A stretch of 39,500 nucleotides of DNA from Nodularia spumigena CCY9414 (lineage in GTDB: Bacteria; Cyanobacteriota; Cyanobacteriia; Cyanobacteriales; Nostocaceae), in the NCBI RefSeq assembly GCF_000340565.2, contig NZ_CP007203.1, positions 3,581,541-3,621,040 of the forward strand, written 5' to 3'. Below, in pieces: positions 1 to 39,500 of this stretch. Numbering within the stretch: position 1 is the first letter of the stretch; each line of letters opens with the position of its first letter. A program made the translations under genes and the position numbers. Under the pieces are notes generated by a model that was given only the letters and a program-made list of their open reading frames with translations, was not told the origin of the DNA and did not search any database.

Positions 1-1
1 G

Positions 2-816
2 CAGGAACTTTTAGACAAAGCCATTAAACTGCACAATCATAAACGAGAATTGCTTGAAGATAGAAAAGTGAGAATTATTCTGGGTGGAGGTGGTCGCAGA
101 CCAAAATTATCACCATCGGAGCAAATAATTCTCACCCTAACATATTTACGACATTTAACCACATTTCAACTATTGGGTATTCAATTTGGCGTGAGTGAAA
201 CAACTGCAAATGATACGTTTAACTATTGGTTGCCATTATTGGGAGAATTATTACCACCAAGTTTAGTAGAACAGGTAAAAAAAACTCCAGTGACTATGAA
301 ATTGTTAAAGAAGTTTTAACAGACTTTGAACTAATCGTAGATAGCTATGAACAGCCCATAGAAAGACCTTCAGAGTATCAACAGCAGGAAAAATATTACT
401 CAGGTAAGAAGAAAATGCACACTAGAAAAAGTCAATTAATTGTTCTGCCTAATGGTAGAGATATTGTTGATGTAGTAGCTGGTGAGCCAGGACGAAAAAG
501 TGACATAAATTTATTTCGGGAAAATAAAAATGGGTTTGAAGAGAAACAAAAATTTTCCGGTGACAAAGCTTACCAAGGAGAGAAATCAATTAAAACACCT
601 GAAAAAAAGCCTAGAAAAAAAGAATTAAGTTCTGAACAAAAAATTCAAAATAAAGAACTGGCATCAGAGCGCATATTTGTAGAACATTTAATTCGTTTAG
701 TGAAGATATTTAGAGTAGCTCAAGAAAGATTTAGATTAAATTCCTCTAAATACGAGCAGATAATTATGACTATTTGTGGACTCGTTAGATTACGCATTGG
801 CACATTTATTTTGTAA
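2..816 (+). mobile_element. IS5-like transposase, 5'-truncated by window edge, two frames joined by -1 frameshift
   Basis: The reading frame is open from base 2, so the N-terminus lies outside the window. Frame A ends at 319 and holds a helix-turn-helix region of the kind preceding DDE_Tnp_4 domains (LSPSEQIILTLTYLR, then FQLLGIQFGVSETT). Frame B, entered by -1 slippage, runs to a stop at 814-816 and holds the catalytic part: first Asp in IVDSYEQPIERP, second Asp in FSGDKAYQGE, and a Glu in FVEHLIRLVKIFRV. The join lies in an A8 run at 277-284 and yields KKNSSDYEIVKEV. Two-frame transposases of this kind are common in IS5-family elements of cyanobacteria. The element could be active if its left end is intact. 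I could not place the right terminal inverted repeat; it should lie between 816 and about 880. Confidence 0.85.
277..283 (+). promoter_or_regulatory. Programmed -1 frameshift slippery heptamer A_AAA_AAA
   Basis: In the frame of the upstream half the codons are GTA-AAA-AAA-ACT, so the heptamer A AAA AAA at 277-283 is in the phase needed for -1 slippage (X XXY YYZ). After slippage, reading resumes as AAC (Asn) and continues in the downstream half. Slippage joins the helix-turn-helix and DDE parts into one transposase. The alternative is a plain inactivating frameshift; the exact phase of the heptamer argues against it. Confidence 0.65.
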
Positions 817-877
817 CTATAAAAACTTGAAATTATTTATAATAAAATTACCTCAAAGAGATCCTACTTTTGGCTAA

Positions 878-3800
878 TTACCAACAACACGCATTTCTAA
901 CACCTATTCTACCGTAGAATCTCAGGATATTTGCAGTTAGCGATCGCTCACCAAAAATATCGTAACTGCAAGGGTTTGATAGTTTTCGGAGATGTCTTTT
1001 GTGGATGAGTGACGCAACCTGCGGCTTCAACTTGTCAATCTCTGCGTAGGCAGCGATTTTTGTTTCTAGGTCTTGCACTTCTTTCCTTAGAGGGGCTACC
1101 ATAAAATCGGCCATACCATTCGCCCCAATATTTCTATAAATATCATTTATATGTAATTGGAGGAAGGTCAAATGCATTATCAAAACATTTTTATCATCTG
1201 CTCCCGTCAACAACGTTTCTCGACCAGCCAGCTCTTTCCGTTTTGCGGCTAGATCTTGTTGCGTTTGGTTCAGCGCAGAGGAGAGATTTGGTGTTTTATC
1301 ATTTTCATCGCGCAATCGAGACAACAAATCTTGCTCTTTGTGGATGAGCGACGCAACCTGCTGCTTCAGCGTATCAATCTCTGCCCGAGTCCCATCCTGA
1401 GCATGATAGGCAGCGATTTTTATTTCTAGGTCTTGCCTTTCTTTGCGTAGGACGTTTTCTTCTGCCTGTTTGAGGACTAATTCTTTCTGCTTGGCAATGA
1501 ATCCAGCCTGTTCATCCGCCAAGATTGTAAGTGCAATACCATCGGTGTATTTTGCTGCTGTAATCGCATCAGACAGCAGACGAATGCGGTGCTTGCGAAT
1601 TTCTAGAGAATTCCAATTGCCTTGAACATTGGTAATCTCAAAGGAGCGGAGCAGACTGATCTCATCGGGAATCGTTAGGGTACAGGAAGCCCGATACCAG
1701 CCCTTCCCCAGATCTTCAAACTCATCTTGCACCGCCGAGACCGCAAGGGTGTCGTTGGCGCTGCGACTGGTTTTGCCCCAGTGGGAGAAGGTGAAGATCT
1801 TGGTACCTTGCCCCCGACCATCGGCATTGTTCAGATCCGCCAGCGTCAATGGTTTGGAAGCATTGACCTTGAACTCAAAGCTTTCTTCATAGGTGGCGCG
1901 TTGGCTTACGGCAAACAGGTCAGAATTGCTGTATTTCACGGCATCGGCTCCGCTGGCCAGCTTGCGGCTGAGGGTAGCGGCACTGACATAGGGATCGCCA
2001 TAAACGGTGCCCTCATTGCCATGGATAGAGAAGTCGCTCACCTTGCCTTCGGCAATGCCGCCCAAGCGCCAATACCCTTCCAGGCCCACCTCTTTGCCCC
2101 GCAGTTGCAGGTACATATTGTTTTTGATGGTGTCCGCACTTTGGGGCAGCGACCAGATCCGTACCTCGGCCAGATGCCCAGAGAAAAAGTCTTGGCCTAC
2201 TTTTCCGAACTGATAATTGCTGGATGGATAACTGTAAAGCTTTTCCGGTACATCCTCAACAACAGCAAATTCCACGCCATTTTTATAGAACCTGAAACGG
2301 TTGCCATCTTTCACCCAGGCTACATGAACCCAAGTCTCCGCCTGGTCAAAAAAGTTGTCGAGGGTGCCGCTCAAGACAGACTCTTGGCTGGGTGCGTCAA
2401 ACGCCATGTAGTGCAATCCGCCGTTGTCAGGCGCAATCCACAGCGAAGGTTTCCATAGATCATTGCCCATCACAGCTTGGGTTGCCCCAGTATTGATCTG
2501 CGCCGGCTTGATCCAAGCAGAAAGGGTGAAGTTTTTGTTTTTGCCAAAGGGATCGGCAATTTCGATATAGTCGTTCACCCCATCCAGCACAACACCGCGC
2601 CGTTTGCGAGACACAACTTTGACATTGACGGCTTCTCCCTTGGGCCACTGGCGTTGAATGACAAAATTGGTATAATCAATTTTCTGAACTGGATAGGTAT
2701 CGTTATAGGCATCTGTGCCGATAATTTGCACCTCATCCCCATTTTCTAAACCATGATTCTCGCAGATAACGCGCAATTTACCATTAGTGGTCTTTTGATA
2801 GGCTGTAATCATTCCGTCAAAGATTAAACCCGCTTGTTCTGGGTCTTCTTTTTCCCAATAACCCAAATTATCTACTGGTGTGGGTTGGTCAATTTCAAAG
2901 GTATGATCGTCTATTTTCTTGGTGGAATAAAGACCTTGATAATCACTGGTTCCTGTAATTTTTACGAGGTCGCCATTGGCTAATTCTCCTGCTTTACCTT
3001 CTGTGGAGATTTTCACCAAATCTTCCGCATTTTCTGCATCGGTTCCCACTGCTAACCCGGTAATTATTCCTTGGGGCGGCGGGGTTTTGTCTGCAAGGGC
3101 TTTGATTTCGTCTAAGGTGTTTAAAGGTAACAATATTTCTCGCTGACGACTGCGAATAATGCTGCGTTCCGGGGTTTCGTCAATTTCTGCTAGGGTTCCA
3201 TCTCCGGCAATGGCAAAACTTAATGCTGCTGTGCCTTTATCTGTGGGAACTGCTAACATTAACTTGGTGGAAATTTTCAACAGTTGTTTATCCCCGGATT
3301 GGGTTTCCTGTTCTTGTTGTAAATCGTATTTAGTCGCTGATAAACCATTGGTGGGGTGAGAGTCACCAATTTCCAAAGTGCGTTTAATCACACCAGGAAT
3401 TTTGCGAGGCACTAGGGTATCGTTTGATTCTGCAAAAAAAGTATAATCTTGAACGTCAAATAGTCCTTCTTCCGAGGCGCGAATAGTGGTTAATTCGACT
3501 TTCTGGGTTTGGCTGTTGTAGGCGAAAATATGCCAGCGATAAACGTCATTTTCAACAGTGGGAACTAAAACCACAGAAAACCAGCCTTGGTGCAGGTGAT
3601 TGACTAAACATAATTCTGTGGTGGGTTCGTAGAACAAATTACCGTTAGCATCACGGAAGTCTAAGGTGTCGATATCAACAAGCCCATTAGACCCCTTGTT
3701 CATGTTTTTTGTGGGTGTGTGCTTCTGCCGACTCCGCTTAAACCGTACTTCTAACTTACGGTTCAGCTTATTGGTCATGCCATCTACGACAAAGCGATCG

Positions 3801-4183
3801 ACCAATAGGGTGTTAGTTTTAGATTGGCGGAAAATATAAATATGTTCTAGTGCGGAAATAACTTGTACTGGGGCGACAGCTGTTTCATCTTTGGTTTTGT
3901 AGCGGGACTTGAGAAGATATTTACTGGTATCTTGTTGATAAGTCAGTTCGGCTTTTTCTTTTGCAATTACTGACTGGTCATCTTGTTCATCAGGGAAGTC
4001 TAGCACCTGCCAATTTTCCCATCCAGTTCTTTGGTCTGCTGGTGTATTGAGATAACTGTCTTCAAAACCATCTTGCTTAACGGTGTAGGAAATTACGCCA
4101 TCGGCATCGGTAGCTAGGACAACGATTTTTCCTTCATGGGTAACGGTGTTGAGGTGTTGCAGTTTATCTTTGGTGAGATACAT
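878..4183 (-). CDS. LamG (concanavalin-like) domain protein with C-terminal coiled coil, probably truncated
   Basis: The protein is 1101 residues with no signal peptide or membrane segment visible. Residues 1-350 are an unrecognised beta-rich region. Two related units follow at about 373-432 and 457-510, each with an NGD-x-V-x-I-x-GT core, a YxxxYxxxKID stretch and a TFEI or NFVI end. A LamG-type lectin fold is at about 529-730 (GVNDYIEI, FTLSAWIKP, WVHVAWVKDG, HLAEVRIW, GYWRLGG), which typically binds carbohydrate or protein. A heptad-rich coiled coil covers about 890-1000. Near the end part of the coiled coil is repeated (SLIHK and IKIAAY versus TKIAAY), after which the sequence changes to an unrelated tail, RHLRKLSNPCSYD to NACCW. 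The tail lies next to the IS end, so the original C-terminus was probably lost. Substrate and cellular role are unknown. ATG at 4183 is the only good start. Confidence 0.8.
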   Translation of the reverse strand: MYLTKDKLQHLNTVTHEGKIVVLATDADGVISYTVKQDGFEDSYLNTPADQRTGWENWQVLDFPDEQDDQSVIAKEKAELTYQQDTSKYLLKSRYKTKDETAVAPVQVISALEHIYIFRQSKTNTLLVDRFVVDGMTNKLNRKLEVRFKRSRQKHTPTKNMNKGSNGLVDIDTLDFRDANGNLFYEPTTELCLVNHLHQGWFSVVLVPTVENDVYRWHIFAYNSQTQKVELTTIRASEEGLFDVQDYTFFAESNDTLVPRKIPGVIKRTLEIGDSHPTNGLSATKYDLQQEQETQSGDKQLLKISTKLMLAVPTDKGTAALSFAIAGDGTLAEIDETPERSIIRSRQREILLPLNTLDEIKALADKTPPPQGIITGLAVGTDAENAEDLVKISTEGKAGELANGDLVKITGTSDYQGLYSTKKIDDHTFEIDQPTPVDNLGYWEKEDPEQAGLIFDGMITAYQKTTNGKLRVICENHGLENGDEVQIIGTDAYNDTYPVQKIDYTNFVIQRQWPKGEAVNVKVVSRKRRGVVLDGVNDYIEIADPFGKNKNFTLSAWIKPAQINTGATQAVMGNDLWKPSLWIAPDNGGLHYMAFDAPSQESVLSGTLDNFFDQAETWVHVAWVKDGNRFRFYKNGVEFAVVEDVPEKLYSYPSSNYQFGKVGQDFFSGHLAEVRIWSLPQSADTIKNNMYLQLRGKEVGLEGYWRLGGIAEGKVSDFSIHGNEGTVYGDPYVSAATLSRKLASGADAVKYSNSDLFAVSQRATYEESFEFKVNASKPLTLADLNNADGRGQGTKIFTFSHWGKTSRSANDTLAVSAVQDEFEDLGKGWYRASCTLTIPDEISLLRSFEITNVQGNWNSLEIRKHRIRLLSDAITAAKYTDGIALTILADEQAGFIAKQKELVLKQAEENVLRKERQDLEIKIAAYHAQDGTRAEIDTLKQQVASLIHKEQDLLSRLRDENDKTPNLSSALNQTQQDLAAKRKELAGRETLLTGADDKNVLIMHLTFLQLHINDIYRNIGANGMADFMVAPLRKEVQDLETKIAAYAEIDKLKPQVASLIHKRHLRKLSNPCSYDIFGERSLTANILRFYGRIGVRNACCW
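998..1450. repeat. Direct duplication inside the LamG protein gene (998-1090 and 1337-1450)
   Basis: Both copies share tttgtggatgagYgacgcaa at one end and ggcagcgatttttRtttcta then ggtcttgc at the other. The 998 copy lacks about 21 bases in the middle. Both encode the coiled-coil motif containing QVASLIHK. Unequal recombination between such copies could explain the altered C-terminus of the protein. Confidence 0.75.
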
Positions 4184-4720
4184 ATATTAAGGTTGTGAAT
4201 TTTTTGGAACAGATTTATTTTATACGCACTGTAATTCTTTACACCATAAGTATTTACAAAAATTCATCGCTTTGGGAGTATGTATTGTTTTATCCATGCC
4301 ACCGTGATTAATTGCGAAAAAATCCTTAAATATTTAGGTTTTCAGCCTTTAATCAGGTGATGTACAAATATTTTTGTATAAAAATTAGCCATTATTTATA
4401 TTTGTCTTACGTAATAATTTGGCTGTGATTGGGATAGTAACTTTACCAAAAAATAGGCTCAATTGCAGTGGAAAGGACTATTTTTGTACGTGGGTATCGC
4501 GTCATATAGCAACCGCCAAGGAGGTTAGGGCATAAACGGATAATAAAACCGAGACACCAAAAGGGTCTTAACCCAGTCTCCATTACCCAGCCATTAAGTA
4601 TAAATATTTACTATTAATATACTGAAAATATCGCCTGGATTTTTCTCAGATGGCGATCGCATTATATCTGCACTCAATGACTGGGATTTAAGTATATTTA
4701 ACTATATGTTTTAAATGTAG
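4184..4720. other. AT-rich intergenic region holding an IS630 end relic
   Basis: No convincing gene is seen in these 537 bases. The part next to 4183 is the leader of the LamG protein gene. The only recognised element is the 25-base IS630-type end at 4505-4529. One GCGATCGC palindrome (HIP1) lies near 4653. Confidence 0.6.
4505..4529. repeat. Orphan IS630-family terminal inverted repeat
   Basis: The 25 bases tatagcaaccgccaaggagg plus ttagg match the reverse complement of 37259-37283 at 24 of 25 positions. The latter directly follows the stop codon of an IS630-type transposase fragment, so both are ends of one IS family. It begins with TA, the IS630 target dinucleotide. No transposase is found beside this copy, so it is either a solo end or one end of a small non-autonomous derivative. 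Confidence 0.7.
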
Positions 4721-4972
4721 CTAAGGTTCTAGGCGTGTGATGGAACCGCCAACAAACGCTCCTAAAATTGTACCTGTCCATAATCCGGTTGTAGTACCTT
4801 GCCAAGCGGCTCCGGGTGTTACCCAAACATTACACATCACCTTTAAACCCCAAGCTTGATTTTGGCATTTTTGGTTATGCAGCATCGATGTCATTTGTCC
4901 ACCGATGTAACCACCAAAAAATCCTGATGTTAAAGCTAAAAAGGTGCAAGTTAACAATCTATTTTTAACCAT
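4721..4972 (-). CDS. Small membrane protein of unknown function (83 aa)
   Basis: The 83-residue product starts with MVKNRLLTCTFLALTSGFFGGYIGG, a hydrophobic segment that could be a signal anchor. A second Gly-rich hydrophobic segment (TTTGLWTGTILGAFVGGSI) lies near the C-terminus. GGYIGG and GAFVGG are GxxxG-like helix-packing motifs. Two cysteines (CQNQAW and MCNVW) lie between the segments. I do not recognise the family. The ATG start and the coherent two-helix layout support a real gene; a chance frame cannot be excluded. It is transcribed alone, convergent with nothing nearby. Confidence 0.6.
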   Translation of the reverse strand: MVKNRLLTCTFLALTSGFFGGYIGGQMTSMLHNQKCQNQAWGLKVMCNVWVTPGAAWQGTTTGLWTGTILGAFVGGSITRLEP

Positions 4973-5099
4973 GAGTTCATTAATTCAGCTATTTCTAGCA
5001 ATGGTGGGTTACGCTGCGCTTTAGCGGAGCCATGCCCCTTTGGCTATACCCACCCTACGGTTTTTGGGTAATTTATTTTTTGGTATCAACTGGTCAAAA

Positions 5100-5303
5100 A
5101 AGAGGATCAGGAGCAGGAGACAGGGGAGAAGACCCCATAGATCAATGTAGTTGCTCTGAAACAAGGACGCATTATTTCTTGTGCAAAGCATCTAGAAATA
5201 AATATTTTTCCTTTGAGGATAAATAAATTTAGTTGCTCAGAACCCTTTTGGCAGGGGAATTCCAAATCCCCCCTGCTCCCTGCTCCCTGCTCCCCTGCCT
5301 CTT
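5100..5303. repeat. Interspersed GC-rich-ended repeat, copy 1, abutting the ppc stop codon
   Basis: The element is bounded by AAGAGG at the left and CCTCTT at the right, with purine-rich (gcaggagacaggggag) and complementary pyrimidine-rich (ccctgctccctgctcccctg) arms able to form a long hairpin. Its core contains ggacgcattatttctt and, further on, gaaataaatatt and ttggcagggg. The same core is found in copy 2 at 26730-26944. Flanking ggtcaa occurs on both sides, suggesting a target duplication. It begins four bases past the ppc stop and could serve as its 3' stem-loop. Confidence 0.75.
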
Positions 5304-5306
5304 CGG

Positions 5307-8300
5307 TCAACCTGTATTTCTCATCCCAGCCGCAATACCGTTAATCGTTAACAGTGCGCCTCGCAGTAACTCACCTTTGCTGTAACGCGAATGAATTACA
5401 CCAGAAGTAGCAGTAATATTACGGGACTGCCGCAAGCGTTTGAGTAAGGAAACTTGGATAAATCCTAAAGGTACAATTGTCCCATTACGTAACTGTACTG
5501 AACGTTGTAAAACAGGATCACCATCCAAAAGCCGAGTGTTACCAGTAATTTTTAACACTAAATCCCTGGTAAGATAAAATTCGTCAGCAATTTGCTGAAA
5601 AACTTTTTCTAGTCGGGCTTGATCTTCAGGATTACCCAACTCTTGGACGTAGTGATGTGCCATTTGCATATCTACTTTGGCTAGGGTCATTTCTGCCTTG
5701 GAAATTACCATTTTGAAAAATGGCCACTTGAGATAAAAGTAGCGTAACAATTTCAGGTGTTCTTCTGATTCTTCTTCTTCATCCAAAAATCCCTGTAAAG
5801 CTGTGCCGATACCATACCAAGAAGGCAGCAAAAACCGGGTTTGTGTCCAGCTAAATACCCAAGGAATAGCTCGTAAACTGCTTAAATCTTTCTTTCCCGA
5901 TGGACGTCGCGCTGGACGAGAACTAATTTGCAACTGGCTAATTTCTTCAATGGGGGTAACTTGGTGGAAAAAGTCGATAAAATCTGGCTGCTCGTAAATC
6001 AAATTGCGATAATGTTGACGCGATCGCACTGCTAATTCTTCCATAATCTCATTCCAAGGTTCAATATCATCAAACCCTGTACGTAATAAACTAGCTTGAA
6101 TTACAGCCGTAGTAATGGTTTCCAAATTATACAGAGCTAAATCCAGCAAAGAGTATTTAGAAGCTAATACTTCCCCTTGTTCAGTAATCTTGATGCGCCC
6201 ATTAATACTGTGTCCTGGTTGAGCCAAAATCGCCTCATAAGCTGGACCGCCACCTCGTCCCACAGAACCCCCGCGTCCGTGGAAAATCCGCAAACTCAGA
6301 CCATATCCTTCCGCGATTGTCTGGAGTGATTTTTGGGCTTTATGAATTTCCCAGTTGCTACTTAAAAAACCAGAGTCTTTATTGCTGTCAGAATACCCCA
6401 GCATCACTTCTTGTAAGTTAGGGGTGAGGGGAGAAGCCGTAGTGGGGACAATCGGCAATGAAGAGCCTTCTTGCTGAATGGCTTTGAGTGCTTCATAACC
6501 ACCTGCTAATAAAGCTCGATATAACGGGAGTTCAAATAGCTGCCGCATGACGCTTCTAGAGCGTTGTAGGTCTTCTACCGTCTCAAATAAGGGGACAACC
6601 TGAATAGTCCCTACAGCCACCACTGGGTCAAACAGTCGGGATTCTTTGGCTAAGAGCAAAACTTCCAAGACATCGCTAACTTCGCGGCACATACTAATAA
6701 TGTAAGTTTGGCAGATGTTGACACCAAACTCTTGCTGTAGCGATCGCAATATCCGGAAAGTTTCAATTACATCATTGGTTTTTTCCGAAAATGGCAATTC
6801 TGCCGGAATTAATGGGCGACGGGTTTGCAGTTCCCCAGTTAGCCAAGCCACTCGCTGTTCTTCCGATAGCTCGTTATAGGATTGGGGTAAGACTTGCAGA
6901 TATTCCAGAATCTCATTTAAAGCATCAGAGTGTCGCGTTGATTCTTGGCGGATATCCAACTGAGTCAAGTTAAAGTCAAAAATTTCGACTTGACAAATCA
7001 GAGTTTCTAACTCCCGACAACTTAAACCAGTTTCGGTCAAGTTACGTTCAATTAACCGCAGTTCGGCTAAAAACTCCGACCCCGAACGATACATGGGGGA
7101 GTCTTCCTTGGGTGATTTTTCGCGGTTATACAAGGCTACATTGCGATCGCGGGTATTTTCCAACCGCCTCAGCACATAAGCCAATTTCAAACGATAGGGT
7201 TCTTGGCGATAACGCAGCGCCAGCGCATCGTACACATCACCTAACTGCGACTGATCCATCTCTAAAGATTCCAGCAGTTCTGGTAAGACATCGCTCCAGT
7301 GCATCGATACACTCAATAATTCAATCAGCTGCTTCACTGATTTTATATATCGTTCCAGTACCATTTTACGCTGATAGCACGCTGTCTGCCAGGTGATTTC
7401 TGGTGTAACCGATGGATTACCATCACGATCTGAACCTACCCACGAGCCAAAAGAGCAAAAGTTTTTATGTGGAGGTTCTAGCCAAGTGAATGTTTTTCCT
7501 AGAGCATATTTCAAGCGCTTGTAGAGTTGAGGAATGCCATCAAATAACACTTCTTGGAAATAATGTAAGGCATAATCAACTTCATCCAGCACCGTGGGTT
7601 TGAACTGGTGGAGTTCATCTGTCCGCCACCACAGGCGAATTTCTTCGAGCAATTGTTCTCGCAAGTCTGCTGCTTCCCAAGGATATCCTCCCAAGGTGCT
7701 TTCAGTGCGGTTTTCCGCCACATCCAATTTTTGCAGAAGATTTACCACCTGTCTTTGTTTATCGCGGATAGTGTGACGAACTATTTCTGTCGGGTGGGCT
7801 GTAAAGACTAAACGCACATCCAGGTGTGAAATCAGCCGTTGAATTTGCTGCGGTGGTACATTCAGCTTGAATAAATGGGGAAACAAAGTCGCAAAAGTAC
7901 CTTTTTGTTTTCCTGTGGATTTGGTAACCCAACTTGTTGTTGTAGAGTGATTAATCGCCTCTGTACAAGTTTCTATGCCTTTGTTAACAATGGCATCATC
8001 TTCATTTTGGTTAGAGGAGTAGGTAGCGTTTGATAACGTCTCCTCCTGAATTACCGTTTCTGCTTCCCCTTCTGAATAGCGGGTTAATTGCTGACGTTGT
8101 TCATATTCCTGCTCTATGATATTAATCAACTGGAAATACAACGCAAAGGCACGAGCTGCTCGAATTGCCTCGTTGATGTTCAGTTGTTCAATCAACTTAA
8201 CGGCAGATGCGGCTTGATCGTTTCTTGCTTGTCCTTCTGGCGAACACAAATCGCGCAATTGTCGCAATAAATCTACCATTGTTTGACCGCATTCTTGCCG

Positions 8301-8411
8301 CAGTACAGATTCCCACAATTCCTCCACTACTTGAAGACGATGACGCAAAAATAATTCCGACGCAGGGTAGAAATTCAACCCATGAGACAAACTGTATAAA
8401 AGAGAACCCAT
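5307..8411 (-). CDS. ppc: Phosphoenolpyruvate carboxylase
   Basis: The enzyme adds bicarbonate to phosphoenolpyruvate, giving oxaloacetate for anaplerosis and for C4 acids that feed nitrogen assimilation. All signatures of the family are present: FTAHPTE with the catalytic His (about residue 206), [24 protein letters not shown], the glycine loop [14 protein letters not shown], and the invariant C-terminus MRNTG. I chose ATG at 8411, giving MGSLLYSLS as in Nostoc-type enzymes, for a 1034-residue protein. The frame extends upstream to 8477 (MHRRDESRL), which lacks family resemblance. As in other bacterial enzymes, no plant-type N-terminal phosphorylation serine motif is seen. The region after residue 115 that varies among cyanobacteria is a polar linker here. 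Confidence 0.97.
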
Positions 8412-8530
8412 AATTTCTGCTCTTGTAAGCTGATTACTGTTTACATCGTAGAGACGCGATTCATCCCGTCTGTGCAAGGCAATTAATCTCAGGGTAAAAC
8501 CATGAGTATTTTAGGTTTTAAATATATTTT

Positions 8531-8788
8531 TTAACCTCTTTCCCCGCTTTTGGCGCTTGTATGCAAAGTGTTGTCCTCTGGGAACGGGAGAATTGGTAGG
8601 CGATCGCCTCGAAATAATTCTTCACTGGCTTGCCCCATAGATTGTAGGGCTTTTACTGCGGTTTTTTCTGTGGTTAGCAGAAGTAGTATAGACGCTGTAC
8701 CTATTTGTAAGAGGAAAGATTGGGGAATGCTAAACAAAGGCAGATTGAATCCGGTATTGTCTGATGTTTTTTGGGTAGTAGGAGTCAT
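8531..8788 (-). CDS. Small conserved cyanobacterial protein, unknown function (85 aa)
   Basis: I place the start at ATG 8788, giving MTPTTQKTSDNTGFNLPLF; the frame reaches 8893 but the extra 35 residues look like leader. The product has one hydrophobic stretch (SFLLQIGTASILLLL) and a soluble acidic tail with FRGDRLPILPFPEDN. The GFNLPLF to FRGDRLP pattern resembles a small protein I believe is widespread in Nostocales, but I cannot name a function. It lies upstream of ppc on the same strand, with about 120 bases between its stop and the ppc start. Confidence 0.65.
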   Translation of the reverse strand: MTPTTQKTSDNTGFNLPLFSIPQSFLLQIGTASILLLLTTEKTAVKALQSMGQASEELFRGDRLPILPFPEDNTLHTSAKSGERG

Positions 8789-9040
8789 TGCTGATTCTTG
8801 GTTTTTGGCAAATGAGTAAAACGAAACGCGCACATTCAACATCTGTGAGACTTCCAGACCTATATGTCTATCTTGGCCGATTTTGCAACCCACAAAGTAA
8901 CAAAAATGTTAAAAAAAAACTGCAAAGTGTGATAGACCTATGTTTCTAGTTTACAAGTCCAGGCACTAGGGTTTCCCAGTCCTGCGTAAAAACGCAATTA
9001 ATCGCGTCTGTAGAAGAAAGTGCTGAGTTCATGTTTGATT

Positions 9041-9118
9041 GACCAATGACCAATGATTTACCCTGAGCGTAGCCGAAGGGCTAATGACTAATGACCAATG
9101 ACCAATGACCAAAGTTAA
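9041..9118. repeat. Heptamer tandem repeats (CCAATGA type) with an inner palindrome
   Basis: Variants of gaccaatgaccaatga flank a GC-rich hairpin, ccctgagcgtagccgaaggg, at about 9061-9080. Short tandemly repeated heptamers of this kind are typical of heterocystous cyanobacterial spacers. They lie just before the start at 9125, so they are part of the leader of that gene. No spacers, so this is not CRISPR. Confidence 0.8.
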
Positions 9119-9124
9119 CTGCCC

Positions 9125-12100
9125 ATGAAAACAGTATTACTAGATAGTCAGAAATCACTAGTGCAGTGGGTAAGCCAAGCCACAGGAATCAACTCTTTTG
9201 GGGTAAAAGTCCGATTGCGGGGAAATGATCTACACATCCTATGTGAAAGTTCAGAGTTTCCTAAACGCTGGCGCACTCTGTCTGACTTGCTTCACGCACT
9301 ACAGCAAACAGATTTGGATCTTTTAACAAGTAACGAACAACCCTCAATATACCAAGTATTTGTCTATGGGCGGAAGAAAGGGGAATATCGACCCACATGG
9401 TGTCATCGGGTTTATTTAAACCAACTAGAACGGCATCTAGAACAGGTAGATATAGCCCTGGAAGACGCGGAAAAATCCACTCATGTGGGTGGGGCATTAA
9501 TTATCTCTAATGAAAGTTTGGCACGTCGGGGGGACCCCAATGCCATTGCCCGCTATCTCAGCGAAACTCTTAGTCCGTTAGGGGTATCGGTACAGGTAAA
9601 CACCAAGCAATATCAGCCCAAAGATCGCAACCAAGCAGTAGTTAATCGCCTGTGGATCTTTTGTCAGTCTAGCTATAGCCCTGATTCATCATTATTAGCT
9701 GAACCAGTAGCCCAGCAGTTACGGCATTTGAAACTGGAGGGCTACCAAGATGCAGTAATTGTTTCCCAAGTCAGTGGTGAAACAGCATCTGATTGGATGC
9801 TCAGAGTGGATCTGCGTCCCCCAGAAATGATGCTCAAGGAATGGGCTAGGTGGGGAGATGTGCAGGCGATCGCCAGGCTGTTAAGCTCGATATTGTCAGC
9901 ATCTGAAGTATCCGTACAAGCTGCTCTCAAAGAATCAACCCTACATATCTTTTGTACTCCGGCTGTTGACCCCTTAAACACTGCCCCAGCGCCAGATCAA
10001 GCCCACTGTTTAAAGATTATTTCACATCATCTCGAAGCGATCGCACCCCAAGGTATTCTCGCAGCCACTGTTTACGGACAAACAACTTCAGATCAACAAC
10101 CAGCCTGGGTTGACTGGCTAACTTTACCTGCTAAGAACCATCCAGCCCTAGCCACATTACCCCTGGAATTAGCCAGCGATGGCGATGAAGCCGCCATTAT
10201 TTTTTTACTAGAGCGCTTACTCAATGTTGATCTGGATTGGCGTTTAAAGACAGGTGGTATTCGTGTCATTCTCCTACGCAAAGGGGACTTATTGCATATT
10301 ATGTGTGATGCCCCCATTTGCCCCGCCCGCTCACAAGTAGCCCACAAAGTCACCGATTTTCTGCGCCAGTTAAAAATGCCCCGTATTGCAGGGCTGCGGG
10401 TGTACGGTCGCCGTGCTGGTAATAAAGAACCATTTTGGCATCATGGCGTAGATTTAGTACAACGCCAACGTTTGGTTCCAGAAGCCACCCCAGAATTCGC
10501 CGCTACTGCGGAATATGTGAGTGAGCTTTTAACCACTGAAAATAATCACCCAGTTTTACGTAACGATTTAACCTCAGAAGAAGTTCAAAACTTTGTTACA
10601 CAAGTCACACGACATTGGAGTAAAGACGCGATTAATCGCATCTCTACCATTAATGCGAAAAAGTGGCTCATAGAAACGCAACTATTTACAGATAGTGGTC
10701 AGTCTGTACCACAAAACTATGATAGTCAAGGGCTGAAGGTAGCTCTAGTTTGGGGGACTTTGGGTTTATTGTTGACTCTGCAAGCTGATTGGATGTTGAA
10801 TTATCTAGTTACTCGCCATAAACCAAGTTCACCACAATTAACTAATATTTCGCGCTCCTTATCCCCTGTCCCAGAGCCATCATTGAATTCTCAGTCAGAC
10901 GAGAGTGAGACAACATTGTTTAATCGCAGGTTTGGGACACAACCTCCTGAGAGTAAAGGTGTCTTTAATGATTCTGGGTTTACAGAAAGTGATGATCGCC
11001 AAGAGAAGATTTTCCGAGCCGGTCCACTCAAAGAAAGAGCTAACGCCTCGGCTATTTTATTAGCAGCACGCTCGCAAATGCCCAGTTTCAATTCTCGACA
11101 ATTAGACGAACAACTAGCATTGTATAAACAGCGAATTGCTAGCACTGGTAAAGCCGCAGATGTATTAATTATTGGTTCCTCCCGCGCCTTGAGAGGAATT
11201 GATCCGGTAGCACTTTCTCAAGCTTTAGCAAATCAGGGTTATCCCAATATTGACGTATTTAATTTTGGCATTAACGGTGCAACAGCACAAATTGTAGACT
11301 TAATTATTCGTCAGGTTCTAGAGCCATCAGAACTACCAAAACTCATTCTTTGGGCAGATGGTTCCCGCGCCTTCAATAGCAATCGGGAAGATGTCACCTT
11401 TGGGGCGATCGCAGCATCAGAGGGTTACAAACAGGTATTGCAGAAAGCATTTACAGCCGCAAACAGCGATGAATCCCAGCAAAATTCTGAAGATTCTGCT
11501 GTTCAGCCTCAAGTAGTAGCACAACCAAAAATAAACAGTTATCAAGCAGTAAACGATTGGTTAAATCAGGCATTGTCTGGCGTTTCTCTGAGCTACCCAA
11601 ATCGTGACCAGATTCAAAAAATGTTGCATAAACAATTGCTTTCATTGCCTGTATTTATACCTGCTCATATTATAGGCTCACAGACACAGTTAAACCCAGA
11701 TAATTCCGAGCTAGATCCTACCCAGCAATCAGTGGATTTTGATGGATTTTTAGCTTTATCTGTGCGTTTCAATCCTACAGAACACTATCAAAAACACCCT
11801 AAAGTTACAGGTGATTACGACAACGATTATAAAGATTTCCTGATAGAAGGTGAACAAGATTATGCCTTTGAAAAAGTTTTACAGTTTACCCAGTCTCGAA
11901 ATATTGATTTAGTGTTTATCAATATGCCTTTAACTGCCGATTATTTAGATCCAGTCCGCACGAAATATGAGCAAGTATTTCAGCAACATATGTTATCCCT
12001 AGCAACTAATCCCAAATTTATATATAGAGACTTAAGCCAACTTTGGACAAAAACCAATGATTACTTTTCTGACCCTAGTCACCTTAACCGTTTTGGAGCA

Positions 12101-12157
12101 TACGAAGTATCAAAAAGGTTAGCTAATGATCCAATGATTGCTTGGCCGAGGAAGTAA
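9125..12157 (+). CDS. DUF1574/SGNH-like protein with four N-terminal repeats, partner of the MBOAT acyltransferase
   Basis: The 1010-residue protein has three parts. Residues 11-105, 138-232, 246-338 and 355-450 are four divergent copies of one unit: a helix (IARxLS), a strand pattern VSVQ then LHIxC, then VYG-x-(6)-PxW. One membrane helix is at about 537-553 (VALVWGTLGLLLTLQAD). The C-terminal half resembles SGNH/AlgJ-like domains: VLIIGSSRALRGID at about 680-693 with the likely nucleophile serine, FGINGAT near 714, and a late D-x-x-H pair (DPSHLNRFG, D983 and H986). It precedes an MBOAT gene by 67 bases, matching the AlgI/AlgJ-type pairing in which an acyl group crosses the membrane and is placed on a polymer. 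The acceptor is unknown. The assignment to DUF1574 is from memory of the family. Confidence 0.8.
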   Translation: MKTVLLDSQKSLVQWVSQATGINSFGVKVRLRGNDLHILCESSEFPKRWRTLSDLLHALQQTDLDLLTSNEQPSIYQVFVYGRKKGEYRPTWCHRVYLNQLERHLEQVDIALEDAEKSTHVGGALIISNESLARRGDPNAIARYLSETLSPLGVSVQVNTKQYQPKDRNQAVVNRLWIFCQSSYSPDSSLLAEPVAQQLRHLKLEGYQDAVIVSQVSGETASDWMLRVDLRPPEMMLKEWARWGDVQAIARLLSSILSASEVSVQAALKESTLHIFCTPAVDPLNTAPAPDQAHCLKIISHHLEAIAPQGILAATVYGQTTSDQQPAWVDWLTLPAKNHPALATLPLELASDGDEAAIIFLLERLLNVDLDWRLKTGGIRVILLRKGDLLHIMCDAPICPARSQVAHKVTDFLRQLKMPRIAGLRVYGRRAGNKEPFWHHGVDLVQRQRLVPEATPEFAATAEYVSELLTTENNHPVLRNDLTSEEVQNFVTQVTRHWSKDAINRISTINAKKWLIETQLFTDSGQSVPQNYDSQGLKVALVWGTLGLLLTLQADWMLNYLVTRHKPSSPQLTNISRSLSPVPEPSLNSQSDESETTLFNRRFGTQPPESKGVFNDSGFTESDDRQEKIFRAGPLKERANASAILLAARSQMPSFNSRQLDEQLALYKQRIASTGKAADVLIIGSSRALRGIDPVALSQALANQGYPNIDVFNFGINGATAQIVDLIIRQVLEPSELPKLILWADGSRAFNSNREDVTFGAIAASEGYKQVLQKAFTAANSDESQQNSEDSAVQPQVVAQPKINSYQAVNDWLNQALSGVSLSYPNRDQIQKMLHKQLLSLPVFIPAHIIGSQTQLNPDNSELDPTQQSVDFDGFLALSVRFNPTEHYQKHPKVTGDYDNDYKDFLIEGEQDYAFEKVLQFTQSRNIDLVFINMPLTADYLDPVRTKYEQVFQQHMLSLATNPKFIYRDLSQLWTKTNDYFSDPSHLNRFGAYEVSKRLANDPMIAWPRK

Positions 12158-12188
12158 GAATTGGAAAGTTAAGGATATTAGGGAAATA

Positions 12189-12216
12189 ACCAATGACCAA
12201 TGACCAATGACCAATG
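12189..12216. repeat. Heptamer tandem repeat between the two acylation genes
   Basis: Four successive units of the CCAATGA heptamer lie in the 67-base gap between the DUF1574-like gene and the MBOAT gene. The same unit occurs before the first gene, at 9041-9118. Confidence 0.8.
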
Positions 12217-12224
12217 ACTAAAAT

Positions 12225-13724
12225 ATGAACTTTATATCAATTTTCTATGGACTGTTTTTGTTGAGTGTACTGGGAATTTACTGGTCTGTAGATAACCAGA
12301 AGTTACGCCTGTGGACGTTGCTGATTGCTAGCCTTGTTTTTTACGGGTCTTTGGATATTCAGTACATTCCTTTATTATTGGTACTGACTTTAATTAACTT
12401 TCGTCTGGGGCTGGAAATTGGCAACAATACCGCACACGGAAAATATGCTGTTAACTGGCAACTTTCTAACGAAGAGTGGCAGTTTGCCCAAAGTGATTGG
12501 AATCGTCGTCGGTTGAAGTTGTTGTGGCTGGGTGTAAGTTTAAATGTTTTATTGTTACTAGGCTTTAAATATCTGCCGACTTTCTCTAAGTATGTTTTTA
12601 ATCTGCAAATCAATTCGCTAGATTCTGCGTTTAAATTAATTGCACCTTTGGGAATTTCCTTTTTCACTTTTGAGTGTATTGCTTATTTAGTAGATGTCTA
12701 TCGCGGTGCGCCTGCTACTAAAAATTTTCTCAAATTTGCTACGTATAAATTATTCTTTGCTAAACTGATTTCTGGACCAATTACTCGTTATCACACCCTA
12801 GCATCTCAATTCTATAGACCAAATTTTCCCTCTGCTGAGGGGGTGAGTCAGGCACTTTGGTTAATTTCTAGGGGCGCAGTCAAAAAAGGGCTTTTGGCAG
12901 ATAATTTGGGAATCTTCGTTGATTTATGTTTTGGCAATCTACAACGGGCGGGTAGCATTGATCTGTGGTTGGCTACATTTGCCTACGGCTTGCAGTTGTA
13001 TTTGGATTTCAGTGGTTATGTAGATATCGCCCGTGGAAGTGCTTTACTCTTCGGCTTAGTTTTACCGGAAAATTTTAACTTTCCCTATTTCAGCACCAGC
13101 ATTGCTGAATTTTGGCGGCGCTGGCACATGACTTTAGGCGATTGGTTACGAAACTATGTCTACTTTCCTTTGGGTGGTTCGCGTCAAGGCTTGACTCGCA
13201 CCTGCACGAATTTATTTATTGTCATGGTAATCGCTGGTATCTGGCACGGTTCAGCCTGGGGTTTTATTGTTTGGGGTGTATTCCACGGTTTAGCTTTGGG
13301 GGTACATCGACTTACAGATGTGATGAGCGATCGCTTTGAAAATTTGGCACATTTGTGGCAAAATCCTCTGGGTATAGTTGTCGCTTGGTTCTTAACCCAA
13401 CTGATGGTTTTTACCTCTTGGATTTGGTTCCGCCTCCCCAACCTCCAGGATTCTTCTTGGGTCATTCAGCACCTCTGGGGTCATTCTGCCGATGCACAGT
13501 TTGTGCAAAAAGTTTATGTAGAAGCCCTGAATATGAACCAATATCAACTTACTTCTTTGCTGGGAATTTTAGCTTTACTTATGGGTATCATCTATGTCTT
13601 TAATGGCAAGCTGAAGTTAGAGTTTAACTGGCCTGTCAAGCTTGTCTTCGTACCGCTATGCCTCTACGCCGTCTGGTTATTAGCTCCTGAAGGCAGCTTA
13701 CCTTATATTTACTTTGATTTTTAA
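12225..13724 (+). CDS. MBOAT family membrane O-acyltransferase (AlgI/DltB-like)
   Basis: The 499-residue polytopic protein belongs to the membrane-bound O-acyltransferases. Visible signatures are PLGISFFTFE (about 141-150), SGPITRYH (183-190), YGLQLYLDFSGYVDIARG (254-271), FWRRWHMTLGDWLRNYVYFPLGG (296-318), and the catalytic histidine in IAGIWHGSAWGF (H341). About ten hydrophobic helices are seen. In AlgI and PatA/OatA-like systems such a protein moves an acyl group across the inner membrane to a partner SGNH protein, here the product of the gene just upstream. The pair is probably co-transcribed. The acceptor, perhaps an exopolysaccharide or wall polymer, is not shown by the sequence. Confidence 0.93.
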   Translation: MNFISIFYGLFLLSVLGIYWSVDNQKLRLWTLLIASLVFYGSLDIQYIPLLLVLTLINFRLGLEIGNNTAHGKYAVNWQLSNEEWQFAQSDWNRRRLKLLWLGVSLNVLLLLGFKYLPTFSKYVFNLQINSLDSAFKLIAPLGISFFTFECIAYLVDVYRGAPATKNFLKFATYKLFFAKLISGPITRYHTLASQFYRPNFPSAEGVSQALWLISRGAVKKGLLADNLGIFVDLCFGNLQRAGSIDLWLATFAYGLQLYLDFSGYVDIARGSALLFGLVLPENFNFPYFSTSIAEFWRRWHMTLGDWLRNYVYFPLGGSRQGLTRTCTNLFIVMVIAGIWHGSAWGFIVWGVFHGLALGVHRLTDVMSDRFENLAHLWQNPLGIVVAWFLTQLMVFTSWIWFRLPNLQDSSWVIQHLWGHSADAQFVQKVYVEALNMNQYQLTSLLGILALLMGIIYVFNGKLKLEFNWPVKLVFVPLCLYAVWLLAPEGSLPYIYFDF

Positions 13725-13876
13725 TTGTCACTTAATATAAGTAAATCTAATGTTTTTAGCAAAATTCATAATAAAATTAATACTTTACAATAAACGTAAA
13801 TAGATGTTAAGTTTATTAGGACAGACAAACAAACAGTGTGTCTGATTCATTAAAAACACATATCGCAATCATAGAA
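13725..13876 (+). promoter_or_regulatory. psbA upstream and leader region
   Basis: The 152 bases between the MBOAT stop and the psbA start carry a TTTACA hexamer at 13784-13789, but no good -10 hexamer at 17 bases. A perfect 7-base inverted repeat, aataaac at 13789-13795 and gtttatt at 13811-13817, could be an operator or a leader hairpin. The transcription start cannot be fixed by eye. Confidence 0.35.
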
Positions 13877-14959
13877 ATGACCACAACCTTACAACAGCGC
13901 CAAAGCGCCAACGTATGGGATCGCTTCTGCGAATGGATTACCAGCACCGATAACCGGATTTACATCGGTTGGTTCGGCGTTCTGATGATCCCAACCCTAC
14001 TAGCTGCTACCACCTGCTTCATCATCGCATTCGTAGCTGCTCCTCCAGTAGACATCGACGGTATCCGCGAACCCGTAGCTGGTTCCTTGATTTACGGAAA
14101 CAACATCATCTCCGGTGCAGTTGTTCCTTCCTCTAACGCTATCGGCTTGCACTTCTACCCAATCTGGGAAGCAGCTTCCTTAGATGAGTGGTTGTACAAC
14201 GGCGGTCCTTACCAATTGGTAATTTTCCACTTCTTGATCGGTTGCGCTTGCTACCTAGGTCGTCAGTGGGAACTATCTTACCGCTTGGGTATGCGTCCTT
14301 GGATCTGTGTAGCTTACTCTGCGCCTTTGGCTTCTGCTACAGCAGTATTCTTAATCTACCCCATCGGACAAGGTTCATTCTCTGACGGTATGCCTTTGGG
14401 TATCTCTGGAACCTTCAACTTCATGATTGTGTTCCAAGCAGAACACAACATCTTGATGCACCCCTTCCATATGTTGGGAGTAGCTGGTGTATTCGGTGGT
14501 TCATTATTCTCCGCAATGCACGGTTCCTTGGTGACATCTTCCTTGGTACGTGAAACAACCGAAACCGAGTCTCAAAACTACGGTTACAAGTTCGGACAAG
14601 AAGAAGAAACCTACAACATCGTAGCTGCTCACGGTTACTTTGGTCGGTTAATCTTCCAATACGCTTCCTTCAACAACAGCCGTTCACTTCACTTCTTCCT
14701 AGCTGCTTGGCCTGTAATCGGTATCTGGTTTACCGCTTTGGGTGTCAGCACAATGGCGTTCAACTTGAACGGTTTCAACTTCAACCAATCAGTAATTGAT
14801 TCTCAAGGTCGGGTTATTGCTACCTGGGCTGATGTAATCAACCGCGCTAACTTGGGTATGGAAGTAATGCACGAGCGCAACGCTCACAACTTCCCCCTAG
14901 ACTTGGCTGCTGCTGATGTTGCTCCTGTTGCTTTAACAGCACCTGCTATCAACGGTTAA
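13877..14959 (+). CDS. psbA: Photosystem II reaction-centre protein D1
   Basis: D1 binds the primary donor, pheophytin, QB and most ligands of the Mn4CaO5 cluster in the thylakoid membrane. The start [17 protein letters not shown] at 13877 gives the usual 360 residues; the longer frame from 13838 (GTG) adds 13 residues foreign to the family. The Mn-cluster region near the C-terminus ([17 protein letters not shown]) is intact, ending at Ala344, followed by a 16-residue extension removed by the CtpA protease. Residue 130 is Gln, the low-light (D1:1) type rather than the Glu of high-light forms, and [11 protein letters not shown] and [11 protein letters not shown] also differ from the common Nostoc high-light copy. 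Most heterocystous strains carry several psbA genes, and this is probably one member. Confidence 0.98.
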
Positions 14960-14984
14960 TTATCAAGTTTAGCTGAATGAAAAG

Positions 14985-15012
14985 CGCCTCTCAGAAATGG
15001 GGGGCGTTTTTT
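14985..15012 (+). terminator. Rho-independent terminator of psbA
   Basis: The stem is CGCCTC (14985-14990) with GGGGCG (15001-15006), including one G-T pair, around a 10-base loop. It is followed by six T residues at 15007-15012. It starts 26 bases after the psbA stop. Confidence 0.85.
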
Positions 15013-15215
15013 ATGTTTGTTTAACGCAGAGGCGCAGAGGAAGAAATACCGAGTCACTTAATTTTGGATTTTGGATTTACGATTTTGGATTAACCTGTCC
15101 TTGAAAACTTTTTGTTTTTCTTCTGCGTGAACCCAGAGGCTTGAGACCAAATATTTTAGATTTCAGATTTTCATTTAATCCAAAATTTAAAATCTAAGAT
15201 CTAAAATCGCTTCGG

Positions 15216-15962
15216 TCACCGATGTAAGTGCTGTGATAGCCAGACTAAAGCTTCGTCTATGTCTGTGGCTTGTTCTCCTGGGGGTACGGGGGGACGGCTT
15301 ATCATGACAACTTGGAGTTTTAGTTCCCGTGCAGCGATAATCTTGGCATAAGTCGCATCACCACCACTATTTTTGCTGACGATGGTATCAATTTGATGGT
15401 TAATTAGGATTTCTCTTTCATTATCAAGCTGAAAGGGACCGCGATCGCACAATAATATTCCCGGTGGTACTAAAGCCTGTGGCTCAGGTGGGTCAATCAT
15501 CCGCATCAAAAACCAAATTTGATGCAAATGAGAAAAAGCACCGATTTCCTGCCTACCAATGCTTAAAAAAACGCGTTGTGATTGATTTTCGAGAACGTCG
15601 GCGGCAGTTTTTATACTATCAACTTCAATCCAGCGATCGCCATTCACTTTTTCCCAAGGTTGGCGGATTAACTTCAGACGGGGTATTTTAACTTCCATTG
15701 CAGCATCCGCCGCATTTAAAGCAATCTGAGTAGCAAAGGGATGGGTAGCATCAATCAGCAAATCAATTTTCATCTGATGCAGATACTTAGCTAGTCCAGC
15801 CACACCACCAAAACCCCCAATTCGCAAATCGCCTAATGGGATTGACGGTTCACGGGTGCGACCGGCTAGTGATGAGATGGCCTCAATTCCCTGGATATTG
15901 GCAACTTTAGCAGCTAATTCTGCCGCCTCTCCGGTTCCACCCAGAATCAAAACTCGCATCAT
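15216..15962 (-). CDS. cobK: Precorrin-6A (cobalt-precorrin-6A) reductase
   Basis: The CobK/CbiJ family reduces precorrin-6A to precorrin-6B with NADPH during cobalamin ring synthesis in the cytoplasm. The 248-residue product has the usual length and begins with the nucleotide-binding strand VLILGGTGEAAELA, followed by DATHPFATQI, LSIGRQEIGAF, and VSKNSGGDATYAKIIAAREL, all family hallmarks. The second Met (15959) may be the true start. The gene lies downstream of hemB on the same strand, about 200 bases away, both serving tetrapyrrole synthesis; the gap holds a CTTT microsatellite. No cobalamin riboswitch was recognised upstream. Confidence 0.93.
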   Translation of the reverse strand: MMRVLILGGTGEAAELAAKVANIQGIEAISSLAGRTREPSIPLGDLRIGGFGGVAGLAKYLHQMKIDLLIDATHPFATQIALNAADAAMEVKIPRLKLIRQPWEKVNGDRWIEVDSIKTAADVLENQSQRVFLSIGRQEIGAFSHLHQIWFLMRMIDPPEPQALVPPGILLCDRGPFQLDNEREILINHQIDTIVSKNSGGDATYAKIIAARELKLQVVMISRPPVPPGEQATDIDEALVWLSQHLHR

Positions 15963-15999
15963 TTTATTTTTTCTGGGTTTTGTATCTAAGACAACAATA

Positions 16000-16041
<42 letters not shown>

Positions 16042-16143
16042 GTGTACTTTGCGCTCTTTGCGGTTCGTTAAAAATTAGAATTAGGTATTTCCCAGAAATA
16101 AATTCCATAAATAAACGAACCACAGAGTCACAGAGAACACAGA
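16042..16143. repeat. Imperfect inverted repeat between hemB and cobK
   Basis: The left part (gtgtactttgcgctctttgc, then ggttcgtt) and the right part (aacgaaccacagagtcacag, then agaacacag) are imperfectly complementary. Related cgaaccacgaaggacaca segments occur at about 21207 and inside the nifV tail at about 29436. This is one of the common small cyanobacterial repeats. Confidence 0.6.
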
Positions 16144-16163
16144 AAAATCAAGAACAGAGAGTG

Positions 16164-17180
<1,017 letters not shown>

Positions 17181-17325
17181 CTAGATAATATTTACGACGA
17201 TTATACTCTTGCAGAAATCAATTCTGAACGTTACATTTCTTTTAAAAAGTCCCTAACTCTTAATCTCACAGGTGCAAACATTTGTAGCTAAGGGAACCCC
17301 AAAAAATAATCCCCTAAATACATAC

Positions 17326-17352
17326 AATAAACCCCGCTACTACAGTACGGGG
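17326..17352 (-). terminator. Terminator hairpin after the small outer-membrane gene
   Basis: On the minus strand, CCCCG (17352-17348) pairs with CGGGG (17336-17332) around an 11-base loop and is followed by TTTATT. The hairpin begins 21 bases after the stop of the gene at 17374. The U tract is weak. Confidence 0.55.
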
Positions 17353-17373
17353 ATCAAAGCTTTTAATAAAATC

Positions 17374-17868
17374 TTAAAATCTATAACCAACACCACCTTG
17401 CACAGAGACAGCCGCACCACCAGTGTCACGGTAGGCATCAAAAGCAATGATGGCGTTACCAAAAATTACAGTATTACTATTGGGGACAACATAATCAATT
17501 CCTGGTTGTAAGGCAAAACTGATTTTGTTACCCACAGGAGAAGAATCATCACCACCAGCCAACACCAAACCAGCCCCCAAGTAGGCATCAGTTTGCCAGT
17601 TGAGGGGGATATCGTAAGAAATTGTAGGTACAACGGCGGTATTCTTACCCACTAAAGCTTGAGCGCGGAAAGAAATTGGTGATTCTAGAAGCTTGTAACG
17701 GACAGCTACAACACCCCCAACTTGAATACCATCAGTAAGACCAACAGTCGGACCTACACCAACATAGCTACCATATGCTACCTGAGCCTGTGCTGGTTGG
17801 CTACTAATAGTCAGACCCAAAACTGAGCCAGCCACTAAAGCTGGAACCAAATAAGGAAGATACTTCAT
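17374..17868 (-). CDS. Small outer-membrane beta-barrel protein with signal peptide
   Basis: The 164-residue product starts with a clear Sec signal (MKYLPYLVPALVAGSVLGL, ending SSQPAQA, cleavage near residue 28). The mature part consists of alternating short strands (VAVRYKLL, FRAQALVG, PTISYDIPL, AYLGAGLVLAG, AIIAFDAYRD) and ends in GVGYRF, where the terminal aromatic Phe is the usual signal for barrel insertion. It is therefore likely an eight-strand barrel or similar envelope protein. No specific family can be named. It has its own terminator and is transcribed separately from hemB. Confidence 0.8.
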   Translation of the reverse strand: MKYLPYLVPALVAGSVLGLTISSQPAQAQVAYGSYVGVGPTVGLTDGIQVGGVVAVRYKLLESPISFRAQALVGKNTAVVPTISYDIPLNWQTDAYLGAGLVLAGGDDSSPVGNKISFALQPGIDYVVPNSNTVIFGNAIIAFDAYRDTGGAAVSVQGGVGYRF

Positions 17869-18047
17869 TCCGGATGCCTCACACCATCTTGAATTTTATA
17901 AGTTCGTTTGAATACTTATATTATCGCTATTACTGATTAATTAGGTAAGAAGTCATCGGAGATAAATTACACCAACGGGGGAAGAAGCCGGGGAGCAGGG
18001 CAGAGGAGGAAGGAAACTCCCCATTTCCCATTCCCCACTCCCAATTC

Positions 18048-20195
18048 CTACGGACAACTCGAATGCAGACCGCCTTGGGTACAAATGTAAGCTATTTGGC
18101 GAGAATCTAAATTTTTAGCTTGAGAAAAATCAACTCCTTGGACTACAGCAGAGATTTCGCCTAAGTCTGGCATTTCCACAAATCGCTCTGCGGGATTTTG
18201 TGGGACAGGAGCGAGAACTGTTCCTTGAAAATCAGCACCTGCCACATTTGCTCCCCGTAAATCGACAAAACTCAGGTCAGCATTTTCCAAGTTGGTATTT
18301 TCCAATCTAGCGGAGCGCAAAACAGCACCAGTCAGTCGAGTGGCGCTGAGGTTGGCATTACTGAGATTAGCCCGGTCTAAATAGGCTCCAGATAAGTCTG
18401 CGCCTCGCCAATCACTATTAGTTAAGTTCGCATAGGATAAATGTGTACCAATGGCAATGACGCGACTTAAACGCGCCCCATACAAATTGGCTTCGTTGAA
18501 TTTAGCTTCACCTATGTCAGCCCCAGTTAAGCTGGCTTTCTCTAGGAATGCACCCCGCAAATTGGCTCCTACTAGCTGGGTGCTGCTGAGGTCAGCGCCG
18601 ATTAAACGTGCATGGGATAAATTAGCTCTGTTGAGGGTAGCGCCGTTTAAATCACTGCGGTTCATAATCACGCGACTGAGATTAGCATCGGTGAAATTAG
18701 CTTGTTTCATTTGCGCTTGGCTCAAATCAGCGATCGCATCGTCGAAAGTATCCCAGCGTCCATCCTCACCAACGCCCCTAAAGATACTACCTTTAAAACT
18801 CCCTTGCTGAAGATTTGCCGATTGGAAGTTGATTCCCGACAAATCAACGTTATCTAACACCAAGTTAAAAAATGAATTTGGGGGAGTACTGCTTTGACCT
18901 AATTCGGCGCGACTGAGATCAATACCTGCGTTTTGAGTGCTGTAGACGCTGAGAATTTTGTTGATTGTCTGCTGGTTCATACGTAACTGCTGTTGTCGCA
19001 ATTCTCGCGCTGAGGCTGCATTGCTACCCACAGACTTTAATTCACCTGCTAACAACTGATTTTTGTTTTTTAATTCCGGGATAGCTGGGACACCTACACT
19101 GACTAAAGCTTGTTGAATTGTATTCAGGAGGATGGGGTTAGTTTCTTGAACCAGAAGGTTTGTGAGAAATTGGATGGACTGCGGATCATTGAGACCACCC
19201 ATCGCTAGAATTATACTTTGGCGCTCCTCCGTAGTAGCACCAGAGTTAGGACTCAATCTTTCCACGAGTACAAGAAACTTTTGGCTATTGATTTGCTTGG
19301 TTTCCCGGCGGGTTTGTTGAGTTTGGATATAAACTTGAGTGGCGACTAAAGTTCCCAGCACAGCTATCATACTGGCCACGGCTACCGCAAACAAAGTCCG
19401 GTTGGGGTTTTGCCGCATCCGTCGCCACAGAGTAGAAGTATTTGTAGTTTCTCCTGTCAGCGTTGACATGGATACTGGCGCTAATTCCTCCCCTGACTGC
19501 GGTACCTGGGATTTATTACCCTGTTCTGATGATGCTAAAGGAGGAGTAGCATCTATTGTATATGTACCTGCCAACCAGTCATGGAATGGGCGACGACCTC
19601 GACGAGATGGTAAGGCTATCCCTTCTCCCAGCACCATCAATACAGCCAAAAATGTGAATAATCCTAAATTGGGAAAAGCAAAACTGTAGCGCCAAAGAAT
19701 ATAGGCGATGGAAACAGGTACACTCCATCGACCAATTCCTTCCCGCGCTACAACGGCGGCTAAACCGGGGGGTTTACCTACCTCGTTGACAACTCTTACA
19801 CCAAATTTCCGCTTGGGAATAGTACTACCTGTTTTGCCCAGTAAATATAATTGCCACCATGAGAGGGTTGCAGGGGCTAACAAGGCGATGAGCCACAAAA
19901 AATTCGTCGGGGCGGCGACGTTGCGGATACCATAGCTTACAGGCAAAGCCAAGGGTCGGGCGATCGCTCTTTCTGTGACTACCAAGACTGGGTGAAGTGG
20001 CACTCGATTGAGGTCGCTGCGCGAATTGGCATACACACCAAGGCCAAAGGGAACTAGCCCACTCACAACTACCAGGGTGATTTCAGTTGCCCATGCAGCT
20101 AAACGCCTGGTGTTTAATGGCAATGTCTTGGCTGTTTCTGGTTCGTTGGACTGGCTCGATTGACTGGTATTTCTCCTCACAATTGGGGTCGCCAT
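18048..20195 (-). CDS. hglK: RDD-membrane and pentapeptide-repeat protein, probable HglK
   Basis: The 715-residue protein has an N-terminal RDD-type membrane domain (about 30-213; helices near 32-56, 97-119 and 158-194, ending RRPFHDWLAGTY). A further membrane helix lies at 267-290, followed by a soluble helical stretch. Then comes a long run of A(D/N)LxxA-type pentapeptide repeats from about 425 to 670, which fold as a right-handed square beta-helix. This matches HglK of Anabaena, a protein of similar length (727 residues as I recall) with membrane segments followed by degenerate pentapeptide repeats, needed to place heterocyst glycolipids outside the outer membrane. The orthology call rests on architecture and length. 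It is 54 bases downstream of a small membrane-protein gene and probably shares its promoter. A different RDD-pentapeptide protein is possible. Confidence 0.75.
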   Translation of the reverse strand: MATPIVRRNTSQSSQSNEPETAKTLPLNTRRLAAWATEITLVVVSGLVPFGLGVYANSRSDLNRVPLHPVLVVTERAIARPLALPVSYGIRNVAAPTNFLWLIALLAPATLSWWQLYLLGKTGSTIPKRKFGVRVVNEVGKPPGLAAVVAREGIGRWSVPVSIAYILWRYSFAFPNLGLFTFLAVLMVLGEGIALPSRRGRRPFHDWLAGTYTIDATPPLASSEQGNKSQVPQSGEELAPVSMSTLTGETTNTSTLWRRMRQNPNRTLFAVAVASMIAVLGTLVATQVYIQTQQTRRETKQINSQKFLVLVERLSPNSGATTEERQSIILAMGGLNDPQSIQFLTNLLVQETNPILLNTIQQALVSVGVPAIPELKNKNQLLAGELKSVGSNAASARELRQQQLRMNQQTINKILSVYSTQNAGIDLSRAELGQSSTPPNSFFNLVLDNVDLSGINFQSANLQQGSFKGSIFRGVGEDGRWDTFDDAIADLSQAQMKQANFTDANLSRVIMNRSDLNGATLNRANLSHARLIGADLSSTQLVGANLRGAFLEKASLTGADIGEAKFNEANLYGARLSRVIAIGTHLSYANLTNSDWRGADLSGAYLDRANLSNANLSATRLTGAVLRSARLENTNLENADLSFVDLRGANVAGADFQGTVLAPVPQNPAERFVEMPDLGEISAVVQGVDFSQAKNLDSRQIAYICTQGGLHSSCP

Positions 20196-20249
20196 TGCAT
20201 CATTCCTTTGAATTTATTTTTAAGTCGCTCTCGGCGTAGTTAAAATAGA

Positions 20250-20594
20250 CTATTGCTTTTTTTTCCAGCTACCTGATACAAAAAATTTGTATCCAAGATA
20301 CACAAAGAATCCTAACAGTGCCAGACTGATTACAGATGAAACGAGTTTCAGCACTGCTTGGAGCATTGCAAATCCCAACAAAACCCCCACGGCCGCAACT
20401 ATCACCTTGGTTGTCCCGTTCAAGTTCTCAAACCAAAGTTGCAATTGTGCTAACCGAGATTTCCAGTTGAGAAATACAGACTGCAATTTTTCTGTATTTT
20501 TTGGTAGCTGTCCCATATCTCCAGATGTCGAGTTAATTTCTGCCTCTAGATTTTGGAGGCGACGCTGTAAGTCTTCTTCATGTTGACGATTCAT
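20250..20594 (-). CDS. Small coiled-coil membrane protein upstream of hglK
   Basis: The 114-residue protein begins with a charged heptad-rich region (QHEEDLQRRLQNLEAEINS) and continues to LQLWFENLNG. Two adjacent hydrophobic segments follow (VIVAAVGVLLGFAMLQAVL and VISLALLGFFVYLGYKFFV), then a lysine-rich end. It is expected in the cytoplasmic or thylakoid membrane with the coiled coil outside the bilayer. The gene lies 54 bases before the hglK-like gene on the same strand, so the two are probably co-transcribed. Function is not known. Confidence 0.75.
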   Translation of the reverse strand: MNRQHEEDLQRRLQNLEAEINSTSGDMGQLPKNTEKLQSVFLNWKSRLAQLQLWFENLNGTTKVIVAAVGVLLGFAMLQAVLKLVSSVISLALLGFFVYLGYKFFVSGSWKKKQ

Positions 20595-20753
20595 TATCTT
20601 TTCAGCTTCTCTCTAAGTCACTAGTTCCACATCAAAGCTAGCAAATCCTGGAAATTTGAAATCAACTAGGAACATAGATAGATTACTATCGTCTATAAGT
20701 CCAGACTGTTTAGATAAATATCGCTTGAGAAACAGTCGGGGACATTATTGATT

Positions 20754-21188
20754 ATGAAGACTCTGAAGCTACTTACAGTTGTTCCCGCAGCTTTGGTAAT
20801 GAGTTTGACGGTGACTGAGGCTAATTTGGCTGAAGTCCCACGGTTGCAAATTCAACCCAATGTCACGTCAGAAGCACTGGTTTTAAATGGCATCTCTGGT
20901 GGAACAGTTGCCAGTAATTGCGGCAACATTGCTAATGCACCCAATCAAATTATCCAGTTAACCCAGCCACTGCCTTACTTACGCTTAACAGTTGACAGTC
21001 CTGGACAGCCAACACTGCTAATTGATGGACCTGGAGGCAGTTTTTGTGTTTTATCAGATAATTACTCTGGAAGCAAGCCAGAACTTACTGGTTATTTCAT
21101 GCCGGGAGAATACACCCTCCACGTGGGTGAGTTATCTCAAAGTCAGTATAACTATACCCTCTCAATTTCGCAACAAAAAAGCGAATAA
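20754..21188 (+). CDS. Exported protein of unknown function (144 aa)
   Basis: I place the start at ATG 20754 (MKTLKLLTVVPAALVMSLTV), a typical signal peptide; the frame also opens with TTG at 20748. The mature part has two cysteines (SNCGNI and SFCVLS) that could form a disulfide. Its strand pattern, YLRLTVDSPGQPTLLIDGPG and then YFMPGEYTLHVGELSQS, resembles the PPC-type beta-sandwich of exported bacterial proteins, in which G-x-Y-xx-xV-G precedes the last strand. It is divergent from the hglK unit and shares that 160-base promoter region. Confidence 0.75.
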   Translation: MKTLKLLTVVPAALVMSLTVTEANLAEVPRLQIQPNVTSEALVLNGISGGTVASNCGNIANAPNQIIQLTQPLPYLRLTVDSPGQPTLLIDGPGGSFCVLSDNYSGSKPELTGYFMPGEYTLHVGELSQSQYNYTLSISQQKSE

Positions 21189-21357
21189 GGTAGTAGGATG
21201 AAGGAACGAACCACGAAGGACACAAAGAGCGCGAAGGAAGAAGGAAAGAAGAAAAATTCCAAGATTTATTTACCCGTCATTTTTGGGTTGGGAACTGATT
21301 AGAAATATTTATCCATACTTACTCATAACTACTTAAATGCTATGCTATAGTAGTTAT

Positions 21358-21960
21358 ATGAGTAAGTTATCTATATCTGAAGCAGCAAAGTTAAAAGGTG
21401 TAAGTGTTTCCACACTCAGAAGATGGGAAACAGAAGGTAAATTAATTCCCGAAAGAACAGCTAGTGGTCATAGAAGATATGATTTAGCTCAATTGTTAGG
21501 AATCAAGCCTGATTTATCTTACACCATTGGTTACTGTCGAGTTTCTAGCCATGACCAAAAAGAAGACCTAGAAAGACAAAAGCAAGTTGTTGAATTATTT
21601 TGCGCTCAAAATGGTTGGCAATTTGAAATTATAGAAGACTTAGGTTCAGGCTTAAACTACAGCAAAAAAGGATTAAAGAGATTAATCCGATTAATTGTTG
21701 ATAGTAAACTTGAACGTCTTGTTTTAACCCATAAAGATAGACTATTGAGATTTGGTAGTGAATTAATTTTTAGTTTGTGTGAACATTTTGGAACAGAAAT
21801 AGTAATTATCAATAGAACTGAAGACTCAACTTTTGAAGAAGACTTAGCTCAAGATGTTTTAGAAATAATTACAGTTTTTAGTGCCAGACTGTATGGATCT
21901 AGAAGTCACAAAAACAAGAAAATTATAGAGGAGTTGAAAGAAGTTGCTGTTCGGCTTTAA
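21358..21960 (+). CDS. tnpA: IS607-family serine recombinase (TnpA)
   Basis: The 200-residue transposase starts with a MerR-like helix-turn-helix (LSISEAAKLKGVSVSTLRRW, then TASGHRRYDL). The small serine-recombinase domain follows: YCRVSSHDQKEDLERQ with catalytic Ser63, and LVLTHKDRLLRFG. IS607 enzymes cut and join DNA through a covalent serine link. I chose ATG 21358; the frame extends to 21337 but MSKLSISEA is the normal N-terminus. The 3' end overlaps tnpB by 17 bases, indicating translational coupling. The frame appears undamaged. Confidence 0.95.
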   Translation: MSKLSISEAAKLKGVSVSTLRRWETEGKLIPERTASGHRRYDLAQLLGIKPDLSYTIGYCRVSSHDQKEDLERQKQVVELFCAQNGWQFEIIEDLGSGLNYSKKGLKRLIRLIVDSKLERLVLTHKDRLLRFGSELIFSLCEHFGTEIVIINRTEDSTFEEDLAQDVLEIITVFSARLYGSRSHKNKKIIEELKEVAVRL

Positions 21961-23044
21961 AACTGAGTTAAAAATCAATAACCATCAGCGTACCCAACTA
22001 CTTCAACATTGTGGTGTTGCTCGTCATGCTTGGAATTGGGGATTAGCTCTTACCAAACAGATATTAGAGCACAATAAGTTAAATCCTAATTCCAAAATAA
22101 AATTTCCTACTGCTATTGATTTACATAAATGGTTAGTAGCATTAGTAAAAAGTGAAAATCCCTGGTATTACGAATGTTCAAAATCAGCACCACAAGAAGC
22201 TCTACGAGCTTTAAAAACAGCATGGGATAGGTGCTTTAAAAAAATATCAGGAGTGCCTAAATTTAAGAGAAAGGGTAAACATGATAGCTTTACCTTAGAG
22301 GGTAGTGTCAAAAATTTAGAGTCAAATAAAATACAAGTACCGAAGATAGGAGTTCTCCAAACTTATGAAAGACTACCTCAAAAAGAAATTAAATCAGTAA
22401 CCATTAGTCGTAAGGCTAATAGATGGTTTATTAGTTTTAGATTTGATGTAGAAAAACAAGATAATAAAAACCTCAAAGTTGTGGGAGTAGACTTAGGTGT
22501 AAAAAATTTAGCTACTCTATCAACAGGTGAAATTATAGAAGGTGCAAAGTCTTACAAAAAATATGAATCTAAATTAAGCAGGTTGCAATGGTTAAACAGA
22601 AATAAAGTTATCAATTCAAACAATTGGAGAAAAGCACAACTAAAAATTGCTAAATTGCATCTGAAGATTGCCAACATTCGTAAAGATACATTACACAAAC
22701 TTACTACTTTATTAGCCAAGAACCACGGCAAAGTGGTAATCGAAGATTTAAACGTATCTGGAATGTTGGCAAACAGGAAATTAGCAAAAGCAATCTCCGA
22801 TATGGGATTTCATGAGTTTCGTCGTCAACTAACCTACAAGTGTGAATTGTATAGTTCTGAACTTGTCGTGGTTGATAGATGGTATCCCAGTTCTAAAACT
22901 TGTTCTAATTGCGGAACTAAAAAAGAAAATCTCACACTTAACGAAAGAGTTTTTCAATGTGAAAATTGCGGTTTTGAGTGTGATAGAGATTTAAACGCAG
23001 CTATCAATTTATCAAAAATTGATTTGTCAAAAGCTGTCAGTTAG
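21944..23044 (+). CDS. tnpB: TnpB RNA-guided nuclease of the IS607 element
   Basis: The 366-residue protein belongs to the TnpB/OrfB family, ancestors of Cas12, which use an RNA from the element's right end to cut DNA and promote retention of the element. The RuvC catalytic residues are all present: D183 in VVGVDLGVKNLAT, E267 in VVIEDLNVSGM and D349 in CDRDLNAAINL. The zinc finger CSNCG and CENCG (Cys320, 323, 339, 342) is complete. The start is TTG at 21944, overlapping tnpA. The protein has normal length, so it is likely functional. Confidence 0.95.
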   Translation: MLFGFKTELKINNHQRTQLLQHCGVARHAWNWGLALTKQILEHNKLNPNSKIKFPTAIDLHKWLVALVKSENPWYYECSKSAPQEALRALKTAWDRCFKKISGVPKFKRKGKHDSFTLEGSVKNLESNKIQVPKIGVLQTYERLPQKEIKSVTISRKANRWFISFRFDVEKQDNKNLKVVGVDLGVKNLATLSTGEIIEGAKSYKKYESKLSRLQWLNRNKVINSNNWRKAQLKIAKLHLKIANIRKDTLHKLTTLLAKNHGKVVIEDLNVSGMLANRKLAKAISDMGFHEFRRQLTYKCELYSSELVVVDRWYPSSKTCSNCGTKKENLTLNERVFQCENCGFECDRDLNAAINLSKIDLSKAVS

Positions 23045-23110
23045 ACAGTGTTAGTCTGTGGACTGGATAATGCCGACATTACCAGGATGAAGCAGAAAGT
23101 AAACTTCAAA
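22960..23110 (+). ncRNA. Candidate omega RNA (reRNA) of TnpB
   Basis: TnpB guide RNAs arise from the end of the tnpB gene and the following right end. Right after the stop is a hairpin, GGATAATG-CCGA-CATTACC, at 23065-23083 (5 contiguous pairs plus a GG/CC extension across a bulged A). Before it, ACAG at 23045-23048 can pair with CTGT at 23056-23059. The 5' limit inside tnpB and the point where the guide begins cannot be fixed by eye. Confidence 0.45.
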
Positions 23111-23205
23111 CCCCATCTAGTACAAGTTATCTATTATAGAAAAGTCTAAATAGGTAAGTTTGAGTAAGTTTTATGTAACGGTTGACAGACTATGGCGGCG
23201 GTGAG

Positions 23206-26200
23206 CTACTTTTTATGGATGATATGATGCAGGCTATTTAATAAATCTTGGGCTGTGTAGGGTTTGGGAAGGACTAGCTCTACAGTAGTATGATCTGCAT
23301 TTGCTAAAGCTTCCATAGGGTTAATGCCGCTACAAGCTATGATTTTTACCTGTGGGTTCATTGTTTGTAAGATGCGGATGGCAGTGATTCCACCCATTTC
23401 TGGCATCATGATATCCATTAAAACGGCGCTGATATGCTGTTTGTGCTGGGCATAAAGTGCGATCGCCTCAATGCCATTACTAGCAATCAAAGTCTTATAA
23501 TTGTATTTTTCCAAGACAATTTTCGCAATCTCCCGGATTTCCGGTTCATCATCCACAACTAAAATCAGTTCTCCCTGTCCGGGAAATATTTCTAAATCAT
23601 TGCTCTCAAGTGATGGGCTGACCTCCACCGCAGGTAAGAACATCTGAAATTGACTACCTTGCCCCACTGTGCTATTGACATTCATAAACCCACCGTGGCT
23701 TTTGATAATTCCCAGCACTGTGGAAAGCCCTAATCCTGTACCTTTACCGACTTCTTTTGTGGTAAAAAATGGATCAAAAATTCTCTCTAATATTTCCGGT
23801 GGTATCCCCATTCCCGTATCGGCAACAGTCATTACCACATAATGCCCCACTTTGGCATCAAGATTCATTTTGACATAGGCTTGATCAATCAACATATTTT
23901 TGGTAGAAATACTCACCGTACCACCTTCTGGCATGGCATCACGGGCATTAACTACGAGATTCATTAGCACTTGATGCAGTTGTGTCGCATCTCCAAACAC
24001 AGCCCACAAGTCTTCTGGGATGGTGATGGCAAATTCCAGAGATTTGGGAAATGTTTGTTTGGCTATCTGGGTAATTTCTGCAATTAGGTGTTTGAGTTGA
24101 ACGATGGTGCGCTCTCCCTTAAATCCTCGCGCAAATGACAAGACTTGTTTGACTAAAGCAGCGCCACGTTTGCTGTTATTTTCGATAATTTGCAGTAAGT
24201 GTTGATAATTTTCTTTATCTTGAGCGAATCTCACTTGTAACAGTTGAGATGCTGCCAAAATAGGTGTTAAAATATTATTCAAATCGTGAGCAATGCCACC
24301 GGCTAAAGTGCCAAGACTTTCCAATCGTTGAGCGCGGAAAAACTGCTCTTCGAGTTGTTTCTTTTCTGTAATGTCAGTGTCAACACAAAGAATGGATTTC
24401 GGTTGTCCTGCGGTATCATACATCAGCGTCCAACGGCTGGATACAACAATTTCTTGACCAGCTTTCGTAACTTTACGTAACTCACCTTGCCAGGAGCCTG
24501 ATTTAATCACAGTTTTGACGGCTGTTTTGACTTGCGGCGAGTTTTTCTGGCAAAAAAGCTCTTGGGGATCTGCGCCTAAAACCTCTTCTGCTTGCCAACC
24601 ATATATACGCTCTGCACCTTGATTCCAGAATAAGATTGTGCGTTGGAAATCTCGAACTAAAATCGCATCAGTGGCAATATCAAGTATAGCTGCTTGCTCG
24701 CTAATTTTCTCTTGTGCTTGTTTGCGATCGCTAATGTCAGAAAAAGAAGTGACTACAGCATAAGGAACAGGATCATTGTCGTGAAACAAAGGTTGGGAAT
24801 TAATGGAAATCCAGGTTAATTCTCCAGTGGGCTGATAAACTCCCATAACCACATTCGAGCAGGGTTGTCCGGTACGTAAGCTCACCATTGATGGATGGGC
24901 TTCACCAGGGAATAAAGAGCCATCTTCTTTGATAGTCTGCCAGGCGGGGTCATCAGAGGTGTGCCTGAGCATTTTGTGAGTAGTACGCCCCAGAATCCTT
25001 TGGGCGCTAGGATTACAGGTAACTATATCGCCATTAGCGTCTTGTAAAATGATGCCCTCCTGCATAGCAGCAACCACTGAACGATAACGTTCTTCGCTGG
25101 CTCTTAGTGCGGCTTCTGCCTGTTTGCGTTCGTTGATGCACCTAGTTGTACCAATCAACCGTATTGGCTCACCCAGTTCGTTAAAAAATACTTTACCGTT
25201 TCCACTCAGCCAATGAATAGCGCCATCAAGCCAAACAATGCGAAATTCACATTTATATTCACTTCTTTCCTCAATACTGCGAGCTATCACCTCAGATAAA
25301 CATTCCCGGTCTTCAGGATGAACTAACTGAAAAAAGTCTTCTATGCTTTCAACACCAGAATTATTGGGCAAACCATAGAGCAGCGCCATATTAGCAGAGC
25401 ATACTACTTGATTGGTGCAAAGATCCCAGTCCCAAATACCCATTTGAGTAGCTTCTAGGGCTAAACTTAGTCGCGCCTCACTCTCGCGCAGTGAATCTTT
25501 TATTTGCTTGCGCTTGGTGATATCTCTGCCCACCCCTTGTAATTCCACAACCTCTCCGCTTTCGTTCTCAATGGCTGTAACGTTCCATTGCAGCCAGCGC
25601 ATACCGTTAACTGTCAACAGACGTTCCTCATCAGTTATTAACTGATGGGGTGAGGATATCAACTTGCGGATATTTTCTCTGATTTGAGGTAAGTCATCTG
25701 GATGGAAAAACTCAAACATCGACTCACCAAGTAACTCGTCCAATTGCTGACCCAAAGTTTCGCAAACGACTGTATTAGCAAAGGTCAACCGTCCTTGTAA
25801 ATCTATGCGGACAATCAAGTCGGTTTGAGTTTCCACTAGCTGACGATAGAGTTTTTCGCTTTTCTGCAATGACTGTTCAACACGTTGGCGTTCAGTGATT
25901 TCCTGTTGTAAAAGTTCGTTAGATACAAGCAGTTCGTGGGTACGTTCCATTACCCGCATTTCTAATTCTTCGCTGGCTTGGTGTAATGCCGCTTCTGCTT
26001 GTTTGCGGCTGCTAATGTCACAAAGCAACCAGCGCCAACCTACTCGCTTACCTTGTTTATATATTGCCGCAGCTCTCAGACTGGCGGGGAAAGATTTACC
26101 CGACGGTGGCTGGAGGTGAATTTCCCAGTCCTCTAGCTGTTGTACAGTCTGTAGTTGGGTGATGAGATATTCCCACTCTGGTTCAGCAATAAACCGAATT

Positions 26201-27279
26201 AAGGGTTTACCCACGAGATAATTTTGTTTGACAGACAGCAAAGTGGCTACTGCGTGGTTAGCTTCTTGAATCACACCTGTGGTATCGGTGATTAAATAAC
26301 CATGAGGAGCAAACTCAAACAAATCCTGATAACGCTGACGCTCTAACTCGGCGATTTCACTAGCAACCAGAAGTTGTTGATTTTGTTGACGCAGTTCTTC
26401 TTCCACTAATTGCAGTCGTGCGAGGGTTTGCTGAAGTTCGTCATTAACTTGTATTACTTCAGCCGTTTGTGCGTCTAACCATTCTTTTAAATACTCCTGA
26501 GTTTGGTAGCGCATTACCTCTGGTGGTTGATTTGCTGAGTGTACATTGGTTGGTAAGTCTTTGAAAAAGTTAACCATATTTACAGGAGCAAAGGTTTTGA
26601 GCAAGGTAGTTTCGGTGACAAGTCCGACTAATTGCCCCTGTTGATCCAAAATCGGCAAATGGCGAATTTGATGGTGACGCAAAAGTGACAAAGCTGTCAA
26701 GATATCTTGGGAATGGGATGGTGTCAGGTAAGAGGACAAGGGGCAGGGGGCAGGGTGCAGGGAGGAGAACCCCATGCCTAAATACAGGGGCTTGGGAAAA
26801 GGACACATTATTTCTCGCACTTGAGCGTCTCGAAATAAATATTCTGATGTTTGGCATACATAAATGCAGGGGCTTGTATCCCTGTTGGCAGGTGAATTAA
26901 AAATCCTTCTCCCTTGCTCCCTGCTCCCTGCTCCCCTGCCTCTTCTGGTCAGGGTAATGACTGGCTGCACCATCACCTCTGCCATTTTTACCTGAGCTAA
27001 ATTTTTTTGCTCTGATGTAATTCTATTTATATCTGTATGCGTTAAAATACCTAAGAGCTTACCTTGGACTACAACCAATATACAGGTAGTCGGTTGAATG
27101 TTTATGGTGCTGTCAACTAATGCAGAATTTGAGTCGGTTGGTGACGAATTCATACTTCGTTCTTGATGAATCAAGAAAATGGCATCAACTACATAACTAT
27201 CAGGGCTAATCGTTACAGGACATTGATCAATAGCATGATATAAATTAGGCAAATCAATTAGCTGATTGTGGAATCTCAT
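23206..27279 (-). CDS. Hybrid sensor histidine kinase: CBS pair (interrupted), five PAS, HisKA, HATPase, receiver
   Basis: This 1357-residue cytoplasmic kinase has, in order: a first CBS motif (about 20-110), a 75-residue foreign insert (112-186), a second CBS motif (187-230), a coiled coil (250-310), five PAS domains (starting near 316, 478, 600, 730 and 863, each ending in DI-S/T-xRKQ or similar), HisKA with H about 998 in GGIAHDLNN, a HATPase with NARDAM, DTGMGIP and GKGTGLGLS, and a receiver (1237-1355) with DDEP, phospho-acceptor Asp in LMDIMMPEMGG, and a conserved Lys in LPKPY. No membrane helix is present. CBS domains usually bind adenine nucleotides; the inserted repeat separates the two halves and may alter that. 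Signal and target are unknown, with no response regulator beside it. Confidence 0.92.
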   Translation of the reverse strand: MRFHNQLIDLPNLYHAIDQCPVTISPDSYVVDAIFLIHQERSMNSSPTDSNSALVDSTINIQPTTCILVVVQGKLLGILTHTDINRITSEQKNLAQVKMAEVMVQPVITLTRRGRGAGSREQGRRIFNSPANRDTSPCIYVCQTSEYLFRDAQVREIMCPFPKPLYLGMGFSSLHPAPCPLSSYLTPSHSQDILTALSLLRHHQIRHLPILDQQGQLVGLVTETTLLKTFAPVNMVNFFKDLPTNVHSANQPPEVMRYQTQEYLKEWLDAQTAEVIQVNDELQQTLARLQLVEEELRQQNQQLLVASEIAELERQRYQDLFEFAPHGYLITDTTGVIQEANHAVATLLSVKQNYLVGKPLIRFIAEPEWEYLITQLQTVQQLEDWEIHLQPPSGKSFPASLRAAAIYKQGKRVGWRWLLCDISSRKQAEAALHQASEELEMRVMERTHELLVSNELLQQEITERQRVEQSLQKSEKLYRQLVETQTDLIVRIDLQGRLTFANTVVCETLGQQLDELLGESMFEFFHPDDLPQIRENIRKLISSPHQLITDEERLLTVNGMRWLQWNVTAIENESGEVVELQGVGRDITKRKQIKDSLRESEARLSLALEATQMGIWDWDLCTNQVVCSANMALLYGLPNNSGVESIEDFFQLVHPEDRECLSEVIARSIEERSEYKCEFRIVWLDGAIHWLSGNGKVFFNELGEPIRLIGTTRCINERKQAEAALRASEERYRSVVAAMQEGIILQDANGDIVTCNPSAQRILGRTTHKMLRHTSDDPAWQTIKEDGSLFPGEAHPSMVSLRTGQPCSNVVMGVYQPTGELTWISINSQPLFHDNDPVPYAVVTSFSDISDRKQAQEKISEQAAILDIATDAILVRDFQRTILFWNQGAERIYGWQAEEVLGADPQELFCQKNSPQVKTAVKTVIKSGSWQGELRKVTKAGQEIVVSSRWTLMYDTAGQPKSILCVDTDITEKKQLEEQFFRAQRLESLGTLAGGIAHDLNNILTPILAASQLLQVRFAQDKENYQHLLQIIENNSKRGAALVKQVLSFARGFKGERTIVQLKHLIAEITQIAKQTFPKSLEFAITIPEDLWAVFGDATQLHQVLMNLVVNARDAMPEGGTVSISTKNMLIDQAYVKMNLDAKVGHYVVMTVADTGMGIPPEILERIFDPFFTTKEVGKGTGLGLSTVLGIIKSHGGFMNVNSTVGQGSQFQMFLPAVEVSPSLESNDLEIFPGQGELILVVDDEPEIREIAKIVLEKYNYKTLIASNGIEAIALYAQHKQHISAVLMDIMMPEMGGITAIRILQTMNPQVKIIACSGINPMEALANADHTTVELVLPKPYTAQDLLNSLHHIIHKK
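26730..26944. repeat. Interspersed GC-rich-ended repeat, copy 2, in frame inside the histidine kinase
   Basis: It is bounded by AAGAGG and CCTCTT and shares with copy 1 (5100-5303) the purine/pyrimidine arms and the core ggacRcattatttct, gaaataaatatt and ttggcaggKgaatt. It has no stop codon in the kinase frame and adds about 75 residues (RGRGAGSREQ to SSYLTP) between ITLT and SQDILTAL, which would otherwise be joined in a normal CBS motif. Similar gtcagg(g)ta strings on both sides suggest a target duplication. Confidence 0.8.
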
Positions 27280-28295
27280 AGTTAATTCATCAATTTTTAT
27301 TATCTGATTGACATCAGAACTACATACTGCAAGAAATCGGGAAAAATTTGTTCATCACCAGCGATTATTGAGCTTAAAAAGGCTATAAATCAGATTATTG
27401 AAGATAAATTTACTGGAAACCAAAAAAGTCTGGACTGGCTCTATCCTGGATGAGGATACAAGTTGGGCTTTGGGGGAAATTATTGTAGTTCTCAAACCCA
27501 TTGTATTGTTGAATTAGTGATAGATGATCTTTTACCTAAAGAGATTACACTAATTAATGCTCTCACCTTGAAGGGGTTAAACCACCCAAGTGGAATATTT
27601 AGGCGATCGCCTGTATCATTATTGTATTTAATTATACGATTTTTTATTTGTTGAAAATTTATATAATCATTGTCACCACAGGGATTCCAGAACAATTACT
27701 ACAAAATAACTAATTTTAAAAGTTTTAATTCATACTTTGATAAAAAGTTTTTATTTAGGCGTGGGACGGAAAAATTGCAACTATTCTTGACATTTCAAAA
27801 TAATTATCAAAACAAACCCTTGGGCTAAAGTTACAAAAATCTTGAGATGGGATAAATACCCCGTTAAACTCAGTGTATTCTGGTTACTTCGGAGTTAGTT
27901 TGTATTGTCGAGCCGAATTTCTCAACTCATGATAGCCACGGTTGCTAATGCAACATAACTGATAAATAGTAATTTTATATTGTCGCTGCTACCTCCACCC
28001 AAAGCACTACAATTAATACTTCCTCCAGTAGATTTATTCCTAGCTTCTAACCTAACTCTGAGACTGGACAATATTCCCAAGACTTTATCGGAAGGTAAAT
28101 AGGCAGACATCAAGGTAAGCAGATAAAGCAGGACGCACACGCATATGTGCATTACGCTTTTTCCTAGCAAATCACATGGAAATCAAAGGCGATGTACCTT
28201 TATTTACTCTATAATCATTGGGGATAATTGTAGTTATACTTATATACACAAACAAAGTTATGTATATTAAATATGATACCAGAGGCATTACGGGA
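27280..28295. other. About 1 kb AT-rich region between the kinase and nifV, no convincing gene
   Basis: No recognised gene is seen. A minus-strand frame at 27922-28170 (TTG start, 82 residues with hydrophobic ends) and two short frames near 27463-27695 are weak and unlike known proteins. One GCGATCGC palindrome lies near 27603. The last part is the nifV leader, with an atatac/gtatat inverted repeat at 28242-28267. I did not see an NtcA-type GTA-N8-TAC site there. Confidence 0.5.
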
Positions 28296-29507
28296 ATGAA
28301 TCAAACTGTGATCAACGACACAACTTTGCGTGACGGGGAACAAGCGGCTGGTGTAGCCTTTAACTTAAAAGAGAAAATAGCGATCGCTCAATTACTTGAT
28401 GCTATTGGAGTCCATGAGTTAGAAGTCGGGATTCCCGCAATGGGTAAAACAGAACAACACGCCATCGCGACAATTGTGGACTTAGGTTTAAAAGCTGATC
28501 TTTTAGGTTGGAACCGCGCCGTCATTTCAGATATTCAAGCTTCCATAGATTGTGGTTTGCAGCGAGTGCATATATCTATCCCTGTGTCTGCGATTCAAAT
28601 TACCGCGAAATTTCAGGGAAAATGGCAGGTAGTTTTAGATAAACTGCGTGATAGTATCAACTTTGCCCTTGATCATGGACTATTTGTTTCCGTAGGTGGA
28701 GAAGATTCTTCTAGAGCCGAGGCAAAATTTCTCTTAGATGTAGCGCTTTACGCTCAAGAATGTGGAGCATCACGGTTTCGCTTTTGTGACACAGTAGGCA
28801 TTCTCGAACCTTTCACCACTTACACACAAGTAAAACAATTGGTGAGGGCATTATCAATACCCGTAGAAATGCACACCCACAATGATTTTGGTTTAGCAAC
28901 TGCAAACACTCTAGCGGGGATCAAAGCGGGTGCTTTATCCATGAATACAACAGTTAATGGTTTAGGCGAAAGAGCCGGAAATGCCGCTTTAGAAGAAGTT
29001 GTCATGGCTCTCAAACGCATCCATAATACTAATTTAGGTATTGATACTTCTCGCCTAGTGGAATTATCCCGACTTGTAGCATCAGCATCAGGGTACGATG
29101 TACATCCGGGAAAAGCAATTGTTGGTAAAAATAGCTTTGCTCACGAATCAGGTATCCATGCTCATGGTGTACTCCAAAACCCTGATACTTACGAACCATT
29201 TGCACCCGAAGAGGTAGGCGGCGAAAGGCGTTTGGTGGTAGGTAAGCATTCTGGTAGGCATTTATTATCTAACCTGCTGGAGCAGCATGGTATTTCTCTC
29301 AACCCAGAAGCCACGAAATCTGTGTTAGATGCGGTGCGACAAGCGTCTATCGACAACAAACGTAGTTTAACTACTCAAGAACTTTTGGATTTAGCTAAAG
29401 CACACCCAGGACTTACGCAAAATTATGAAAAAACGAACCACGAAGGACACAAAGGACACGAAGTTAAGAGGGTTTCAGAGAGTTCTTGCGTAAGTCCTAA
29501 CACCTAA
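28296..29507 (+). CDS. nifV: Homocitrate synthase, with a repeat-derived C-terminus
   Basis: NifV condenses acetyl-CoA with 2-oxoglutarate to homocitrate, the organic ligand of the nitrogenase iron-molybdenum cofactor. I chose ATG 28296 ([22 protein letters not shown]), 403 residues; the frame opens earlier at 28218 with no family resemblance. Hallmarks are [19 protein letters not shown], the metal-binding [12 protein letters not shown], and [10 protein letters not shown]. This copy is not beside other nif genes, like the second nifV of Nostoc-type genomes. From about residue 371 the sequence ([19 protein letters not shown]) is encoded by an inserted small repeat, so the true C-terminus has been replaced. 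The catalytic part is untouched. Confidence 0.93.
29408..29498. repeat. 91-bp inverted-repeat element (MITE-like) forming the end of nifV
   Basis: Perfect 13-base terminal inverted repeats, aggacttacgcaa at 29408-29420 and ttgcgtaagtcct at 29486-29498, enclose a segment with the common cgaaccacgaaggacacaaa repeat. The nifV frame reads through it and stops 7-9 bases beyond the right end. Confidence 0.85.
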
Positions 29508-29579
29508 ATAACACGCTTCAGACGCGATTTATCGCGTCTCTACAAATTCGGAAATACAATCCTAATGCGGATTTTGGGA

Positions 29580-31121
29580 TTAAGCGTCAGCACCAGAACC
29601 ATATTTCCAAGCATCAATTAAACGATGCCAATAATATTGTTGTTCAATTGGCTGATTTTTTATCCATGTTTCTAATATGGGGCTTAACCTCAATAAGCCA
29701 GTGTAAATCCCTAAATTACTATAATGCACTAGCCAATCGAGTAAACTCAGTAAACCAACTTGGGGAATGATTTTGGCAACTAATAGCGGATGAAATAAAC
29801 CAGTTTTTAACAGTGTTTGTGTCAATCCCGAAAACTGCACCACATCTTGCAAAAATGGTTTTAAGACTGGTGTACCCAGTTGTTGCATTTCCTGAAATAC
29901 CGCCTTGAGTAGTTGGTTAATTTGCTCTGGGGCGATTTTCTGATTTACTCCCACACTCATGGCTTTTTGAAATAACCAGGTAACTGTCAAATTTGGTTGA
30001 TAGGGTTGCAATAGGGCTAAATTTTGGGCTGATAATTGCTCGCTTTGCAGGGCTTCATGAATCCCAAATGTTAACCGCTTCAGGTGACGTACCATCGCCC
30101 CAAAGCCGCCAAAACTCAAGGGAGATTGACTACCACTGCTGTCTCCCACTGTTAACAGGCGATTCCAAGGGGTTTTGATGGGACTTTGGCGATAGCTAGG
30201 AAAGAAGCCAAACAGCGCTCTTTGAAACTGTAATTGGTTTAATTCCACACCTTGATATTCTGGTAGCAGTCGCAGATATTCTTCAAACAATGCTGCTAAA
30301 GTCAAGCGTTGTGGTTCTGCATCCATGTAGGTAAATAGATAAGTAGTTCTACCATCCTTGGCGGGGAAAGCTTCCCAAAAGTATTGACATTGATTTTCTA
30401 AGGGTGTGAAGGAAAATAACAAGTCGCCAGAGGTGTTTTCTGGAAACCCTTGGGCGCAACTTCCCACTACTAAGCACAAAGCGTCTGGTTTTTTACCTTG
30501 GCGTGCTTGACGGGTGATGGGAGAAAAGTTACCCATTGCGTCGATTAATAATCTAGTTTTGTATTGGTTATTGACTATGATTCCTTCTGGATGAATGATT
30601 GCTTCTGTGAAGGGTGTATTTTCTAATAACTTTCCCCCAGCAGCGAGAAATCGGGTTTTTAATGTCTCTAGGAGATAAATTGGATCTACGCCGATATTTA
30701 AGACATCTTCTACCCATATTTCTGCACCACCAGCAAAACTGACTCGTGCGGGGTTATATTTAGTTGCGATCGCTTGCTGTAATTCTTCAATACTCAGCAA
30801 GTTTAATTCTACAAATACTTCTAATTCTGGGCGAGAAATATTCCACTCTTGTTCTCTCCCCCGTAAAATTCCCCGTTCCATTAAGGCTACCCGCAGCCCT
30901 TTCACCGCTAAGGCGCAAGCAATTAAAATGCCTAAAGTCCCACCACAGACGATGACATCCCAGTCTACAGCGTCTAATGGTTGCTGACTTTCTTTAACTA
31001 CTGTGGGGATTGGGGCGGTATTTTCTCTGATCGATTCTAGCAGGCGATCGCCTTGACGCAAACCTCCCAGAACATCGCCTGGTAGTTGAGAGAGAATTTT
31101 TTCAGTTAACGATGGGGACAT
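29580..31121 (-). CDS. cruP: CruP-type FAD-dependent oxidoreductase (lycopene cyclase paralogue)
   Basis: The 513-residue protein has an N-terminal FAD-binding fold (VDWDVIVCGGTLGILIACALAVKGLRVALMERG, about 52-84) and motifs I associate with CruP: RGREQEWNISRPELEVF, YNPARVSF, DVLNIGVDPIYLLETL, and the second FAD segment RLLTVGDSSGSQSPLSFGGFG. CruP is a paralogue of the lycopene cyclase CruA in cyanobacteria and plant plastids; its own reaction is less settled and it has been linked to limiting oxidative damage. The length fits CruP rather than the longer CruA. It is divergent from the lipoxygenase gene across a 480-base gap. Confidence 0.8.
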   Translation of the reverse strand: MSPSLTEKILSQLPGDVLGGLRQGDRLLESIRENTAPIPTVVKESQQPLDAVDWDVIVCGGTLGILIACALAVKGLRVALMERGILRGREQEWNISRPELEVFVELNLLSIEELQQAIATKYNPARVSFAGGAEIWVEDVLNIGVDPIYLLETLKTRFLAAGGKLLENTPFTEAIIHPEGIIVNNQYKTRLLIDAMGNFSPITRQARQGKKPDALCLVVGSCAQGFPENTSGDLLFSFTPLENQCQYFWEAFPAKDGRTTYLFTYMDAEPQRLTLAALFEEYLRLLPEYQGVELNQLQFQRALFGFFPSYRQSPIKTPWNRLLTVGDSSGSQSPLSFGGFGAMVRHLKRLTFGIHEALQSEQLSAQNLALLQPYQPNLTVTWLFQKAMSVGVNQKIAPEQINQLLKAVFQEMQQLGTPVLKPFLQDVVQFSGLTQTLLKTGLFHPLLVAKIIPQVGLLSLLDWLVHYSNLGIYTGLLRLSPILETWIKNQPIEQQYYWHRLIDAWKYGSGADA

Positions 31122-31603
31122 ATGAGGTTAATTCCAACAGACTACTAGTATTAATCCTATCTTTGACAGGTTTTATTGGTGATGGAATTTTAAAAGAACA
31201 CTTTCAGCAATTCATTGAGGAACTACAGATTTAAGTGATTGAAAAAATAGGTGATTATCCAAATAGTCTCATTTGAATTATGGGGATTTCCCTGTTCCCT
31301 TTTAATTTTGACGAACGCCTTGCGGTACAAGTGCCTTGGTAAATTTTTGTGTATTTATTGAGGATTGTTGTGGTGAGAGACTGTTGAAATTATCAACCTT
31401 ATACCGAATTAACATGAAGCTGCATATTATTTCTACCCCACCCCTAACCCCTCCCCGCCAGCGAGGAGGGGAACTGGATTTCTGATTAAATTGTATTTAT
31501 GCATCTTTATCTTAAATTGGTTTTATTAATAAAAAAAATTACAAAAGGTTTTTTTGGTTGACTTTTAACAGTATCTTGAAACCACTACACGCGAGGAGTG
31601 CTT
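31122..31603. other. Divergent intergenic region between cruP and the lipoxygenase
   Basis: No gene is seen in these 482 bases. They must hold the promoters of both flanking genes. A GC-rich hairpin lies at 31448-31471: CCCCTCC and GGAGGGG around a 10-base loop, a type of palindrome common in Nostoc-type spacers. It points to neither gene as a terminator. The lipoxygenase ribosome site GAGGAG is at 31593-31598. Confidence 0.6.
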
Positions 31604-33493
31604 ATGACTACTTCATCACCAGATAATTCCCGCAGTCTCCCCATCACCCAGAACTTGGAGTTAGTGAGGCAGGAATATCAATATAACTATACCCATATTC
31701 CACCTATTCCTATGGTGAATCAGCTTCCTAATCAGGAAAACTTCACTACTAGATGGACTTTTTTATTAGCCCAGCAGTTACGGGAGATTTTCATTAATAC
31801 TCTGATCACTAACCGAGGCGATCGCAGTTCCAAATCGGTTCGTGATCAAGTCAAAAGGTTTATTTTAGAAGCCTTGTTCAAGGGGGCTATACCAGCCAAA
31901 GTAAGTGTGATTGCGAGACTTTTCCAAATTATTCCCCAGTTTCTCATTCAAGGAATATCTAAAGATTTTCACGAACTAGATGATCTGTTTTTTTCCCTTT
32001 TCAAAACCAACGGACTGTTAATATTCAGAGATTCTCTGAATCGAATTACAGCCCTTTTAGATAAAGGCCATCCCACAGGTCATGTGAATAGTTTAAAGGA
32101 CTACCAAAAGTTATTTACCACAATTGAATTACCAGCGATCGCCAAAACTTTCGATCAAGATCAAGTCTTTGCCTATATGCAAGTCGCCGGCTACAATCCC
32201 CTAGTAATCAAGCGGGTAAAAAGTCCAGGCGCTAACTTCCCAGTTGAAGATACACATTACCAAGCAGTAATGGGGAGTGATGATTCATTAGCAGCCGCAG
32301 GACAAGAAGGACGGCTATACCTAGCAGACTATCAAATTTTAGACGGTGCTATCAACGGTATATATCTAAATTACCAAAAGTATGCCTATGCTCCCCTAGC
32401 GCTGTTTGCCATCCCCAAAAACTCAGACCCAAATCGTCTACTGCGCCCCATAGCTATTCAATGTGGTCAAACTCCTGGAGCCGATTATCCCATCATTACC
32501 CCCAATTCCGGCAAATACGCCTGGCTATTTGCCAAAACCATTGTCCACATAGCAGATGGCAACTTTCATGAAGCTGTCAGTCACCTAGCCCGAACGCACC
32601 TATTCGTTGGTGTCTTTGTCATCGCCACCCATCGGCAATTGTCCCCCAGCCATCCCCTCAGCCTCCTACTGCGTCCCCATTTTGAAGGCACTTTAGCGAT
32701 TAACAATGCCGCCCAAGAAGTTTTGATTGCTCCTGGCGGCGGAGTTGATATATTGCTTTCATCGACAATTGATAACTCTCGGATTTTAGCAGTGCGCGGT
32801 TTGCAAAGCTATAGTTTCAATGAAGCTATGTTGCCAAACCAACTCAAACAACGAGGTGTTGATGATCCTGAACTACTGCCTGTTTATCCTTACCGGGATG
32901 ATGCATTACTAATTTGGAACGCCATTCATCAATGGGTTTCCGACTACCTGAGCCTTTACTACCCTACAGATAAAGATATTCAAAATGATACTGCTTTGCA
33001 AGCATGGGCAGCCGAAGCCAAAGCTGACAATGGTGGACGTGTACCTGATTTTGGTGAAAATGGAGGTATTCAGACACTAGACTACCTAGTTGATGCTGCT
33101 ACCCTGATTATTTTTACAGCCAGCGCCCAACACGCTGCGGTTAACTTCCCCCAAAAAGATTTGATGAGTTATGCCCCTGCTTTTCCCTTAGCAGGATATG
33201 TATCCGCCTCCATCAACGGAGAAGTTAGTGAGCAAGACTACCTGAATTTACTCCCACCTTTGGAGCAAGCGCAACAGCAATTTAACTTGCTCAGTTTACT
33301 AGGGTCTATATATTACAACCAGCTTGGTGAATATCCAAAATCACACTTTGCTAACCCCAAGGTACAAATCTTGTTACAGAAGTTCCAAAGCCGTCTTCAG
33401 CAAATTGAAATTACGATCAATCAGCGCAATTTGCACCGCCCAACTTACGAATATCTACTTCCTTCTAAAATCCCTCAGAGCATTAATATTTGA
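31604..33493 (+). CDS. Lipoxygenase
   Basis: Lipoxygenases add O2 to polyunsaturated fatty acids to give hydroperoxides, using a single non-heme iron. The start ATG 31604 (MTTSSPDNSRS) sits 5 bases after GAGGAG. The 629-residue protein has the full C-terminal catalytic domain and no PLAT domain. The iron ligands are visible: the two histidines of SHLARTHLF (H327, H332), H510 and N514 in SAQHAAVNF, and the C-terminal isoleucine in QSINI-stop. Other family marks are ATHRQLSPSHPLSLLLRPHF, AINNAAQEVLIAPGG and YPYRDDALLIWNAI. The residue that sets product stereochemistry in other family members (Ala or Gly) appears to be Thr388 here, by my hand alignment. It leads a three-gene cassette with a P450-like gene 51 bases downstream. 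Confidence 0.95.
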   Translation: MTTSSPDNSRSLPITQNLELVRQEYQYNYTHIPPIPMVNQLPNQENFTTRWTFLLAQQLREIFINTLITNRGDRSSKSVRDQVKRFILEALFKGAIPAKVSVIARLFQIIPQFLIQGISKDFHELDDLFFSLFKTNGLLIFRDSLNRITALLDKGHPTGHVNSLKDYQKLFTTIELPAIAKTFDQDQVFAYMQVAGYNPLVIKRVKSPGANFPVEDTHYQAVMGSDDSLAAAGQEGRLYLADYQILDGAINGIYLNYQKYAYAPLALFAIPKNSDPNRLLRPIAIQCGQTPGADYPIITPNSGKYAWLFAKTIVHIADGNFHEAVSHLARTHLFVGVFVIATHRQLSPSHPLSLLLRPHFEGTLAINNAAQEVLIAPGGGVDILLSSTIDNSRILAVRGLQSYSFNEAMLPNQLKQRGVDDPELLPVYPYRDDALLIWNAIHQWVSDYLSLYYPTDKDIQNDTALQAWAAEAKADNGGRVPDFGENGGIQTLDYLVDAATLIIFTASAQHAAVNFPQKDLMSYAPAFPLAGYVSASINGEVSEQDYLNLLPPLEQAQQQFNLLSLLGSIYYNQLGEYPKSHFANPKVQILLQKFQSRLQQIEITINQRNLHRPTYEYLLPSKIPQSINI

Positions 33494-33544
33494 AGTTCAT
33501 TTTTTTGGTAAATACCCCTCAAACAATACTTTGTAGGGGATGCA

Positions 33545-34924
33545 ATGTGTTTATTAAAGCTCAACCCACAAGTGAAAATTATGGCAATTCCTGAAATAGC
33601 TAAAAATCATCAGCGTCAAATTCTGCTGTCGCGTCTGCTCGCCAAATTTGGCTATAACACTAAAATTGGTAAGCTGCTCCGCTTAATTGCTTACTATAGC
33701 GAAGCTGTGGTCATGCTCAATGCTTGGAAAGAGTTTCTTTACACCCGCAAAAAACATATTGGAGACAAATATTTTGCGGTAGACCAAGCAATTATGCATT
33801 CTACTCACTCCCAGGTGCAAGAACTGATGCAAGTCGAGCCGCAACTACGGGGAAATGATTTAGGCATTATTAGAATCTTAGCTCCTAGCTACTTGCTGAA
33901 CAATCCCCTCAGCCTGGGAATGAACGGTAATGAACACACAGGAGTTCGTGCGCTGTTTTTGCACGCCTTGCCAAATCCATCTGTAGAGGTAGACTTATTA
34001 GGGGATTTAGTTAATCAACGTTTGTTAAAAGCTGCCCAACAAGGGCAAATACACATCGGTAACGACTTACCTCAGATGATGCTGTGGATTTTGCACCAAG
34101 TTGTTTTTCAGATTTCATTATCTGACAAAGAAATTACGGCATCAAATACTTACATTAAAAGTCTACCGCTTGCATCCTTGCCCAATTTTATCAGCAAATA
34201 TCTTTTGTCTTTCAGAACTGCACCGAGCATTAAGCATCGCCAAAGTTTAATCAAGAAATACAAACAATCTCCCAGATGGGCATCTTATCTGGAAATCGCT
34301 GCCCAGTATCAATTGAATGAACACCAAATCGCTAACAGCCTATTTGATATGATTCACATTGCCGGAACTGCTGGCACAAGTGCGCTTTTAGGATCTGTAA
34401 TTGGTGTTTTGTGTCTGGATAGCACTTTAAGAACTGAGGTTATATCTGAGGTTAATACTGTTTGGAATGGACAGGGAACACCCAACGCTTCTGCTTTAGA
34501 ACAGTCTACACTGCTCAATAAAGTAATTTTAGAAACGGCTCGTCTTTATCCACCTGTGCGATTTGTCAGCCAACTTAGCACCGAGTCTGGTGAAGTGGAA
34601 ATTGGAGAACAGCGATGTCCATTCCAAAAAGGTACTCGGTTGCTTGGTTCTATTTTCACAGCTAATCGAGATGCGAACAGATACACAAATCCCGATGATT
34701 TTGACGTGACGCGAGATTTTTCTGATATCTTATCTTGGAACAGCAAGGGGCATGAGCGAGCCTGTCCGGGGAGAGGTTTATCTATTGGTTTAATCAAGAT
34801 ATTCTGTCTGTATCTTTTCCAGAACTATCAATGGGAATCATCTACACCAGTTAAATGGGATTTTGCGAAAGTAACTGCTGTTACTCCTAATGATTTAGTG
34901 TTACAAGGTTTTGCTCAAAAGTAA
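33545..34924 (+). CDS. Atypical cytochrome P450, probable fatty-acid hydroperoxide-metabolising enzyme
   Basis: The 459-residue protein has the K-helix ExxR motif (LETARLYPPVRF, E330 and R333) and a heme-loop cysteine, Cys407 in KGHERACPGRGLSIG. The I-helix reads MIHIAGTAGTSALLG (about 269-283): the acid and alcohol of the usual (A/G)GxDT motif are Ala and Gly. That pair delivers protons for O2 activation, and it is also missing in CYP74-type enzymes, which rearrange hydroperoxides without O2 or a reductase. Directly following a lipoxygenase, this suggests an allene oxide synthase, hydroperoxide lyase or epoxyalcohol synthase-like role. The start at 33545 follows AGGGG by 6 bases; Met13 at 33581 is an alternative. 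No membrane anchor is seen. A plain P450 with a degenerate I-helix is the main alternative. Confidence 0.85.
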   Translation: MCLLKLNPQVKIMAIPEIAKNHQRQILLSRLLAKFGYNTKIGKLLRLIAYYSEAVVMLNAWKEFLYTRKKHIGDKYFAVDQAIMHSTHSQVQELMQVEPQLRGNDLGIIRILAPSYLLNNPLSLGMNGNEHTGVRALFLHALPNPSVEVDLLGDLVNQRLLKAAQQGQIHIGNDLPQMMLWILHQVVFQISLSDKEITASNTYIKSLPLASLPNFISKYLLSFRTAPSIKHRQSLIKKYKQSPRWASYLEIAAQYQLNEHQIANSLFDMIHIAGTAGTSALLGSVIGVLCLDSTLRTEVISEVNTVWNGQGTPNASALEQSTLLNKVILETARLYPPVRFVSQLSTESGEVEIGEQRCPFQKGTRLLGSIFTANRDANRYTNPDDFDVTRDFSDILSWNSKGHERACPGRGLSIGLIKIFCLYLFQNYQWESSTPVKWDFAKVTAVTPNDLVLQGFAQK

Positions 34925-34930
34925 CCACAG

Positions 34931-35035
34931 AAGAGGAAAGGGGGCAGGGGGCAGGGGAGAAGTAGTCAAGCAGAGATAAGTGCTATTTGGTTTCAAATTT
35001 TCCTTTGCTCCCTGCTGGCCGCTGCTCTGCCTCTT
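34931..35035. repeat. Interspersed GC-rich-ended repeat, copy 3, short form
   Basis: It has the same ends as copies 1 and 2 (AAGAGG and CCTCTT), with the arms aaagggggcagggggcaggg and tttgctccctgctggccgct, but lacks the attatttct core. It starts 7 bases after the P450 stop codon, in the spacer before the third cassette gene. Confidence 0.65.
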
Positions 35036-35113
35036 TAATCTCCCTTGGCTCTTTTTCAAGCTTTTAGTAGGAAATTATATCAATTTAGTTATTACCAAAA
35101 GAGGAAATAGTTA

Positions 35114-35674
35114 ATGTCTAAAACAATTGAGAAAAAGCAACTTGAAAATATTGCTACCTGGATGAAACCGATTGAACAAACAAATTTACCAACTGCGTTA
35201 AAGGGTGTTTTCTTTATGGATGGTAATCCGCTTCCAGATGATTGCATTACGATGTACAACGCAGAATGGGACACGCAGCAGCTAACCTTGGTTCTACCTG
35301 TTTTTGCACCGGTGCAATGGACTTTTCACAGTTCAATTGGAGGGTGGTTTTTACTTCGTGCTGTGCAGTTCACGCAGTTAACATACAAAATTCAGTTTGA
35401 AGATGAGAGTTTGAGGCGATCGCACATTATCCCCTTTGTATTGGGGTGGCGAATTCCCAAGTGGCTCTTTAATGCCACAATGAACCAAGATAAAAACTCT
35501 CACAATGGAGATATTTGGCAACGGGAAAACCTTTGGTTGAGCCTAATTCCCCAGTTTGGTAATTATACTCTGCGTCGCATTGTCGATGAAGATGGTCGTT
35601 ATACTCCCGCCTTCAATAACATGATCACCAAGGTTGCAAACGAGTGTTTGGTGATTGGGCGAAATTCAAAATAA
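35114..35674 (+). CDS. Unknown protein, third gene of the lipoxygenase-P450 cassette (186 aa)
   Basis: I do not recognise the family. The start is well supported, with GAGGAAA about 6 bases upstream of ATG 35114. The 186-residue product has no signal peptide. It contains hydrophobic strands (LTLVLPVFAPVQWTF, GWFLLRAVQF), aromatic-rich stretches (WTFHSSIGGWFLL, IPKWLFNATM) and a charged linker (NQDKNSHNGDIWQ). The strand-rich pattern with an amphipathic middle would suit a small lipid-binding or lipocalin-like fold, but this is only inference. It follows the P450 on the same strand, separated by about 190 bases that hold a repeat, so it may be co-transcribed. Confidence 0.8.
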   Translation: MSKTIEKKQLENIATWMKPIEQTNLPTALKGVFFMDGNPLPDDCITMYNAEWDTQQLTLVLPVFAPVQWTFHSSIGGWFLLRAVQFTQLTYKIQFEDESLRRSHIIPFVLGWRIPKWLFNATMNQDKNSHNGDIWQRENLWLSLIPQFGNYTLRRIVDEDGRYTPAFNNMITKVANECLVIGRNSK

Positions 35675-35711
35675 GCTTTGCTGGGGAACAGGCGATCGCT
35701 ATTTTTTTGAT

Positions 35712-35909
35712 TTAATTACAGTTTTTTGGCTCCTGTGGAGGTTCAAAGACAATCTTGAACTCTGCATTTGGCATAACACGGTGCAGAACTCTCAAATGGT
35801 CGTCGGCATCTTGGCGGTTAGCAAAATGGGCGACTGTGTGGGTTTTGCTGTTTTCTAAAAAGCGGACAATTGTCCAAGGGCGTTGATGAGCGCTAATTGG
35901 CTTTATCAT
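35712..35909 (-). CDS. Small conserved cyanobacterial protein, unknown function (65 aa)
   Basis: The 65-residue product, MIKPISAHQRPWTIVRFL to HTVAHFANRQDADDHLRVLHRVMPNAEFKIVFE, looks like a compact alpha/beta domain and resembles small hypothetical proteins that I believe recur in cyanobacteria. The start has a ribosome site (AAGGAG, 9 bases upstream on the minus strand). No function can be named. It runs convergently with the third cassette gene, with 37 bases between the stops. Confidence 0.75.
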   Translation of the reverse strand: MIKPISAHQRPWTIVRFLENSKTHTVAHFANRQDADDHLRVLHRVMPNAEFKIVFEPPQEPKNCN

Positions 35910-36027
35910 TAATACAGTCTCCTTGTGATTAGGGAGCCGGAAGTCAGCAGCAAGCCTCGGAAACTTATTTGCTGGCTTCTGACAAGATTTGTAATTTTAT
36001 TGCCGGGTTGTTGTAAGTGTGAGTGTG

Positions 36028-37119
36028 TTGAGGGGGCGACAAAGAAGTTAAAGAGGCTGCTGTATAAGCATCATAGCCATCACCCCCTGCTGATAAAATG
36101 CCTGCTTATTGCGAACGGCAGCCATCATTTCCAAGACCAAATCCTGACACCCATTCAGCGAAATTATCCAATTGTATCCGTATAAGCCTATCCAGAAAGC
36201 ACTATGTCTTTTTCTGTTTCTGTTCAAATCACTTGGACGACAGACATAAGATTGTTGTCTAGAAAATTGAGTTTTTTGACCTTGTAACCATGCAGAAGTC
36301 ATTGCTATAGCAATTAATAAAATCAGACGGACAAGCCTATCAGGAGAAGCTTGAGAACCTTCTAGATTATAGCCACCAGTTTTACAGTCTTTAAACATAG
36401 CCTCAATCCCAAAACGTTGACCATATATTTTGACAGTCGTTGATACATCTGTCAGATTAGTTGATAAATACCAAGGCTCTTTCTCTTGTTTGCCACGATA
36501 TTTTCGTTTCCAATAAACTGCTAAATTACAACGACCAAACCCTTTATTTTGTGTGAGATTGACATCAGGATAAAATCGGCGGTCACCGGGAGAAAGTGGA
36601 ATCGTATGTAGCGGTTGAAAATCTTGCCTTTTTTTCCGAAAAGTAGTGTCCTTTTTTTGTCGAAAAACATACTTTAAACCTTGACGGTGCAACCAACTGG
36701 CTAATTCAATCCCATGAAATTCTCTATCCCCAATCACCACTAATTGATAATGTTTCAAGAGCCGGATTACCGTAAGTGACGACGACGGCTATTTTGTTGT
36801 ATTGGTAAAGGTATAGTAGCAGCCAATCTTTCTATTTTTACTTGTTTCTGACTTTGTAGCAACCATACCAGCATTTTTAGAGTAATTAATTGTGTACGGC
36901 TGAGGTACTTGGATAGGATTGGTTGATAGAATGAGGGTAACATTTATTTCGGGTCTTGTTAATTTGACGAGACCATTCTTTTTTACCATCAAACTGTCCC
37001 TCTTAATTAGCTGTCTAATAACCACATAGTATTGTCAATAAGAACCGTTTTTTTTGAGAGGGTCTGTTACTTCAATCCCTCTGGGAGTAATACTTTTACC
37101 ATTTTTGTCGCCCCCTCAA
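36028..37119 (-). mobile_element. Defective IS4-family element with 16-bp terminal inverted repeats
   Basis: Perfect inverted repeats, ttgagggggcgacaaa at 36028-36043 and its complement at 37104-37119, bound a 1092-base element. The transposase frame (36048-36758) holds the second catalytic Asp in VVIGDREF, the Glu region RFGIEAMFKDCKTGGYNLE and a normal C-terminus. The N-terminal half with the first Asp (DRSQW-type motif) is missing, and upstream in the same frame there is a TAG at 36789-36791. The element is therefore a non-autonomous remnant. No clear target duplication is seen. It is directly joined to an IS630 fragment at 37120. Confidence 0.8.
36048..36758 (-). pseudogene. IS4-family transposase, N-terminally truncated
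   Basis: The surviving 236 residues correspond to the C-terminal part of a protein of about 400 residues. CNLAVYWKRKYRGKQEKEPWYLSTNL, SYVCRPSDLNRNRKRHSAFWIGL and QQGVMAMMLIQQPL are typical of this transposase group in Nostoc-type genomes. The only start near the beginning is TTG at 36758, inside a conserved segment, so no working protein is expected. Confidence 0.85.
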
Positions 37120-37263
37120 GTGCTGTACCTACCACCTTATTCTCCAGACTTGAATCAGATTGAAAAATGCTGGTCTTGGTTAAAAAGTCGAATCCGCAAA
37201 CAGTTAGACCAATTTGATTGTTTACGAGATGCCATTGAGGATGTCTTGCATTTTGTGTCCTAA
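37120..37263 (+). pseudogene. IS630-family transposase, 3' fragment
   Basis: The 47-codon fragment VLYLPPYSPDLNQIEKCWSW and the following KSRIRKQLDQFD is the classic C-terminal DDE_3 segment of IS630 transposases, with the catalytic Glu in NQIEKCW. It ends at TAA 37261-37263, followed by the terminal inverted repeat to 37283. The 5' part is not in the window; the IS4 element sits exactly at the breakpoint. Confidence 0.9.
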
Positions 37264-37283
37264 CCTCCTTGGCGATTGCTATA
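37259..37283. repeat. IS630-family terminal inverted repeat (right end)
   Basis: cctaacctccttggcgattg plus ctata overlaps the stop codon of the transposase fragment and ends at TA, the target dinucleotide. Its complement occurs at 4505-4529 with one mismatch. Confidence 0.8.
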
Positions 37284-37373
37284 ACTAAAAGAGTTATGCG
37301 ATCCCATAATTTGACTAAGTATTAACAGGGTCAATAGTTGTAAAAAATGTGGACAAACATCCAACATCATAAA

Positions 37374-37407
37374 GCAAAACCCCCTAGCTATGATGAGAGC
37401 TAAGGGG
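37374..37407 (-). terminator. Terminator of the rRNA operon
   Basis: On the minus strand, CCCCTTAGCT (37407-37398) pairs with AGCTAGGGGG (37389-37380), a 10-base stem including one G-T pair, around an 8-base loop. It is followed by TTTTGC. It lies 18 bases past the 3' end of the 5S rRNA. A T run on the plus strand could allow action in both directions. Confidence 0.85.
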
Positions 37408-37425
37408 TTTTTGTTGAAATATAAA

Positions 37426-37543
37426 CCTGGCATCGAGCTATTTTTGCGTAGGGCTACCCCTAAACTATCGTCGCCGCAGCAGCGTTTCACCTCTGAGTTC
37501 GGGAAGGGATCAGTGTGGTTCCACCGCGCAATAGACACCAGGA
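37426..37543 (-). rRNA. rrf: 5S ribosomal RNA
   Basis: Read on the minus strand it starts TCCTGGTGTCTATTGCGCGG, contains CCCGAACTCAGAGGTGAAAC, and ends GCTCGATGCCAGG. The 5' and 3' ends pair (CCTGG with CCAGG), as expected for 5S helix I. At about 118 bases the length is normal. It lies last in the operon, after the 23S gene. Confidence 0.96.
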
Positions 37544-37665
37544 AAAACAGTGGTCAGTTATCAGTTATCAGTTATCAGATAAGTGATACAAAACCCTGAA
37601 GGCTGCACAGTAACGCGAATCAACCAATTTGTTAACTGTTAACTGTTAACTGTTAACTGAATTTG
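37544..37665. repeat. 23S-5S spacer with heptamer tandem repeats
   Basis: The 122-base spacer holds about three units of the heptamer cagttat (37555-37578) and four units of gttaact (37631-37658). No tRNA is present. Such heptamers are common in Nostoc-type spacers and vary in copy number. Confidence 0.85.

Positions 37666-39500
<1,835 letters not shown>

What the first reader, a model, noticed from the sequence alone, without database searches (positions are those of the whole stretch)
31604..35674. Lipoxygenase, acid-alcohol-less P450 and unknown protein: candidate oxylipin pathway
A complete lipoxygenase gene is followed after 51 bases by a P450 gene whose I-helix reads AGTAGTSA, lacking the acid-alcohol pair used for O2 activation, while ExxR and the heme Cys remain. 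Plant CYP74 enzymes, which rearrange lipoxygenase hydroperoxides, share this loss. A third gene, unrecognised, follows on the same strand. A bacterial pair of separate lipoxygenase and CYP74-like P450 differs from the catalase-type allene oxide synthase fusions known in some cyanobacteria. The link between genes is inferred from order and motifs only.
Basis: partly seen in the sequence, partly recalled or inferred. Interest (0 to 1): 0.82.

Follow-up and report, generated by a model that had tools for sequence, protein, structure and literature searches.

The report
Bacterial lipoxygenase, odd P450, barrel-protein cluster
In many Nostoc-type cyanobacteria three genes travel together - a lipoxygenase, a cytochrome P450 that has lost its oxygen-activating residues, and a small protein of unknown family predicted to fold as a beta-barrel - which looks like a bacterial route for making hormone-like oxidised fatty acids, built from different parts than the plant route.

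Summary
Confirmed. The window (a cyanobacterium) holds an intact lipoxygenase (LOX), a P450 without the I-helix acid-alcohol pair (AGTAGT in 28 of 28 aligned rows) and a third gene without Pfam match. They are a real unit: in 22 related loci the third gene follows the P450 in 22 and the LOX precedes it in 20, while surrounding genes differ; in 386 sampled cyanobacterial genomes all 8 with this P450 have both partners beside it. A divergent homologue (22% identity, AGLQGP) sits beside the same third gene in four genomes and beside another LOX subtype in three; a P450 of another clade (AGTRNV) sits beside a LOX in two. Of 83 readable other P450s sampled, 80 keep both residues. So LOX linkage and loss of the O2-activating pair go together, apparently twice. 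The P450 is not CYP74 by motif. The third protein is predicted as a beta-barrel, weakly nearest to lipocalins. Best reading: LOX makes a fatty acid hydroperoxide, the P450 rearranges it without O2 or reductase, and the barrel protein binds or cyclises the product. Products and the third protein's role are inferred; nothing was assayed.

The parts
31604..33493 (+). lipoxygenase, 629 aa, all five iron ligands present
   Evidence: PF00305 4.8e-62; PDB 4g32 5.7e-120; ligands H327 H332 H510 N514 I629
33545..34924 (+). cytochrome P450 without acid-alcohol pair (type A); probable true start ATG 33581
34361..34384 (+). I-helix AGTAGTSA: Ala276 for the acid, Gly277 for the catalytic Thr
   Evidence: AGTAGT invariant in 28 of 28 aligned rows, 27 distinct genes because one gene is in twice; 80 of 83 readable other P450s keep acid and Ser/Thr
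34532..34543 (+). ExxR motif (E330-R333)
   Evidence: E and R invariant in 28 of 28 rows
34763..34765 (+). heme ligand Cys407 in loop GHERACPG
   Evidence: invariant in 28 of 28 rows; loop without insertion against ordinary P450s
35114..35674 (+). third gene, 186 aa, predicted beta-barrel protein, part of the unit
   Evidence: follows the P450 in 22 of 22 loci (in L058 cut by the contig end) and in 8 of 8 P450A genomes; AF2 pLDDT 89.6, pTM 0.87; weak nitrophorin/lipocalin match

Best explanation
A three-gene oxylipin pathway. The LOX adds O2 to a polyunsaturated fatty acid and yields a hydroperoxide. The P450 takes the hydroperoxide itself as oxygen donor: it cleaves the O-O bond at its heme thiolate and rearranges the product (allene oxide, epoxyalcohol or cleavage product), needing neither O2 nor a reductase, so the proton-relay acid and Thr could be lost. 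The third protein, a beta-barrel with conserved polar and aromatic residues, binds the P450 product and either steers its further reaction (a cyclase, like plant allene oxide cyclase in role) or carries it. Shown here: the genes, the intact LOX and heme ligands, the loss of the acid-alcohol pair, the conserved linkage. Inferred: substrate, O2 independence, product, and the role of the third protein.
For: Linkage: full trio in 20 of 22 genome-contig loci, P450 plus third gene in 22 of 22; 8 of 8 P450A genomes among 386 sampled; neighbours differ. Divergent sister P450B (22% identity over 393 aa, 2e-9; one clade with A, 99/99) is next to the third gene in 4 genomes and next to a LOX in 3. P450D, of another clade, is next to a LOX in 2 of 2 genomes that have it. 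All 17 genomes with A, B or D, and all 12 with a full-length third gene (13 with the interrupted copy of G318), are among the 56 LOX-positive genomes of 386 (kinship not corrected; in G318 the LOX match is itself a broken piece). Motif: A AGTAGT, B AGLQGP, D AGTRNV against AGHETT; in 83 readable other P450s 80 keep both residues; no ordinary P450 was found in the fetched flanks of 48 LOX places from 41 genomes. O-O cleavage by P450s without an axial Asn is discussed for thromboxane synthase and fungal allene oxide synthases (PMC13049297, passages).
Confidence: 0.72

Rival explanations
1. The P450 is a peroxygenase of CYP152 type that uses H2O2 to hydroxylate or decarboxylate free fatty acids; LOX is a parallel fatty acid oxidiser.
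For: CYP152 also lacks the acid-alcohol pair (recalled) and gives weak matches (NCBIfam 0.036; PDB 1.4e-4). P450D carries an Arg in the I-helix (AGTRNV), as CYP152 does (recalled).
Against: CYP152's I-helix Arg-Pro (recalled) is absent from A and B. The strict LOX linkage is not expected of an H2O2-driven enzyme.
Confidence: 0.1
2. The P450 is still an O2-dependent monooxygenase that hydroxylates a LOX product, with substrate-assisted proton delivery as in P450eryF.
For: Some O2-dependent P450s lack the Thr (P450eryF, recalled), and in the census two keep only the acid (L211, L216). A cyanobacterial cell has ferredoxin as donor (general knowledge).
Against: Both acid and Thr are gone in A, B and D; only LOX, P450 and third gene are shared by more than 6 of 23 loci, so no reductase or ferredoxin gene belongs to the conserved unit.
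Confidence: 0.1
3. The third protein is not an enzyme or carrier of the pathway but an accessory (heme delivery, stress protein) that merely shares a promoter.
For: LOX-P450 pairs without it exist: type C in 3 genomes and type D in 2. Its best structural matches, nitrophorins, bind heme, and H72 is nearly invariant.
Against: It follows P450A in 22 of 22 loci and P450B in all 4 genomes of the other family although A and B are only about 22% identical; none of its 37 fully invariant residues is a His.
Confidence: 0.25

Closest known systems
Plant LOX - CYP74A allene oxide synthase - allene oxide cyclase cascade
   Same: LOX plus a P450 without the acid-alcohol pair plus a small barrel protein; hydroperoxide chemistry proposed
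   Different: P450 lacks the CYP74 Asn and Cys-loop insertion; the third protein has no sequence match to Arabidopsis AOC2 (hhalign probability 0.2%); genes clustered in a bacterium
CYP74-clan P450s of Methylobacterium (MnHPL)
   Same: bacterial, listed in a figure legend as a CYP74-clan member named HPL (PMC10813956, passages)
   Different: a CYP74-clan member, which ours is not by motif; gene neighbours of MnHPL were not examined here
Cyanobacterial and coral catalase-related allene oxide synthase-LOX fusions
   Same: a heme enzyme works on LOX hydroperoxides in cyanobacteria (PMC8124189 and PMC6627107, passages)
   Different: catalase-type heme domain fused to LOX; here a separate P450 and a separate small protein
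Fungal dioxygenase-P450 fusions; thromboxane and prostacyclin synthases
   Same: self-sufficient P450s that split O-O bonds, some without an axial Asn (PMC13049297, abstract and passages)
   Different: the fungal and animal routes start from a heme dioxygenase or cyclooxygenase, not a LOX; eukaryotic
Nostoc punctiforme NpLOX1 (630 aa)
   Same: same length class as this LOX and its relatives (PMC10177866, passage); 13-LOX activity is recalled from the 2007 paper, which was not seen
   Different: its sequence and gene neighbourhood were not available here; orthology untested

Membership tests
Lipoxygenase (PF00305) | profile match over the catalytic domain | tested here: met
   4.8e-62, 210.9 bits against a cut-off of 23.6
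Lipoxygenase (PF00305) | iron ligands 3 His, Asn, C-terminal Ile | tested here: met
   H327 H332 H510 N514 I629 aligned with P. aeruginosa LOX
Cytochrome P450 superfamily (PF00067) | profile over cut-off, ExxR and heme Cys | tested here: met
Canonical P450 monooxygenase | acid-alcohol pair in the I-helix | tested here: not met
   Ala276-Gly277 in 28 of 28 rows; 80 of 83 other readable P450s keep both
CYP74 clan | conserved Asn in the I-helix groove | tested here: not met
   AGTAGT in A, AGLQGP in B; criterion from PMC8124189 (passages)
CYP74 clan | nine-residue insertion before the heme Cys | tested here: not met
   no insertion against ordinary P450s in window residues 392-425, around C407
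CYP74 clan | ERR triad and PPV motif | tested here: met
   E330, R333, R390 and P336-P337-V338 in the window protein; these are common in other P450s too, and B lacks PPV
CYP74 clan | grouping with CYP74 in a tree or fold search | tested here: inconclusive
   CYP74A2 8th of 32 sequence matches; not among the 50 fold rows of a poor model; no CYP74 sequences available for a tree
CYP152 peroxygenase | Arg-Pro in the I-helix (recalled) | tested here: not met
   absent from A and B
Allene oxide cyclase (plant) | sequence relationship to AOC | tested here: not met
   hhalign of the 31-row profile with Arabidopsis AOC2 letters: probability 0.2%, 19 columns; no Pfam match
Allene oxide cyclase (plant) | AOC barrel fold | tested here: inconclusive
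   no AOC among the 50 rows shown by either fold search
Lipocalin/calycin barrel | eight-stranded barrel fold | tested here: inconclusive
Catalase-AOS-LOX fusion | catalase-related domain fused to LOX | tested here: not met
   only PF00305 in the 629-aa protein

The most novel reading that the evidence does not exclude
A bacterial counterpart of the plant jasmonate entry route (LOX, allene oxide synthase, allene oxide cyclase) assembled independently from a new P450 family and a new barrel-fold cyclase, giving cyclopentenone-type oxylipins in nitrogen-fixing, often plant- or lichen-associated Nostoc; P450s without the O2-activating pair were recruited by LOX at least twice in cyanobacteria.
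Probability: 0.22. Interest if true: 0.9.

Novelty: new variant of a known kind. Interest (0 to 1): 0.72.

Why it matters
Bacterial LOX genes are known, but what happens to their hydroperoxides mostly is not. A conserved cluster with its own P450 and a partner protein makes that question directly testable with three recombinant proteins. If the third protein is a cyclase, it would be a second origin of a step thought of as plant-specific, in bacteria that live with plants and lichens.

Tried and rejected
CYP74 kinship: rejected as a label (motifs not met), though works-like remains open. Plant AOC kinship of the third protein: no sequence signal; plant AOC was not among the 50 rows shown by either fold search, which does not exclude the fold. 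CYP74 was not among the 50 fold rows of the P450, likewise no exclusion. Catalase fusion: rejected. A plasmid home: no match of the P450 or third protein in the plasmid collection. The genes beside LOX in two other genomes (L109, L110) looked like a fourth P450 partner but are a weak guanylate-cyclase-like protein, below cut-off. Two poorly scoring P450s of the census search (G213, G386) lost only the acid and have no LOX match in 11-13 kb; two more that I fetched (L226, L227) were only checked for LOX, P450A, P450B and third-gene matches, with none. The profile used for P450s beside LOX genes finds only 42 of 79 ordinary P450s, so BLASTP with 12 ordinary P450s was added; it found only type D beside LOX. 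The '20 of 20 ordinary P450s have Thr' column was drawn after leaving out the three deviants of the census and L218, so I rest on the 80 of 83 instead. Promoter and terminator scans gave about as many sites as shuffles. Ten paper searches (open-access library only) listed no paper whose title or abstract start speaks of a cyanobacterial LOX-P450 gene cluster; seven papers were opened, for passages only.
Full report
What is there. The window lies in a 5.46 Mb single-contig genome whose relatives are cyanobacteria; psbA, PEP carboxylase and homocitrate synthase genes lie in the window (the first two named by eye; homocitrate synthase by Pfam). At 31604-33493 is a LOX (PF00305 4.8e-62), 41% identical over aligned columns to P. 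aeruginosa 15S-LOX, with all five iron ligands. It is the only Pfam LOX match of the genome. The P450 at 33545-34924 passes Pfam's cut-off but the best stretch covers only residues 231-432, and no PDB P450 is close (best 1.8e-7). The third gene (35114-35674) has no Pfam, NCBIfam or PDB-sequence match. The P450 start is probably the inner ATG at 33581, because many relatives start there.

The three genes are a unit. A pattern-based scan of one genome per species (84,980 species) for the P450 gave 22 loci, all cyanobacteria by record title (Nostoc, Desmonostoc, Mojavia, Tolypothrix, Calothrix, Iningainema and others); distant relatives would escape such a scan. The third gene lies after the P450 in 22 of 22 (in L058 cut by the contig end), the LOX before it in 20 of 22. 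Of the two exceptions, L059's contig starts 113 bases before the P450 match and no LOX was found in that MAG, and L070 has an ileS-like gene (by eye) there instead. In the 28 loci all are on one strand, with aligned gaps of 2-507 bases (26 loci with LOX) and 3-715 bases (28 loci). Among window plus 22 loci, the next most shared neighbour occurs in 6 loci; some loci are short. So the trio stays while the surroundings change. In 386 sampled whole cyanobacterial genomes P450A occurs in 8, each with LOX before and the third gene after it; these sets overlap with the 22 loci and must not be added. dN/dS between the window and four relatives is 0.15-0.18 for LOX and P450 and 0.18-0.30 for the third gene. 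Two P450A copies are broken or misread (L061, a stop; L071, split). One genome has two tandem P450A genes (G024). A LOX nested in the A-type clade (G042) stands without both P450A and third gene, as if these were lost together.

A second arrangement. The third gene also occurs full-length in another cyanobacterial family (G039, G099, G334, G352), without P450A. There it follows a gene whose Pfam P450 score is below cut-off (0.12 and 0.26 in the two scanned) but which aligns with P450A over 393 residues (22%, 2e-9). This P450B reads AGLQGP in the I-helix and keeps ExxR and the Cys. A and B share 31 invariant positions, many of them general P450 ones, but among them Gly277 in place of the catalytic Thr and a PQxR...LG stretch; in a tree of 53 P450s they form one clade (99/99), but on long branches. 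In three Nostocaceae-family genomes (G149, G155, G245) P450B lies directly before a 548-aa LOX, and these genomes lack the third gene. The four genomes with P450B plus third gene have a LOX elsewhere; it falls in a LOX subclade of 15 rows (100/99) together with the three next to P450B and eight others that have no P450B. A near-copy of the P450B-linked LOX stands alone in G103. In G318 an interrupted third gene and a broken piece of LOX remain, with no P450 near the former; in G231 only a 31- to 32-residue third-gene match. LOX, P450 and third gene are thus tied to each other through different arrangements.

A third arrangement. In G143 and G278 a LOX of yet another subclade is followed by an ordinary-looking P450 (PF00067 2e-70 and 6e-77) whose I-helix reads AGTRNV; aligned to a plant P450 with AGHETS, the acid is Arg and the Thr is Asn. 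This type D occurs in 2 of 386 genomes, both times beside LOX, and lies among ordinary P450s in the tree, where its nearest neighbours are flagged as long branches. So LOX-linked P450s without the pair arose apparently twice.

How unusual is the loss? I took 86 P450s from the PF00067 search of 40 genomes of the order (37 with a match): the 30 loci given by the tool and 56 that I chose down the list. Three could not be read (L139, L152, L167), because my trimming cut them. Of 83, 80 keep acid and Ser/Thr, two keep only the acid (L211, L216), one keeps neither (L223). The sample leans to well-scoring P450s; two poorly scoring ones looked at apart had lost the acid only. I fetched flanks (mostly 5-7 kb each side, some cut by contig ends) of 48 LOX places in 41 of the 55 other LOX-positive genomes; no ordinary P450 was found there: BLASTP with 12 ordinary P450s hit only type D. 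All 17 genomes with A, B or D are among the 56 LOX-positive genomes of 386 (hypergeometric 5e-16), and so are the 13 genomes with a full-length third gene (12) or the interrupted one of G318 (3e-12; kinship not corrected). The other 39 LOX-positive genomes have none of the three P450 types.

How it most likely works. LOX makes a hydroperoxide. NpLOX1 of Nostoc punctiforme, 630 aa (PMC10177866, passage), is remembered as a 13-lipoxygenase; that this LOX is its orthologue is untested. The P450 lacks the pair used to protonate O2, so the hydroperoxide is the likely oxidant. A review takes thromboxane synthase and the fungal 8- and 9-AOS as illustrations that O-O homolysis might do without the axial Asn of plant AOS (PMC13049297, passages). 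Which product forms cannot be read from sequence. The third protein then handles the product.

Known or new. CYP74-clan P450s are reported from plants, animals, algae and Proteobacteria (PMC8124189, PMC10813956; passages), and cyanobacterial hydroperoxide chemistry is reported for catalase-type fusions (PMC6627107, PMC8124189, PMC11719350; passages). The main text of a survey of cyanobacterial P450s does not hold the word lipoxygenase (PMC7014017, word count 0). Ten searches of the open-access library listed nothing on a cyanobacterial LOX-P450 cluster by title and abstract start; subscription papers were not searched. I file it as a new variant of the LOX-plus-P450 kind.

Noticed in passing
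L089 (G024) 10029-12918: Two tandem P450A genes between LOX and the third gene; both keep AGTAGT, a possible case of two products from one LOX.
   Followed up: partly
L116:5722-8830, L113:4117-7565: LOX followed by an ordinary-looking P450 with I-helix AGTRNV (acid to Arg, Thr to Asn), in only 2 of 386 genomes.
   Followed up: partly
L061 and L071, P450 region near 8001-9365: P450A interrupted (a stop in one; split in the other) with LOX and third gene still present: recent decay or sequencing error.
   Followed up: no
L053 and L081 (G318): Interrupted third gene in a genome whose LOX match is also a broken piece: the pathway may have decayed as a whole there.
   Followed up: partly
L109:7443-8705, L110:7351-8601: LOX flanked by a response-regulator-like gene (by eye) and a 416-420 aa protein with a weak guanylate-cyclase match (5e-4, below cut-off), in two genomes.
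   Followed up: partly
window 36048-36758 (-): DDE transposase ORF about 370 bases after the third gene, with 5S and 23S rRNA genes just beyond.
   Followed up: no
window 29580-31121 (-): FAD-dependent oxidoreductase-like gene (DAO, 2.3e-5, below cut-off), divergent from the LOX; not among the gene clusters shared by four or more loci.
   Followed up: no
L223 (G019:C33:84109-85332): A further P450 without the acid-alcohol pair in the census; neighbours not examined.
   Followed up: no
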